A stretch of DNA of 64,000 nt, taken from NCBI RefSeq assembly GCF_905221025.1, contig NZ_CAJNBL010000041.1, forward strand, positions 1-64,000, written 5' to 3'. Origin of the DNA: Candidatus Nitrotoga fabula. Lineage in GTDB: Bacteria > Pseudomonadota > Gammaproteobacteria > Burkholderiales > Gallionellaceae. Shown one piece after another: positions 1 to 64,000 of this stretch; the stretch's first letter is position 1, and each line of letters starts with the position of its first letter. The notes beneath the pieces were generated by a model that saw only the letters and a program-made list of their open reading frames with translations, ran no database searches and had not been told where the DNA came from. The position numbers and the translations under genes are program-made.

Positions 1-35
1 GGCGTCCATATAAGGGCTTCCCTAGGTGTGCCGGG

Positions 36-121
36 AATTAACATAAAGGCGTCTTATGCAAAGCGCAAGCGCCGGGAAGGCTCCCGCCCTCCGGGTTCGC
101 ATAAGTTCCTTTATGTCTTGC
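36..121. repeat. Pair of inverted dif-like (Xer-type) sites
   Basis: Two sites face each other across about 29 bp. Site B (94-121, plus) has a left arm GGTTCGCATAA, which matches 10 of 11 bases of the E. coli XerC arm as I recall it. A 6-bp centre follows, then an arm beginning TTATGT (6 of 11 against the XerD arm). Site A (36-64, read on the minus strand) has GCTTTGCATAA (8 of 11), a 7-bp centre and TTATGTTAATT (10 of 11 against the XerD arm). Each core is CATAA-spacer-TTATG, as in dif. Two inverted dif-like sites close together is the layout of the attP hairpin of CTX-type filamentous phages. The link to Xer recombination is inference; the 7-bp centre of site A and the weak right arm of site B count against it. 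Confidence 0.4.
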
Positions 122-535
122 GCCCGGTCCGGGTAAATCCCGCCACGCAAGTCAAAGTCAACATCCCTCTCCTGCGTCGAGGGGCAGCAAAACGGGGCTG
201 GTAAAGCGCCGCCCCTTCGCTTTTTGCTGCCCGGTCGACTGCGCGTACTGTTTGATGATTTCCGCTCGGCCTGTCCGGCTGCGCGGCTCCTTTCCCGCTC
301 ATTTTCCATGCTTCCCATCCACCCCAAGAAAGCCTCTACCTGTCAATGAAAATTTTACGGCAGGGTACTGGGAATTTAAATATAGTCCGGTAGTTTCCAG
401 CCTTACAGGCCAGATCCAGATTAACATTGGATGCAGGAGGATTTTATAGTGATGCTATAATTTTAGTTTTGGTGCCGTGGACTCTTGGGTTTCAGTTGAA
501 AGTCGTTTCATTGAAAACAGAAATGATTATCTAAA
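122..535. other. Region without a convincing gene, left edge
   Basis: The first ~330 bases of the window are visibly richer in G and C than what follows. Short open frames exist on both strands here, but they are arginine- and serine-rich, have no ribosome-binding site and overlap one another, so I do not call them. From about 340 the composition drops to the window's norm. An AGGAGG-like sequence at about 437-442 leads only into a two-codon frame. The region probably mixes the edge of an acquired segment with the leader of the transporter gene that begins at 536. Confidence 0.4.
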
Positions 536-1591
536 TTGATATTACAATCGTTATCTAAGTTACTCCACCGTCATTTGCTCTGGTTTTTGATCGCGGCATA
601 TGTCATTGCCGTGGTCTTTCCCGCCCCTGGCCTGTGGATCCGGAATGTTTCCTTCGGCGAACTTACCCTCTACCAGCAGAAAACAAACTTGTCGCTGCTG
701 ATGGTGATGCTTGCCATGCTGATGTTCAACGCAGGGCTGGGGTTACAGTTCTCCCAGTTAAAAAATATCCTGCGCAAGAAACATGTATTGCTGGCTGGCC
801 TGGCGGCAAACGTAGCCATCCCGATTAGCTATATTTTTGGCGTTACGATGCTGATGCAACTATGGAGCGATCCGGTAGAAGCCCAGTATGTTCTCGTCGG
901 CATGGCGCTGGTTGCCGCCATGCCCATTGCCGGAGCCTCCACTGCATGGGCACAGAATGCAAACGGCAACCTGGCTTTGAGCCTGGGCCTGGTTTTTTTC
1001 TCTACCGTCTTCAGCCCCATTGTCACTCCAGCCTCATTCAATATTTTTAGCGAGATGGCTTCCGAGGAATTCGAGCGCGTCTTGCAGGGGCTGGCGGCAT
1101 ACGGCTCCGGCGCCTTCCTCGGGCTGTGGGTAGTCCTGCCATCCCTGCTGGGCATCGCGTTGCGCCGGACCGCCAGCGAAAACTGGCTTAGCGGATACAT
1201 GCCTTACCTGAAGCTCGTCAACAGCATGGTCTTGCTATGTCTAAACTACTCCAATGCCGCCGTATCTCTGCCGCAAGCCATGGTGGAGCGGGACTATGAT
1301 TTCTTGGTTATCGCAATGGCTGTTTCCGCCGGGCTATGCCTTACCCTGTTCACCGCCGGTCATGGTTTAAGCCGGCTATTCAGGCTAGACCAAACGGAGC
1401 GCGTTTCGCTCATGTTCGGACTGGGCATGAATAACAATGGAACCGGGCTGGTGCTGGCATCGCTGGCTTTATCCGCCTACCCCAATGTCATGGTGCCGGT
1501 CATTTTCTATAATCTGGTCCAGCATATCATGGCGGGAATTGTGAACGAGGGGATGAACAGAAAAACGGTTCGTCTCAACCAATCTGGCTAG
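536..1591 (+). CDS. BASS-family (bile acid:sodium symporter-like) membrane transporter
   Basis: This is a 351-residue polytopic inner-membrane protein with about nine or ten hydrophobic segments. It looks like the bile-acid:sodium symporter (BASS/SBF) superfamily, which moves organic anions with sodium. The polar stretch MPIAGASTAWAQNANGN (residues about 129-145) and GLGMNNNGTG (about 295-304) sit where the two crossover helices of the family carry substrate- and sodium-binding residues. The substrate cannot be read from sequence. The reading frame closes with a stop just upstream, so the farthest possible start is the TTG at 536; no good ribosome-binding site precedes it and a slightly later start is possible. 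It stands alone, with the defence-gene debris downstream on the other strand. Confidence 0.75.
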   Translation: MILQSLSKLLHRHLLWFLIAAYVIAVVFPAPGLWIRNVSFGELTLYQQKTNLSLLMVMLAMLMFNAGLGLQFSQLKNILRKKHVLLAGLAANVAIPISYIFGVTMLMQLWSDPVEAQYVLVGMALVAAMPIAGASTAWAQNANGNLALSLGLVFFSTVFSPIVTPASFNIFSEMASEEFERVLQGLAAYGSGAFLGLWVVLPSLLGIALRRTASENWLSGYMPYLKLVNSMVLLCLNYSNAAVSLPQAMVERDYDFLVIAMAVSAGLCLTLFTAGHGLSRLFRLDQTERVSLMFGLGMNNNGTGLVLASLALSAYPNVMVPVIFYNLVQHIMAGIVNEGMNRKTVRLNQSG

Positions 1592-1671
1592 TCATCATCT
1601 GTTTTGGACAGGATCCCCAGGATAATGGCAGCTACCAACATGATCCAAACCATAATAAATTCGTTCTCCAT
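1588..1671 (-). CDS. Possible 27-residue single-helix membrane peptide
   Basis: An ATG frame of 27 codons runs antisense to the end of the transporter gene, its stop overlapping the transporter's stop codon. It begins MENEFIMVW, continues as an unbroken hydrophobic helix of about 15 residues (IMLVAAIILGIL) and ends SKTDDD. That is the shape of a small one-helix membrane protein: short N-terminal tail, helix, acidic C-terminus. The ribosome-binding site is weak at best and the frame could be chance. No family is recognised. Confidence 0.25.
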   Translation of the reverse strand: MENEFIMVWIMLVAAIILGILSKTDDD

Positions 1672-1824
1672 TTTACGGCACCATATCATTATGATTTATG
1701 GATTGTACCCATTGAAAATGAACTATTTATTACACCAGACACTGATCTGACATATCAGGCAGATGGTTGGCAGGCAGGCCAGATCCGCACAGCAGGTTTA
1801 TGATTCCCAGCCGCCGAGGGTGAT

Positions 1825-2094
1825 TCATAAAAGATTGCGGCTTGGTCCCGTGCTTAATAGAGCGTCTCGCACCTGCAGGCTGGACATGTAGTGGAGTCTG
1901 CGCAACCCCCGGCAGTGATCTGATTTATCCTCGTCGCTGAAGTCTTGGCTTTTTGCGAAGCGCACCAATTTGTCGGAGAGGTATTTGTAGAAGATGAAGC
2001 CGAGGATGTAGTCCTTGTATTCATTGGCCTCGATTTGGGAGCGCATCTGGTTTGCGGATTCCCAGATTTTGGCGGCGAGTTGTTGTTTGTTCAT
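1825..2094 (-). pseudogene. hsdM: 5' fragment of a type I restriction-modification methyltransferase (HsdM)
   Basis: The first ~55 residues (MNKQQLAAKIWESANQMR, then KDYILGFIFYKYLSDKL) are the typical N-terminal helical domain of HsdM, the DNA adenine methyltransferase subunit of type I restriction systems. A complete HsdM is about 500 residues and carries the SAM-binding and NPPF motifs. Here the similarity stops after about 60 residues and an unrelated tail runs to a stop at 1825. No hsdS or hsdR follows. This is a truncated relic, probably left by deletion of the rest of the operon. The start and its upstream region look intact, so it may still be transcribed into a useless peptide. Confidence 0.75.
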
Positions 2095-2131
2095 AGTGGA
2101 GACGTTTTAAAGTTATCTGCTAGAAGCTTGG

Positions 2132-3173
2132 TTGTTGTGGTCCACGATGGTTCTCGCAAAAGCAACGGAGGCCGCTGCACATATTCATTCTGACCTGTCT
2201 TTAGAAGAAATGGATAGACGTGAAAAAGCAATCTATATTTTGCATGAGCGGATTGGCCAGCTAGTAGGTCAGCTTTCGAGCCATGCGACTCAGCTGGGTT
2301 TCCCATTCGATAGCACTCCTGTAGCCATCACAAATATGGTGACAATGGGGTACATTGCTTCTGCGCTTCCCAAGGAACTGGCGCCCACGCAAGACGCCGC
2401 CACCTTCACCCAGCGTGCGGCACAATTTTTTACTTTGTTTGACAACGGCCCCACCCCAGAAATCAGCGCCGCGCTGTTGGCCAAGGGGCATGAAGGGCGC
2501 ATTTACAAGCACCGCAATGGTTATCGTTTTACTTATCTGGGGGCCACCAAATCACGGCAAACCGGCCTGTGGGAAGACTATTGGCGCGCCCGCTATAACG
2601 GAGCATCCCCACCCCAGTTCCAGTGCGCTGATGGCCCTGCTGGACGACATGGCCAGCGGCAAATCAGCGAAAACCGTGGTCGAGCAATTTATCCACAACC
2701 CCAGCACATCCAAAGACTGGCGCTACTACTTGGCCAAGCATGCAGCCATGCGCAGCACGCAGCTAGAATTTACCGGGAACTATGTGATTGCTGATGGAGC
2801 GGGTTACGCTATTTGCATTCCCAAGAGCGACTTTTGCGACGGCCGCAGTTACCACTACGATGCATATCTGTTGGCGCTGGTACAAGAAGCTGGCATTGCA
2901 CCAGAGCATATCGACAATGAAGGCCGGCCGCGCTGCTTTCCTGGCGATCAAATCGAAGAACGTCACTTGAAGCTGCGCCGCAGCGGGCTGCAGATCCGGT
3001 GCCTTGAAGGCGGCTGGGGTCTGAGCAACTTGTCCACCCAGACCGATCAACGCCAGGCTTTTGACAAGGTGGCCAGCAAGTACTTGGTTTCCAACGGTAT
3101 CTGCGCCATTCCCCAAGCGAACGGTGTCGATACCGAGGATCGCATTGAGATGGGGGGCGGCGCTGCTGCGTGA
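2132..3173 (+). pseudogene. Frameshifted gene of unknown function beside hsdM remnant
   Basis: Two adjoining plus-strand frames look like halves of one protein. The first runs from about 2132 to 2610 and reads sensibly through EMDRREKAIYILHERIGQL to SRQTGLWEDYWRARYNG. The second takes over at about 2610-2630 and reads ALMALLDDMASGKSAKTVVE, DWRYYLAKHAAMR and later HYDAYLLALVQEAGI to the stop at 3173. Together they give roughly 340 residues. The first frame continues past the junction only as low-quality sequence, which points to a frameshift near 2600-2630. The 5' end also looks truncated, because the apparent start merges with the region upstream of hsdM. I do not recognise the family. Neighbours suggest a defence-related gene, but that is association only. 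Confidence 0.5.
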
Positions 3174-3312
3174 CTTGGAGATTGCGGGGTTGTAGTTGTG
3201 AAGGCGTACTTCAGGTTGGCGTAAACGCCCCGCGTCTGGAGAGAACTAGACGAGTGGTTGCGCTACCGTCTGCGGGCAATCCCACTCAATACTTGCTGCC
3301 GACGACCATTCC

Positions 3313-3701
3313 CTAACTATCTGTCGATTCTCTTGCAAAGCTGCGAAGCCAGGGTTCCAGGTGGGCGATGTCGAAGGTGCATGATTCGAACATCTGAATT
3401 ATCTCGGTGTGAATCTGCATTGGTGGGCGCTGCAGATGCCAGCCATTGATTCTCAGGAACACATCGGCAGCTACGAAAGCGACACGCTTGTTGCCATCGA
3501 TAAAAGGGTGGTGACGCCCAGACTTTCCATTAGCGCGGAAGTTTCGGCCACAATATCCTTATAGTAACCGGTTTGCGGTCTATATAGAGCGGCTTCGAGA
3601 GCGCCAGGGTCGCGTACGCCCATGATACCGCCGTAACGCTGGATTAGGATCGTGTGTATTCCAATTACATCTGCTACGGTTAGGAAATCTCGTTCACCCA
3701 T
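3313..3701 (-). pseudogene. doc: Doc-type (Fic fold) toxin, broken by a frameshift
   Basis: Doc toxins are Fic-fold kinases that phosphorylate elongation factor Tu and stop translation. The 5' frame (MGERDFLTVADVIGIHTI, then GVRDPGALEAALYRPQTGYY) is the Doc N-terminus. After ALMESLG the reading frame breaks at about 3515-3520. In the next frame the protein continues as RHHPFIDGNKRVAFVAADV, containing the Fic catalytic motif HPFIDGNKR, then FLRINGWHL and a tail ending at 3313. The whole would be about 129 residues, normal for Doc. Loss of a single C (GGCCGT to GGCGT) explains the break. As sequenced, the protein stops before its active site and should be dead. The antitoxin gene lies just upstream, six bases away. 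Confidence 0.85.
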
Positions 3702-3707
3702 CGCTGC

Positions 3708-3953
3708 TTATTTGGCAAGCTCACGGTAGAGAGTGTCAAATTCATCCAGGCTGGATGCGAACGATGTCATCACATGCCGGCGTGGACGTTCTTTTTGATG
3801 GCGGTCAATGTAGTCACGCAGGGCTTCATCAAGTACAGCTTGAAACTGGCGTCCTTGCGCTTCGGCAAGCTGACGAAGAGCTGCCAGCACCTCAGGTGCA
3901 GCTTGGGAGGAGAATTTTTCGCGAATAGAGGCACTCATGGCAAATTCCATCAT
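3708..3953 (-). CDS. Ribbon-helix-helix antitoxin of the Doc pair
   Basis: This 81-residue basic/acidic protein sits directly before the doc remnant in the same direction, six bases apart: the usual antitoxin-then-toxin order. Residues about 15-55 (APEVLAALRQLAEAQGR, then FQAVLDEALRDYIDRH) fit a CopG/ribbon-helix-helix DNA-binding unit. The remaining C-terminal part (SFASSLDEFDTLYRELAK) would be the toxin-neutralising tail. It would bind the toxin and also repress its own promoter, and the 21-bp direct repeat just upstream is the likely operator. It starts with ATGATG at 3953; a later ATG (3938) is also possible. It is intact although its toxin is broken, which is a tolerable state for an addiction module. 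Confidence 0.7.
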   Translation of the reverse strand: MMEFAMSASIREKFSSQAAPEVLAALRQLAEAQGRQFQAVLDEALRDYIDRHQKERPRRHVMTSFASSLDEFDTLYRELAK

Positions 3954-3965
3954 GATTTATCTTGA

Positions 3966-4008
3966 TGTTATATCTTAATGCAAGATATGTTATATCTTAA
4001 TGCAAGAT
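3966..4008. repeat. Two perfect 21-bp direct repeats, probable antitoxin operator
   Basis: A 21-base sequence at 3966-3986 (core TTATATCTTAATGCAAGAT) is repeated without error at 3988-4008. The period is 22 bp, about two helical turns, so both copies would lie on one face of the DNA. They begin 13 bp upstream of the antitoxin start. On the minus strand each copy contains TTGCAT and a TATAAC-like element. The position fits an autoregulatory operator overlapping the promoter of the toxin-antitoxin pair. Confidence 0.55.
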
Positions 4009-4309
4009 GATTAAATACGCCATTTCAGTTTGTAGTATATTTAAATTCCTTTTAGAGCGCTCATTGCAGCCCATAGCATCCTAATTTGTTTGCATTAAGT
4101 CGCCACAGCACCAGGAATTTTGAAAATTACCGCATGTAAGTCTTGGCTCAGTGCGGATGGAACGGTGTAATTAACCTGGTCGGATGAATGTTCATCCCCC
4201 GTTAATTGGGTAGAGCTAGTCTTGAGAGTTTTTACTGATGCAAAAGTAACCCCAGTGTAACCCTGAAATTAAAAAGCACTATTGAAATTATCGCAAGTGC
4301 TTAAATACT
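4009..4309. other. Gene-free spacer between the toxin-antitoxin remnant and tRNA-Asn
   Basis: No coding frame, hairpin or repeat stands out in these ~300 bases. It lies on the 3' side of the tRNA gene, where an island would join the chromosome. I looked for a second copy of the tRNA 3' end here and farther left and did not see one. Confidence 0.4.
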
Positions 4310-4385
4310 TGGCTCCCCGACCTGGACTCGAACCAGGGACCTGCGGATTAACAGTCCGTCGCTCTACCGACTGAGCTATCAGGGA
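4310..4385 (-). tRNA. tRNA-Asn (anticodon GTT)
   Basis: Read on the minus strand this folds into a complete cloverleaf: acceptor TCCCTGA pairing with TCGGGGA, D arm GCTCAGTCGGTAGAGC, anticodon stem CGGAC/GTCCG-like with loop CTGTTAA giving anticodon GTT, T arm with GGTTCGAGTCC, and an encoded CCA at 4310-4312. It is 76 nt with CCA. Its 3' end points left, at the decayed accessory region, the usual orientation for an island attachment site. Confidence 0.95.
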
Positions 4386-4400
4386 ATTGATGAGACCGAT

Positions 4401-4429
4401 ATAGTAATGGTTGTAGGCTTTTCAGTCAA
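4401..4429 (-). promoter_or_regulatory. Sigma-70 promoter of tRNA-Asn
   Basis: On the minus strand TTGACT (4424-4429) and TACTAT (4401-4406) are separated by exactly 17 bp and end 15 bp before the mature tRNA 5' end. This is a good match to the -35/-10 consensus in the right place. Confidence 0.7.
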
Positions 4430-4547
4430 TAGTGAGATGCTGCAATCTCATGGTTGTTGTTAAATTTGGGTAATTAAAATTTGGTTTTTTTCCAGTATAA
4501 AGTATGGGCATAAAAAGTATTTTCTTGCAATTTGCGCAGAAAAAGAA

Positions 4548-5741
4548 TCAAGTCAATGCCCGGGAGATGCGAGCCATTGCATTTTGCAGGTTTTCCATGG
4601 AGGTGGCGAAAGACAGGCGAATATAGCCTTCGCTGCCGAATGCAGAGCCAGGCACGATGGCTACCCCGGCTTGCTCCAGCAGATATTCGGATAACGCAAC
4701 GTCCGAGGCTTCTTTGATGATGTTTTTCTGGTGTAACCGGGCTATCGCCTCACGGACGTCGGGGAATGCGTAGAAGGCTCCTCCGCTTGAAACGCAATGG
4801 ACGCCGGGAATACTGTTCAGCGCATCAACGATGAACAGGTGTCTTTCGCGGAAGGCACGAAGCATGGGCGTGATGCAGTCCTGGTTGCCATTCAATGCCG
4901 CTTCTGCGGCGACCTGAGAAATGGAAGTGGGGTTGGAGGTGCTTTGGGATTGCACGTTTTCCATCGCGGTGATGAGGTGTTCCGGCCCTCCGGCATATCC
5001 TATGCGCCAGCCTGTCATGGCATAGGATTTGGATACGCCGTTCAGAACGATCGTGCGCGGATACAGGTCGGGGCAGGCGTTCAGGATGTTTACGAATTTC
5101 TCGTCCTGTAGCGCGATGTGCTCATACATGTCGTCCGTTGCGATCAATACCTGAGGATGCTGGCGCAGTACTTTCCCAAGTGCCCGTAGCTCTTCGAGGC
5201 TATATACTGCGCCTGAAGGGTTGCTGGGGCTATTGATGACTACCAGTCTTGTTTTGGGCGTGATGGCGGCAGCCAGCTGCGCCGCGGTCATCTTGAAATT
5301 TTGCGCGATTCCCGCCGGAACGATGACTGGTTTGCCTTCGGCAATGAGAACAATGTCCGGATAGGATACCCAGTAGGGAGCCGGAATGATGACCTCATCC
5401 CCAGGATTGATCAGGGCGAGCGCCAGGTTGAAAAAGCTTTGCTTGCCACCGCAGGAAACCAGGATCTGTCTGGGGGTATATTCCAGGTGGTTGTCGCGCT
5501 TGAATTTGGCGATGATGGCTTGTTTCAGCGAGGGGGTGCCGCCGACCGCGGTGTATTTGGTGAACCCCTGGTTGATGGCTGCGATGGCGGCATCTTTGAT
5601 GTGCTGCGGGGTATCGAAATCTGGTTCGCCAGCTCCCAGCCCGATAATGTCCTTGCCTTCCGCCTTTAGTTTGGCAGCCCGTGCAGTAACGGCGAGAGTG
5701 GGGGAGGGTTTGATTGCCTGCACGCGTTTCGAAAGTTCCAA
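4548..5741 (-). CDS. aspC: Class I aspartate aminotransferase
   Basis: A 397-residue PLP-dependent aminotransferase of the I-gamma (AspC/AAT-Ib) type, which interconverts aspartate and oxaloacetate with 2-oxoglutarate/glutamate; some members also use prephenate. Visible family marks are GAGEPDFDTP (37-46), the NPSNPSGAVY-like segment SPSNPSGAVY (171-180), the Schiff-base lysine in NGVSKSYAMTGWRIGY (K238), and the substrate-carboxylate arginine in GYIRLSF (about R375). Length is normal. The start is a TTG at 5741, preceded at a good distance by AAGGA; no ATG serves. It is divergent from uvrB, with about 80 bp between them. Confidence 0.93.
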   Translation of the reverse strand: MELSKRVQAIKPSPTLAVTARAAKLKAEGKDIIGLGAGEPDFDTPQHIKDAAIAAINQGFTKYTAVGGTPSLKQAIIAKFKRDNHLEYTPRQILVSCGGKQSFFNLALALINPGDEVIIPAPYWVSYPDIVLIAEGKPVIVPAGIAQNFKMTAAQLAAAITPKTRLVVINSPSNPSGAVYSLEELRALGKVLRQHPQVLIATDDMYEHIALQDEKFVNILNACPDLYPRTIVLNGVSKSYAMTGWRIGYAGGPEHLITAMENVQSQSTSNPTSISQVAAEAALNGNQDCITPMLRAFRERHLFIVDALNSIPGVHCVSSGGAFYAFPDVREAIARLHQKNIIKEASDVALSEYLLEQAGVAIVPGSAFGSEGYIRLSFATSMENLQNAMARISRALT

Positions 5742-5815
5742 GATGGTATCCTTATCAATTCAGAGTAAACTGTCCTGTTTTTAAAATGTATTTAATTATA
5801 TTTTATCTGTTTGAA

Positions 5816-5843
5816 ATTATACCGTGATTAAGAATTTTCCCAA
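5816..5843 (-). promoter_or_regulatory. Candidate aspC promoter overlapping the uvrB start
   Basis: On the minus strand a perfect TATAAT (5816-5821) is preceded 16 bp earlier by TTGGGA (5838-5843). If this is used, the -35 box lies inside the first codons of uvrB and the uvrB GTG falls in the spacer. The -10 match is strong and the -35 match partial. Confidence 0.4.
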
Positions 5844-7845
5844 TAGCCCATATTTGCTGCACCAGCCGTTTGATCCGGCGGGAGATCAGCCTGCCGCAAT
5901 TGCGCAGCTGGTGGAGGGTATAAATGCAGGCCTGTCATTCCAGACACTGCTTGGCGTAACCGGTTCTGGAAAGACATTCACCATGGCGAATGTGATTGCC
6001 CGGCTTGGGCGCCCGGCCATTATCATTGCACCCAATAAAACGCTGGCAGCCCAATTGTATTCTGAGATGCGGGATTTTTTTCCGGAAAATGCCGTTGAAT
6101 ATTTTGTTTCCTATTATGATTATTATCAGCCTGAGGCTTATGTACCTGCGCGCGATATGTTCATCGAGAAGGATTCCAGTATCAACGAGCAGATCGAGCA
6201 GATGCGTCTATCGGCCACCAAATCCCTGTTAGAAAGGCCCGATGCGGTTATTGTAGCCACTGTCTCGGCTATCTATGGTATCGGTGATCCGGTAGATTAC
6301 CACGGCATGGTGTTGCATTTGCGCGAGCATGAGAAGCTGGAAAGGCAGCAAGCCATCAAGCGGCTTACCGAAATGCAGTATGAACGCAACGATGTGGAGT
6401 TTTCGCATGGCCATTTTCGTGTGCGAGGCGATGTGATTGATATTTTCCCGGCTGAAAACAGCGAGCATGCATTGCGCCTGACGATGTTTGACGATGAAGT
6501 GGAAAGCCTGTCACTTTTTGACCCGCTGACCGGGCATATTCTGAACCGCGTGCCGCGGTTTACCGTGTATCCATCCAGCCATTACGTTACGCCACGCAGC
6601 ACAACGCTTCAGGCCATTGAGACGATCAAGGTGGAGCTGGCCGAGCGCATCTGCTTTTTTCAGCGTGAAAATAAGCTGGTGGAAGCGCAGCGCATTGAAC
6701 AGCGAACCCGTCACGATCTGGAAATGCTGAATGAAATTGGATTTTGCAAGGGCATCGAAAATTACTCGCGCCATCTTTCCGGGCGCAAGGCAGGTGAGCC
6801 GCCCCCCACACTGATTGATTATCTGCCGCCGGATGCGCTGATGTTTATTGATGAAAGCCACGTTACTATTCCGCAGATCGGGGGGATGTACAAGGGGGAT
6901 CGAGCGCGCAAGGAAAACCTGGTCAATTACGGATTCAGGCTGCCTTCGGCGCTGGATAATCGGCCATTGCGTTTTGATGAATTTGAGCGGGTGATGCGCC
7001 AGACCATCTTTGTTTCTGCTACGCCGGCTGATTTTGAGGCAGAGCACAGCGGGCAAGTGGTAGAGCAGGTGGTGCGTCCGACGGGGCTGGTCGACCCAAG
7101 GATCGAAGTCAGGCCGGCCTTGCATCAGGTGGATGATTTGATGTCCGAGGTGACCTTGCGCACGGCCAGAGGAGAGCGGGTGCTGGTGACCACCCTTACC
7201 AAGCGCATGTCTGAAGATCTGACCGATTATTTTACCGAGCATGGCATCAAGGTTCGCTACCTGCATTCTGATATCGAGACCGTGGAGCGCGTGGAAATCA
7301 TCCGTGATTTGCGTCTTGGCGTATTTGACGTGCTGGTGGGGATTAACCTGCTGCGCGAGGGACTGGATATTCCCGAAGTGTCCCTGGTTGCCATTCTGGA
7401 TGCGGACAAGGAAGGTTTTCTGCGTTCTGAACGGGCCCTCATTCAGACCATAGGTCGCGCTGCACGCCATATCAATGGATGCGCAATACTGTATGCCGAT
7501 AGCATGACCAGGTCTATGCGCCGGGCGATTGATGAAACGGAGCGAAGGCGGCATAAACAGTTATTGCATAACGAGCAGCACGGCATTACCCCGCAGGGCG
7601 TGCAGAAACGCATCAAGGATATTATCGAGGGTAGCTATGAGCCTGATGCCGCCCGCACGCAACTGAAAGCGGAACAGGAGCGGCAAAAATATCTGGCGAT
7701 GAGTGAACGTGAACTGGCCCGGGAAATCAAGCGCCTGGAGAAGGAAATGTTGCAGGCAGCCAAAAATCTTGAATTTGAACGTGCCAGCGAATTGCGTGAT
7801 CAGCTGAAGAAGTTGCGGGAAGGAGCGTTTCTGTCTCCGCTATAA
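5824..7845 (+). CDS. uvrB: UvrABC excinuclease subunit B
   Basis: UvrB is the damage-verifying helicase-like subunit of nucleotide excision repair; it receives DNA from UvrA and recruits UvrC. At 673 residues it is full length. It shows the Walker A motif [10 protein letters not shown] (44-53, K50), the beta-hairpin [15 protein letters not shown] (about 98-112) that probes the DNA strand, the DESH box around residue 340, helicase motifs V and VI ([10 protein letters not shown] and QTIGRAARH), and the C-terminal UvrB/UvrC coiled coil (about 635-670) that binds UvrC. The start is GTG at 5824 with no visible ribosome-binding site. No LexA-type SOS box is apparent upstream. Confidence 0.97.
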
Positions 7846-7905
7846 GGCAAAAAATTTGCGTGATACCTTACAATGAGCTTTTGTTCGTTGTTTGAGGTGC
7901 TGCAA

Positions 7906-8385
7906 TTGAAGAAAACCAGAGTATTGTTTTGTTGTCTTGGGAATATCTGCAGATCGCCTACTGCAGAAGCGGTGTTCAGGGTGCGCGTTGAAGAGGCCGG
8001 ACTGGGGCAGCATATTGAGATTGATTCTGCGGGAACGCATGATTTCCATATCGGAAAACCGCCGGATACACGCACTCAGCGTGCGGCCATGAAGCGCGGG
8101 TACGATATGAGCGGGCTGCGTGGCAGGCAGGTTGAAATTTCCGACTTTTCCCGTTTTGATTATGTGCTGGCCATGGATCATGCCAACATGGAAAATTTGC
8201 AACGATTGTGCCCGCAAAAGGAACAGGGACGTTTAGAACTGTTTCTGAAATATGCAAGCCGGCATGGCGAGCGTGAAGTACCGGATCCGTATTACGGCGG
8301 AGAAGAGGGTTTTGAGCGCGTGCTGGATATGGTGGAGGACGCGGCAGAGGGGTTGTTACGGTATATCCGGCAGGCCTCTGGCTAG
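7906..8385 (+). CDS. Low-molecular-weight protein tyrosine phosphatase
   Basis: A 159-residue cytoplasmic phosphatase of the LMW-PTP family. The active-site P-loop CLGNICRSPTAEA is at residues 10-22 (nucleophile C10, R16), and the general-acid loop DPYYGG lies near the C-terminus. Such enzymes dephosphorylate tyrosine on proteins, and in bacteria some act with envelope polysaccharide kinases; no such kinase is nearby, so the substrate is unknown. An in-frame ATG exists at 7873, but a TTG at 7906 has GAGG eight bases upstream and places the P-loop at its usual distance from the N-terminus, so I prefer it. It follows uvrB by 60 bp and may be co-transcribed. Confidence 0.9.
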   Translation: MKKTRVLFCCLGNICRSPTAEAVFRVRVEEAGLGQHIEIDSAGTHDFHIGKPPDTRTQRAAMKRGYDMSGLRGRQVEISDFSRFDYVLAMDHANMENLQRLCPQKEQGRLELFLKYASRHGEREVPDPYYGGEEGFERVLDMVEDAAEGLLRYIRQASG

Positions 8386-8418
8386 CGGTTTCTGGTGATG
8401 TGGCTTGGTAGCTGGAAT

Positions 8419-8450
8419 AAAAAGCCGCACAGCATGCTGTGCGGCTTTTT
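8419..8450. terminator. Bidirectional intrinsic terminator between phosphatase and rne
   Basis: A perfect palindrome: AAAAAGCCGCACAG on the left mirrors CTGTGCGGCTTTTT on the right. It gives a GC-rich stem with a T-run when read from either side. It separates two converging genes, as expected for a two-way terminator. Confidence 0.92.
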
Positions 8451-8483
8451 ATCCGGATAACTGTATAAGCAGACAGTTACAGA

Positions 8484-11105
8484 TCAGTTCGCCGGATGCT
8501 GAGTTTCAATCTGGATCAGCGGTTCGCTGTTTTCCATGCTGTAAACTTCACGGGGCCGCGAGCGGCGGCGGGACACCGGCGGTGGGGGGGCATCCTGAAT
8601 GGCGATGGTCTTTGCACGCTTGGCTGCATCGGTTTCGATCTGCACTAAACCAGTTTCATCCCTGGTAGTGGCAAGACCCTGTGCCGGCACTGAATCCCGT
8701 TCAACGGAATTAATGGATCCGATTTTTTCCGGTACAGATGCTGCTTCGACTTGGAGCGTTGCAGGTGCATGCTGAATATCCTCAGCAGGCTTGGCCGGAC
8801 TGATTTCAGGAGATACCTGGACTGGCGTGATTGCCGGTTCCGCCGGACTGCTTGCAGTGCTGGCCTCGCTCTGTGAGTGAACAACCTGTTTCAGCGAAGG
8901 CTGGACGGGTTGTATATTCTGCGTGCCTTGCGATGTGGCCGGTTCGAGCGGCTGTGCGGTTTCCACTGGCTTGATTTCTATCTGTTGTACAGCTTCAGGC
9001 TGTGCAGCCTGCTGTTCACTGGATAAATGACCGACTGCCTGTTGCTGTTCGCGGCGTTCGCGTTCGCGCTGCCCTCCACGCCGGCCGCGCTTGCGTCCGG
9101 TACCTTGGCCACTTTCTCCTGTGGGTGCAGTCGGAATGGGTGCAACCTTCGCAATGCTTTCAATGACTGCCGTTTCTACCGGCGGGCGTGGCTGGCGGGG
9201 AGGACGTTCTGCACGTGGTTCCTGGGTCTTGGCAGGAGCAGCCTGTACCGGTTTTTCCGTACGCGGTTGAGATTCCTCGCGGTCGCGACGCGGGTTACGC
9301 TGGCGGTTGCCTTCAGTCCGGTTGGTTTCCTGGCGATTTCCTCCCTGATTCTCGCGTTCACGTCGTGGTTGCTGAGCGGGGCGCGGTTTGGCGGCTGGTT
9401 TTTCGGGTGCTGGTTCTGCTCCCAGCGTTTTGAGCCAGTTTAACAGCCTGGTAAAAATAGAAGGCTCAACTGTTTCCCTGCCGGATCTGACCGGGGCGGG
9501 CTGAGGCGGGGTGATGCTTTGAACGACGGCCTTTGGACGCGGAGGCTTGGTTTCCTGGCTGGCTTTGGAGGTAACCTGGTTGGATTCCGGAACTGCTACC
9601 AGTTTGTAGCTGGCCTGCTGGTTCTCAATGGTCATGTCGTCCTGCCGCAAGCGTGTTACCGTGTAGTGCGGAGTTTCCATATGCGCGTTGGGGATCAGCA
9701 TAATGGTTACTTTCAGCCTGGATTCGATCTGGTGAATCTCGGATCGTTTTTCATTCAGCAGGAAGGTGGCCACATCTAATGGCACCTGTACATGAATGGC
9801 GGCACTGTGTTCTTTCATTGCTTCTTCGCGGACGATGCGCAAAATATGCAAGGCAGAGGATTCGGTACCCCGGATATGGCCGATACCGTTGCAGCGGGGA
9901 CAGGTGGTGTGGTTGCTTTCCTCGAGACTGGGCTGCAGTCGCTGCCGTGAAAGTTCTAGCAGACCGAATCGCGAGATTTTTCCGGTCTGCACGCGCGCCC
10001 GGTCATAGTGCAGGGCATCGCGCAGGCGATTCTCAACTTCGCGCTGGTTACGGGAGCTTTCCATGTCGATAAAGTCAATCACGATCAGGCCGCCCAAATC
10101 GCGCAGGCGCATTTGCCGTGCAATTTCTTCCGCAGCTTCCAGATTGGTATTGAGGGCAGTTGATTCTATATCCGTGCCGCGTGTGGCACGGGCGGAATTG
10201 ATGTCAATAGCAGTTAGTGCTTCGGTGTGGTCAATGATTATGGCGCCGCCGGAGGGAAGGTTTACCTGGCGGGCATGCGCGGATTCAATCTGGTGCTCTA
10301 CCTGGAAGCGCGAGAACAGGGGAACGTCATCCTGGTATCTTTTAATTACATTGACATTGTTGGGCATGACCGTGCTCATGAAGGCACGCGCCTGCTGGTA
10401 GATGTCGTCGGTATCAATGAGGATTTCCCCGATTTCCGGGTGGAAATAGTCGCGGATTGCGCGCACTACCAAGCTGCTTTCGAGATAGATCAGCGAGGGT
10501 GCTTTTTCAGTTTTTGCCGCGCTTTCAATGGCTTCCCATAATTGTCGGAGGTAGTTCAGATCCCATTGCAGTTCTTCCAGATTCCGGCCGATTCCGGCTG
10601 TTCTGGCAATGATGCTGGCCCCGGGAGGAATTTCAAGCTGTGAAAGGATGTCGCGCAGTTCGTTGCGTTCTTCGCCTTCGACGCGGCGCGAAACGCCACC
10701 CCCGCTTGGATTGTTTGGCATCAACACAATGTAACGGCCGGCCAGGCTGATGTAGGTGGTGAGCGCGGCTCCTTTGTTGCCACGCTCATCTTTTTCTACC
10801 TGGACGAGCAGTTCCTGGCCTTCGCGCAATGCTTCCCGGATACTGGGGCGGCCGCTGCCGTCGTAATTCAGGTAATTGTCGGGTGAAACCTCCTTGAATG
10901 GCAGGAAGCCGTGGCGGGTACCGCCATATTCGACAAAGGCTGCTTCCAGGCTGGGTTCGATACGGGTGATGACTGCCTTGTAAATGTTACTTTTGCGTTG
11001 CTCTTTTCCTGCGGATTCAATGTCTAGGTCAATTAATTTCTGACCGTCAACAATGGCGACACGAAGTTCTTCCGCTTGTGTCGCATTGAATAACATGCGT
11101 TTCAT
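8484..11105 (-). CDS. rne: Ribonuclease E
   Basis: The main endoribonuclease of mRNA decay and rRNA/tRNA processing, and scaffold of the degradosome. Numbering from the ATG at 11105 (873 residues), an S1 domain lies at about 37-120. The catalytic metal aspartates are D301 ([10 protein letters not shown]) and D344 (IVIDFIDM), and the zinc-link cysteines are CPRC at 402-405. Beyond about residue 500 the protein becomes the disordered, proline-, arginine- and glutamine-rich scaffold region with RNA-binding basic patches ([16 protein letters not shown]). The tail repeats a short VQIET/IQIET motif twice. An earlier in-frame start (11141) exists, but 11105 has GGGAGA at a good distance and begins with the conserved [10 protein letters not shown]. 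The long 5' region may allow self-regulation, as in E. coli. Confidence 0.96.
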
Positions 11106-11501
11106 TATATTTTCTCCCGCGCTCTGACACGGGCAGAACAAATCCAGACATAGTTAACCGCTTGCGAGGAGGCGAATAAGGGCCATGCAATTTTTGCTGA
11201 TATGGCGATGTCGATGTTTGTTCAAGATATTATTCTCTGTTATTAGCTTGTTACTAATTGCAGGTGCCGCCGATGCGTTGGTTTTCGGGGCGACACGGAG
11301 AAAATCAACAGGTGCTTTGAGCGCGTAAATCAATTACTATCACTGCTTATCCCGGTGAGTGACATTAACCGGATAGCGTTTACGGGGCGGCGGCATGGTT
11401 GCCTGCTCGTCACTTATGGGGAATTTACATCCCATTTTTCCGTTAGCCAGTACGCGTTACATTAGGAATACCCGAACACGTTATTGTAGAGTATAAGCAT
11501 A
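11106..11501. other. Long divergent intergenic region rne/rluC
   Basis: These ~400 bases carry the leaders of two divergent genes. The layout (rne with a long 5' region facing rluC) is the same as in enterobacteria, where the rne leader is the target of autoregulation by RNase E. I see no coding frame. I cannot fix a promoter with confidence; TTGAAC...TATCAG with a 17-bp gap on the minus strand is one weak candidate for rne. Confidence 0.5.
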
Positions 11502-12470
11502 TTGGAACATTTACGCAAAGAATCTGTATTTTGGACAAATATTGACGAAGGTAGTTGTGGTCAGCGCATAGATAATTTTCTATGCAAATTTCTCAAGGGT
11601 GTGCCCAAAAGTCATCTTTATCGCATTTTGCGCAGCGGGGAGGTGCGCGTCAATAAGAAACGTGTTGACCAGAATTATCGCCTGCAGGCTGGCGATCAGG
11701 TTCGTATCCCGCCAGTCAGGGTGGCAGAGGAGCGAGCCCGCGATTATGTCCCGGCGCTTGAATTTCCTGTTCTGTATGAAGATGAAGCGCTGCTGGTGAT
11801 CGCTAAACCAGCCGGGGTTGCGGTTCATGGCGGAAGTGGAGTCAGCTTCGGGGTGATTGAGCAATTACGTAGCGCCCGGCCACAAACCCGGTTCCTGGAA
11901 CTGGTTCATCGCCTGGATCGTGAAACGACGGGCGTTCTTCTCCTGGCAAAGAAACGCTCTGCCCTGGTTCAACTGCACGAGCAGTTCCGGGAAGGGAAAA
12001 ACGACAAGCGTTACCTGTGTCTGGTGGCGGGAAACTGGCAGAATTCCAGGCAGCACGTGAAATTGCCTCTGCATAAATTTATTTCCCGGGATGGCGAGAA
12101 GAGAGTGATGGTGCGGGACGATGGTCAAGCTGCACATACCATTTTTACCTTGCAGAGAAACTGGCCGGGTTATAGCCTGCTTGAGGCAGAGTTGAAAACC
12201 GGGCGCACGCACCAGATTCGTGTGCATTTGTCTCATTTGGGTTTTCCTATTGCGGGTGATGACAAGTACGGCAATTTCAGCGGGAACAAGCTGCTTGCCA
12301 AACAGGGCTTGAAGCGCATGTTTTTGCATGCCTGCAGTATTACTTTTGCCCATCCGCTAACCCAGGAAATTTTGCGGCTGCGGGCACCCCTGCCCGTTGA
12401 GTTGCAGCGCTTTCTGGACAGGCTGGACAGAAATGATTTGTCACCGGTGGATGCCAGTCGGTGCAAGTGA
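11502..12470 (+). CDS. rluC: Ribosomal large-subunit pseudouridine synthase C
   Basis: This 322-residue enzyme of the RluA family converts specific uridines of 23S rRNA (positions 955, 2504 and 2580 in E. coli) to pseudouridine. An S4-like RNA-binding domain (about 18-75, RIDNFLCKFLKGVPKSHLYR) is followed by the catalytic domain with HRLDRETTG (catalytic D139), KRYLCLVAG and the RTHQIRVHLSHLGFPIAGD segment. The divergent position beside rne is conserved and supports RluC rather than RluD. The start is TTG at 11502, with no strong ribosome-binding site. Confidence 0.92.
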   Translation: MEHLRKESVFWTNIDEGSCGQRIDNFLCKFLKGVPKSHLYRILRSGEVRVNKKRVDQNYRLQAGDQVRIPPVRVAEERARDYVPALEFPVLYEDEALLVIAKPAGVAVHGGSGVSFGVIEQLRSARPQTRFLELVHRLDRETTGVLLLAKKRSALVQLHEQFREGKNDKRYLCLVAGNWQNSRQHVKLPLHKFISRDGEKRVMVRDDGQAAHTIFTLQRNWPGYSLLEAELKTGRTHQIRVHLSHLGFPIAGDDKYGNFSGNKLLAKQGLKRMFLHACSITFAHPLTQEILRLRAPLPVELQRFLDRLDRNDLSPVDASRCK

Positions 12471-12723
12471 ATCTGGTTTTGTTGCAGCATCAGGGTTGAT
12501 CTATCACTTCAACAATCATTTCCGGGGGGTATTTTCTACTTCAGCCTTGGCTGACAGATGCGAATTTTTCCAGAGAGCATACGCAGCCGTGAAAACATGT
12601 CATGTTTGCTCCCGATGGGCTTTTTTTTCTCATAAAGCTGGATCGTATCCGGATGGGGCGTGCATGGAAGCGTATTCCTGACAAAAATGCTAGAATATAT
12701 CATTGAATTTTTGATTGAATTAC

Positions 12724-13380
12724 ATGGCAAAACGTTATGATTTGATTGTGTTTGATTGGGATGGCACCGTGATGGACTCGACCGGGGTGATTGCTGGTTC
12801 TATTCAGGCAGCGTGCAGGGATTTGGGTTTGGATGAGCCCAGTGATATGGTCTGCAAGCATGTGATCGGGCTCGGGTTGCATGAAGCTTTGCGCCAGGCC
12901 GTTCCGGGCGTGCCTGAGAGTAAGCGCGGCGATCTGGTAGAACGTTACCGTCATCATTATCTTTTGCAGGATGGCACCCTGTCGTTGTATGAAGGGGCGG
13001 TCCAGACCATTACAGAATTGCATGCTGCCGGTCACTGGCTGGCTGTTGCAACGGGGAAAAGCCGGATCGGTCTGGAGCGTGCCATGAAGACCAGCGGAAT
13101 GAAGCCATTTTTTCATACGACCCGGACTGCGGATCAGACATTTTCCAAGCCGAACCCGGCAATGCTGCTGGAAATAATGGATGAAATTGGAATCGAGGCA
13201 AGACGTGTACTGATGGTGGGGGATACTACTCATGACCTGCAGATGGCTCGTAATGCAGGAGTGAACGCAATTGGAGTGACGCATGGAGCGCATCCGGCAG
13301 AGCAATTGCTTGCCATGCAGCCCTTGGCATTGCTGGATGATTTTACGGGTTTGCGGTCGTGGTTCAAGGAGCATGCATGA
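12724..13380 (+). CDS. HAD-superfamily phosphatase, phosphoglycolate phosphatase-like
   Basis: A 218-residue HAD subfamily IA hydrolase. Motif I is DWDGT at 11-15 (nucleophile D11, acid D13), motif II is the T of VATGKSR, motif III lies around the K of FSKPNP, and motif IV is VGDTTHDLQMARNAG. Such enzymes remove phosphate from small molecules; phosphoglycolate is the common guess, but the substrate is not readable. An in-frame TTG at 12715 precedes it, but the ATG at 12724 fits the family start better. It lies between rluC and sppA, an arrangement common in betaproteobacteria. Confidence 0.85.
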   Translation: MAKRYDLIVFDWDGTVMDSTGVIAGSIQAACRDLGLDEPSDMVCKHVIGLGLHEALRQAVPGVPESKRGDLVERYRHHYLLQDGTLSLYEGAVQTITELHAAGHWLAVATGKSRIGLERAMKTSGMKPFFHTTRTADQTFSKPNPAMLLEIMDEIGIEARRVLMVGDTTHDLQMARNAGVNAIGVTHGAHPAEQLLAMQPLALLDDFTGLRSWFKEHA

Positions 13381-13489
13381 TCAGGGCCGTGCCGGACGTT
13401 ACTGTATATGTTGCATAAACGTATAGTTTATGGGTGTGTGTGGTTGGTTTTATGTATTCAGGGCACAGCCTAAATGTTGAGGGACAATA

Positions 13490-14437
13490 ATGTTAGAGCA
13501 AGAAAATAACTGGGAACGCGGTGTGCTGGAGAAACTCGCGATGTCCGCTTTGCAGGAGCAACGTCGCGCACGTCATTGGAGTATTTTTTTCAAAATTCTG
13601 ATGTTTGGGTACTTGGGCATATTTCTGTTCTTTCTTGCCGGCTGGATTGGAAATGCAGGTTTGACGCGAAGCGGAAAGCATACGGCACTGGTGGATATGC
13701 ATGGCGTGATTGCAGCAGAAACTGCAGCGAACGCGGACAGCGTCATATCCAGTTTGCAGGATGCCTTTAAGGATAAGCATACCCAGGGCGTGATTCTGCG
13801 GGTGGATAGCCCCGGAGGTAGTCCGGTGCAGTCTGGTTATATCAATGATGAAATCTTGCGCCTGCGCGCTAAATACCCGGATATCCCATTATATGTGGTT
13901 GTTGAGGATATATGTGCTTCTGGATGCTATTACGTGGCTGCTGCTGCAGACAAGATTTTTGTCAACAAAGCCAGTCTGGTGGGATCCATTGGCGTGCTGA
14001 TGGATGGTTTTGGTTTTACGGGTGCGATGGAAAAGCTGGGGGTTGATCGGCGTCTGCTGACGGCAGGCAAGAATAAAGGATTCATGGACCCGTTTTCTCC
14101 TGTCAATGAAGGGCAGAAGGAGCATGCTAAAAAAATGCTTGCGGATATCCACCAGCAATTTATTGAGGTTGTAAAGCAGGGTCGAGGTCAGCGCCTGGCT
14201 TCATCCCCGGATTTGTTCAGCGGTTTGATTTGGACCGGGAAAAAAAGCATCGAGCTTGGCCTGGCAGATGAAATGGGCAGCCTGGAAAGTGTGGCACGTG
14301 ATGTGATCAAGGCCGAGGATATTGTTGACTTTACAACCCATGAAGGTCTTACTGAGCGTCTTGCAAAGCGTTTTGGTGCAGGGATGGCAAGCGGGTTGCA
14401 GGAATTGATTGCACAGACTGAAATCAAGTTTAGATAA
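13490..14437 (+). CDS. sppA: Signal peptide peptidase SppA (36K type)
   Basis: A membrane-anchored serine protease that cleaves leftover signal peptides. It is the single-domain short form, 315 residues. One transmembrane anchor lies at about 32-54. The ClpP/crotonase-fold core carries VDSPGGSP (105-112), the nucleophile serine in ASGCYYVAA (S144) and the general-base lysine in AGKNKG (K194 or K196; the spacing to S144 favours K196). The ATG is preceded by GAGGG at a good distance. It follows the HAD gene by about 110 bp and converges with tesA. Confidence 0.92.
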   Translation: MLEQENNWERGVLEKLAMSALQEQRRARHWSIFFKILMFGYLGIFLFFLAGWIGNAGLTRSGKHTALVDMHGVIAAETAANADSVISSLQDAFKDKHTQGVILRVDSPGGSPVQSGYINDEILRLRAKYPDIPLYVVVEDICASGCYYVAAAADKIFVNKASLVGSIGVLMDGFGFTGAMEKLGVDRRLLTAGKNKGFMDPFSPVNEGQKEHAKKMLADIHQQFIEVVKQGRGQRLASSPDLFSGLIWTGKKSIELGLADEMGSLESVARDVIKAEDIVDFTTHEGLTERLAKRFGAGMASGLQELIAQTEIKFR

Positions 14438-14465
14438 ATTCAACTGGCAGAAACGAAAATTAGCC

Positions 14466-15089
14466 TTAAAGAAGCAGTTTTAGCCTGGCCAGGATGGTTT
14501 GCATGATCTGCTTTTGTGCCGAAGCGGTGGGGTGCAAATTGTCGGCCTGAAATTGTTCCGGTTGTATATTGTCCAGCATGAACGGCACAAGTTCTATGCG
14601 GTGGCGTTGCGCCAGCCTGGGGTAGATTGCCTTGAACTGACTGGTGTATTGTTTTCCATAGTTTGGTGGGATCTGAATTCCAACCAGCAGTACTTTTCGG
14701 TTGCTTTTCTCTGATTGCCGGATAATAGAGCTTAGGTTGGCTTCGATATCGGCAATGGGTGCGCCTCGCAGGCCATCGTTAGCGCCGAGTTCAACAATGA
14801 CAATGCTTGGGGAGTGCTGGCGCAGGGCATAAGCGATGCGCCGACTTCCTCCGCTGGCAGTTTCGCCGCTTATACTGGCGTTTACCACCTTGTACTGGGG
14901 ATAAGTGCGCTGTAGTTCCTGCTGCAACAGATGGACCCAGCCTGAGGTCCGAGGCATTCGGTATGCCGCAGACAGGCTATCGCCAAATACCAGTATGGTT
15001 TGCTGCTGTGCGTTACTCACACCGTACAGCAGACAGAAAACAACAAATAAAACGGTTTGTAGGAAAGCGGAGTATTTCATGGCATTCAT
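14466..15089 (-). CDS. tesA: GDSL esterase/thioesterase, TesA type
   Basis: A periplasmic SGNH-fold acyl-CoA thioesterase/arylesterase/lysophospholipase. A signal peptide ends around residue 27 (YGVSNA-QQQ). The block I motif FGDSLSAAY holds S38, block III GANDG holds the oxyanion asparagine, and block V DNLHPTA holds D183 and H186. Length (207) matches E. coli TesA. Two starts, 15089 and 15080, are four residues apart in the protein and neither has a ribosome-binding site. It is head to head with ybbA, the same neighbour as in E. coli. Confidence 0.92.
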   Translation of the reverse strand: MNAMKYSAFLQTVLFVVFCLLYGVSNAQQQTILVFGDSLSAAYRMPRTSGWVHLLQQELQRTYPQYKVVNASISGETASGGSRRIAYALRQHSPSIVIVELGANDGLRGAPIADIEANLSSIIRQSEKSNRKVLLVGIQIPPNYGKQYTSQFKAIYPRLAQRHRIELVPFMLDNIQPEQFQADNLHPTASAQKQIMQTILARLKLLL

Positions 15090-15747
15090 TTTGCAGGCGA
15101 TTGATCTGGGTAAGCAAGTAGAAAGCGGGGGTCAGCCCCTCGTCATTCTCAACAATATCAGTTTTTCTGTCGAAACAGGGGATAGTCTGGCTATTCTAGG
15201 TGCTTCCGGCTCGGGAAAATCCACACTGCTTGGGCTGTTGGCCGGACTGGATGTTCCCAGCAATGGTACCGTGTACCTTGACGGGGTGGATATTTTTTCT
15301 TTTGATGAGGATGGCCGTGCCCGCATACGTGGACGACTTGCAGGTTTTGTCTTTCAGTCTTTTCAGTTATTGCCAGCGCTGACCGCGTTGGAAAACGTCA
15401 TGTTACCGCTGGAGCTCCATGGTTTGGCAGATGCGCGCGAGCGGGCAACCGCCGCCTTGCAGCGCGTAGGCCTGGAGGCGCGTCTTGGCCATTTACCCAG
15501 GCATTTATCGGGAGGTGAGCAACAGCGCGTGGCTATAGCGCGCGCATTTGTCGTACGGCCAAAAATTTTGTTCGCAGATGAACCCACGGGTAACCTGGAT
15601 GCTGTTACCGGTGGCCAGGTGATTGATCTCATGCAGGAATTGAATAGTGCGCAGGGCACAACCCTTATTCTGGTGACGCATGACAAATCTCTCGCGCAAA
15701 AATGCGGGCGCCAATTGCATCTTTCGAATGGACGGCTTGTGTCGTGA
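15079..15747 (+). CDS. ybbA: ABC transporter ATP-binding protein, YbbA/LolD type
   Basis: The ATPase of a MacB/LolD-type ABC system (222 residues). Walker A GASGSGKS is at 41-48, the Q-loop is at Q93, the signature LSGGEQQ at 143-149, Walker B ILFADE at 163-168, and the H-loop is in LVTHD. It would power the large permease encoded next. An open frame extends upstream across the tesA start, but the ATG at 15079 has GGAG at a good distance. That ATG shares bases with a tesA start codon on the other strand (CATG), so there is no intergenic DNA and each promoter must lie in the other gene. Confidence 0.93.
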   Translation: MAFILQAIDLGKQVESGGQPLVILNNISFSVETGDSLAILGASGSGKSTLLGLLAGLDVPSNGTVYLDGVDIFSFDEDGRARIRGRLAGFVFQSFQLLPALTALENVMLPLELHGLADARERATAALQRVGLEARLGHLPRHLSGGEQQRVAIARAFVVRPKILFADEPTGNLDAVTGGQVIDLMQELNSAQGTTLILVTHDKSLAQKCGRQLHLSNGRLVS

Positions 15748-18209
15748 ATATTTGGCTCCTTTCATGGCGTATGCTGCGGAGGGACTGGCGTACCAGGGAA
15801 TGGCGCGTGCTGCTGATCGCTCTGGTGCTGGCGGTAGGAAGCATTGCGACTGTAGGATTATTTGCTGACCGTGTCAGTTTAGCGCTGCAACAGGAGGCCA
15901 CCAGCCTGCTGGGCGCTGATCTGCGCCTGGTTTCTTCACGTCCATTTTCATTAGCGTACCGTGTCGAAGCGTTGCAACGGGGGTTGCGTGTGGTTGAGAC
16001 CACCAGTTTTCCGAGCATGGTGGTTTATGGTCATAAAAATGTTCTGGTGGAAATCCAGGCAGTGGAAGAAGGCTATCCGCTGCGCGGTAATATTGAAATT
16101 GTTGAAGGTGTCACGCAGCATCCTGCACAGGGTATTCCAATACGTGGTACGGCTTGGGCAGACAGCCGGTTGTTGCAGCGCATGGAATTGCATGTCGGGG
16201 ATAAGATTGGTGTCGGAGAACTGCAAATGCAGATAGCGGCACGGGTAGTGCGCGATGTGGATCAGTCTGTTGGTTTTGCCAGTTTTGCACCGCGCGCGCT
16301 GATCAATGCAGCAGATTTGCAGGCCACTGGCCTGATCCTGCCGGGCAGCAGAGCCAGCTACAAGATTCTGCTTGCGGGTGATCCGGCTCAAGTTTCAGGT
16401 TTTCGCGACTGGCTGCAAGGCCGGCTAAATACGGGTGAAAAAATTGAGGATGTGCGTGACGCGCGCCCAGAAACCAGAGCTGCACTGGAGCGCGCCGAAC
16501 ATTTTCTAGGATTGGCTGCACTTACTTCCGTAGTCCTGGCTGGGGTTGCCATGGCACTCGCTGCGAGCCTTTTCGTCAGGCGCCATCTTGATATTTGCGC
16601 CATGATGCGTTGCCTGGGGGCAACCCAGGCGCAGGTACTGCGTCTTTTTATCAACCAGTTGCTGCTGTTGGGTATGGTTGCCGTATTGTTAGGCGGACTG
16701 CTTGGTTACGTTGCCCAATTCATGCTGGTGAATTCAATTGAGAGCATGCGTGATGCGGCTCTGCCCCAGCCGGGGTTGCTTCCATTGTGGCAGGCAGCGG
16801 CCAGTGGAATGGTGCTTTTGCTGGGGTTTGCCTTTCTGCCTTTGTGGCAACTGAAAAATGTATCACCATTACGTGTGATTCGTCGTGAACTGGGTATGCC
16901 TCCGGCCCGCACCGGTATGGTGTATTTGACGGGCACTGCTGTTCTGGGTGCATTGTTTTTGTGGCAGGCTGGTTCAGTCAAACTTGGCCTGACTGTGTTT
17001 GCGGGTTTGGTTGCTGGCATGCTGTTTTTCGGCCTGCTGGCCTGGTTTTTTCTGCATGCCATGGCACGAGTGCATTTGCGCTGGAATCATGTTTTCTTGA
17101 ATTTGGCCAGATATGCCCGCATCAATGCCCTGCAAATCGTGGCCTTAAGCCTGGGCGGTATGGCGTTGCTGCTGCTTACCTTTGTGCGTTCCGATTTGCT
17201 GGAAAGCTGGCGCGGCCGCATGAAGCCGGACACCCCGAACCGTTTTGTTACCCAGATCCAGCCAGACCAGCGTATTGCGGTTAAGGATTTTTTTGCAATG
17301 TGGCAGTTATCCGAACCGCGATTATTCCCCGTAATCCGGGGGCGTTTGATATCGATCAATCATCATCCTGTGAGTGGAGCCAATTACGCCGAGCCTCGTG
17401 CTCGTGCCCTGGTGGAACGCGAGTTCAATTTGTCCTGGTCAGATCATATGCCGGTTCATAATACGCTAATACGAGGGGAATGGTGGGAACGGGGAGACTC
17501 CTCAGTACTTTCGCTGGAAGAAGGAATGGCTAAAACGCTAGGTATCCGCATCGGTGATGTTCTTACCTATGATGTTGAGGGTGTTTCCTTGCAGGCAACA
17601 GTGACTAATTTACGCAAGGTTCAGTGGGATTCCATGCAGGTAAATTTTTTTGTGATTACGTCGCGAGATGTATTGGGAGATTTTTCAGCCAGCTACATAA
17701 GCAGTTTCTATTTGCCGCCTGACAAGAAGGACGCGGGAGATGCGCTGATTAAGAATTTTCCCAACCTGCTGCTGATTGATATGGATACGGTGATTGAGCA
17801 AGTGCGTCAGGTGATAGACCAGATCGCCCGAACGATGACTGCGGTATTTCTGTTTACGCTTTTGAGCGGTTTGGTTGTTCTTTATTCTGCGATTCTTGCA
17901 ACGCAGGATGAGCGTGTTTATCAGGCGGCTATTTTGCGCACACTGGGAGCCAGTCGACGCTATTTGCTACGCTTGTATCTGATCGAGTTTGCGGTTCTGG
18001 GTGGCTTGAGCGGGTTTTTTGCCGCAGCTGGCAGTGTCTTGCTAGGCTGGGTGCTGGCGGTCAATGTTCTGGATATTCCTTATCATTCTCATGCTTTGAT
18101 ATGGTTGGCCGGGGTGGGCGGCGGAATTGTCACTGCAACGCTGGCCGGGTGGCTGGCTACGAGACATGTGGCTTATACGCCGCCATTGCAGGTGTTGCAA
18201 TCTGTATAA
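15744..18209 (+). CDS. ybbP: Large ABC permease, YbbP type (FtsX domains)
   Basis: An 821-residue inner-membrane permease partner of YbbA. One transmembrane helix lies near the N-terminus (WRVLLIALVLAVGSIATVGL), then a periplasmic domain, then FtsX/MacB-type four-helix blocks in the middle (about 250-470) and at the C-terminus (about 695-815). The family is unusual in having two FtsX units in one chain. The start is a GTG at 15744 overlapping the ybbA stop by four bases (GTGA), a sign of translational coupling. The role is uncertain; neighbouring tesA suggests envelope lipid handling, which is inference. Confidence 0.88.
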   Translation: MNIWLLSWRMLRRDWRTREWRVLLIALVLAVGSIATVGLFADRVSLALQQEATSLLGADLRLVSSRPFSLAYRVEALQRGLRVVETTSFPSMVVYGHKNVLVEIQAVEEGYPLRGNIEIVEGVTQHPAQGIPIRGTAWADSRLLQRMELHVGDKIGVGELQMQIAARVVRDVDQSVGFASFAPRALINAADLQATGLILPGSRASYKILLAGDPAQVSGFRDWLQGRLNTGEKIEDVRDARPETRAALERAEHFLGLAALTSVVLAGVAMALAASLFVRRHLDICAMMRCLGATQAQVLRLFINQLLLLGMVAVLLGGLLGYVAQFMLVNSIESMRDAALPQPGLLPLWQAAASGMVLLLGFAFLPLWQLKNVSPLRVIRRELGMPPARTGMVYLTGTAVLGALFLWQAGSVKLGLTVFAGLVAGMLFFGLLAWFFLHAMARVHLRWNHVFLNLARYARINALQIVALSLGGMALLLLTFVRSDLLESWRGRMKPDTPNRFVTQIQPDQRIAVKDFFAMWQLSEPRLFPVIRGRLISINHHPVSGANYAEPRARALVEREFNLSWSDHMPVHNTLIRGEWWERGDSSVLSLEEGMAKTLGIRIGDVLTYDVEGVSLQATVTNLRKVQWDSMQVNFFVITSRDVLGDFSASYISSFYLPPDKKDAGDALIKNFPNLLLIDMDTVIEQVRQVIDQIARTMTAVFLFTLLSGLVVLYSAILATQDERVYQAAILRTLGASRRYLLRLYLIEFAVLGGLSGFFAAAGSVLLGWVLAVNVLDIPYHSHALIWLAGVGGGIVTATLAGWLATRHVAYTPPLQVLQSV

Positions 18210-18284
18210 AACAGGCTCACTTTATTTCATGGGGTTGTTTTTTTCTGAATTCAGGAAGGATTTAAAATTCTGGGGAGGAATGCC

Positions 18285-20015
18285 ATGCCAGTACATAATG
18301 CCGACCTTGCTGCCATATTCGAAGAGATAGCCGATCTTCTGGAAATCCAGGGGGCAAACCCTTTCCGTATCCGTGCGTATCGCAATGGTGCCCGTATTTT
18401 GGGCGATTTGCCCCATGAGGTACGCTTGCTGGTGGAGCAAGGAGAGGATTTGACCCGATTGCCTGGTATTGGTGTGGACCTGGCAGGAAAGATCAACGAA
18501 ATTATTTCTACCGGCCGTTGCAGTATCCTCGAACGATTGCATAGGGAGTTGCCACCGCACATCAGTGAATTATTAAAAATACCGGGGCTGGGACCAAAGC
18601 GTGTCAGGGTTTTGTACCATGATCTGGATGTGCAAACCATAGAACAGTTACGTCGTGCCGCCAAAGATGGACGTATTCGTTCGATTCCAGGTTTTGGCGA
18701 AAAAACCGAACTCAATATACTGCGGGCCGTGGAGGCCCATGCAAATCAGTCGCGGCGCATCAAGCTGGCAGTAGCTGCCCAGTACGCGGAATCAATATGC
18801 GTCTTTCTGAGGTCGATTCCCGGGGTGCAGCAGGTTGCAGTAGCAGGCAGCTTCCGACGCATGCGCGAAACGGTTGGGGATCTGGATATTCTGGTCATTG
18901 CTTCATCCGGCAGCCGGGTAATGCAAAGTTTTACAGGTTATGACGAAATAGCCACAGTGTATTCTGTTGGTGATACGCGGGCCAGCGTTCTTCTTAAGTG
19001 TGGCTTGCAGGTTGACCTGCGCGTGGTCGGACAGCATTGTTATGGTGCAGCATTACATTATTTTACCGGCTCCAGAGAACATGGCATTGCCATTCGCCGA
19101 ATAGCGCAGCAGCGTGGCCTGAAAGTAAATGAATATGGGGTATATCATGGATTCAGGCGTGTCGCCGGAGACAGTGAGGAATCGGTTTATCAGGCCGTTG
19201 GTCTGGCATATATTCCACCCGAATTGCGCGAGGATCGTGGTGAAATTGAAGCTGCCCGTGCTGGGCGTTTGCCCCATCTGGTCGAGCTTTCGGATTTGCG
19301 CGGCGATTTGCATGCCCATACGACTGCTTCCGATGGGCATGATAGTCTGCATGATATGGCCTTGGCAGCCAAGGAGATTGGCCTGGAGTATCTGGCCATT
19401 ACTGAACATTCGCGTCGTCTTGCAGTAGCGCACGGCCTGGATTCATTGCAGCTTGCGAGACAGTGTGATGAGATTGACCGGCTGAATGAGCAGCTATGCG
19501 GCATTACTCTGCTTAAAGGGATTGAGGTGGATATTCTTGAGGATGGTGGGCTGGATTTGCCTGATTCCGTGCTGGCACGTCTTGATATTGTGATAGGTGC
19601 GGTGCATAGTGGTTTTGACTTGCCGCGTGCGAAACAGACTAAACGCATTTTATGCGCCATGGATCACCCTAATTTTACCCTGCTTGCTCATCCATGTGGT
19701 CGTCTCATCGAGCGCCGGGCTCCGTATGATGTAGATATGCTGAGTATTATTCGCCATGCCGGGAAGCGAGGCTGCTTTCTCGAGTTGAATGCTCATCCGG
19801 AACGTCTTGATTTGCTGGATATCCATTGTCAGATGGCCAAGGAAGAGGGAGTGCTGGTGAGTATAAATTCGGATGCACACAGCGTATTTGACTTTCATAA
19901 TTTGCGGTATGGCGTTGGACAGGCGCGTCGTGGCTGGCTGGAGAAAAAAGATGTTTTGAATACCCGGTCGCTTACCGATATAAGATCGTTGCTCAGGCGT
20001 ACAATGTCAGTGTGA
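18285..20015 (+). CDS. polX: DNA polymerase X with PHP domain
   Basis: A 576-residue repair polymerase of the bacterial PolX type. The N-terminal part (1-310) has helix-hairpin-helix elements (LTRLPGIGVDLAGKI, LKIPGLGPKRV) and the nucleotidyltransferase motif AGSFRRMRETVGDLDILV (D199, D201). The C-terminal PHP domain (from about 335) shows GDLHAHTTASDG, ITEHS, GIEVDIL and NSDAH metal-binding motifs and is expected to give 3'-5' exonuclease and AP-endonuclease-like activities. This places it in base-excision repair. The start ATG follows GGGGAGGA at a good distance. Confidence 0.92.
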   Translation: MPVHNADLAAIFEEIADLLEIQGANPFRIRAYRNGARILGDLPHEVRLLVEQGEDLTRLPGIGVDLAGKINEIISTGRCSILERLHRELPPHISELLKIPGLGPKRVRVLYHDLDVQTIEQLRRAAKDGRIRSIPGFGEKTELNILRAVEAHANQSRRIKLAVAAQYAESICVFLRSIPGVQQVAVAGSFRRMRETVGDLDILVIASSGSRVMQSFTGYDEIATVYSVGDTRASVLLKCGLQVDLRVVGQHCYGAALHYFTGSREHGIAIRRIAQQRGLKVNEYGVYHGFRRVAGDSEESVYQAVGLAYIPPELREDRGEIEAARAGRLPHLVELSDLRGDLHAHTTASDGHDSLHDMALAAKEIGLEYLAITEHSRRLAVAHGLDSLQLARQCDEIDRLNEQLCGITLLKGIEVDILEDGGLDLPDSVLARLDIVIGAVHSGFDLPRAKQTKRILCAMDHPNFTLLAHPCGRLIERRAPYDVDMLSIIRHAGKRGCFLELNAHPERLDLLDIHCQMAKEEGVLVSINSDAHSVFDFHNLRYGVGQARRGWLEKKDVLNTRSLTDIRSLLRRTMSV

Positions 20016-20207
20016 TGAATATTGTATTTTCAGGTTTTCTCAGTAAGAAATCGTTTGGATAGGTGTATTTTACGGGAGCGGTTTTCTGAACGGTTTTTCA
20101 GTATTCGCAATGCAAAATTTTGAACAGGCGGTGGGTGTGAGGGAAAAGCTGATTGCAGGCATGGGAAGGTATTTCATTCGCATAGTGTTTGAAGGGTTAG
20201 GGTGAGA

Positions 20208-20236
20208 TTGACCGTTTGTATTTTCGCGGGTACGAT
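20208..20236 (+). promoter_or_regulatory. Sigma-70 promoter of tpiA
   Basis: TTGACC (20208-20213) and TACGAT (20231-20236) are separated by exactly 17 bp, about 35 bp before the tpiA start. The preceding ~190 bp after polX hold no gene, so this is the likely start of the tpiA-secG transcript. Confidence 0.65.
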
Positions 20237-20271
20237 AGCTGTCTTCGCTGTTTTGAAAGGCAAGTGTAAAA

Positions 20272-21027
20272 ATGCAACGCAAACTCATTATCGGTAACTG
20301 GAAGATGAATGGGACGCTGGCAAAGAATGAGGCTTTGCTTAAGAAGCTGACGGATGGTGTAACCGGGATGTCCGGGATGGATTGCGCGGTATGCGTGCCA
20401 TTTCCCTATCTTGCACAGACGCAGGCATTGTTGCGTGGTACTTCCATAAAATATGGGGCACAGAACGTGCATCAGGCTGAGAAAGGCGCTTATACTGGCG
20501 AAGTTTCGGTTCACATGCTGCGTGATTTCGGATGCAATTACGTGATTGTCGGACATTCTGAACGGCGCACCCTGTCGGGAGAAAGCAGTGGGCTGGTGGC
20601 GGAAAAATATGCGAGTGTCCAGAAGGCAGGGTTGACGCCCATTCTTTGTGTTGGTGAAACCCTGGAACAGCGCGAAGCGAACATGACAGAAACCGTGGTC
20701 GGGGAGCAGTTGGCTGAAGTCATCAAGGTACGGGGCGTGCAGTCATTCCGTACGGCAGTCATTGCTTACGAGCCTGTCTGGGCGATAGGGACGGGCAGGA
20801 CGGCTTCACCGGAACAGGCGCAAGAAGTACATGCCTTCATTCGTAAAAAGATTGCCGGATTTGATGAGGATTTTGGCCATGCTTTGTGTATACTTTACGG
20901 AGGTAGTGTAAATGCTTCCAACGCAGCCGAGCTGTTTGCCATGCCAGATATCAATGGTGGGTTGATAGGTGGCGCATCGCTGGTTGCCGAGGATTTCCTT
21001 GCCATTTGCCGAGCGGGTACGAGCTAA
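20272..21027 (+). CDS. tpiA: Triosephosphate isomerase
   Basis: Interconverts dihydroxyacetone phosphate and glyceraldehyde 3-phosphate in the cytoplasm. It has 251 residues, normal length. GNWKMNG holds K11, VGHSERR holds the electrophile H95, and AYEPVWAIGTG holds the catalytic base E167. The phosphate-gripper loop YGGSVNASN is near the C-terminus. It is followed at once by secG. Confidence 0.97.
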   Translation: MQRKLIIGNWKMNGTLAKNEALLKKLTDGVTGMSGMDCAVCVPFPYLAQTQALLRGTSIKYGAQNVHQAEKGAYTGEVSVHMLRDFGCNYVIVGHSERRTLSGESSGLVAEKYASVQKAGLTPILCVGETLEQREANMTETVVGEQLAEVIKVRGVQSFRTAVIAYEPVWAIGTGRTASPEQAQEVHAFIRKKIAGFDEDFGHALCILYGGSVNASNAAELFAMPDINGGLIGGASLVAEDFLAICRAGTS

Positions 21028-21055
21028 ATTTAAATTTGATATTCTGGGGTGGTCT

Positions 21056-21406
21056 GTGGAAATTTTTGTCTGGGTTGTGCATGTTTTAGCAGCAATTGTG
21101 CTGATCGGACTGGTATTAATGCAACATGGGAAGGGTGCGGATATGGGAGCCGCATTTGGTACCGGGTCGGCAGGGAGCGTGTTTGGCTCTAGCGGATCGG
21201 CCAATTTTTTGAGCAGAAGTACCGCAATAGCTACAGGGATCTTTTTTGTTACCAGTATGTCGTTAACTTATATTTATGCTAATCCATCAAAATCACATGG
21301 CGTAATGGATCGGCATGATGTATCGAAGCCAGTTCAGCAGCAAGCTGTACCCGCTTCGTCACCCGGCGATGTCGGGAGTTCGAAATCGCAAGAAATACCA
21401 AAATAA
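21056..21406 (+). CDS. secG: Preprotein translocase subunit SecG
   Basis: Small inner-membrane subunit of the SecYEG channel. Two transmembrane segments (FVWVVHVLAAIVLIGLVLMQ and STAIATGIFFVTSMSLTYIY) flank the conserved cytoplasmic loop HGKGADMGAAFGTG, followed by GSANFLSR. The open frame could begin at 20969 inside tpiA, but the GTG at 21056 has a GGGGTGG ribosome-binding site and gives a standard 116-residue protein. The tail is a polar, proline/serine-rich extension. The order tpiA-secG-tRNA-Leu-nuoA is common in betaproteobacteria. Confidence 0.93.
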   Translation: MEIFVWVVHVLAAIVLIGLVLMQHGKGADMGAAFGTGSAGSVFGSSGSANFLSRSTAIATGIFFVTSMSLTYIYANPSKSHGVMDRHDVSKPVQQQAVPASSPGDVGSSKSQEIPK

Positions 21407-21426
21407 AATTAAAAATTTATTGCAAT

Positions 21427-21511
21427 GCCGATGTGGTGAAATTGGTAGACACGCTAGCTTGAGGGGCTAGTAGCGAAAGCTGTAGCAGTTCGAGTCTGCT
21501 CATCGGCACCA
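21427..21511 (+). tRNA. tRNA-Leu (anticodon GAG)
   Basis: A class II tRNA of 85 nt with encoded CCA. The acceptor GCCGATG pairs with CATCGGC, the anticodon stem-loop is GCTAGCTTGAGGGGCTAG (loop TTGAGGG, anticodon GAG), there is a long variable arm, and the T arm contains GTTCGAGTC. It sits 20 bp after secG and 108 bp before nuoA, probably inside the same transcript. Confidence 0.95.
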
Positions 21512-21619
21512 TTAATTAAAACACTAAACCAAAGTTGTCTGGCTCTGGTTCGTAAATACTGGGAATGCATTCTTCGCGTCCGGTTTGTCCAGGCGCAAAT
21601 ATAAGGGTGGGAGATTCAG

Positions 21620-21976
21620 ATGTTGGAAAATTATTTTCCGGTACTGCTGTTCATAATTGTTGGCCTGGTGATGGGCGTGGCGCCTATGCTTCTCGGTGGT
21701 CTGGCAGCACCGCATCGGCCAAATAGTGCCAAGCTTTCACCCTATGAGTGTGGTTTCGAGGCCTTTGAAGACGCGCGTATGAAGTTTGATGTGCGATATT
21801 ATCTAGTGGCTATTTTGTTTATATTGTTTGACTTGGAGATTGCCTTTCTTTTTCCATGGGCAGTGGTTCTTAAAGAAATAGGATTGTTCGGATTTATTGC
21901 CATGGTTGTTTTCCTGGCTATCCTCGTAGTTGGATTTATCTATGAGTGGAAAAAGGGAGCATTGGAATGGGAATAG
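21620..21976 (+). CDS. nuoA: NADH-quinone oxidoreductase subunit A
   Basis: First gene of the complex I operon. A 118-residue membrane subunit with three transmembrane helices (about 5-25, 62-82, 90-110) and the conserved loop [21 protein letters not shown]-type segment after helix 1, which lies near the quinone cavity. The ATG at 21620 has GGGTGGGAGA upstream. Its end overlaps the nuoB start by ten bases. Confidence 0.95.
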
Positions 21977-22443
21977 AAGGAGTTCTCGAAAAAGGGGTGG
22001 TAACTACATCACTTGATGTTCTTATCAATTATGCCCGGACCGGTTCGCTTTGGCCCATGACTTTTGGTCTGGCATGTTGCGCGGTAGAAATGATGCAGGC
22101 TGGCGCTTCGCGTTATGATCTGGATCGTTTTGGTATTACGTTTCGACCCAGTCCCAGGCAATCGGATGTTATGGTGGTGGCGGGCACTCTTTGCAACAAG
22201 ATGGCACCTGCGCTGCGCAAGGTATACGATCAGATGGCTGAGCCACGCTGGGTAATTTCGATGGGCTCCTGTGCCAATGGTGGCGGTTATTATCATTATT
22301 CCTACTCTGTCGTTCGGGGTTGTGATCGCATTGTGCCTGTAGATGTTTATGTGCCAGGTTGTCCACCGACAGCAGAAGCCCTGTTATATGGGATTATTCA
22401 GTTGCAAAGTAAAATCAGGCGAACCAACACGATTGCTCGATAA
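21967..22443 (+). CDS. nuoB: NADH-quinone oxidoreductase subunit B
   Basis: The 158-residue subunit that holds iron-sulfur cluster N2, the last electron carrier before quinone. The four ligand positions are all present: adjacent C37 and C38 ([10 protein letters not shown]), C102 (GSCANGG) and C132 ([13 protein letters not shown]). A GTG lies upstream in frame, but the ATG at 21967 fits the family start [10 protein letters not shown]. It overlaps nuoA, suggesting coupling. Confidence 0.96.
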
Positions 22444-22498
22444 GCCAGAAAAAATATAAAGTTACTGAAATCTGATGTGTACTATCCTGGTGTGAAAT

Positions 22499-23140
22499 AT
22501 GTCTTCTGACTTGAACCTTTTGGCTTCTAACTTAAACACGGTTTTCTCTGGCAGGATTGTAAGCCTTGTGAATTCTCTGGATGAACTGACTATGGTCGTT
22601 CAGGCTAGGGATATGCTGCATGTGCTGTGCTGCTTGCGGGATGATCCGGCTTTCCGGTTCGAGCAGTTGATGGATCTGTGTGGAGTGGACTACTCCACAT
22701 ATGGAAGTGCTCTTTGCGAAGGCGGGGTATACCTTAGAAATGACGATGTTCCTGATGCGTACCCTTTGCGATTTGCCATCGTATATCACTTGTTGTCCCT
22801 GGCACATAATGTTCGTTTAAGAGTTCGTGTGTTTGCTGAAGATAATGATTTGCCTGTGTTGGATTCCGTGGTGGGTATCTGGCCGTGTGCTAACTGGTAT
22901 GAGCGGGAGGCATTCGATTTGTATGGGATCGTGTTTGCCGGACATCCAGATTTGCGCCGTATCCTTACCGATTATGGTTTTGTTGGTAACCCCTTCCGTA
23001 AGGATTTTCCATTGTCCGGCCATGTCGAGATGCGCTACGACCCTGAGCAGCAGCGCGTGATTTACCAGCCAGTATCAATAGAACCGCGTGAACTTGTTCC
23101 CCGAATCATTCGTGAAGAACATTATGGTGGCGGCAAATGA
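22499..23140 (+). CDS. nuoC: NADH-quinone oxidoreductase subunit C
   Basis: A 213-residue peripheral-arm subunit (30 kDa homologue) with no cofactor that packs against NuoD and NuoB. Conserved signature segments include [22 protein letters not shown] (split here as [11 protein letters not shown] and [14 protein letters not shown]) and [18 protein letters not shown]-like sequence. NuoC and NuoD are separate genes here, unlike the fused NuoCD of E. coli. There is a 55-bp gap from nuoB. Confidence 0.95.
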
Positions 23141-23245
23141 AAACCGGAAATTTAATTCCCAAGCGCATGGGTACGTTGTCTGAATATTGGCAATGGTTTT
23201 TGGGTTTTTCCATCTGTGCAAAAATCACGGGAGAAGGTTTGAATC

Positions 23246-24499
23246 ATGGCTGAAATAAAAAATTACACCATGAATTTTGGTCCTCAGCATCCTTCTGCTC
23301 ATGGAGTATTACGTTTGGTCCTGGAGCTGGATGGTGAGGTGATTGAGCGCGCTGACCCGCATATCGGGTTGCTGCATCGCGCAACCGAAAAGCTGGCGGA
23401 ACACAAGACTTTTTTGCAATCCCTTCCCTATATGGATCGCCTCGACTATGTGTCGATGATGTCCAATGAGCATGCCTACGTGCTTGCGTTGGAAAAACTT
23501 CTGGCCATTGAAGTTCCCTTAAGAGCACAGTATATCCGGGTAATGTTCGATGAAATTACCAGGATCATGAATCACCTTCTGTGGCTGGGTGCTCATGCCC
23601 TGGATATAGGTGCAATGACCGTCTTTTTGTATGCTTTCCGTGAACGGGAAGATCTGATGGATGTGTATGAGGCTGTATCTGGTGCACGAATGCATGCTGC
23701 GTATTACCGGCCGGGAGGAGTATACCGGGACTTGCCCGATTCCATGCCCTTATATCAGGCATCCAAGATTCACAATGCCAACGCGGTAAAACAACTGAAT
23801 GAAAATCGTCAGGGTTCTCTTCTTGATTTCATTGAAGATTTTTCAAATCGCTTCCCAACATGTGTAGATGAATATGAGACATTGCTAACCGACAACCGGA
23901 TATGGAAACAACGTACAGTCGGTATTGGCGTTGTGTCCCCGGATCGAGCACGGGCACTGGGTTTTAGCGGACCAATGTTGCGCGGTTCCGGTATTGTCTG
24001 GGATCTGCGCAAAAACCAGCCTTATGAAGTGTATGACCGTCTTGATTTTGATATTCCTGTCGGTGCCGAAGGGGATTGCTATGACCGCTATCTGGTGCGT
24101 GTGGAGGAAATGCGCCAGTCAAACCGAATAATAAAGCAATGCATAGCCTGGCTGCGCCAGAATCCTGGTCCTGTGATAGTTGAGAATTATAAGGTGGCCC
24201 CTCCAAAACGGGAATCCATGAAGCAGAACATGGAGGAGCTAATCCATCATTTCAAGCTGTTTACCGAGGGTATGCATGTTCCTGTCGGAGAAGCTTATGC
24301 TGCAGTTGAGCATCCCAAAGGAGAGTTTGGTATTTATTTGATTTCCGATGGTGCGAATAAACCCTACCGCATGAAAATACGTGCTCCAGGTTTTGCACAT
24401 ATCGCTGCGCTTGATGAAATGTCGCGAGGCCATATGATTGCTGATGTAGTGGCGATTATCGGCACGCAGGATATTGTTTTTGGTGAAGTTGACCGTTGA
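23246..24499 (+). CDS. nuoD: NADH-quinone oxidoreductase subunit D
   Basis: The 417-residue 49 kDa-type subunit that forms the quinone-binding site with NuoB and is related to the large subunit of NiFe hydrogenases. It begins with [20 protein letters not shown], which contains the quinone-facing histidine in GPQHPSAHG, and shows [22 protein letters not shown] and the C-terminal segment [24 protein letters not shown]-type. The ATG has GAGAAGG upstream, and 105 bp of non-coding DNA separates it from nuoC. Confidence 0.96.
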
Positions 24500-24575
24500 T
24501 GAACCTCTCTGGCGCCATATCTGATCATTCTCCATCGAAGAGCCGTGCATCGGATGTTTTTATGATAACGGCAAT

Positions 24576-24607
24576 TTTAGAGGTTCTTTAATTTAGAGGT
24601 TCTTTAA
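24576..24607 (+). repeat. Tandem 16-bp duplication carrying the nuoE ribosome-binding site
   Basis: TTTAGAGGTTCTTTAA occurs twice back to back (24576-24591 and 24592-24607), and the last A is the A of the nuoE ATG. Each copy contains GAGG, so nuoE has two ribosome-binding sites, the nearer one seven bases before the ATG. This looks like a recent slippage duplication. Confidence 0.85.
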
Positions 24608-25086
24608 TGTTATCCGAGCAAGTTCGAGCAAGAACAGACCGAGAGTTAAAAAAATACCCGCCTGATCGGAAACAGTCGGCAGTTATGGCTGCATTGCGTT
24701 TCGTGCAAGATGAAAAGGGCTGGATTAGCAATGAAGATATGGCTGATGTTGCAGCCTACCTTGGCATGCCGCAGATAGGCGTATATGAGGTGGCTACTTT
24801 CTATAACATGTATAACCTCAAACCCATGGGAAGGCATACGTTAACTGTCTGCACGAATTTGTCCTGCCAACTGGTAGGGGCAGAAGAAATTCTGAATTAT
24901 ATCAAAGACAAGTTAAGTATCGGAGTGGGCGAAGTGACCGCAGATGGGAAGTTTGGTTTGCTGGAGGGCGAGTGTCAGAATGTTTGCGATGAGGCACCGT
25001 TATTCATGATTAACAATAAAAAGACATGTGGTCGGCTGACGAGAGAAAAGATCGATCAAATTCTGGCTGAATTGGATGAGCAATGA
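24607..25086 (+). CDS. nuoE: NADH-quinone oxidoreductase subunit E
   Basis: The 159-residue 24 kDa-type subunit with a thioredoxin-like fold and binuclear cluster N1a. Ligands are C82 and C87 (VCTNLSCQL) and C123 and C127 ([11 protein letters not shown]). The N-terminal helical part carries [20 protein letters not shown]. Its stop overlaps the nuoF start (ATGA). The start sits at the end of a tandemly repeated ribosome-binding site. Confidence 0.96.
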
Positions 25087-26354
25087 GCAGTCCGATTTTA
25101 TTGAACACCATGCAGTTCGACCAGCCGTGGACGCTGGAAAATTATCTTAAGGTGGGTGGATATCAGGCGCTTCGAAAAGTGCTTGCAGAAAGCATGACGC
25201 CCGAAGCGATCATTGCCGAAGTCAAGGCTTCTGGCCTGCGCGGGAGAGGAGGAGCGGGGTTTCCTACGGGTCTGAAGTGGAGTTTCATGCCTAGAAACTA
25301 CCAGGGAGATAAATATCTGGTGTGCAATTCAGACGAAGGAGAGCCGGGTACTTTTAAAGACAGGGATATATTGCGCTTCAATCCGCATCTTCTCATTGAA
25401 GGCATGGCCATTGCCGCTTACACCATGGATGTCAGGGTCGGATATAACTACGTGCATGGCGAAATTTACGAGGCTTATGAACGGATGGAAGCGGCTGTTG
25501 AGGAAGCACGTGCCGGAGGATATCTAGGAGATAACATACTAGGCAGTGATTTTAGTTTTGATCTATACAACCATTTGGGGTACGGCGCTTATATTTGCGG
25601 TGAGGAAACCGCTTTGCTGGAGTCGATCGAAGGTAAAAAAGGTCAGCCCCGCTTTAAGCCTCCATTCCCTGCGAGTTTCGGTTTGTATGGTAAACCGACC
25701 ACAATTAATAACACCGAAACTTTTGCGAGTATCCCCTACATTATTACAAACGGGGGGCAGAATTTTCTTGAGCTGGGGAGGCCGAATAACGGAGGAGTTA
25801 AGTTATTCTCTATTTCTGGTCATGTGAACAATCCGGGAAATTTTGAAGTGCCACTGGGTACACCATTCAAAACCTTGTTGGAAATGGCTGGTGGCATGCG
25901 AGGAGGCCGTAAGTTGAAGGCTTGCATACCTGGAGGATCCTCCATGCCAGTATTGCCGGGCGAAATCATGATGGATCTGGACATGGATTATGATTCCATT
26001 GCCAAGGCTGGTTCCATGCTTGGAACGGGTGCGATTATCATCATGGATGATACGACCTGCATGGTACGAGCCCTGGAGCGTCTGTCCTATTTCTATTATG
26101 AAGAATCGTGTGGCCAGTGTACGCCATGCCGTGAAGGTACCGGCTGGCTGTATCGCATCATACATCGCATTGAAAATGGAAATGGTCGACCAGAAGATCT
26201 GAACCTGCTTCTTGATCTCTGCGAAAATATTGCTGGCCGTACAATTTGTGCCCTTGGTGATGCTGCAGCGTGGCCGGTACAAGGTTTCCTCAAACATTTC
26301 CGTAGCGAGTTTGAATATCATATAGAGCACAAGCGTTGCTTGGTGCCAGACTGA
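25083..26354 (+). CDS. nuoF: NADH-quinone oxidoreductase subunit F
   Basis: The 423-residue 51 kDa-type subunit where NADH is oxidised. [13 protein letters not shown] (about 54-66) is the nucleotide/FMN-binding glycine-rich loop, [15 protein letters not shown] the FMN region, [17 protein letters not shown] a second signature, and [14 protein letters not shown] (cysteines 343, 346, 349) plus a later cysteine bind cluster N3. Four-base overlap with nuoE. Confidence 0.97.
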
Positions 26355-26368
26355 TGGTTAGGTGAGCA

Positions 26369-28747
26369 ATGATCAACATTGAAATTGACGGCAAACGCAT
26401 CGAGGTGGAAAACGGTTGCTCTGTGATAGAGGCGGCGCGTCGGTTGGGGATTTACATTCCACACTTTTGCTATCACAAAAAATTATCCATCGCAGCCAAT
26501 TGTCGGATGTGCCTGGTGCAAGTGGAGAAAGCCCCCAAGCCGCTTCCTGCCTGTGCTACACCGGTAGCTGAAGGCATGAAGGTTTTTACCGCTTCTGAAC
26601 AGGCAGTGAAAGCGCAGAAAGGGGTGATGGAATTTTTACTGATCAACCACCCACTGGATTGTCCGATATGCGATCAAGGTGGGGAATGTGAGTTACAGGA
26701 TCTGGCAGTTGGATATGGTGGAAGCGCATCCCGGTATCAAGAAGAGAAGCGCGTTGTATTGAGTAAGGATATCGGCCCTCTGGTGGCGGCCGAAGAGATG
26801 AGTCGTTGTATTAACTGCACCCGCTGTGTGCGGTTTGGTGTTGAAATTGGCGGGGCAATGGAGCTGGGCCAGGCATTTCGCGGCGAACATGCTGAAATTA
26901 TGTCTTTCGTGTCTGACACGGTAGATTCCGAGTTGTCCGGAAATATGATCGACCTATGCCCTGTGGGGGCTCTTACCAGCAAACCCTTCCGTTATAGTGC
27001 ACGTACATGGGAGCTGTCGCGTCGTAAATCCGTTAGTCCGCATGATAGCCTTGGATCCAATCTGGCCGTGCAAGTCAAGAACAACCGTGTGATGCGTGTG
27101 TTGCCAATTGAAAATGAGGCAGTCAACGAGTGCTGGCTCTCTGACAGGGATCGTTTTAGCTACGAGGGATTGAATTCGGCTGGACGCCTTACCAAGCCAA
27201 TGATCAAGCAGGGGGGCAAGTGGCAGGAAGCAGATTGGAAGGCTGCGCTTGAATATGTGGCGAATGGATTGCGCCAGATTTCCAGTGAGGCAGGAGCCGA
27301 ATTTATTGGTTCCCTGGCAACGCCCTATTCTACTCTGGAAGAGCTTTATTTATTACAGAAGTTGATGCGTGGCCTGGGGAGCCATAATGTTGATTTTCGT
27401 TTGCGACAGTCCGATTTCAGTGCAGATGGGAAGCAGGCTGGAGTCCCTTGGTTAGGGATGACTGTGGCAGACATCAATCAAATTGACCGTTTCCTGATAG
27501 TGGGCAGTTTCCTGCGCAAGGATCACCCGCTTCTAGCGGCAAGGGTGCGTTTTGCTGCAAATAAAGGAGCCCAGGTTAACCTGGTTCACTCTGCAGATGA
27601 CGAGCTGATGATGCCTGTTTGCAATAAGGCGATCATTCCACCAGGTGAAATGGTTGCGGTTCTTGGGCAAGTTCTGAAAGCGCTGTCTTTGATCAAGAAC
27701 TTGTCGCTGGATGACAGCGTTCGAAATGTCGTGAATGCGGTTACCCCGTCTCCCGTTGCCCATGCAATAGCCAGCAGCCTGGCCAGTGGGGAGCGGGTGG
27801 CTATTTTGCTTGGCAACTTTGCCCAGCAGCATCCGCAAGCGTCGCTGCTGCAACATCTGGCGGAGCATATTGCTGCTTTGTCCGGGGCAAAATTTGGCTT
27901 CTTGGGAGAAGCTGCCAATAGTGTCGGGGGGTATCTGGCACAAGCTGTACCTTTCTCCGGAACCGAACTTCAGGGTATGAATGCTTCGGCCATGCTGGCT
28001 TCCCATCGTAAGGCCTATGTCCTGCTGAATGTTGAAGCAGAGCTGGACACGCAGAACCCGCAGCAGGCACTGGCCGCGATGCACGCTGCGGACATGGTGG
28101 TAGCGATGAGTGCTTACAAACATCATGCAATCGAATATGCCGATGTATTGTTGCCAATTGCTCCATTTACTGAGACTTCGGGTACTTTTGTCAACGCCGA
28201 GGGCCGTGTGCAAAGCTTTAAGGGTACAGTACGGCCACTAGGGGAATCACGTCCGGCATGGAAGGTGCTGCGTGTTCTGGGCAATCTGCTCAATGTCCCT
28301 GGGTTCGATTTCAACGACTCAGAGGAAATTCGAGATGAAGCACTCAGGGGTATAAATCTTCCGGAGAATCTTGACAACAGCTTGCGAGGCATATCCTTGC
28401 AACCGGAAACCATGTCCAAGCGACCGGAAACAAGGAAAACTGCCGGCTTACAGCGTGTAAGCGACGTGCCGATCTATGCCACAGACTCCATTGTACGCCG
28501 GGCAGCCTCGCTACAAAAAACCCGGGATGCAGCGGATCCAGTCGCATGGATGCATAGCACGGAATTGGAAAAGCTGGATCTGCGGCCTGGGGAAATGGTC
28601 AAGCTAATTCAGGAGGGTGGCAGCGTGCGGTTGCCCACTTCTGTAGATGATGGTCTGCCATGCGGGGTAGTGCGTGTGGTATCCGGTCATTCCGCTACTG
28701 CGGGGCTTGCCGGGATGTTTGGAGAGATCAGGGTGGAGCGCGCATGA
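26369..28747 (+). CDS. nuoG: NADH-quinone oxidoreductase subunit G
   Basis: The 792-residue 75 kDa-type subunit that carries several iron-sulfur clusters. The N-terminal [2Fe-2S] ferredoxin domain has [15 protein letters not shown] and a later C in LPACATP (N1b). [18 protein letters not shown] carries the N5-type H/C ligands, and [11 protein letters not shown] with the later C in IDLCPVGAL binds N4. The rest is a molybdopterin oxidoreductase-like domain without a cofactor. I did not see the extra CxxCxxxC set for cluster N7 that some NuoG proteins carry. Confidence 0.95.
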
Positions 28748-29784
28748 CAGAATTGATGCAATATTTGCAGAATTTGCTAGGTGTGGCTTGGTTGCCGGTA
28801 TGGACGCTGGTCAAAATACTGGTGATTGTGGTTCCGATCATGCTGACTGTTGCATACCTTACTCTTGCTGAACGCAAGGTAATTGGTTATATGCAGGTGC
28901 GCATCGGGCCAAACCGTGTTGGTTATTTCGGACTTCTGCAACCACTTGCAGATGGTCTCAAGCTCCTGATGAAAGAGATAATCGTTCCGTCTGGATCCAA
29001 CAGATTCCTGTTCGTAAGTGCCCCGATTCTTGCATTAATGCCGGCTCTTGCAGCATGGGCTGTGGTTCCATTCGACGATGGCATGGTACTGGCCGATGTA
29101 AATGCCGGTTTGCTTTATATTCTGGCAATGACCTCTCTTGGCGTGTATGGCATCATCATTGCAGGCTGGGCATCCAATTCCAAATATGCTTTCTTGGGTT
29201 CATTACGCTCAGCGGCACAGATTGTGTCCTATGAAATTCCAATGGGATTTGGCCTTGTCTGCGTGCTGATGGTATCCCAGAGCATGAATCTGGGGGACAT
29301 AGTTCTGGGTCAATCGGGTTCGGCAGGCTTATTGGGCTGGTATTTCATCCCGCTGTTTCCAATTTTTGTTGTGTATTTTATTTCAGGCGTAGCAGAAACC
29401 AATCGTGCTCCGTTTGACATGGCGGAAGGTGAATCAGAGATTGTTGCGGGTTTTCATGTCGAATATTCAGGCATGGCTTTCGCACTCTTTTTCCTGGCTG
29501 AATATGCCAACATGATTTTGATTGCCATACTTACGGCAATTATGTTCCTGGGCGGATGGCTGCCTCCGTTCGATATTGCACCGTTTAACCTGTTACCAGG
29601 AATTTTCTGGCTGCTGGCTAAAACTTCTTTCATGCTTTTCCTTTTTTTATGGTTCCGTGCCACATTCCCACGTTACCGTTATGATCAGCTGATGCGTCTG
29701 GGCTGGAAAGTTTTTATTCCTTTAACGCTGGTTTGGCTTGTGATAGTAGGCGCATGGATGCAAACCCCTTATTGGCTCTGGTAA
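28744..29784 (+). CDS. nuoH: NADH-quinone oxidoreductase subunit H
   Basis: The 346-residue membrane subunit that joins the peripheral arm to the membrane arm and lines the quinone channel, with eight or nine helices. Signatures are [20 protein letters not shown] and the acidic loop EAEGESE-like [20 protein letters not shown]. The start ATG overlaps the nuoG stop (ATGA). The open frame extends upstream, but that part lies in nuoG. Confidence 0.95.
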
Positions 29785-29803
29785 CCGCCAAGGATTAAAG
29801 ATA

Positions 29804-30292
29804 ATGGAAAAGATAGCGAATTTTTTTAAATCATTTCTGCTGGTAGAGTTATTAAAAGGCATGGCATTGACCGGTAGGCATTTTTTTGCCCGTAAGATTA
29901 CCGTTCAGTTTCCTGAAGAAAAAACGCCTCAGGGATACCGTTTTCGTGGTTTGCATGCATTGCGCCGGTATGCCAATGGTGAAGAGCGCTGTATTGGCTG
30001 CAAATTATGCGAAGCAGTCTGTCCTGCCATGGCTATCCATATTGAAACCGAGGAAAGATCCGATAACACCCGGCGTACTACGCGCTATGACATCGATCTG
30101 GTCAAATGTATTTTCTGCGGCCTGTGCGAAGAGGCCTGTCCGGTTGATGCCATAGTAGAAACGCGCATTTTGGAATATCACGGAGAGAATCGGTCAGATT
30201 TGTATTACACCAAACCGATGTTGCTTGCGGTTGGTGCAAAATATGAAGAACAGATAGCAAAGGATAAGGCATCGGATGCCAAATACCGTTAA
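29804..30292 (+). CDS. nuoI: NADH-quinone oxidoreductase subunit I
   Basis: A 162-residue 8Fe ferredoxin-type subunit that carries clusters N6a and N6b. The two CxxCxxCxxxCP motifs are [12 protein letters not shown] (C63, C66, C69, C73) and [12 protein letters not shown] (C102, C105, C108, C112). The N-terminal helix (about 5-28) lies on the membrane surface. After it comes a 168-bp gap with no gene before nuoJ. Confidence 0.96.
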
Positions 30293-30460
30293 GATCATTT
30301 AACAAACCATTATCATTGCAGTAATGAGAATATTCATAGTGTTTTGACACGGATAGTGTGGAACTGGTGCCCAGATGTTATTGCAAGGCAGAAAGGATTT
30401 CTGCAATGGATGGATTGAAATGACCTTTACGGTTCCGGACACAGTTAAAGGCTTGAGATT

Positions 30461-31081
30461 ATGCTGATGAGTTTTGAGACACTTGTTTTTTATATGTTTG
30501 CCGTAATTACCGTGTTTGCATCTTTGCGGGTCATTACTGCACGCAACCCGGTTCACGCCGCTCTGTTTCTGGTTCTTGCTTTCTGCACTGCGGCTGGAGT
30601 CTGGATGCTGCTGGAGGCGGAATTTCTTGCGATCACCCTTGTTCTGGTGTATGTCGGAGCGGTGATGGTGCTATTCCTGTTCGTTGTAATGATGCTTGAC
30701 ATTAATCTGGAGCAGTTGCGTGAAGGTTTCTGGCGGTGGTTTCCGTTTGGAGCATTGCTAGCAATCATTATGGTATTTCAGATGATATGGGTTTTGGGGA
30801 ACCGCCAGACTGCCGAAACCGGGGCCCAGGTAATAAAGCATGCAGCCAATTACAGTAATACCAAAGAACTTGGGCGTTTGATCTATACGGATTATGTGTA
30901 CGCATTTGAGCTGGCGGCAGTGTTGCTTCTTGTGGCAATTGTTGCAGCTATTGCACTCACTCTGAGACGCAGAAAGGATGCCAGGTCACAGGAACCGGAT
31001 AAGCAGATCCTTGTGAAAAAAGCGGACCGTCTTCGTATTGTTTCTGTAGTGGTTGAAAATAAAGAGAATAAATCGCAGTAA
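30461..31081 (+). CDS. nuoJ: NADH-quinone oxidoreductase subunit J
   Basis: A 206-residue membrane subunit with five helices. NPVHAALFLVLAFCTAAGVWMLLEAEFLAI-type sequence and YVGAVMVLFLFVVMMLDI (with the pi-bulge helix 3) mark the family. The C-terminal tail is charged (RRRKDARSQEPDK and beyond). ATGs at 30461 and 30467 are both possible; GAG lies just upstream of the first. A 148-bp non-coding gap follows. Confidence 0.93.
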   Translation: MLMSFETLVFYMFAVITVFASLRVITARNPVHAALFLVLAFCTAAGVWMLLEAEFLAITLVLVYVGAVMVLFLFVVMMLDINLEQLREGFWRWFPFGALLAIIMVFQMIWVLGNRQTAETGAQVIKHAANYSNTKELGRLIYTDYVYAFELAAVLLLVAIVAAIALTLRRRKDARSQEPDKQILVKKADRLRIVSVVVENKENKSQ

Positions 31082-31229
31082 CAGTGATTGATCGGGTAAA
31101 TGCTGTATTAAAGCGGAAATGGTCGGATTTCCAGCCTATATGATGTACTGCATGGTGCAAGTGCCCGAATAACGGGTGGTGCAGCGGATGCATCTATCGG
31201 ATTACATGAAGATTCAATAAAGGGAGCAT

Positions 31230-31541
31230 ATGCTGAACTTGAGTTTGTCGCATTTTCTTGTGTTTGGGGCGATCCTGTTTGCCATTGGAGTGGTAGGTAT
31301 TTTTCTCAACCGGAAAAACATCATTGTCCTGCTGATGTCCATTGAGCTGATGTTGCTTGCGGTAAATACGAATTTCGTTGCTTTTTCACATTATCTGAAT
31401 GATGTATCAGGCCAGATATTCGTGTTTTTCATTCTTACGGTGGCTGCAGCTGAAGCGGCTATCGGTTTGGCGATTCTAATCGTGTTATTCCGTAATCTGC
31501 GTACCATTAACGTAGATGATCTCGGCAGCCTGAAAGGGTAA
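31230..31541 (+). CDS. nuoK: NADH-quinone oxidoreductase subunit K
   Basis: A 103-residue, three-helix membrane subunit (MrpC homologue) that takes part in the proton path. It keeps the two membrane glutamates: one in [12 protein letters not shown] and one in [12 protein letters not shown]. The ribosome-binding site AAAGGGAG precedes the ATG. Confidence 0.96.
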
Positions 31542-31547
31542 CAGCGA

Positions 31548-33566
31548 ATGAGTACTATGGAAAATCTATATTTGCTGGTTCCGTTGGCTCCTCTGGTGGG
31601 TGCAATAATTGCAGGCCTGTTCGGCAATATCGTTGGACGAACTTTTTCTCATTGCATCACCATCTTGCTGGTTGCTGTTTCCTTCGTTGCCTCGGTGTTC
31701 ATCTATCAGGATGTCATGGCGGGAAATACTTTCAACGGTACAGTCTATCAATGGCTCAACCTGGGCGATACGCGGCTTGAAGTGGGTTTTCTGATTGACC
31801 ATCTGACTGTGTTGATGATGCTCGTGGTTACTTTCGTTTCACTGATGGTGCATATCTATACCATCGGCTATATGGCGGATGATGCAGGTTATCAGCGCTT
31901 CTTCAGCTATATTTCACTGTTTACTTTTTCGATGCTCATGCTGGTGATGTCCAACAATTTCCTGCAGCTATTTTTTGGCTGGGAAGCAGTGGGGTTGGTT
32001 TCATATCTATTGATCGGTTTCTGGTATACCCGCCCCACTGCGATTTATGCGAACCTGAAGGCCTTTTTGGTCAATCGTGTTGGAGATTTCGGCTTTCTGT
32101 TGGGTATCGGATTGATCTTGATGGTATTCGGGACGCTGGACTACGCAGAAGTGTTTGCCAATGTCAGTAAATATGCGAGTGATGTTGCGCCGATTCCGGG
32201 TGTATCCTGGAACGTGATTACTGCAATCTGTATCCTGCTCTTTATTGGCGCCATGGGAAAATCTGCGCAGTTTCCACTGCACGTATGGTTGCCGGATTCG
32301 ATGGAGGGCCCAACCCCGATTTCAGCTTTGATTCATGCCGCCACTATGGTGACAGCAGGTATCTTCATGGTGGCACGCATGTCGCCGCTGTTTGAGTTGT
32401 CCGATACCGCTCTGTCGTTTGTCATGGTGACTGGAGCCATTACCGCCCTGTTCATGGGCTTCCTTGGTATCATTCAGAACGATATTAAGCGTGTAGTAGC
32501 CTATTCGACCTTGTCGCAACTTGGCTATATGACCGTGGCACTGGGTGCTTCGGCCTATTCGGTGGCCATTTTCCACCTGATGACCCATGCTTTTTTCAAG
32601 GCACTGTTGTTCCTGGCTGCCGGTTCGGTAATCATCGCCATGCACCATGTCCAGGATATCCGGCACATGGGTGGGTTGCGCAAATACATGCCAATTACCT
32701 GGATCACGTTTCTGATCGGTTCGCTGGCCTTGATCGGAACACCGTTCTTATCCGGTTTCTACTCCAAGGACAGCATCATTGAAGCTGTGGCACTTTCGCA
32801 TCTTCCTGGTTCCGGTTTTGCCTATTTCGCGGTTCTTGCCGGGGTTTTTGTCACGGCATTTTATTCATTCCGTTTATATTTCCTGGTGTTCCACGGAAAA
32901 GAGCATTTTGGACAAGCGCATCATGATAGTCATGGTGCAACCAATGACAGCCATGACGATCACCACCATGGCTTGGCACCTGGACAGAAACCGCACGAAA
33001 CTCCATGGGTAGTCTGGCTGCCCCTGGTTCTGCTTGCTATTCCTTCCATGATAATCGGATATCTCGTTATTGAGCCGATGCTATTTGGAAATTATTTCAG
33101 TGACTCAATTTTTGTTGATCACGAGTTGCACCCATCTATGGCTGAAATGAAACACGAGTTTCATGGGCCTTTAGCGATGACATTGCATGGACTTACTTCA
33201 TTGCCGTTCTGGCTTGCATTGGCGGGAGTTGCAATGGCATGGGTCTTCTATCTGAAAACCCCGAATATTCCTGAAATGATCCGGCAAAAATTCAGCTGGA
33301 TATATACCTTGTTTGACAACAAGTATTACTTTGATAGCTTTAATGACTGGTTTTTTGCATCCGGTGCCCGCAAGGTAAGTGGAATGTTATGGAAATTTGG
33401 TGACATCAAGCTGATTGATGGTCTTGTAGTGAATGGTAGCGCGCGTATGGTTGGATTTTTTTCAAGCGTGTTGCGCCACATTCAGACCGGATATATCTAT
33501 CACTATGCGTTTGCCATGATCATCGGGGTATTCCTGTTGCTAACGATACATACTTGGTTTGAATAA
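31548..33566 (+). CDS. nuoL: NADH-quinone oxidoreductase subunit L
   Basis: The largest antiporter-like proton pump subunit (672 residues, about 16 helices) and end piece of the membrane arm, with the long lateral helix at the C-terminus. Signatures include NNFLQLFFGWEAVGLVSYLL (key glutamate in GWEAVG), GKSAQFPLHVWLPDSMEGPT (key lysine in MGKSAQ), and SALIHAATMVTAGI. A histidine- and aspartate-rich loop (HHDSHGATNDSHDDHHHG, around residue 465) is conspicuous and might bind metal; such loops are seen in related NuoL proteins. Confidence 0.96.
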   Translation: MSTMENLYLLVPLAPLVGAIIAGLFGNIVGRTFSHCITILLVAVSFVASVFIYQDVMAGNTFNGTVYQWLNLGDTRLEVGFLIDHLTVLMMLVVTFVSLMVHIYTIGYMADDAGYQRFFSYISLFTFSMLMLVMSNNFLQLFFGWEAVGLVSYLLIGFWYTRPTAIYANLKAFLVNRVGDFGFLLGIGLILMVFGTLDYAEVFANVSKYASDVAPIPGVSWNVITAICILLFIGAMGKSAQFPLHVWLPDSMEGPTPISALIHAATMVTAGIFMVARMSPLFELSDTALSFVMVTGAITALFMGFLGIIQNDIKRVVAYSTLSQLGYMTVALGASAYSVAIFHLMTHAFFKALLFLAAGSVIIAMHHVQDIRHMGGLRKYMPITWITFLIGSLALIGTPFLSGFYSKDSIIEAVALSHLPGSGFAYFAVLAGVFVTAFYSFRLYFLVFHGKEHFGQAHHDSHGATNDSHDDHHHGLAPGQKPHETPWVVWLPLVLLAIPSMIIGYLVIEPMLFGNYFSDSIFVDHELHPSMAEMKHEFHGPLAMTLHGLTSLPFWLALAGVAMAWVFYLKTPNIPEMIRQKFSWIYTLFDNKYYFDSFNDWFFASGARKVSGMLWKFGDIKLIDGLVVNGSARMVGFFSSVLRHIQTGYIYHYAFAMIIGVFLLLTIHTWFE

Positions 33567-33596
33567 TACGCAAAGCGAGAAACTGAAGGAATAAGA

Positions 33597-35081
33597 ATGA
33601 TTTTTGGATTTCCCCTGTTAAGTCTTTCAATCTGGTTGCCAATTATTTTTGGTTTGCTGGTTCTTGCTACCGGAAATGATCGCAATGCACCGTTAGCGCG
33701 TGTGGTTGCCATGATTGGCGCGATACTGGGCTTCCTGGTTACGATTCCGCTCTATTTGGATTTCGACAAGATGACCAGCGCCATGCAGTTTGTTGAGTTG
33801 TCTGAGTGGATTCCTCACTTCAATGTTCATTATCATCTGGGTGTAGACGGGATTTCCGTACTGTTTGTTATCCTGAATAGTTTCTTTACTCCGCTGGTGG
33901 TTATCGCAGGATGGAAGATAATCGAGAAGCGTGTTGCGCAATATCTAGCCGGATTCCTTATCATGTCCGGTTTGGTTAATGGAGTATTTGCTTCCCTGGA
34001 TGCAGTGCTGTTCTATGTTTTCTGGGAGGCTATGTTGATCCCCATGTTCATCATTATTGGTGTATGGGGCGGCCCGAATCGTGTATATGCTGCAATCAAG
34101 TTTTTTCTATACACTTTCTTTGGTTCGGTGCTGATGCTAATCGCGCTTCTATACCTGTATGTCCAGTCTGGCGGCAGTTTTTCAATCCTTGAATATCACA
34201 GGATGCCAATTCCGATGACTGCACAGATTTTGATATTCGTAGCGTTCTTTATGGCATTTGCAGTAAAAGTGCCCATGTTTCCGGTGCATACCTGGCTTCC
34301 CGATGCGCATGTCGAGGCTCCAACAGGTGGTTCTGTCATTCTTGCTGCGATCATGTTGAAAGTTGGTGCATATGGTTTTATCCGTTTTTCCATGCCTATT
34401 GTTCCAGATGCGAGTCACTACCTTGCAGGTTGGATGATCGCCCTTTCGCTGATCGCTGTTGTATATATAGGTCTGGTTGCATTGACCCAAACTGACATGA
34501 AGAAACTGGTGGCTTATTCTTCCATTTCCCATATGGGTTTTGTCACGCTGGGTTTCTTCATCTTTAATGCTTATGGAATGGAAGGTGCTCTGGTACAAAT
34601 GATTTCGCACGGTTTTGTGTCAGGTGCATTATTTCTTTGTATCGGCGTGTTATACGACCGCATGCATACCCGTAATATCGCTGATTACGGCGGCGTTGCC
34701 AGCAAAATGCCGATGTTTTCAGCATTCTTTGTACTTTTTGCGATGGGTAATGTTGGGTTGCCAGGGACCAGCGGGTTTGTAGGTGAGTTCATGGTGATCA
34801 TGGGAACAGTCAATGTTAATTTCTGGTATGCCTTTGCGCTTGCAAGCATACTGATTTTCGGGGCAGCCTATACTCTGTGGATGGTAAAACGTGTGGTCTT
34901 TGGCGCAGTAGCCAATCCCCATGTTGAGGCGCTGACCGACATTACTTTCCGGGAGAAATTGTTGCTTGGCATATTGGCGCTGACTGTCCTTGGCATGGGG
35001 TTGTATCCCTTGCCGTTTACAGAAATTATGCATACGTCCGTGAATGATCTGCTGGTTCATGTTGCCCGATCCAAGTTATAA
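33597..35081 (+). CDS. nuoM: NADH-quinone oxidoreductase subunit M
   Basis: The second antiporter-like pump subunit, 494 residues with about 14 helices. [20 protein letters not shown] carries the conserved glutamate, [22 protein letters not shown] carries the lysine and the signature proline helix, and [13 protein letters not shown] the second key lysine region. Thirty bases separate it from nuoL. Confidence 0.96.
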
Positions 35082-35103
35082 GCTATCATCAACTGAGGAA
35101 TTT

Positions 35104-36555
35104 ATGAGTTATTTGTCCACCCTGACTCCCGCCTACGCAGAGATATTCCTGCTGGTGATGACCAGCCTGATTTTAATTGCGGATTTGTTTGTCACTCACC
35201 CGAGCAAAACTCCAACCTATCTTCTGGTTCAATTTACATTATTGGGTTGCGCACTGATTACGGTTTTTACCCATGAGCCTGGTGTAATCTATATTTTTAA
35301 CAATCAGTTCGTGGATGATCTGATGTCCGATGTGCTTAAGTTGGTTAGTTATCTGGCCATATCCATGGCTCTGGTATATTCGCGCAGATATTTGATATTG
35401 CGTGAATTATTTACTGGTGAGTTCATGGTGCTCACATTGTTTGCATTGCTGGGGATGATGGTGATGATCTCGGCTTCTCACTTCATCACTTTGTATATCG
35501 GTTTGGAATTGTTGTCGCTAAGCTTGTATGCCATGGTTGCATTGCAGCGTGATTCCGCTATCGCCAGTGAGTCTGCAATGAAGTATTTCATTTTGGGTGC
35601 GCTGGCTTCCGGTCTGCTTTTGTATGGCATGTCCATGTTATATGGAGCAACCAGTACACTGGAAGTTACCGGTATTGCTGATGCCATCAGGCAGGGGGTG
35701 GATAACAAATCATTGCTGGCATTTGGTTTGGTGTTTGTAGTCGCAGGACTGGCATTCAAACTTGGAGCGGTGCCATTTCACATGTGGGTGCCCGATGTTT
35801 ATCATGGAGCCCCAACTGCCATGACCATGATGATTGGTTCCGCTCCAAAACTGGCTGCATTTGCATTTGTCATGCGTATTCTGGTAGATGGCTTGCAGCC
35901 ATTGGTAGTGCAGTGGTCCGGTATGTTGGCAATTCTTGCCATATTGTCAATGGCTGTCGGGAATATAACTGCTATTGCACAGACTAACCTGAAACGCATG
36001 CTGGCTTATTCCACAATCGCGCACATGGGTTTTTTGTTGCTCGGCATATTGAGCGGAGGGATAGACGGTTATAGTTCCGCCATGTTCTATGCTGTTATCT
36101 ATGTATTAATGAGCCTTGGCGGTTTTGGCATGATCATGCTGCTCTCACGTGAAGGATTTGAAGCAGACATGCTTAATGATTTCAAGGGGCTAAATCAGCG
36201 TAGCCCGTGGTTAGCGTTTATCATGCTGATATTGATGTTTTCAATGGCTGGTGTACCTCCGACGGCAGGTTTTTATGCAAAACTGTCTGTTTTGCAAGCA
36301 GCTGTGGGTGCTGGGTATACCCCATTAGCCGTGATAGCGGTATTGTTTTCTTTGATAGGCGCTTTTTACTATCTTCGCATTGTTAAGCTGATGTATTTTG
36401 ATGCCCCGGAAACTCATGTTCCTATTTCTATTCAACCTGACAGTGGTTTGTTAATATCTATTAATGGCTTGGCAGTTTTGGTATTGGGTATTCTGCCTGG
36501 TACGTTAATTTCGGTTTGTGCAGTAGCGGTGCAGAAATCATTGATGTTGTATTGA
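35104..36555 (+). CDS. nuoN: NADH-quinone oxidoreductase subunit N
   Basis: The third antiporter-like pump subunit and last gene of the operon, 483 residues with about 14 helices. Signatures include [42 protein letters not shown] and [14 protein letters not shown]. The open frame extends back into nuoM, but the ATG at 35104 has CTGAGGAA at a good distance. A strong hairpin 20 bp after the stop ends the operon. Confidence 0.96.
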
Positions 36556-36576
36556 TATTGTTTCCATAGCTCATGA

Positions 36577-36617
36577 GTAAAATTAAATTCCCGCCAATGG
36601 CGGGAATTTAATTTTAC
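36577..36617 (+). terminator. Terminator of the nuo operon
   Basis: A perfect 19-bp inverted repeat with a 3-base loop: GTAAAATTAAATTCCCGCC is mirrored after AAT. The GC core CCCGCC/GGCGGG is followed by AATTTAATTTT, a T-rich tract that serves as the release sequence. It begins 21 bases after the nuoN stop. The symmetric A/T arms could let it work in both directions. Confidence 0.85.
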
Positions 36618-36954
36618 ATACTCAGATAGATCTGAAGACGCAGCATAATAATGTAGAAACTTGCTGCTGTTTAGAACTGTCCAGGATATTTTTTATCTAA
36701 TCGCCTGAATTCTTGTGAATGCAGCAATCTGATTGAGAGCAATCTATTCTTTTTTCCAATGAGCTGTGATTTTTTAAAATCCGGTTTAGGAAATATCATG
36801 TATCCGATTCAGGATTTTTTCTGCAGCCAGGTAATCAATCAGTTCTGTAGGGTGATGCACAATCAGAGGTGCTCTGATCAAAAAGTATTCATGATGCGGT
36901 GTAAGATTTTTTGCGCAGTTAGCTTTTTTATTTAATGAATGATGTGAACATTCT
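36618..36954. other. AT-rich gene-free spacer after the nuo operon
   Basis: Nothing coding is visible in these ~340 AT-rich bases. Several short T-runs and loose dyads occur (for example around 36690-36700 and 36815-36825). It must hold the promoter of the Sel1-repeat gene; I cannot place it. Confidence 0.4.
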
Positions 36955-38154
36955 GTGAGCCAGATTTTAATTTTTTTCTTGTTTCTTTCAATTCTTCCTT
37001 CCGGTGATGCGCTAGGAATTGAAAATACGGACAGGCCAACTATCGCAGGAAGCGCACGAACTCAAGATAGGGGGGGGGGTGACAATCAAATTACATCTAA
37101 AAATCAAACCAATATCAAAAGTAAAACTGTCAGGAAACAGACTGTTGTCAAGGGTAAAACCAAGGAAATTGCCAATGGGAAGCCCCGTGTTAAAAATCAA
37201 TTCCATGCAAAGAATAAAGCAAAAAAAACCACTGTAAAAAACTTGATTTCTGCGAAAAGCAAAACAGCCTCCGGGAGTAAAGTTACTACCATGACTAAAA
37301 CTGTTGGCGGCCAGGCCAAGGCTTCTGACATGCGTGATGCTTCTGCGGGGGATAGGAAGGTTCAGGTAAATGCAACGGACAGTGTGAGCTTGCAAGATGC
37401 ATCTGCTGCGCAGAGAGCCGAGCAGGCGCCAAACAACAGTCTGCAAACCCTGCAAAGAGCTGCGTTGACAGGAGATGCTGATGCGCAATTTAATCTCGGA
37501 TTGCTGTATGCAAGAGGAGATGAAGTATCCAAAGATTCGGTTATGGCAATGGATTTGTTTCAGAAATCTGCTATTCAGAGTCATGCAGCAGCAGAGTTTT
37601 TTCTTGGAGTAATGCATGCGAAAGGCGAGGGGGAGACTGAAGATTTTGCAAAGTCTTTCGAGTGGTTTCAAAGGTCTGCGGATCATGGATATGCAGAAGC
37701 GCAATTCTTCCTTGGTTCGATGTATATGCATGGAGAAGGAATTCGCAAGGATGAGAAAAAGGCTGTGGAGTGGCTTCAGAAAGCTGCTGATCAGGGACAT
37801 AAGGAAGCCCAATATAATCTGGGCTGGGTTTTTTCAAATGGTGAGCAAATCTCCAGAAATGGGACGAAAAGTATAGAGTGGTTTCAGAAAGCTGCGCTTC
37901 AGGGACATGCGGAAGCGCAATATAATCTTGGGATTATGTATCGGGATGGCGAAATAATACCCAAGGACTCTGTTCGGGCAGCTGAATGGTTTCAAAAAGC
38001 GGCTGAGCTGCAGCATGTCGAATCGCAGTATAGCCTTGGGGTGATGTATCTGGATGGAGATGGTGTGCCAAAGGACAATTTAAAGGCTATTGATCTGATG
38101 CAGAAGGCTGCATTACAGGGGCATGCTCATGCCAGACTTCTGATTGGCGAATGA
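36955..38154 (+). CDS. Secreted Sel1-repeat (SLR/TPR-like) protein with an in-frame G10 tract
   Basis: A 399-residue protein in three parts. A hydrophobic N-terminus (MSQILIFFLFLSILPSGDAL) looks like an export signal, though it lacks the usual positive charges. A low-complexity stretch rich in lysine, threonine, asparagine and serine (about 38-135) follows. From about 165 to the end come six or seven Sel1-like repeats of about 36 residues, with the pattern AxxGxAxAQxxLGxMYxxGxGVxKDxxKAxxWxxKAA. Such proteins are usually adaptors for other proteins, often in the periplasm or at the surface. The only usable start is GTG at 36955, with no ribosome-binding site. A run of ten G at 37070-37079 encodes RGGG; loss or gain of one G would end the protein early. 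Confidence 0.75.
   Translation: MSQILIFFLFLSILPSGDALGIENTDRPTIAGSARTQDRGGGDNQITSKNQTNIKSKTVRKQTVVKGKTKEIANGKPRVKNQFHAKNKAKKTTVKNLISAKSKTASGSKVTTMTKTVGGQAKASDMRDASAGDRKVQVNATDSVSLQDASAAQRAEQAPNNSLQTLQRAALTGDADAQFNLGLLYARGDEVSKDSVMAMDLFQKSAIQSHAAAEFFLGVMHAKGEGETEDFAKSFEWFQRSADHGYAEAQFFLGSMYMHGEGIRKDEKKAVEWLQKAADQGHKEAQYNLGWVFSNGEQISRNGTKSIEWFQKAALQGHAEAQYNLGIMYRDGEIIPKDSVRAAEWFQKAAELQHVESQYSLGVMYLDGDGVPKDNLKAIDLMQKAALQGHAHARLLIGE
37070..37079 (+). repeat. G10 homopolymer inside the Sel1-repeat gene
   Basis: Ten consecutive G lie about 38 codons into the gene, between the export signal and the repeat domain. Tracts of this length are classic slipped-strand phase-variation switches. As sequenced the frame is open. 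At least one shifted frame meets a stop at about 37237, before any Sel1 repeat. Confidence 0.8.
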
Positions 38155-38496
38155 GAGTGCTTATGTTTTTGCTATCCTAGTTGAGAAACCGGTCGACAAG
38201 CACTGCTGCATGATCTCTGGTGTGCAGGAACTTCAAAAAAAGAACAGAATGGATTGGCAGTGGAAAAAATTCATGGCTCGGGAAATTGCCGTTACTGTAC
38301 TCGACCGCATAATTACAGGCAGAGTCAGAGTATATATTGCGTGGACCAGTTATTTTTGATTTCAAGCACGACCAGGTATGGGCTGCTTGGATTTTGCTGC
38401 TCTGATTTTGGATAGTCTGCCATCTGAAATGGATATATGATTGGAGATGTCCCAATCAGACATCTGATCCCGTAATTTTTTGATGAGGAGAACACC
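38155..38496. other. Gene-free spacer before lemA
   Basis: About 340 bases lie between the Sel1-repeat gene and lemA. A 71-codon plus-strand frame spans 38144-38359, but it has no ribosome-binding site and no family features, so I do not call it. There is no clear hairpin terminator for the upstream gene. Confidence 0.4.
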
Positions 38497-39111
38497 GTGC
38501 GTATCTTGCTGCTATTTCTGGCTTGTATTTTTGCTATGGCCTTAAGCGGTTGTGGCTATAACACCTTACAGATAAACGATGAACAAATTAAGGCAAGCTG
38601 GGCTGAGGTGCTGAACCAGTATCAGCGTCGAGCAGATCTGGTTCCTAACCTGGTTAATACAGTCAAGGGCTATGCAGCACAGGAACAGGCTGTATTACTG
38701 GGGGTTACCAATGCACGGGCCAAGGTTGGCAGTATCCAGGCGACGCCTGAGCTTATCAATGACGAACAGGCTTTTGCCAAATTCCAAGCCGCTCAGGGAG
38801 AGCTGACCTCGGCGTTAAGCCGGTTGCTTGTAGTCAGTGAAAATTATCCGCAGTTAAAATCGGATGCGAATTTCCGTGATTTGCAGGCCCAACTGGAAGG
38901 AACGGAAAACCGTATTACCGTGGCGCGCAACAGGTATATCAAGACGGTACAGGATTACAATGTTACTGTTCGTTCCTTTCCCAGCAATCTGACTGCCATG
39001 CTTTTCGGATTTAAGGTCAAGCCGACATTTACAGTCGAAAACGAGAAAGAAATTTCAAGGCCTCCGACTGTTGATTTCAGTGCTCCTGCCCAGGTAGTTC
39101 CTGCCAGGTGA
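38497..39111 (+). CDS. lemA: LemA-family lipoprotein
   Basis: A 204-residue protein with a lipobox (ALSGC, lipidated C19) and the LemA four-helix coiled domain. The family marks are SWAEVLNQYQRRADLVPNLV, TVKGYAAQEQAVL, RLLVVSENYPQLKSD, NFRDLQAQLEGTENRI and the end segment YNVTVRSFPSNL. The molecular role of LemA is unsettled; it is usually encoded beside TPM-domain proteins, as here. The start is GTG at 38497 with GAGGAGAA upstream. It leads a three-gene set with two TPM proteins. Confidence 0.93.
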   Translation: MRILLLFLACIFAMALSGCGYNTLQINDEQIKASWAEVLNQYQRRADLVPNLVNTVKGYAAQEQAVLLGVTNARAKVGSIQATPELINDEQAFAKFQAAQGELTSALSRLLVVSENYPQLKSDANFRDLQAQLEGTENRITVARNRYIKTVQDYNVTVRSFPSNLTAMLFGFKVKPTFTVENEKEISRPPTVDFSAPAQVVPAR

Positions 39112-39112
39112 C

Positions 39113-39955
39113 ATGATGCGTCTTTGGGCGTGGCCAGCCGTTCTGCTTATGCTGTTTCTGCTAGGCTGCACAGCTTATGCCGAGGTGGCGGTGCCGCAAC
39201 TTTCAGCGCGTGTAACCGATTTAACCGGCACGCTTGATGTTTCACAAAAACAGAAACTTGAAACTCGACTTGCAGAATTTGAAGCAAGGAAAGGCGTACA
39301 GATCGCTGTGCTGGTGGTTCCGACAACTCAGCCTGAAACGATTGAGCAGTATGGAATCAGGGTATCCGAAGCCTGGAAACTTGGACGCAAGGGAATTGAT
39401 GATGGCGTATTGCTGCTTGTCGCCAAGGAAGATCGTACGCTACGCATTGAAGTTGGTTATGGTTTGGAAGGAGTGATTCCGGATGCTGTTGCAAAGCGCA
39501 TTATTTCCGAAACCATCATCCCATATTTCAAAAATGCTCATTATTATGATGGCATTGCAATGGGGGTCGAACAACTGGTAGCTATTATTGAAGGGGAACC
39601 GCTTCCGCCTCCCCGCGATCGCCGTGCGACATCAGGCAGTTTTGAAAACATTGAATCAGCCTTATTCATTAGTTTCATGCTGGCCATTGGAGTGGGTAGT
39701 ATTTTGCGCAAATTCTTAGGTCGCCTACCTGCAGCTGTGATCGTCGGTATTGTGACAGCCATGTTTGCCTGGTTTGTCGTTGGAACCTTGTTTTTAGCGG
39801 CTATTGCCGGCCTTGTTGCGTTTATGTTTACGCTAACCGGTGGGGGAGGCGGCATGTGGGGAGGTGGCGGTTTGGGACGCGGAAGTTATGGGGGGGGAGG
39901 TTTCGGAGGTGGCGGAGGAGGCTTTGGTGGCGGTGGTGCTTCTGGACGATGGTGA
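39113..39955 (+). CDS. TPM-domain protein, YgcG type, with glycine-rich tail
   Basis: A 280-residue envelope protein. A signal sequence (about 1-23, ending TAYA) leads into a TPM domain (about 30-165; VTDLTGTLDVSQKQKLETRL, GRKGIDDGVLLLVAKEDRTL, IEVGYGLEGVIPDAVAKRII), facing the periplasm. Two transmembrane helices follow (about 180-245), then a tail that is almost pure glycine with phenylalanine and tryptophan (GGGGFGG repeats) ending ASGRW. The family is linked to membrane protein quality or surface roles, but the function is open. It starts one base after lemA and overlaps the next gene by one base (TGATG). A G8 run lies in the tail at 39890-39897. Confidence 0.88.
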   Translation: MMRLWAWPAVLLMLFLLGCTAYAEVAVPQLSARVTDLTGTLDVSQKQKLETRLAEFEARKGVQIAVLVVPTTQPETIEQYGIRVSEAWKLGRKGIDDGVLLLVAKEDRTLRIEVGYGLEGVIPDAVAKRIISETIIPYFKNAHYYDGIAMGVEQLVAIIEGEPLPPPRDRRATSGSFENIESALFISFMLAIGVGSILRKFLGRLPAAVIVGIVTAMFAWFVVGTLFLAAIAGLVAFMFTLTGGGGGMWGGGGLGRGSYGGGGFGGGGGGFGGGGASGRW

Positions 39956-40452
39956 TGTCTGTTAAACGTATTATTAAGCATTTGATTACGGGGAATATTG
40001 CAGTACGTTCAGCATTCCCGGCACATTCGCTGCTTGCCATTGAGCGAGCAATCCATAAGGCAGAAGCAGGACATGCCGGGCAAATCCGTTTTGCCGTTGA
40101 AGCCTCGCTTGATTTTGGTGTACTGTTTCATAACCAGACCGCGAGCGAACGGGCAATCGACTTGTTTTCGCAGTTGAGGGTATGGGACACGGAGCTCAAT
40201 AATGGTGTGCTGATTTATTTGCTGCTCGCGGACCGAGATGTGGAAATTGTTGCGGACCGTGGTATTCATAGTGTAGTTGGATCATCCGTATGGGAAGAGA
40301 TTTGCATTGAAATGGAGAGTGCGTTTCACTCTGGAAAATTTGAAGCAGGTGTAATTCAAGGAATTCATGCCATCAGCGGTCATTTACAGCGGAATTTCCC
40401 AAGAAAATCCAATTCAGCAAATGAGCTGCCAGATGAAGCTGTTATTTTCTAG
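39955..40452 (+). CDS. Second TPM-domain protein, no signal peptide
   Basis: A 165-residue protein with a TPM domain but no export signal and no membrane helix. Features are FPAHSLLAIERAIHKAEAGH, IRFAVEASLDF, TELNNGVLIYLLLADRDVEI and VADRGIHSVVG, the last matching the TPM core with GI in place of GL. The start ATG at 39955 shares a base with the stop of the upstream TPM gene. A longer frame exists upstream but runs through that gene's glycine-rich tail and is not credible. The lemA-TPM-TPM order recurs in betaproteobacteria. Function unknown; it probably acts with the two preceding proteins. Confidence 0.85.
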   Translation: MSVKRIIKHLITGNIAVRSAFPAHSLLAIERAIHKAEAGHAGQIRFAVEASLDFGVLFHNQTASERAIDLFSQLRVWDTELNNGVLIYLLLADRDVEIVADRGIHSVVGSSVWEEICIEMESAFHSGKFEAGVIQGIHAISGHLQRNFPRKSNSANELPDEAVIF

Positions 40453-40898
40453 GTGGTTTCATTTTCGAGTGGGTGATGCAGTCTGAGTGTCCGGATGATG
40501 TGTCTGTCACCTGCTGGATTCAATTTTTACTCGCCTCAAACGAGGTATAAATTCAGGTAGGAAAGGTTTGACATAACCTTGGAGTTGCTTAAAGGGGCGT
40601 TGCTCAAAGGGCATATTGCGCTATTATGCAAAGATATATGGAGCATCTTACGTGCCGGGGTTGTCCGGATAAAATAAGCCATATTGTGAATGGGTTTGTT
40701 TTTTATTATTGGGTTTTTCTGATCATTCAATAAGCTTTATGAATCGTAATCGCCATGCAGGTCGGTAAAATCTGACTGAAATTTGGCGAGTCTGCGTGCC
40801 CGTGGCTTGAACAGTACAAATTTAATCCACAGTCAGGTATTCTTTAAGCAGGTGTTGCACTTTAAATTTGAATCTGCGTAATTAATAAGGAGATCGTG
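40453..40898. other. Gene-free spacer before yceI
   Basis: About 445 bases without a credible gene; a 64-codon minus-strand frame at 40536-40730 has no supporting features. A TTGACA at about 40569 has no good -10 partner at 16-18 bp. The AAGGAG before yceI closes the region. I see no strong terminator after the TPM genes. Confidence 0.4.
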
Positions 40899-41468
40899 AT
40901 GCTGAAACAAAAAATTATATTTACATTGCTGCTTGCAACTTTGCCGTTTACAGCCAAGGCTGCAGATTCGTATGTGATTGACCCTCAGCATACGTATGGG
41001 CATTTCTCGGTCAATCATTTGGGCTTTTCGACGATGCATGGTCGTTTTGATAAAACAGGCGGTACAATTATTCTAGATCGTGCTGCAAAAAGCGGATCGG
41101 TTGATGTCACCATTGATGCTTCCTCCATCTCCACTGGGTTTGTCAAACGTGATGATCACCTGCGTTCGCCCGATTTTTTCAATGTTGCTGAATTTCCTTC
41201 TCTTACCTATAAATCTAGTGCGATTAAATTCAAGGGGGATGCTCCGGTAAGTGTTGAGGGTAATCTGACTTTACTCGGGGTAACCAGGCCGGTAGCTCTT
41301 ACTATTGTTTCCTTTAGATGTGGGAACCATCCGATGAATAAAAAGGAGTTATGCGGTGCCGATGCCAGGGCGAAAATCAAGCGTTCGGATTTCGGCATGA
41401 AGTTTGGGTTGCCTAACGTAGGGGATGAAATTGTTCTGGAATTCGAAGTGGAAGCCTATAAAAATTAA
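40899..41468 (+). CDS. yceI: YceI-family periplasmic protein
   Basis: A 189-residue lipocalin-like beta-barrel protein exported by a signal peptide (about 1-21, ending FTAKA). Family marks are YVIDPQHTYGHFSVNHLGFS, VTIDASSISTGFVKRDDHL, SPDFFNVAEFPSLTY and RSDFGMKFGLPNVGDEI. Relatives bind polyprenoid chains such as octaprenyl phosphate or ubiquinone-like lipids; the physiological role is unclear. Two cysteines (RCGNHPMNKKELCG) could form a disulfide. A GTG directly before the ATG is also possible, but AAGGAG suits the ATG at 40899. It is monocistronic, closed by a terminator. Confidence 0.92.
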   Translation: MLKQKIIFTLLLATLPFTAKAADSYVIDPQHTYGHFSVNHLGFSTMHGRFDKTGGTIILDRAAKSGSVDVTIDASSISTGFVKRDDHLRSPDFFNVAEFPSLTYKSSAIKFKGDAPVSVEGNLTLLGVTRPVALTIVSFRCGNHPMNKKELCGADARAKIKRSDFGMKFGLPNVGDEIVLEFEVEAYKN

Positions 41469-41489
41469 TTCCTGGATTTAAGGTAAACA

Positions 41490-41516
41490 AATGGCAAGCA
41501 TCTGCTTGCCATTTTT
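41490..41516 (+). terminator. Intrinsic terminator after yceI
   Basis: ATGGCAAGCA and TGCTTGCCAT pair perfectly around a TC loop and are followed by TTTTT. It begins 21 bases after the yceI stop. A textbook terminator. Confidence 0.92.
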
Positions 41517-41745
41517 ATGGTCAGGGAAAATGCTGATGAAAGGGATTGCATTTGCAATTCAAAAATTTCATGCCAGAAAAAGGATGCGCAATCGTTTCAT
41601 CGCGCGCGCCATTTTTTCCGGAAAGATCATTTCCTAGGATACCGCTTTGTCCTGTTGCCAGATTTTTATGGCGGGCGTATTTTTTACGCCGAAGCAACAT
41701 GGGTACAGCTTTAGGGTAGCAGTTTTTGCGACAGTTTAAGGATAG

Positions 41746-42855
<1,110 letters not shown>

Positions 42856-42892
42856 AATCCCGGGCTACTAGATTTTAACCGGGGGAAGTGTA

Positions 42893-43216
42893 ATGTTGAT
42901 TAGCAATGCCTTTGCACAAACCGCTCCAGCTACGTCTGGCTCAGGTTTGCTGGAATTTCTGCCGTTGGTCATAGTATGTGCAGTATTCTATTTTCTGCTC
43001 CTGCGTCCGCAACAAAAGCGCGCCAAAGAGCAAAGAGCGATGCTGGCCGCCCTGCAAAAGGGGGATGAGATTGTTACCATAGGCGGACAAATAGGCCGTG
43101 TTTCCAAAGTTGGTGAAACCTATGTGAGTCTGGAAATTGCCGACAACCTTTTCGTACATATCCAGAAAAATGCGGTTCAGACCGTTTTACCCAAGGGAAC
43201 CATCAAGTCGATCTAA
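42893..43216 (+). CDS. yajC: Preprotein translocase accessory subunit YajC
   Basis: A 107-residue single-helix membrane protein that associates with SecD and SecF. The helix LLEFLPLVIVCAVFYFLLLRPQQKR and the following cytoplasmic segment (KGDEIVTIGGQIGRV) are the family signature. A GGGGGAAG ribosome-binding site precedes the ATG. Ten bases to secD. Confidence 0.95.
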   Translation: MLISNAFAQTAPATSGSGLLEFLPLVIVCAVFYFLLLRPQQKRAKEQRAMLAALQKGDEIVTIGGQIGRVSKVGETYVSLEIADNLFVHIQKNAVQTVLPKGTIKSI

Positions 43217-43225
43217 GGTACTGAA

Positions 43226-45037
43226 ATGAACCGTTATCCGCTGTGGAAATATCTGCTTGTCATGGTCGTAATTATTTTTGGCTTTATTTATACCTTGCCA
43301 AATTTTTATGGTGAATCTCCCGCTGTTCAGATATTGCCATTGCGCGCCAATCTTAAGGCGGATCATGCCTTGCTGCAAAGGGTGGATCAGGCGATCAGGG
43401 CGGCCAATCTGGGCACTGAAGGGGTTGTGCTTGATTCTACCAGTGTGAAGGTACGTTTCAATAGTACCGACACGCAGCTGAAAGCCAAAGATATTCTGCA
43501 GTCCCAGCTGGGCGATGACTATATGGTCGCCGTTAACCTGGTGTCGCGATCCCCGCAATGGCTGACTGCAATGAATGCGCAGCCGATGTATCTTGGGTTG
43601 GATCTGCGTGGTGGGGTACACCTTTTGTTGCAGATTGATATGAGCAGCGCTCTGGAGAAGGCGGTAGAAGCCGCTTCCGGTGATATGCGCAGTGTTCTTC
43701 GTGAACGCAATATTGCCTATTCCGGTGTCAGTCGTGAAGGCAGGGAAGTGACGGTCAGGTTTCGTGACGAAGAGATGCGCAACAAAGCCTTGGCGGAATT
43801 CAGGCAACGTTTCGGTAATTTGAACTTTATCGATAAAAATGCAGGAAATGAAATAGTTCTGCTTGCAACAATCAGACCGGAGGAAGAAAAACGCATTCAG
43901 GAATCCGCCGTGCAGCAGAATCTGGTTACCTTGCGCAATCGTGTCAACGAACTGGGTGTGGCTGAGCCTATCATCCAGCAGCAAGGAGTGGATCGCATAG
44001 TAGTACAGTTACCTGGCGTGCTGGATACGGCGCATGCAAAGGATATCATCGGACGTACTGCCACGCTGGAAGTGCGGCTTGTGGATGATGAACACTCATT
44101 CAGCGAAGGTTCTCCTGTACCATTTGGTACGGAAATGTTCAAGGATCGGGATGGCACTGCGCTATTGGTGAAGAAAAACGTGTTGCTCACTGGCGAGCGC
44201 ATTCAGGATGCACAGCCGGGCTTTGACAATCGAACCAACGAACCGGCGGTGCATATCAATCTGGATGGCGCAGGTACGCGCAAATTCAAGGAAGCGACAC
44301 GCGAAAACGTGGGCAAGCGGATGGCGATCCTGTTATTCGAGAGGGGAAAGGGTGAAGTTATCACCGCTCCTGTGATCCGTGAGGAAATTGGAGGCGGCCG
44401 TGTGCAAATTAGCGGTCAGATGGATACCAAGGAAGCAAATGACATTTCCCTGTTATTGCGTGCCGGTGCACTGGCTGCACCGATGGAAATCATTGAAGAG
44501 CGTACTGTCGGCCCCAGTCTCGGTGCGGATAACATAACCCGTGGTTTTCAATCCACGCAGATCGGTTTTGCAGCGATTGCAATTTTCATGATTGCCTATT
44601 ATCTGATGTTTGGCATGGTTTCGGTTCTGGCGCTAGGCTCCAACCTGTTGTTGCTCGTGGCATTGCTTTCCATGCTGCAAGCTACGCTGACCCTGCCCGG
44701 GATGGCAGGCATCGCTTTGACCCTGGGAATGGCGATTGATGCAAATGTGCTGATTAATGAACGCATACGGGAAGAACTGCGTAACGGCATTACTCCACAG
44801 GCGGCAATTCATGCCGGATACGAAAACGCATTTCGGACTATCCTAGATTCCAATATTACCACCCTGATTGCAGGTATAGCGTTATTTATGTTCGGCTCAG
44901 GAGCGGTGCGCGGTTTTGCGGTTGTATTGTGTCTGGGTATTCTTACTTCGATGTTCAGCGCGGTGCTGATATCACGCGCACTGGTCAATCTGATCTACGG
45001 GCGCAAGCCGCGCCTGACCAAGATCTCTATCGGTTAA
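43226..45037 (+). CDS. secD: Protein translocase subunit SecD
   Basis: Membrane subunit of the SecDF complex, which uses the proton gradient to pull exported proteins into the periplasm. It has 603 residues: one N-terminal helix (about 8-26), a large periplasmic P1 domain starting with MYLGLDLRGGVHLLLQID (about 118-135), then five C-terminal helices with GMAIDANVLINERIREELRNG, the family's proton-path region. Confidence 0.96.
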   Translation: MNRYPLWKYLLVMVVIIFGFIYTLPNFYGESPAVQILPLRANLKADHALLQRVDQAIRAANLGTEGVVLDSTSVKVRFNSTDTQLKAKDILQSQLGDDYMVAVNLVSRSPQWLTAMNAQPMYLGLDLRGGVHLLLQIDMSSALEKAVEAASGDMRSVLRERNIAYSGVSREGREVTVRFRDEEMRNKALAEFRQRFGNLNFIDKNAGNEIVLLATIRPEEEKRIQESAVQQNLVTLRNRVNELGVAEPIIQQQGVDRIVVQLPGVLDTAHAKDIIGRTATLEVRLVDDEHSFSEGSPVPFGTEMFKDRDGTALLVKKNVLLTGERIQDAQPGFDNRTNEPAVHINLDGAGTRKFKEATRENVGKRMAILLFERGKGEVITAPVIREEIGGGRVQISGQMDTKEANDISLLLRAGALAAPMEIIEERTVGPSLGADNITRGFQSTQIGFAAIAIFMIAYYLMFGMVSVLALGSNLLLLVALLSMLQATLTLPGMAGIALTLGMAIDANVLINERIREELRNGITPQAAIHAGYENAFRTILDSNITTLIAGIALFMFGSGAVRGFAVVLCLGILTSMFSAVLISRALVNLIYGRKPRLTKISIG

Positions 45038-45072
45038 ACCGCCATCCGACCAAGGATTTGAAGAGGCAATAA

Positions 45073-46002
45073 ATGGAATTTTTCAAGATCAAGCGCGACA
45101 TCCCGTTTATGAGTTACGGGAAATATACCACTACGATTTCCCTAGTGACATTTATCCTGGCGGTGTTTTTTATTGCAACCAAGGGCCTGAATTTTGGTGT
45201 GGACTTCACCGGAGGAACGGTGATGGAGGTGCATTATTCTCAGGCCGCGGATCCAGGCCGGGTGCGCGAGCAATTGGCGGGAATAGGGCTGAATGACGTG
45301 CTGGTCCAGAATTTTGGATCCAGTCATGATGTGCTGATTCAAGTATCGCTCAAGCAGAATGTCGTGGGAGCCAATCTGAGCGAGATGATACTTGCACAGC
45401 TCCGCCAGCAGGACGCCAGTGTAGAAATGCGCCGTGTCGAATTTGTCGGTCCGCAGGTAGGCAAAGACCTGGTGGAAAATGGTGCGCTTGCTTTGTTGAT
45501 CGTGTCTATGGGTATTGCGTGCTATCTGTGGCTCCGGTTTGAATGGAAGTTCGGTCTTGCCGCGGTTATCGCCAATTTGCACGATGTTGTGATCATACTT
45601 GGATTTTTTGCCTTTTTTCAGTGGGATTTTTCACTTACCGTGCTGGCAGCGCTGTTGGCGGTGCTAGGATATTCGGTAAATGAATCCGTGGTTGTGTTTG
45701 ACCGAATCCGGGAAAATTTCCGCAAAATGCGTAAAACCGGGGTTGCAGAAATTATCGATAATGCGATTACACGTACCATGTCGCGTACCATCATCACTCA
45801 TTTCAGCACCCAACTGGTTGTGACTGCAATGCTGTTTCTTGGCGGAGAAACGTTGCATTATTTTGCGCTTGCGTTAACGATCGGCATTTTGTTCAGCATT
45901 TATTCCTCAGTGCTCGTAGCTAGTCCATTGCTTATGCTGATGGGGGTTTCCCGCGAGGATTTCATCAAGACGGAAAAAGTCGCTGAAGAAGTAATGCCCT
46001 AG
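45073..46002 (+). CDS. secF: Protein translocase subunit SecF
   Basis: Partner of SecD, 309 residues with six helices. FGVDFTGGTVMEVHYS (about 36-51) is the periplasmic signature, and GYSVNESVVVFDRIRENFRK and the TMSRTIITH segment mark the C-terminal helices and proton path. It is 35 bp after secD. Confidence 0.96.
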   Translation: MEFFKIKRDIPFMSYGKYTTTISLVTFILAVFFIATKGLNFGVDFTGGTVMEVHYSQAADPGRVREQLAGIGLNDVLVQNFGSSHDVLIQVSLKQNVVGANLSEMILAQLRQQDASVEMRRVEFVGPQVGKDLVENGALALLIVSMGIACYLWLRFEWKFGLAAVIANLHDVVIILGFFAFFQWDFSLTVLAALLAVLGYSVNESVVVFDRIRENFRKMRKTGVAEIIDNAITRTMSRTIITHFSTQLVVTAMLFLGGETLHYFALALTIGILFSIYSSVLVASPLLMLMGVSREDFIKTEKVAEEVMP

Positions 46003-46005
46003 GCC

Positions 46006-46653
46006 GTGGAACTGCTCGCTTCCTTTATAGACATAGTCCTGCACCTGGATGCACATCTGCTGGCTATCATCCAGACATATGGCATGTGGGTCTATGTCAT
46101 CCTTACCCTGATCATTTTCTGTGAAACCGGGTTGGTGGTCATGCCGTTTCTGCCTGGGGATTCATTGCTGTTCGTGGTAGGGGCGCTTTGCGGGGTCGGT
46201 GCGCTGGAAATTAAGTTAATTTTACCATTGTTGATTGCAGCGTCCTTCCTGGGAGACAGCGCCAACTACTGGATTGGCCGGTTGGTGGGAATACGTATAG
46301 TCAAGCTTGCGAATTCGCGCTTTCTTAAAATTGAGCATCTGGAAAAGACGCGTATTTTCTATCAGAAGCATGGTGGTAAGACGATATTGTTTGCCCGTTT
46401 TTTGCCCATTATTCGAACTTTCGCTCCGTTCGTGGCTGCCATTGGTTCAATGCGCTATCGTCTCTTCATGCTGTACAGTGCCCTGGGAAGCATCTCGTGG
46501 ATCACTGTGTTCGTACTGGGGGGCTATTTCCTGGGTAATATCCCCGTAGTGAAAGATAATCTGACCCTGATGGTTCTGACGGTTGTTGCCGTTTCATTTC
46601 TGCCAGCGCTGCGCGAATATTTCCGTCACCGTCGTACACAAGGTGTGCAATAA
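46006..46653 (+). CDS. DedA-family membrane protein
   Basis: A 215-residue membrane protein of the DedA/SNARE-associated (VTT) family. Signatures are FCETGLVVMPFLPGDSLLF (with the acidic residue and G-rich re-entrant region), FLGDSANYWIGRLVG, and FARFLPIIRTFAPFVAAIGSM (with the two arginines conserved in the family). Members flip undecaprenyl phosphate or phosphatidylethanolamine across the inner membrane and affect membrane potential. The start is GTG at 46006, three bases after the secF stop, so it is probably co-transcribed with secDF. Which DedA paralogue it is cannot be told. Confidence 0.9.
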   Translation: MELLASFIDIVLHLDAHLLAIIQTYGMWVYVILTLIIFCETGLVVMPFLPGDSLLFVVGALCGVGALEIKLILPLLIAASFLGDSANYWIGRLVGIRIVKLANSRFLKIEHLEKTRIFYQKHGGKTILFARFLPIIRTFAPFVAAIGSMRYRLFMLYSALGSISWITVFVLGGYFLGNIPVVKDNLTLMVLTVVAVSFLPALREYFRHRRTQGVQ

Positions 46654-47326
46654 TTTTTCATGACCCGTCCGATTGATTGGTTTTTGCCTGTCATTTTAAT
46701 TTCCTGAAGAATAGTCTCGTTTTTGGGAAAAAATGATCATTGAGGCAGCCATCTGTCTTGTATTTTGATGTCGCTTGATTTAATCCAAATTTAATATAGC
46801 ATATCAAGTCAACCGGAATTCTATCGTAACCGTTGTTACACCGAGTTCACGGTAAAATAAAAGGCATGACATTATGATTCGAATAGCAAAACCCGATAAT
46901 GCATGGAATGGTTGTAGAAAAGGATAGATGTAATTCGTCTTGCGGGTACAGTTGAAATTTAACATCAATGGCTCATTCGTATATTTTTTCCTTTTGCATG
47001 GATGAATTGTCTGCTGCAGCGTGTATGGTTGGCCGACCGTTTCGCTCTCACCGATTTTAAAAACATGACGTATATGTCTGCCATGTTGTCAGCTCGTCGA
47101 AGAAATAGCCGGAATTCTTCCAGCTACAATTTTTTCTTCAGATACAGAAAGCAAGGCCTACTATCGAACCTCCCAAGGAACAGCATGTGCAGGTTATGGG
47201 ATATCGTCGTATATCCGGATATTCATTAACATGCCAATCCATTGCAAGCTTGAAGACCGGGGTATGGATTCAGCCGCAGGCAATGTCAGTCACTTGAAAA
47301 TCACAACTGGCCAAAAAGAGACTGGC
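46654..47326. other. Long intergenic region before the metal efflux operon
   Basis: About 670 bases with no credible gene; a 75-codon frame at 47002-47229 lacks features of a protein family. One neat dyad GTAACCGTTGTTAC lies at 46826-46839, a possible regulator site for the efflux operon. No metal-responsive regulator gene is adjacent. The outer-membrane gene's open frame begins inside this stretch at 47231. Confidence 0.4.
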
Positions 47327-48883
47327 ATGTCCCGATTCAGGAGGATTTATACAAGAAATCTGTTTAACCGGGTTGCGGTCGCGTTTATGGTGTTACTCAG
47401 CGGCTGTGCGATGGGTCCTGATTTTAAAAAACCAGCTGCACCGGTTTCAAGTGGCTATTCCCCTCAATCCGAAAATGGGCATGCCAGCCCTGAACCGGGT
47501 CAGGCAGCAGGGCTGCAAAAGTACAATGTAACGGCTGCCATTCCGTTTGACTGGTGGACACTATTCCATTCGCCGCAGATCAATTCATTGATTGAGCGCG
47601 CTTTCAAGGCTAATCCCTCAATTCAGTCTGCACAGGCAGCATTGCGTGAAATGCAGCAGAGTGTGATTGCGCAACAGGGGTTTTTCTATCCCACTGTGGG
47701 TATTGGCTATACTCCCTATCGTGAAAAACTTGCCGGAAATAATGGGGGGAATGCGCTGGGTCTGCAAGGGAATGGCAGAAATATTCAAACAGTTTCCAAT
47801 CCGGCCGGGCCGATATTTGTTGGCCCAGCCTATTACAACTATCATCTCGCCAGTTTGAAAGTAGGCTATGTTCCGGATGTTTTTGGCAGCAACCGCCGGC
47901 AGGTCGAGTCTCTGCAGGCGCAGTTAAGCGCGCAGCGCTTCCAGCTGGAAGCAACCTACATTACGCTAGCCTCCAATGTTGTGGCCGCCGCATTGCAGGA
48001 AGCATCCCTGAGAAGCCAAATCGAGGTCATGCAAAAAATAGTCAGGCTCAGCAATGAAAACCTGGAAATTATGCGCAAGCAGCTTAAGCTCGGTTATATT
48101 GCCGAAGCAGATGTGGCGAACCAGGAGGCCGCAAGAGCGCAGGCAGAACAGGCACTTATTCCATTGAAAAAACAGCTTGAGCTTACCCGCGACCTGATCC
48201 GGGCACTTGCAGGTAATCTGCCCGATGAAGAGGTGCCTGAAAAATTTGAACTTACAACGATCCGACTGCCGGAGGAACTCCCATTAAGCCTGCCTTCCCA
48301 GCTTGTCGAGCAGCGCCCTGATATCCGCGCCGCCCAGGAGCAGTTGCATTCGGCCAGCGCGGAGGTCGGCGTGGCCATAGCCAGCAGGCTGCCCCAGTTT
48401 TCGATTACCGGAGCGATCGGCGGAATGGCCTCGACGCCATCGTGGATGTTTAAGACCGGCGGCCCGTTTTTTTCGTTGCTGGCCAATATTTCACAAACCC
48501 TGTTCGATGCCGGGACTTTGAAGGCAAGAGAGGGCGCAGCAAGGGAGCGCCTGATCCAGGCCAGCGCGGATTACCGGACAGTGGTGATTACCGCATTCCA
48601 GAATGTGGCCGACACGCTGCATGCAATCCAATCGGATGCTGATTTCCTGGAAGCTGCAGCGCGTTCCGAGAAAGCCCTGAAAGCCGCTGCCGAGATTACC
48701 CGAAAGCAATATAAGCTGGGTTATGCCAGTTATCAAATGGTTGTAATGGCAGAGCAAAGTCATCAGCAGTCGCTGATTAACCTGATCCAGGCCAAGTCAA
48801 ACCGTTTTGGCGATGTGGCAGCTTTATATCAGGCGCTTGGCGGAGGGTGGTGGAACCGTCCCGGTTCCACAAGTGTGAATTGA
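47327..48883 (+). CDS. RND efflux outer-membrane lipoprotein, NodT/OprM type
   Basis: The TolC-like exit duct of a tripartite pump. Counting from the ATG at 47327 it is 518 residues. A lipobox (LLSGC, followed by AMGPDFKKP) is typical of the NodT family. Two OEP repeat units follow; FDWWTLFHSPQINSLIERAF, AQAALREMQQSVIAQQ, VGYVPDVFGSNRRQVES and EQRPDIRAAQEQL are family segments. The open frame begins at 47231, but 47327 yields a short basic leader plus helix before the lipobox; the choice is not certain. It is followed by its MFP and pump genes. Confidence 0.9.
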   Translation: MSRFRRIYTRNLFNRVAVAFMVLLSGCAMGPDFKKPAAPVSSGYSPQSENGHASPEPGQAAGLQKYNVTAAIPFDWWTLFHSPQINSLIERAFKANPSIQSAQAALREMQQSVIAQQGFFYPTVGIGYTPYREKLAGNNGGNALGLQGNGRNIQTVSNPAGPIFVGPAYYNYHLASLKVGYVPDVFGSNRRQVESLQAQLSAQRFQLEATYITLASNVVAAALQEASLRSQIEVMQKIVRLSNENLEIMRKQLKLGYIAEADVANQEAARAQAEQALIPLKKQLELTRDLIRALAGNLPDEEVPEKFELTTIRLPEELPLSLPSQLVEQRPDIRAAQEQLHSASAEVGVAIASRLPQFSITGAIGGMASTPSWMFKTGGPFFSLLANISQTLFDAGTLKAREGAARERLIQASADYRTVVITAFQNVADTLHAIQSDADFLEAAARSEKALKAAAEITRKQYKLGYASYQMVVMAEQSHQQSLINLIQAKSNRFGDVAALYQALGGGWWNRPGSTSVN

Positions 48884-48926
48884 CCTATTCATGTTTTCCT
48901 TCCCCGGCAGACGAGAAAGAAATTTA

Positions 48927-50108
48927 ATGAACCAGCGCTACAGAAAGCTGCTTATCCTGACTTTAGTTACCATTCTGGTGTTTGTGGCAAGTTACTGGGG
49001 ATGGATCAGACTGCACTCTTCCATGCCGGAAACCCGCAAAGAGCCTCCCCCTGTCCAGTCGGCTGCCGACGAACTGCGGTTTGCGGCAAATGCGCCACAA
49101 TTGTCGTTTTTGAAAATCAAGATGGTTGAAGCATTTCCCGAACCCTTGGTAGAACCCCTGAATGGGCGTATTGCCTATAATGATAATTATACTGCCCGTG
49201 TTTTTTCCCCTGTTGCCGGTCGTGTAATCAAAATTCCAGCCGAAATAGGGATGCCGGTCAAGAATGGAGATGCCCTGATTGTGCTTGATTCTCCGGATTT
49301 TGCCCTGGCTCTGGCTGATCTGGAAAAGGCCAAGGCAGACCTGTTGCGCAAGCAAGAGATTCATGAGCGAGCCAGGCTGCTTCTGGAAATCAAGGGGATT
49401 GCTCTCAGGGAGGTTGAAACCGCTGCTGCCGACTGGCAGCAAGCCAAGGCAGAATTCCTGCGCGCCAAGGCAAGGCTGAAGAATCTGAATGCCGAAGCTT
49501 CAGCCGCAGGTGGGCAGTTTGTTTTACGTGCGCCTTTGGCCGGGGTGATCAGCGAACGTCAGGTAAATGCCGGTAGCGAAGTACAAGCCAGGGCGGATGC
49601 TGACCGCCCGCTGTTTGTAATCACCGATCCCTACCGTCTTTGGGTGCAGATTGATCTGCCGGAGAGACAGCTCGATAAAATCAGTCTCGGGGATGTGGTT
49701 TTCGTAGAAGTGGACGCTTATCCCGGGGAAACCTTTCAGGGGAAGGTGACGGTCATTGGCGGCGCTGTCGATCCCCTTACCCGACGGATACAGGTACGCT
49801 GTGATATTGACAATCCTTTGCTCAAACTCAAGCCGGAAATGTTTGCCAGGGTTACTCCGATTGCAGGAGAAAAATTCAGGCTCCCGCGAGTACCCAATGC
49901 AGCCATTGTAACCCAGGGTCTATATAGCTATGTGTTTGTCGAAAAATCCCCTGGTGTGCTGCAGCGACGGCGGGTTACCTTAAGCCTCCAAGGTATCGAA
50001 TATGCCTATATCCGGGAAGGCTTGCAGGAAGGAGAGCGTGTAGTGACCAGTGGAGCCCTGCTGCTCAATTCCGAACTCGGAGCAAGCGGGAATACCGCTC
50101 CCAATTAA
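48927..50108 (+). CDS. RND efflux membrane-fusion protein (CzcB/CusB-like)
   Basis: The periplasmic adaptor joining pump and outer-membrane duct, about 393 residues from the ATG at 48927. An N-terminal membrane anchor (LLILTLVTILVFVASYWGWI) is followed by a biotinyl-lipoyl half (VFSPVAGRVIKIPAEIGMPV), a coiled-coil hairpin (about 120-185), the second lipoyl half (LRAPLAGVISERQVNAGSEV) and a beta-barrel domain. I see no methionine-rich or histidine-rich metal-binding N-terminus, so the metal is unclear. Confidence 0.9.
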   Translation: MNQRYRKLLILTLVTILVFVASYWGWIRLHSSMPETRKEPPPVQSAADELRFAANAPQLSFLKIKMVEAFPEPLVEPLNGRIAYNDNYTARVFSPVAGRVIKIPAEIGMPVKNGDALIVLDSPDFALALADLEKAKADLLRKQEIHERARLLLEIKGIALREVETAAADWQQAKAEFLRAKARLKNLNAEASAAGGQFVLRAPLAGVISERQVNAGSEVQARADADRPLFVITDPYRLWVQIDLPERQLDKISLGDVVFVEVDAYPGETFQGKVTVIGGAVDPLTRRIQVRCDIDNPLLKLKPEMFARVTPIAGEKFRLPRVPNAAIVTQGLYSYVFVEKSPGVLQRRRVTLSLQGIEYAYIREGLQEGERVVTSGALLLNSELGASGNTAPN

Positions 50109-50125
50109 ACCCTGGCGCTGATTTA

Positions 50126-53100
50126 ATGTTAGAAAAACTCATTACCTTCGCATTGCATCAGCGGGTATTTGTGCTTGTTGGTACGCTTGTATTGATCATT
50201 TATGGCTGGATGGCGGTTGGAAATCTGCCAATTGAAGCTTTTCCGGATGTGCAGGACGTGCAGGTGCAGATCGTTACCCAGGCTGTGGGTCTGGCTCCGG
50301 AAGAAGTGGAGCGTAGCGTAACCCTGCCGATCGAACGTGAAATGAGCGGTGTTCCCCGCATGACCCAGTTGCGTTCTGTATCGATCACTGGCCTGTCGGT
50401 CGTAACCCTGACTTTTTCTGACCGAACTGATGATTATTTTGCCCGTCAGCAGGTTCTGGAGAAATTGCAGAACATCAGCCTGCCCCCGAATATACAGCCT
50501 AGCCTCGCGCCACTAACCAATGCAGTGGGGGAGGTGTTCCGTTATGTGCTGCAAGTCCCGCAAAGCATGGAGCCCCGGGAAGCACGTGCCCTTCAGGACT
50601 GGATATTGCGCCCCGCGCTACGTCAGGTTCGCGGTGTGGCGGACGTAGTCAGTTTCGGTGGCGCAGTAAAAGAGTATCAGGTCCATATCGATCCCTTCCG
50701 CTTGCGCAAATACAATGTAACCATTAATCAGGTGGCACAGGCTCTGGGCGCAAATAGCAACAATGGGGGAGGAGGGTTGCTGATTCGGGGCGATGAATCA
50801 CTGGTAGTGCGCAGCATCGGGCTGTTTAAAAACCCTGGCGATATTGCACGTGTTGTGATCATGGCCAAGGATGGCAAGACGGTTCTGGTCAGCGATGTGG
50901 CCGAGGTTGTGATCGGGGATCGACCCCGTTCCGGTATTGTGGCTTTCAATGATTACGATAATGTCGTGCAAGGCATTGTGCAGATGACCAAGGGGCAAAA
51001 TGCCACCAAGGTTGTGGAAGCACTAAAAACTCGTATGGAAGAAATTGAATACAAATTACCGCCCGGGGTAAAAATCATTCCTTACTATGATAGAACCGAC
51101 CTGGTGCGGCATGCGGTACATACCGTAAGTGAAAACCTGATCGTCGGGGCACTGCTGGTTATTGCGATTCTGATCCTGTTTCTGCGTAGCTGGTATGCGG
51201 CGCTTGCCGTTGCCGTGATTATTCCGCTTGCCATGCTGTTTGCGTTTATCCTGCTGGATCAGGGGGGGGTATCTGCCAACCTGATTTCACTCGGCGCGGT
51301 TGATTTCGGGATTATCATTGATAGCGCTGTAGTGCTGATCGAAGCACTGATGGTGAAGCTTGCCCTGGCCAAGGCAAGCGGATTACCCCAGCAACAGACC
51401 TACGGCTGGCGCCTGCACCTCATCAAGCAGACCAGCATTGGAATGGGAACGCCAATTTTGTTTTCCAAGGCAATCATCATACTGGCGTTTTTGCCGATTT
51501 TTACGTTTCAGCGGGTGGAAGGAAAGATTTTCACTCCGGTAGCGCTTACTCTGTCATTTGCCCTTTTAGGGGCAATTCTGCTAACGCTAACCTTGCTGCC
51601 CACCATATTGAGTTACACAGTAAAAAACAAAGATATCTCCGAGAAACACAGCAACTGGATGCACAGGCTACAGGAACAGTATCATGCGTTGTTGCTGTGG
51701 GCAATCAGTCGCCGCAAGAGAATTGTTGTTGCCTCAACCTGTTTTCTGGCTGTTACGCTGATATCCGTGCCCATGCTGGGCAGCGAGTTCCTACCCAAGC
51801 TGGATGAGGGCAATATCTGGCTGACCATCAGCCTGCCACCTGCAACATCGCTGGATAAAACCAAGGATGTGGAACGTCAGGTAAGGGCGATTCTGAATTC
51901 CTATCCCGAAGTGCACAACGTTGCCACGCATGTTGGTCGTCCCGATGATGGCACGGATCCGAAAGGACCGAACAATCTGGAAATCATGGCAGACCTGAAC
52001 CCGCGGGATACCTGGAGTTTTTCCGATAAAGAAGCGATGATTTCGGATATGACCCGAAAGATTCGTGCGATTCCGGGTGTTCCAACCAATTTTTCCCAGG
52101 TGATCCAGGACAATGTCGAAGAAGCACTGTCAGGGGTAAAGGGGGAAATTTCGGTAAAGGTTTACGGACCGGACCTGGAAATTCTGGAAGACAAATCCGA
52201 GCAGATTGCTCACATTCTTAGCGGCATCCGTGGTGCGGCCGACGTGGCCGCCATTAAAGTTGGCGGGCAGACCGAAGTGAATATCACCCTCGACCGGATC
52301 CGCATGTCGCGTTACGGCCTTAACGTAAACGATGTAAACGACACCATCAAGATTGCCATGGCCAGTAGCACGGTAAACGTATTTTATGACGGAAGCCGTC
52401 GTTTTGACGTGACCATTCGTCTGGATAAACCCTACCGGGATGCGGTGGATGATCTGGCGGACCTGCCAGTTACCCTGCCTGCGGGAGGAACGTTACCCCT
52501 GGGGTCGATTGCAGATATTACGGTACGCCAGGGGGCGGCACGCATCGGGCGCGAAGCCGGCGGCAGGCTGGTTGCCGTGAAAGCCAATTTGCTTGGGCGT
52601 GATCAGGGAAGCTTTGTGGCCGAGGCCATGAAAAGAGTTAATACGCAGGTAAAGCTTCCACCGGGGTACAGAATGACCTGGGGCGGGCAGTTTGAAAACC
52701 AGCAGCGTGCCATTAAGCGCTTGCAAGTGATTGTACCGCTCTCCATCCTGATGATTTTTATTCTGCTGTTCTGGGCATTTCGTTCCATGCGCAAGGCGTT
52801 GCTGGTGATTCTGATGGTTCCCTTTACGCTGATAGGAGGTATTGCCGGGCTTGGGCTGGCCGGGCTGCACCTGTCTGTTTCAGCGGCAGTCGGATTTATT
52901 GCTGTAGCGGGTATTTCGGTTCAGAACGGGGTGATCATGGTGGAGCAATTCATGGAAGGCCTGCGTAATGGCAGGGAAATGTACGAAAGTGTACTGGATG
53001 GGGCGGTGGCGCGGCTACGCCCTATTCTGATGACTGCGCTGATGGCCGGGCTAGGCCTGTTACCCGCCGCCCTGTCGCATGGTATAGGCTCGGAAACGCA

Positions 53101-53227
53101 GCGCCCGTTTGCTGTGGTCATCGTCGGCGGAATTGTATCCGCTACGCTGTTTACGCTGTTATTGCTCCCATTGTTGTTCCCGGTGTTTGCTGAGGAAACC
53201 CTTGCTTCCCCCGCTCCTAGCCAATAA
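50126..53227 (+). CDS. Heavy-metal RND efflux pump, CzcA/CusA family
   Basis: The proton-driven inner-membrane pump of the operon, 1033 residues with 12 helices and two large periplasmic loops. In helix 4, DFGIIIDSAVVLIE has D393, D399 and E406, the same spacing as CzcA D402, D408 and E415, the proton-relay residues of the heavy-metal (HME) RND branch. This puts it with Zn/Co/Cd/Ni exporters rather than with drug pumps; the DFG pattern is closer to CzcA than to CusA. The actual metal is not decided by sequence. A G8 run occurs at 51262-51269. It starts 18 bp after the adaptor gene. Confidence 0.92.
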   Translation: MLEKLITFALHQRVFVLVGTLVLIIYGWMAVGNLPIEAFPDVQDVQVQIVTQAVGLAPEEVERSVTLPIEREMSGVPRMTQLRSVSITGLSVVTLTFSDRTDDYFARQQVLEKLQNISLPPNIQPSLAPLTNAVGEVFRYVLQVPQSMEPREARALQDWILRPALRQVRGVADVVSFGGAVKEYQVHIDPFRLRKYNVTINQVAQALGANSNNGGGGLLIRGDESLVVRSIGLFKNPGDIARVVIMAKDGKTVLVSDVAEVVIGDRPRSGIVAFNDYDNVVQGIVQMTKGQNATKVVEALKTRMEEIEYKLPPGVKIIPYYDRTDLVRHAVHTVSENLIVGALLVIAILILFLRSWYAALAVAVIIPLAMLFAFILLDQGGVSANLISLGAVDFGIIIDSAVVLIEALMVKLALAKASGLPQQQTYGWRLHLIKQTSIGMGTPILFSKAIIILAFLPIFTFQRVEGKIFTPVALTLSFALLGAILLTLTLLPTILSYTVKNKDISEKHSNWMHRLQEQYHALLLWAISRRKRIVVASTCFLAVTLISVPMLGSEFLPKLDEGNIWLTISLPPATSLDKTKDVERQVRAILNSYPEVHNVATHVGRPDDGTDPKGPNNLEIMADLNPRDTWSFSDKEAMISDMTRKIRAIPGVPTNFSQVIQDNVEEALSGVKGEISVKVYGPDLEILEDKSEQIAHILSGIRGAADVAAIKVGGQTEVNITLDRIRMSRYGLNVNDVNDTIKIAMASSTVNVFYDGSRRFDVTIRLDKPYRDAVDDLADLPVTLPAGGTLPLGSIADITVRQGAARIGREAGGRLVAVKANLLGRDQGSFVAEAMKRVNTQVKLPPGYRMTWGGQFENQQRAIKRLQVIVPLSILMIFILLFWAFRSMRKALLVILMVPFTLIGGIAGLGLAGLHLSVSAAVGFIAVAGISVQNGVIMVEQFMEGLRNGREMYESVLDGAVARLRPILMTALMAGLGLLPAALSHGIGSETQRPFAVVIVGGIVSATLFTLLLLPLLFPVFAEETLASPAPSQ

Positions 53228-53432
53228 CCCGTGAATGGGCGTGTGGTTCTTGTTTTCCTGGACAAATTCCATGTTTAGGAGCAGCGGGAACCAAGACATA
53301 GGTGTTAGCTGGCCGGGGCATGTAAAATAAAGTCAATTTTATGCAGACGGAAGAAGTGCTGCAATTTTTCCGAATCATGCGTGTTCTCAGTGATGCATGC
53401 AAAAAACTTACAGATTCATCAAAGGGTTATTC

Positions 53433-53987
53433 ATGAATTTTAAAGAAAAGCGCCTGGATACGGCTGTCATGTACGAGGGTCACTTTATCCGGGTCTTCAA
53501 GGACAAAGTACAGCTGCCAGATGGCAGCGTGAGCGAGCGTGAGCATATAGATCACCCCGGTGCCGTTGCCGTGCTTGCGATTCTGGAAAACGGCAATTTG
53601 CTGATGGAGCGGCAATTCCGCTATGCACCGCACCGTGAATTCTTCGAGTTACCGGCAGGGAAAATGGAACGTGATGAAGATATGCTGTTGACCGCACAAC
53701 GGGAGTTGCTGGAAGAAACCGGATATGTTGCCTGCAAGTGGACGCATTTGACGACAACCTGGCCGTGCATCGGCTATGCCAACGAGCGCATGGAATATTT
53801 TCTGGCGCAGGATCTGATGTTCCAGGGAAGGAAGCTGGATGATGGTGAATTTCTCGAAGTATTCGATCTGTCTTTGGTGGATGCGATGGAGTGGATCAGA
53901 CAGGGAAAAATAAATGACAGCAAAACCATCATCGGCATTTTCTGGCTGGAAAAAATTTTAAACGGCTGGAAAAGCGCCGGGCAGTGA
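53433..53987 (+). CDS. nudF: Nudix hydrolase, ADP-ribose pyrophosphatase type
   Basis: A 184-residue Nudix enzyme. The full Nudix box is present: GKMERDEDMLLTAQRELLEETGY, running G-x5-E-x7-RE-LL-EE-x-G (written here to show spacing). The upstream segment HIDHPGAVAVLAILENGNLL and FRYAPHREFFELPAG are those of ADP-ribose pyrophosphatases (NudF/YqjH type), which split ADP-ribose into AMP and ribose 5-phosphate. An earlier in-frame ATG (53397) exists, but the one at 53433 has AAAGGG at a good distance. Stands alone after the efflux operon. Confidence 0.88.
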   Translation: MNFKEKRLDTAVMYEGHFIRVFKDKVQLPDGSVSEREHIDHPGAVAVLAILENGNLLMERQFRYAPHREFFELPAGKMERDEDMLLTAQRELLEETGYVACKWTHLTTTWPCIGYANERMEYFLAQDLMFQGRKLDDGEFLEVFDLSLVDAMEWIRQGKINDSKTIIGIFWLEKILNGWKSAGQ

Positions 53988-54125
53988 ATTTCGGCCATTC
54001 ATTCGAGTCCGATGCACCAACATGCGGCATGTGCAGACCGGAAATGCATCAAATTGGTGAGCCTGGCCTTTTTTCAAAGGTTTTTTAATTGTTTGAATCT
54101 TTTGTAATCATATATTTATAAAACA

Positions 54126-54141
54126 TGGAATGAAATTTGCT
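54126..54141 (+). promoter_or_regulatory. Sigma-54 (RpoN) promoter of the ammonium transporter
   Basis: TGGAATGAAATTTGCT fits the sigma-54 consensus TGGCACG-N4-TTGC(A/T): the GG at -24 and GC at -12 are separated by exactly 10 bp. Transcription would begin near 54152, leaving a short leader. Sigma-54 and NtrC commonly drive amtB genes under nitrogen limitation, so site and gene agree. No NtrC site was identified. Confidence 0.75.
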
Positions 54142-54177
54142 TATGTATGATAGGTTCGTTCATACATGGAGCAGAAA

Positions 54178-55389
54178 ATGGAAAGCATCGAAAGTCTGAA
54201 ATCAGCGAGTGACACATTGCTGGTTCTATTGGGAGCAATTATGGTTCTTGCAATGCATGCCGGTTTTGCATTTCTTGAGTTGGGCACGGTGCGCAAGAAA
54301 AACCAGGTCAATGCGCTGGTGAAAATTCTTACGGATTTTGGTATCTCCACGCTGGCCTATTTTTTTATCGGGTACGGCATTGCTTATGGCGTGAATTTTT
54401 TCAGCGATGCGTCGCAGCTGGCAGATAAGAATGGCTATGCCCTGGTCAAATTCTTCTTTCTGTTAACTTTTGCGGCAGCCATCCCGGCAATTGTTTCCGG
54501 GGGAGTGGCAGAACGGGCAAAATTCAATCCGCAGATTATGGCCACTTTCATGCTGGTTGGCTTTATTTATCCCTTTTTCGAAGGGATCGCATGGAACCAT
54601 CGCCTGGGTGTGCAGGATTGGCTTCATGGCCGGTTCGGCGCAGAGTTCCACGATTTTGCTGGTTCGGTCGTGGTGCATGCTGTGGGCGGTTGGATAGCCC
54701 TGGCTGCAGTCTTGCTGCTTGGGGCAAGGCATGGGCGCTATGGCAGGGATGGGAAAATATCGGCGCACCCGCCTTCCAGCATTCCATTTCTTGCACTGGG
54801 CGCATGGATACTGGTCGTAGGCTGGTTTGGATTCAATGTCATGTCGGCTCAGGCAATCGGAAATATCAGTGGTCTGGTTGCCGTTAATTCGCTGATGGCG
54901 ATGGTGGGTGGAACGTTGGTTGCACTTTGCGCCGGGAAAAATGACCCCGGCTTCCTGCATAACGGCCCGCTGGCTGGACTGGTTGCAGTCTGTGCCGGTT
55001 CGGACGTGATGCATCCGATAGGTGCGCTGGTGACTGGTGGCATTGCAGGGGGGCTGTTCGTATGGATGTTTACCCTGACGCAAAACCGCTGGAAAATCGA
55101 CGATGTGCTGGGCGTATGGCCGTTACATGGGCTGTGCGGCGCATGGGGCGGCATTGCTGCAGGTATTTTCGGCCTGCATTCCCTGGGGGGATTGGGAGGG
55201 ATTAGCTTCATGGCGCAGGTGATTGGCACGCTGCTGGGCATCGCGGTTGCATTTGGAGGCAGCTTTGCTGTTTATGCAACCCTGAAATATACCGTAGGCA
55301 TCCGGTTGAGTGCGGAAGAAGAATTCAATGGTTCGGATTTGACCATACACAAGATCACTGCCACACCGGAACGCGAATCGGGATGGTAG
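54178..55389 (+). CDS. amtB: Ammonium transporter, Amt/MEP family
   Basis: An 11-helix trimeric ammonium channel of the inner membrane, 403 residues from the ATG at 54178. Family marks are MHAGFAFLELGTVRKKNQVNALV-like helix 1, DFAGSVVVHAVGGW (first of the pore twin histidines), VLGVWPLHGLCGAWGGIAAGIFG (second histidine), and the C-terminal tail GIRLSAEEEFNGSDLTIH that contacts GlnK in relatives. An ATG at 54166 is also in frame, but GGAG lies six bases before 54178. No glnK gene is adjacent. A sigma-54 promoter lies directly upstream, so nitrogen control is likely. An Amt, not an Rh-type protein. Confidence 0.93.
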   Translation: MESIESLKSASDTLLVLLGAIMVLAMHAGFAFLELGTVRKKNQVNALVKILTDFGISTLAYFFIGYGIAYGVNFFSDASQLADKNGYALVKFFFLLTFAAAIPAIVSGGVAERAKFNPQIMATFMLVGFIYPFFEGIAWNHRLGVQDWLHGRFGAEFHDFAGSVVVHAVGGWIALAAVLLLGARHGRYGRDGKISAHPPSSIPFLALGAWILVVGWFGFNVMSAQAIGNISGLVAVNSLMAMVGGTLVALCAGKNDPGFLHNGPLAGLVAVCAGSDVMHPIGALVTGGIAGGLFVWMFTLTQNRWKIDDVLGVWPLHGLCGAWGGIAAGIFGLHSLGGLGGISFMAQVIGTLLGIAVAFGGSFAVYATLKYTVGIRLSAEEEFNGSDLTIHKITATPERESGW

Positions 55390-55584
55390 GCCGCCATACA
55401 TACAGCGTGCGCTGGTTACGCGGGAAGGGGGGTTCATTATCTGGTCAGCCCCTGTCAGCAAGGGTAATCGCAGCAAAAATAATGCATTGATAATAGCTAA
55501 ATATTAAAGTATTGCGAGACATATTTCGAAATTACATGAACATGGTTTAATTTTGAATGGAGTTTCCAGAGCCAAATAAAGAAC

Positions 55585-56238
55585 ATGCATCCGGATCTTT
55601 TTGACGCGCTGCCGGTTCCTCAATTGCAACCGTTTCGGCTTGATGATGGCGCAGTTTTGCTGCGCGGCTTTGCCGGAAGTGATGACCGGGTACTGCTGGA
55701 AGAGGTGGAAAAAATTATTGCCGTGGCCCCGTTGCGCCATATGATTACCCCGGGCGGCTTCCGCATGTCCGTGGCCATGAGCAATTGCGGCCAGGCCGGA
55801 TGGGTAAGCGATCCGGGCGGTTACCGTTATGATGCGATTGATCCAGAAACGGGTAAGCCATGGCCGACTTTGCCCGCAGTTTTCATGGAACTGGCGAACA
55901 GGGCGGCCCGGAGTGCCGGCTATGAAAATTTTATTCCTGATGTTTGTCTGGTCAATTGCTACGTGCCAGGAACACGGCTGTCCCTGCATCAGGATAAGGA
56001 CGAGCGCGACCCGTCCGCACCGATTGTTTCCGTCTCTCTTGGTCTGCCTGCGGTATTTTTGTTCGGTGGCTCACAGCGTTCCATTCGCCCGATGCGCTAT
56101 ACGCTCCTGCACGGTGATATTGTGGTATGGGGCGGCCCTGCCAGATACCATTTTCATGGGATTGCCCCGCTTGCTGAAGGGCATCATGCGATCGCCGGCC
56201 GCAAGCGTATTAATTTAACCTTCAGGAAGGCCCTGTAA
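55585..56238 (+). CDS. alkB: AlkB alkylated-DNA dioxygenase
   Basis: An Fe(II)/2-oxoglutarate oxygenase that removes 1-methyladenine and 3-methylcytosine lesions by oxidising the methyl group. 217 residues. Iron ligands H135 and D137 (LSLHQDKDE) and H191 (RYHFHGIAP), and the 2-oxoglutarate arginines R208 and R214 (GRKRINLTFRKAL), sit with the same spacings as E. coli H131/D133/H187 and R204/R210. It is immediately followed by a 3-methyladenine glycosylase gene, two bases apart, forming an alkylation-repair operon. No Ada box or ada gene is visible. Confidence 0.95.
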   Translation: MHPDLFDALPVPQLQPFRLDDGAVLLRGFAGSDDRVLLEEVEKIIAVAPLRHMITPGGFRMSVAMSNCGQAGWVSDPGGYRYDAIDPETGKPWPTLPAVFMELANRAARSAGYENFIPDVCLVNCYVPGTRLSLHQDKDERDPSAPIVSVSLGLPAVFLFGGSQRSIRPMRYTLLHGDIVVWGGPARYHFHGIAPLAEGHHAIAGRKRINLTFRKAL

Positions 56239-56240
56239 CC

Positions 56241-56900
56241 ATGACTGAAGGCAGCATGAGCCCTGCAGACCCGTTTTCCCCTGCCGTTTCTCATCTGGCA
56301 GCCCTGGATCCGGACTGGAAATGTCTGATTGCCCGGGTCGGGCGCTGCGGACTGAAACCCCGGCCGGAGCGGGAACCGTACGAGGCACTGGTCCGGGCAG
56401 TGGCTTACCAGCAATTGCATGCACGGGCCGCAGAATCGATTCTTGCACGTTTTCTGGCGCTGTACCCGGATGGGTCTTTCCCGTTGCCGGAATACCTGCT
56501 GGCGACTGATGTCAGTCTGCTGCGTGCCTGTGGTTTTTCGACCGCGAAGGCCATAACTTTGCGTGGGATTGCAGAAGGCGCGCTTTCCGGTATCGTGCCG
56601 TCCCGAGACGCTGCACAGGCCATGACCGATGAAGAGTTGATTCATACGCTGGTAACGCTACGTGGTATCGGCCGCTGGACGGTTGAGATGTTCCTGATTC
56701 ATACCCTGGGGCGCCCAGATGTTCTGCCGGTTCAGGATTTCGGCGTGCGCGAAGGTTGGCGGGTGCTGAAGCATCTGCCTAGGCAGCCGCTTCCGGCGGA
56801 ACTCTCCAGGATCGGGCAGGCCTGGAGTCCATATCGTTCCGTGGCAACCTGGTATCTGTGGCAGGCTGCAGAGCTTTTTAAACGCAGCAAGGTGGCTTGA
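56241..56900 (+). CDS. alkA: DNA-3-methyladenine glycosylase, AlkA-like (HhH-GPD)
   Basis: A base-excision enzyme that releases alkylated purines. 219 residues: shorter than E. coli AlkA (282) because the N-terminal TBP-like domain is absent. The HhH-GPD core is visible: VAYQQLHARAA near 54-64, helix-hairpin-helix LRGIGRWTVEMFL (140-152) and the catalytic aspartate in VLPVQDFGVREG (D166). It follows alkB with two bases between, so the two are almost certainly co-transcribed and cover different alkylation lesions. Confidence 0.92.
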   Translation: MTEGSMSPADPFSPAVSHLAALDPDWKCLIARVGRCGLKPRPEREPYEALVRAVAYQQLHARAAESILARFLALYPDGSFPLPEYLLATDVSLLRACGFSTAKAITLRGIAEGALSGIVPSRDAAQAMTDEELIHTLVTLRGIGRWTVEMFLIHTLGRPDVLPVQDFGVREGWRVLKHLPRQPLPAELSRIGQAWSPYRSVATWYLWQAAELFKRSKVA

Positions 56901-56966
56901 CTTTATTAGGAATGGTTCTCGAAAAATTCATATATTATAGCAATATCAAAATATTAATGATGTTTG

Positions 56967-58370
56967 TTATAATTTTATGTCAAGTTGATTTGTGTTTTGG
57001 TCCGGCTCAAACCATGAGAGTTTTTCCCTGAGTTGCACCACCCCGCCTATGATGATCAGTGTGGGGGCTTTCAGTTTTGCGGCCTTGGCTTTTTCTGGCA
57101 GTGTGGCTAGTGTGCCGGTGACCACACGCTGGTTGCAGGTGGTTCCCTGCTGCACAATGGCGGCAGGCGTGGATTCCGGAGAGCCGTGCTCAATCAGCCT
57201 GGAACAGATGGTTTCCAGCCCATGCAAGCCCATGTATACCACGACGGTCTGATTGGGGCGTGCCAGCACTTCCCAGTCGAGATCCATGCTGCCATCCTTC
57301 AGGTGGCCGGTTACAAAAATACAGGACTGCGCATGATCCCTGTGCGTGAGGGGTATCCCGGCATAGGCCGCCACACCCGATGCAGCGGTGATGCCGGGTA
57401 CGACCTGAAAATTGATTTTGCATTCGGACAGCGTTTCAATTTCTTCTCCCCCCCGGCCGAATATGAAGGGGTCTCCCCCTTTCAGCCGCAGTACTCGTTT
57501 CCCCTGCCTTGCCAGCCTGACCATGAGCTCGTTGATGCTTTCCTGCGGCATGCTGTGGTTGCTGCGCATTTTTCCGACAAAAATCCTATGGGCGTCGCGC
57601 CGCGTCATTTCCAGCACTGGCTTTGAAACCAGATTGTCATACAGCACTACATCCGCCATCTGCATCAGCCGCAGTGCACGGAAGGTGAGCAGATCCGGCG
57701 CACCGGAGCCTGCGCCGACCAGAAACACCTCTCCGGCACATGCATGATTGCTGTTTTGCAGCTTGTCCAACAGCATGGATTCAGCCGATTGTTCGTCTCC
57801 GGAAAAAATCTTTTCGGCAACCGGGCCTTCCAGTACGTTTTCCCAGAATATCCTGCGGTTGCCGTCATGGCGGATGCGTTCCCTGACCTTCTGTCGGAAT
57901 CTGGCGGCAAAGGCAGCTAGCCGTCCGTATCCCGGGGGAATCAGTGCTTCCAGTTTTGCCCTCAGCATCCTTGCCAGGATGGGGGCCGCCCCTCCGGTTG
58001 AAAAGGCTACCACAAGGGGGGATCGATCCAGTATGGCTGGCATGATGAAGGTACACAGCTCCGGATTATCAACCACATTGACCGGCAGTTTTCTTTTTCT
58101 GGCTTCCATCGAAACTTCCTTGTTGACCGTGGCGTCATCGGTGGCGGCGATTACCAGTGTGGCATCGTGCAGGTGTGCGACCTGAAACGGTTCTGGCAGA
58201 TGCCGGATTGTGGCAAGTTCATTGAATGCTGCACACAGTTCAGGCGAAACTACCGTTACTGCCGCCCCTGCCTGTAGTAGTACGGAAACCTTTCTGAATG
58301 CAACTTCCCCACCTCCGACGACGAGGCAGGGGCTGTTCTTCAGGTTTAGAAAAATCGGGAAAAAGTCCAT
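56967..58370 (-). CDS. cysG: Siroheme synthase (CysG, fused)
   Basis: A 467-residue fusion enzyme that makes siroheme from uroporphyrinogen III for sulfite and nitrite reductases. The N-terminal half (1-205) is the dehydrogenase/ferrochelatase with the NAD-binding [11 protein letters not shown] (16-26) and the catalytic aspartate region [13 protein letters not shown]. The C-terminal half (from about 215) is the SAM-dependent methyltransferase with [39 protein letters not shown] and [22 protein letters not shown]-type motifs. It converges on alkA; the cysteine-pathway partners are not in the window. Confidence 0.95.
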
Positions 58371-58797
58371 TTAAGGCAGGGTTTCTGGTAAAAGTGGATG
58401 CAGGTTGGATCAGTATGGTTAAATTTAACCATGAAAATAAAATTTTTTCTGGCAAGGAATCCTGTTGCACTGGATCTTGGGAAAAAAGTTGCCGTTTCGT
58501 CGTTCCATCAGGTTTCAGGGGATTGTAAGGGGCTGAGTAGTATGCAGTCCCTTGTAATCAATCGGTTTACACCGGCAAACGATCCGCCTCATTGCCCTGT
58601 CGTCATTATGCTGAAATATTTTGTGAATATCATGAACATGAAGCTTAGAGGCCTTTTGATTGTATGGCAATTCCTTGTTTGTTGCGGCCATTGCTTCTGG
58701 TGGGAATCAACCGGCCTAAAACAGACATAGTTTTCTCTATGGAACTTGTGAGAAAGGTGATTGCCGAATAGAAAAACTGTTTTAACAGGAGGTTAAG
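58371..58797. other. Divergent spacer between cysG and the small membrane ORF
   Basis: About 430 bases. Overlapping plus-strand frames across 58298-58730 have no family features and no ribosome-binding sites. The promoters of cysG (leftward) and of the small ORF and guanidine exporter (rightward) should lie here; I cannot fix them. Confidence 0.4.
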
Positions 58798-58923
58798 ATG
58801 AATATTGGAGGAATGACTTTAAATTTAACCAATGCAACTGTTTCTGTGCTTGTGATCGTAGCCGTTGTTGTATACACCTGGTTTACCCAAGACAGGGATA
58901 CCATTGATGACAGGGATCATTGA
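58798..58923 (+). CDS. 41-residue single-helix membrane protein upstream of the guanidine riboswitch
   Basis: A short frame with an excellent ribosome-binding site (ACAGGAGG, six bases before the ATG). It begins MNIGGMTLNLTNATVS, has one hydrophobic helix (VSVLVIVAVVVYTWF, about 16-30) and ends with a charged tail QDRDTIDDRDH. The layout suggests an inner-membrane peptide with a cytoplasmic acidic tail. It is not a family I know. It lies 40 bp before the guanidine-II riboswitch of the exporter gene, so it would be transcribed with it but outside its control. Confidence 0.6.
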   Translation: MNIGGMTLNLTNATVSVLVIVAVVVYTWFTQDRDTIDDRDH

Positions 58924-58934
58924 GGCATGCCTCA
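58921..58934. repeat. Perfect palindrome at the end of the small ORF
   Basis: TGAGGCATGCCTCA is a 14-bp perfect palindrome whose first three bases are the stop codon of the small ORF. It could form a short hairpin in RNA or be a dimeric operator; no T-run follows, so it is not a standard terminator. Confidence 0.5.
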
Positions 58935-58963
58935 TGAATGCCCATTTGATAAACTGCCTGTCA

Positions 58964-59021
58964 GGAGGACGACCTCCGGCATCTAGCAGTTAAGATGAAT
59001 CCGCATCCCGGGACGGCCCGG
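58964..59021 (+). ncRNA. Guanidine-II (mini-ykkC) riboswitch
   Basis: Two small hairpins share the hallmark ACGR loop. P1 (58964-58977) is GGAGG-ACGA-CCTCC and P2 (59008-59021) is CCGGG-ACGG-CCCGG, both with perfect 5-bp stems and a 30-base linker. This is the guanidine-II class, where guanidinium lets the two loops dock. The exporter gene's Shine-Dalgarno GGAGG (59038-59042) lies 16 bases after P2 and is identical to the 5' arm of P1. So without guanidine the 3' arm of P1 (CCTCC) can pair with and hide the Shine-Dalgarno; with guanidine it is held in P1. Loop class and position are seen; the switching model is inference. Confidence 0.9.
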
Positions 59022-59046
59022 CCTACAATTTTCCTATGGAGGGCTT

Positions 59047-59367
59047 ATGGCTTGGGTTTGTTTGTATATCGCCGGGGTGCTTGAGGTTGTTTGGGCCTAT
59101 TCAATGAAACTGTCGGCAGGATTCACCCGGTTCCTGCCTTCCACCGTTACTGTTGTAACAATGATGGCCAGTTTTGCCCTGTTGTCGATCTCGATGCGGA
59201 CGTTGCCGCTCGGTACAGCGTATACCATTTGGACGGGAATTGGCGCTCTTGGAGCATTTGCTTCTGGAATCCTTTTCCTTGGGGAACCAGTGAACGGACT
59301 GCGTATCCTGGCTGCCGCGTTGATTGTTAGTGGTATTGTGTTGATGAAATTGTCTTCAACGTACTAA
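59047..59367 (+). CDS. gdx: SMR-family guanidinium exporter (Gdx/SugE)
   Basis: A 106-residue, four-helix small multidrug resistance protein that works as an antiparallel dimer. GVLEVVWAYSMK carries E13, the proton/substrate-binding residue, and TAYTIWTGIGALGAF-type helix 3 sequence with W is that of the SugE/Gdx branch rather than the EmrE drug-pump branch. Gdx proteins swap guanidinium for protons. The guanidine-II riboswitch directly upstream fixes the substrate far better than the sequence alone. Ribosome-binding site GGAGGG is four to nine bases before the ATG. Confidence 0.93.
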   Translation: MAWVCLYIAGVLEVVWAYSMKLSAGFTRFLPSTVTVVTMMASFALLSISMRTLPLGTAYTIWTGIGALGAFASGILFLGEPVNGLRILAAALIVSGIVLMKLSSTY

Positions 59368-59527
59368 ATTGTTAGGGATCAATTTTCTTAAAACACGGGA
59401 AACGGAATACAGTCCGAGGGTGTTGGTGTGGGATTAGACTAAAAAAGCCACAATCGAATTAGATGCTCATGTTTTTTATTGTGTATCATATAAAGTTCGA
59501 CGGATATCAATACTGAATGCGGTGTAT

Positions 59528-60289
59528 ATGTATACGGAACATCCGGAGTTTGAGCCACCTGAAAACGAAGAAGTCAAGGTATGGCGATATATGGATTTTA
59601 CAAAATTCGTATCACTTATTGATACTCAGCGCCTATACTTTGCTAGAGCTGATAAATTCGTCGATCCATTTGAAGGATCCTTGCCTAGAAAGAATGCGCA
59701 TGCACGATTTATGCCATTGGCATCACCTGATATGTCGCTAGGTGAGATCAATGCGCTTCTTGATTTGAAAAATCAGTTGAGGGACATAACGCGTCACTAT
59801 AAGAAATTTGTGGCCATTAACTGTTGGCATGCAAATGGACACGAATCTGCGGCAATGTGGAAACTATATTTAAAAAGTAACGAGGGGATAGCCATTCAAT
59901 CCACATATAAAAGATTACGCGATTCCATTATCGATGACAGACAAGTTTATCTTGGCAAAGTCAAGTATATCGATTATGAAAACGATGTAATAAGAAGCGA
60001 CAATATGCTTGCTCCATATATGCACAAACGCAAAAGCTTTGAGCACGAACGCGAAATCAGAGCGGTAGTGAGAATTCCTTGGACGACAACAGATATCAAG
60101 ATTACAGAACAAGAGCCTGTAGATCATGGAATTCAAATCAGGATTAATATCGAATCGTTAATTGAGAAAATTTATATTGCCCCGGGCACGCCAAAATGGT
60201 TTATTGATTTAGTTAGCGCTGTAATTAAACGTTATAGCTGCACATTTAAAGTAGTTCAATCAAAACTCGATGAGCAGCCTGTTTTTTAA
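59528..60289 (+). CDS. DUF2971-family protein
   Basis: About 253 residues, AT-rich compared with its surroundings. The pattern WRYMDFTKFVSLIDTQRLYFARADKFVDPFEGS near the N-terminus, CWHANGHESAAMWKLY in the middle and HEREIRAVVR near residue 175 fits the DUF2971 family, whose function is unknown; members are scattered and often in mobile or defence-rich DNA. GTG (59522) and ATG (59528) are alternative starts. It stands alone, flanked by non-coding DNA and an integrase-like fragment, beside the 3' end of a tRNA-Leu gene. Composition and place suggest horizontal transfer. Confidence 0.75.
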   Translation: MYTEHPEFEPPENEEVKVWRYMDFTKFVSLIDTQRLYFARADKFVDPFEGSLPRKNAHARFMPLASPDMSLGEINALLDLKNQLRDITRHYKKFVAINCWHANGHESAAMWKLYLKSNEGIAIQSTYKRLRDSIIDDRQVYLGKVKYIDYENDVIRSDNMLAPYMHKRKSFEHEREIRAVVRIPWTTTDIKITEQEPVDHGIQIRINIESLIEKIYIAPGTPKWFIDLVSAVIKRYSCTFKVVQSKLDEQPVF

Positions 60290-60425
60290 AAATTCCGCAA
60301 TTAATCTGCCAATACATATTTTATCAATCCGGTAACGCCGCAACATTCCTATATCCGAGGCGTTGCCCATACTTGAGCCATACGTTTGGACAAATCAATA
60401 TCCGTCCGTCTTTAATGAAAAGATT

Positions 60426-60599
60426 TCACCAACCCGCATGGTCAATAGTTTGCTGTGCTACCCATGCGTTTGTTTCTGCTTTGGTGCGGAAGGTTGGAGA
60501 CAGGAAATGGCCGTCAATGCATATGCAGGCACGGTATGTCTGGCCTCGATCTTTATAGGCGACATGTATTCGGCCACTTTTGGGGAAAAGCGCACCATA
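60426..60599 (-). pseudogene. Integrase-arm-like fragment without a start codon
   Basis: On the minus strand 57 codons stay open between a TAA upstream and a TGA at 60426-60428, with no ATG, GTG or TTG to start it. The peptide reads VAYKDRGQTYRACICIDG and then HFLSPTFRTKAETNAWVAQQ. This resembles the small arm-site DNA-binding domain (AP2-like) at the N-terminus of phage and island tyrosine integrases, where a three-strand sheet ends in TFxTKxEAxxW. The catalytic domain is absent. It lies about 100 bp from the 3' end of tRNA-Leu, where an integrase would act. The assignment is by pattern only. Confidence 0.4.
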
Positions 60600-60700
60600 T
60601 TAAAAGCAAAGGAATGCTACGGTTTGTCTTGATGAAACGATGCTAAGTGCATTATTTCATTAATTTTGAATTAATTTGCTACAGGGTGCTATACTGTCTT

Positions 60701-60785
60701 TGGTGCCCAGAAGAGGACTCGAACCTCCACACCTTGCGGCACACGGACCTGAACCGTGCGCGTCTACCAATTCCGCCATCTGGGC
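60701..60785 (-). tRNA. tRNA-Leu (anticodon CAG)
   Basis: Read on the minus strand it is an 85-nt class II tRNA with encoded CCA (60701-60703). The acceptor GCCCAGA pairs with TCTGGGC, the anticodon stem-loop is CACGGTTCAGGTCCGTG (anticodon CAG), there is a long variable arm, and the T arm contains GGTTCGAGTCC. Its 3' end points at the AT-rich islet with the DUF2971 gene. Confidence 0.95.
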
Positions 60786-60816
60786 AAAAAACATGCTTTG
60801 CTTCTCAAGGGCGCAC

Positions 60817-60845
60817 AAGTTAATCGTTTAAAGGTTTTCTGTCAA
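60817..60845 (-). promoter_or_regulatory. Sigma-70 promoter of tRNA-Leu(CAG), overlapping the rnr start
   Basis: On the minus strand a perfect TTGACA (60840-60845) and TAACTT (60817-60822) are exactly 17 bp apart, and the -10 box ends about 31 bp before the mature tRNA. The -35 box shares its first base with the A of the rnr ATG on the other strand, so tRNA transcription and rnr translation signals occupy the same DNA. Confidence 0.65.
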
Positions 60846-63091
60846 TGACTAATAAGAAAAAAAATATCCGCGAGCTCGATCCATTCCTGGAACGTGAGCG
60901 CGGGCAGTATGAACATCCGTTGCCAAGCCGTGAATTTGTCCTGCAATTATTGGAGGAGCAGGGAGTTCCGGTTGCAGAGGAAGATCTTTGCAAAATGTTG
61001 CATATTCATGAGCATGAGCTGGAATTATTCTTGCGGCGCCTGCGCGCGATGGAACGTGATGGCCAGATCATGCGCAATCGCAGGCGGGCGATCTGCGTGA
61101 TGGACAAGCTTGATCTGATCAAGGGTAAGGTGCAGGGCCACCCGGACGGATTCGGCTTCCTGATCCCGGATGATGGTAGCCCCGACCTGATGCTGAGCGC
61201 CAAGGAGATGCACAAGGTGCTGCATGGCGATACAGTGGTGGTCCGTGAAACCGGGATGGACCGGCGCGGGCGCCGCGAAGCCAGTATTGTAGAAGTGCTG
61301 GAGCATGCCACGAACCGTCTGGTCGGGCGGTTGTATGAAGAGCATGGCATTCAGTTCGTGGTGGCCGAAAATCGCCGTATCAGCCAGGATATTCTGGTTG
61401 CCCCGGGAGAACATGGCGGGGCAAAGGCGGGGCAGGTGGTGATGCTGGAGATTCTGCAGCAGCCCAGCAAGCATGCCCAGCCGATCGGGCGTATCGTGCA
61501 GGTTCTGGGCAATTATGCGGACCCGGGCATGGAAATCGAGATTGCGCTGCGCAAGCATGACCTGCCGCATGAGTTTCTAACCAAGACCAGACGTCAGGCT
61601 CAAAATACTCCTTCCCAGGTGTTGCCGGAAGACTATGACGGGCGCGAAGATTTGCGCGCGCTGCCCCTGGTTACCATAGACGGCGAGACGGCGCGGGATT
61701 TCGATGATGCGGTATATTGCGAGCCGGTTGCCGCCGGCTTTCGCCTGGTGGTGGCCATTGCGGATGTCAGCCATTATGTCAGCCCTGGAGACGCGCTGGA
61801 CAAAGAGGCGCTGGACCGTGGCAATTCGGTGTATTTCCCGCGGCGCGTGATCCCGATGCTGCCGGAAGAGTTGTCTAACGGCATCTGCTCGCTCAATCCG
61901 GATGTGGAGCGCCTGTGCATGGTATGCGACATGCAGATCAGCGCGCAGGGCGAAATCGAATCCTACCGATTTTATCCTGCGGTCATGCGCTCGCATGCGC
62001 GCATGACCTACACCGAGGTGGCGGCAATGCTGGAAGATCCGCAGTGTGCCTCCGCGCAAAAATTTTCCTCCGTGCTGCCGCACGTTCGCCAGCTGCACAT
62101 CTTGTTCCAAACGCTGTTGCAATCTCGCGAGAAACGCGGCGCAATCGATTTCGAGACGATTGAAACGCAAATGATGTTCAATGATCAGGGCAAGATCGAG
62201 CGTATTGTTCCGGTGGTGCGCAATGATGCGCATCGCCTGATCGAGGAATGCATGCTGGCAGCTAATGTGTGCGCCGCCAGCCTTCTCCGTGAGCGCAAGC
62301 ATGTTGCATTGTACCGTGTGCATGAAGGCCCTACCCCTGAGAAACTGGAGGCGGTGCGCGAGTTTTTCAGGGAATTCGGGCTGGAGCTTGGCGGGGGAGA
62401 AAAGCCGGAGGCAGGGGATTATGCCAGGCTGTTGAAGCAGGTAAAGGGACGGCCCGATGCCGCGCTACTGCAGACCGTGATGCTGCGCTCATTGCGCCAA
62501 GCGCGGTATTGCCCGGAAAATACGGGGCATTTCGGCCTTGGGTATGATGCCTATACGCATTTTACCTCGCCCATCCGGCGCTATCCCGATCTTCTGGTGC
62601 ACCGTGCGATCAAGGCAGTGCTGAATAACAAAAAATATCGGCCCAGGGTGAAGTGGGATGAACTGGGTATGCACTGTTCCCTGACGGAACGGCGGGCAGA
62701 TGACGCCACCCGGGATGTCGAGGCCTGGCTGAAATGCTTCTATATGCGGGATCATCTTGGCAGCTGTTTTGATGGCACCGTTTCGTCGGTAACCGGTTTT
62801 GGCCTTTTTGTAATGCTGGATGAGCTTTACATCGAAGGGCTGGTGCACGTTTCGGAACTGGGCACGGATTATTTTCATTTCGATGCAGCCAAGCACCAGA
62901 TGCTGGGCGAGCGCACTGGCAAGCGTTATCGGCTTGCGGACCGCGTGCGCGTCCAGGTGGTGAGAGTGGATATGGAGAGCACCAAAATCGATTTCGTGCT
63001 GGACGCGCCGGATGAAAAGGTGCCAGAGGTGTCCGATGTATGGGACGCGAAAAAGAAAAAGCCAAAGAAAGGCAAATCACGTAATGGCTGA
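60845..63091 (+). CDS. rnr: Ribonuclease R
   Basis: A 748-residue processive 3'-5' exoribonuclease that degrades structured RNA and defective rRNA. Domains in order: N-terminal winged helix (about 20-85), two cold-shock domains (about 85-230), the RNB catalytic domain with [16 protein letters not shown] (metal aspartates) and RNVHEGPTP-like [14 protein letters not shown], then an S1 domain (about 640-725; [24 protein letters not shown]) and a lysine-rich tail ([13 protein letters not shown]) that helps in RNA unwinding. AAAGG lies about ten bases before the ATG. It overlaps rlmB by eight bases. Confidence 0.96.
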
Positions 63092-63821
63092 GACCCGAAT
63101 CATTCACGGTTTTCATGCCGTTACCGCGCGTATACGCCAGCAGGCGGAAAGCGTGCTGGAGCTTTACCTGGATACGCAGCGCCGCGACGCGCGCATTCGC
63201 GATCTGCTGAAGCTGGCGGAGGATCATCATGTGCGGGTAATTCCGGTGGATTCCAGGCGTCTTGACGGTCTGGCAGGAAACGTGTCTCATCAGGGAGTCG
63301 CCGCCCGGGTGAACGCTGCGCAGAGAGTGCGACACCTGGACGACGTACTGGATATCCTAAACGAGCCCGCGTTGCTGCTGGTTCTGGATGGTGTGCAGGA
63401 CCCGCATAACCTGGGTGCCTGCCTGCGCAGCGCGGATGCTTTTGGCGTCCATGCTGTAATTGCACCCAAGGATCGTGCCGTTGGCCTGAATGCCACGGTG
63501 GAAAAGGTTGCCTGTGGCGCTGCGGAAACGGTTCCATACATTACGGTTACCAACCTTGCGCGCACTCTGCGCGAACTGCAGGAACGCGAGATCTGGGTGG
63601 TGGGCGCGGATGGCGCGGCGAAAAAGGACCTTTACGGCTTCCGCCATGCTGGGGGATTGGCCTGGGTGTTGGGGGCGGAGGGGGAAGGCCTGCGCCGCCT
63701 TACCCGCGAGACCTGCGACGAGCTGGTACGCATCCCGATGCTGGGCAGTGTGGAAAGCCTGAATGTATCGGTCAGCGCAGGGATATGCATGTTCGAGTCG
63801 AGAAGGCAGCGCGCAGGGTAA
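63084..63821 (+). CDS. rlmB: 23S rRNA (guanosine-2'-O-)-methyltransferase RlmB
   Basis: A 245-residue SPOUT methyltransferase that methylates the 2'-O of G2251 in the P loop of 23S rRNA. An N-terminal L30e-like domain ([17 protein letters not shown]) leads to the SpoU domain with [23 protein letters not shown] (motif 1), [19 protein letters not shown] (motif 2) and [22 protein letters not shown] (motif 3, forming the knot). The open frame extends upstream, but the ATG at 63084 inside the end of rnr gives the standard start [13 protein letters not shown]. Coupled to rnr. Confidence 0.95.
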
Positions 63822-63848
63822 AACCGGGGCGGCGGCATGCATGACCGC

Positions 63849-64000
63849 TCAGCCCAGCATCGCCTTCAGCCGCGCCAGTTTCGCCATCCCTGCATCTTTG
63901 CTGACTTCGGGGGCTTTGCCTGCCTGAGAGATCCCCGTGTGAATGATTTCATCTGCTGGCAGCTCCTGCAGGAAGCGGCTGGGTTCACAAGCCTGCCATT
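63849..64000 (-). CDS. 3' end of a Rep/UvrD-type DNA helicase (partial)
   Basis: Only the last ~50 residues are in the window, entering from the right edge. They read ACEPSRFLQELPADEIIH and end MAKLARLKAMLG. The EPSRF-L-EL segment is the conserved end of motif VI region sequence found in Rep and UvrD helicases. Which of the two it is, and whether the rest is intact, cannot be seen. It converges on rlmB with 27 bases between stops and no evident terminator. Confidence 0.7.
   Translation of the reverse strand, partial: WQACEPSRFLQELPADEIIHTGISQAGKAPEVSKDAGMAKLARLKAMLG

Follow-up and report, generated by a model that had tools for sequence, protein, structure and literature searches.

A guanidine-II riboswitch leader before a Gdx-type exporter gene in Candidatus Nitrotoga fabula and a candidate translational switch based on its second hairpin

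The guanidine-II (mini-ykkC) riboswitches have a linker of 7-40 nt between their hairpins P1 and P2 (PMC7544219), and the expression platform of the class has been described differently from species to species. In Gloeobacter, a stem-loop over P2 and the ribosome-binding site is possibly exclusive with the aptamer (Huang et al., PMC5486947). For Pseudomonas aeruginosa, a P0 helix formed by flanking sequences has been proposed, and mutations of C7, C8, C32 and C34 lock the switch ON (PMC9561414). For Escherichia coli, it is the linker that has been proposed to act as the anti-Shine-Dalgarno strand (PMC9300104). A natural 20-bp deletion in E. coli, which removes P2 and the bases before the Shine-Dalgarno sequence (SD), makes gdx constitutive (PMC13064478); this is what would be expected if P2 and the bases following it help to hide the SD. 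When we folded the E. coli leader individually with ViennaRNA, as it is not part of our automatic locus set, its SD was placed on the P2 3' arm with a probability of 0.56-0.67.

We compared these systems with a locus in Candidatus Nitrotoga fabula that lies in the window, i.e. the whole stretch of 64,000 nt analysed here (contig NZ_CAJNBL010000041.1). Like the E. coli gdx/sugE leader (RF01068), the leader of this locus displays an ACGA loop in P1 and an ACGG loop in P2, followed by an SD and gdx (Table 1). The two differ in that the E. coli leader scores 50.4 bits and has a 13-nt linker (PMC9300104), whereas the window leader scores 27.4 bits and has a linker of 30 nt. In the 14 leaders from Janthinobacterium, whose proteins are up to 76% identical to that of the window, P1 (GGAGGACGGCCTCC) and the P2 core (CGGGACGGCCCG) are nearly the same as in the window, but their 18-nt linker bears a CCCATCATGGG motif that the window leader lacks. 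Many bacteria show the same arrangement of leader and related gdx gene; the window locus adds a member to a known riboswitch class, before a known type of exporter, and the element is in itself ordinary.

Table 1. Features of the gdx locus, in coordinates of the window
Feature	Position	Strand	Basis and remarks
AT-rich 2.3-kb stretch, cysG to tRNA-Leu	58371..60703	.	Holds the gdx cassette and ORF 59522-60289; absent at the same place in genus peers
Possible P1 extension	58952..58991	+	AACTGC 58952-58957 with GCAGTT 58986-58991; TGTC 58959-58962 with GGCA 58978-58981; ViennaRNA
P1 hairpin GGAGG-ACGA-CCTCC; loop ACGA predicted, by analogy, to bind guanidine	58964..58977 (58964-58968 / 58969-58972 / 58973-58977)	+	Direct sequence, RF01068 match, own covariance model
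Linker between P1 and P2	58978..59007	+	30 nt, GGCATCTAGCAGTTAAGATGAATCCGCATC
P2 hairpin CCGGG-ACGG-CCCGG	59008..59021 (arms 59008-59012, 59017-59021)	+	Direct sequence, RF01068 match
End of the P2 loop, 3' arm of P2 and the two bases after it, GGCCCGGCC	59015..59023	+	Putative OFF-state partner of 59049-59058; ViennaRNA
TTTTCC, putative local anti-SD for 59038-59043	59029..59034	+	ViennaRNA pair probabilities 0.67-0.95
SD GGAGGG	59038..59043	+	Direct sequence; own 16S rRNA 3' end contains GGATCACCTCCTT
gdx start codon ATG	59047	+	Direct sequence
gdx (sugE-type), putative guanidinium exporter, SMR family, 106 aa	59047..59367	+	NCBIfam SugE, PF00893, PDB 6wk5/8vxu, site residues

The leader has the two ACGR loops of RF01068, each closed by G-C on a stem of five pairs, a linker within the range of the class as well as within that of its relatives (12-40 nt), and a distance of 25 nt between the end of P2 and the gdx ATG. 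At its curated cut-offs Rfam reports only three tRNAs in the window. Below the cut-off, the Guanidine-II model matches 58961-59021 at 27.4 bits, under the gathering score of 32, and this match ranks first in the 2.3-Mb genome (E=0.0016; the runner-up has E=1.66). The gathering cut-off is a search threshold rather than a biological feature, and the shortfall tells little because clear relatives, namely L015 (Janthinobacterium), L031, L056 and L065 of our locus set, miss it too; the low score is visibly due to the linker, whose 30 nt include an insertion of 13 bases compared with the model. A covariance model that we built from 24 relatives, with the window sequence left out, recovers the leader at 31.7 bits (E=7e-5 for the window and 0.0025 for the genome), and stem covariation among the relatives reaches a score of 0.434 versus 0.156 in shuffles. 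The bare GGACGRCC..GGACGRCC pattern is not rare when taken alone, as its backward-read control occurs six times in the genome; it is the stems and loops, together with the downstream gene, that make the match secure. Thus, the guanidine-II riboswitch recognized in the initial annotation held up in the covariance-model search suggested there, and the sequence makes the assignment of the locus to this class and to a Gdx-type gene nearly certain. By analogy with the class, the leader is predicted to bind guanidinium through loop-loop kissing. P1 might also be extended by the pairings given in Table 1, which would leave a free linker of 16 nt (58992-59007); the shuffle test for this modelled extension is only suggestive (P=0.023). 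A promoter and terminator scan returned nothing above chance, and since it gave no transcription start, several 5' ends were used in the folds described below.

Certain relatives depart from the canonical P1. The P1 loop reads CCACGT or CCACGA in seven leaders, mostly from sphingomonads, AACGA or AACGG in nine (Afipia, Stenotrophomonas, Acinetobacter) and ACGC in one; variants of the P2 loop would be missed because the searches selected P2 as ACGR. In one genus peer (L100), a single ACGA hairpin resembling P2 precedes gdx, P1 having seemingly been lost, and this leader may be a natural single-hairpin variant. Eight leaders from the same family and order, but from outside the genus, precede, instead of gdx, a biotin-carboxylase-like gene (MFDKVLIANRGAIACRII...), which is probably a guanidine carboxylase.

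For the protein, Pfam PF00893 (96.3 bits) places it in the SMR family, and NCBIfam NF008512, the SugE equivalog, is by far its best model at 113.9 bits; as this misses the curated cut-off of 126, we file the gene as Gdx-type rather than as a SugE equivalog. Its top relatives in the PDB are the sequence of 6wk5 (Gdx-Clo) and the near-identical 8vxu form, with a gapless alignment over 104 residues. It shares with Gdx-Clo the substrate-site residues E13, W16, S42, Y59 and W62, of which W16 is conserved in Gdx and is Gly or Ala in the Qac pumps (PMC7695847). Gdx-Clo comes from a different phylum, and guanidine transport by the window protein is predicted from its sequence: by inference, it is a guanidinium exporter, predicted to operate as a guanidinium/proton antiporter, and the protein itself supports this assignment better than the leader does. 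The initial annotation had cast it as a guanidinium exporter rather than a drug pump; its site residues and structural relatives bear out the first part, but the opposition is drawn too sharply, since Gdx proteins also transport hydrophobic guanidinyl compounds (PMC7695847) and can increase tolerance to some quaternary ammonium compounds (PMC12186494), so that the two roles are not exclusive.

We consider it probable that the leader is a translational ON switch of the Gdx-type exporter, that its OFF state is built on P2, and that the cassette was gained horizontally. In the unbound window ensemble computed with ViennaRNA, which ignores kissing loops as well as protein and ribosome effects, P2 is mostly lost and its 3' arm is found on 59049-59058: the P2 3' arm pairs downstream with a probability of 0.96 and the SD with the flank with 0.78, as against 0.00 for the P1 3' arm with the SD. 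Folding of nascent chains revealed that P1 and P2 coexist with P=0.96 up to about 59043, 0.61-0.72 at 59047-59050 and 0.31 at 59053, falling to 0.07 at 59056 and 0.02 at 59058, i.e. as 59053-59058 emerge. Past 59058 the course is not monotonic (0.07 at 59060, 0.26-0.30 at 59064-59070 and about 0 from 59080), and the predicted fold shifts with the choice of the 3' end.

These folds suggest a mechanism in which the decision point would be reached when about codons 2-4 leave the polymerase. If guanidine is absent, P2 would be invaded at this point: 59015-59023 would pair in the region of the start codon (59049-59058) and TTTTCC would settle on the SD, so that initiation would be blocked. If guanidine is present, the P1 and P2 loops would kiss and lock P2, which would prevent the OFF pairing and leave only a weak local SD hairpin of about -2 kcal/mol. 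P1 would serve as the kissing partner and not as the anti-SD strand. In this best current model, the P2 3' arm together with the flank is the more likely anti-SD candidate than P1. With P1 and P2 locked, the unpaired probability of the SD rises only 2.6-9 fold, and that of the SD with the AUG 4-47 fold, varying with the 3' end; hence, the direction of the switch fits, while its size is not explained because the locked model still leaves the SD mostly paired.

The comparison across the family is consistent with a role for P2 beyond the window. When segments were swapped among 50 non-redundant loci in 40 permutations (the minus-strand loci L096, L100 and L003 being outside this set), pairing of the P2 3' arm with downstream sequence was 0.418 in the native leaders versus 0.28 +/- 0.03-0.04 in the chimeras, and pairing of the flank with the SD 0.392 versus 0.25-0.28. 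The native values were reached in 0 of 40 permutations, and this holds for swaps of the flank, of the SD region and of the two together. Likewise, complementarity measured as helix length is 5.23 for P2 and flank versus 4.62 when permuted (0/500). Folds of the segment from the P2 3' arm to codon 4 have a mean energy of -9.4 versus -8.2 kcal/mol for shuffled sequences; in the minimum-energy fold of this segment at least two bases of the P2 3' arm are paired downstream in 41 of 52 loci, a purely descriptive count. In L056, L057, L065, L078 and L080, a long hairpin runs from the P2 3' arm across the SD with differing base pairs, for instance CGGCUCUU/AGGAGAGCCG in L056, GGCAGCCUU/AAGGAGGCUGUC in L057, GGCGCU/AGCGCC in L065 and CCGGCCCUUU/AGGAGGGCCGG in L078. 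It is conceivable, though we would put it slightly below an even chance, that in many gdx-linked guanidine-II riboswitches P2 is both sensor and switch, a hairpin of its 3' arm and the next bases covering the SD and the first codons, with P1 only a kissing partner and the likeness of P1 to the SD a by-product. The platform does vary across the family, as the SD of the genus peer L098 uses the linker (0.82). The P2 3' arm as part of an anti-SD hairpin nonetheless offers a concrete and testable alternative for a class whose reported platforms differ between species.

Among the competing explanations, the one that survives best, unlikely as it is, holds that the riboswitch is degenerate or non-functional, having been carried along with the transferred gene, and that the local SD hairpin alone sets expression. 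The score under the Rfam cut-off, a modelled ON state that still hides the SD and a linker unlike those of the closest relatives would all agree with decay; against this, the window leader has kept its two loops intact along with the full ten core pairs, the cut-off is likewise missed by Janthinobacterium and by several further clear relatives, and our own model scores the leader at 31.7 bits. Slightly less likely still is an anti-SD supplied by the linker or by the upstream flank (P0). There is precedent for it, as it is documented for P. aeruginosa (PMC9561414) and proposed for E. coli (PMC9300104), and L098 shows a linker-based pairing within the genus itself; however, the linker of the window leader, GGCATCTAGCAGTTAAGATGAATCCGCATC, lacks complementarity to the SD, and the ensemble gives 0.00 for both linker and upstream sequence with the SD, on which ground we rejected a linker anti-SD in the window.

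A further reading starts from the sequence of P1. As pointed out in the initial annotation, the P1 5' arm (58964-58968) and the SD (59038-59042) are both GGAGG; this coincidence is real, but it is not special. The P1 arm is GGAGG in 29 of 70 gdx-type leaders, and 58 of the 70 have GAGG as its inner four bases. Across 52 loci a GGAGG in P1 is independent of a GGAGG in the SD (7 with both, 9 with P1 only, 14 with SD only and 22 with neither; Fisher P=0.49). The outermost pair of P1 may be GC, AU, CG or UA, and because it varies with compensation it is the stem that is kept and not the letters GGAGG. In three genus peers (L099, L101 and L102) the P1 arms are CAGGG/CCCTG, so that these leaders could not use an anti-SD from P1. 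An SD-like P1 arm is, by way of correction, a common trait of the guanidine-II family that carries no sign of competition.

The competition proposed in the initial annotation, by which CCTCC of the P1 3' arm would pair with GGAGG of the SD when unbound and with its own GGAGG when guanidine is bound, has perfect 5-bp complementarity to commend it, as well as the C residues directly 3' of P1 that form part of the P. aeruginosa anti-SD (PMC9561414), yet we rejected it as very improbable on energies and family comparison alike: in the window its predicted probability is about 0, and compared with the free ensemble it would cost 8.6-17.3 kcal/mol (ViennaRNA); P1 is a local GC-rich hairpin and the first to form in transcription; the native pairing over 50 loci (0.030) lies below all 40 chimeras with flank, SD or both swapped (0.06-0.08); helix-length complementarity of the P1 3' arm is 3.87 versus 3.98 when permuted (462/500); the outer pairs of P1 vary with compensation; and a GGAGG in P1 does not follow a GGAGG in the SD. 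Swapping the P1 arms only yields 0.020 in the chimeras versus 0.030 in the native leaders.

The export gene appears to have come into this bacterium from outside. In 11 genus peers cysG and tRNA-Leu are separated by about 0.35-0.7 kb that hold no gdx, whereas the gap in the window is 2.3 kb; because this insertion beside tRNA-Leu is missing in the genus peers, gdx was probably acquired horizontally, and horizontal gain of the cassette is the likeliest reading. RNase R of the genus peers is 80-86% identical in near-full-length matches, while their gdx is only 44-48% identical to that of the window, from which a fully supported long branch separates it; the Janthinobacterium gdx is 76% identical to the window protein. 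The seven gdx loci of the genus also have guanidine-II-type leaders, but they occupy another genomic place and their P1 arms are not GGAGG. The gdx tree, with its 106 columns, cannot name a donor. The island was searched for att-like copies of the end of tRNA-Leu, of which none of at least 10 nt was found, and family searches on the other long ORF of the insertion found no integrase. The window thus provides a probable further example of the acquisition of a gdx cassette next to a tRNA gene.

Further open reading frames and a repeat lie in and around the cassette. An ATG-started frame of 29 codons in the linker (58995-59084) runs, in another reading frame, over the start of gdx and is probably due to chance. 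Upstream of the leader, a 41-codon ORF (58798-58923) with a strong AGGAGG Shine-Dalgarno sequence and without a match in Pfam has one hydrophobic stretch (MNIGGMTLNLTNATVSVLVIVAVVVYTWFTQDRDTIDDRDH). An exact 12-base repeat, GTTAAGATGAAT, is found at the start of this ORF (58792-58803) and again in the riboswitch linker (58989-59000). Downstream of gdx, 59522-60289 codes for a protein of 255 aa with a match to PDC-S31, a candidate defence family of PADLOC (E=1.8e-22), and a weak one to DUF2971; by its sequence, this gene next to the tRNA may serve in phage defence.
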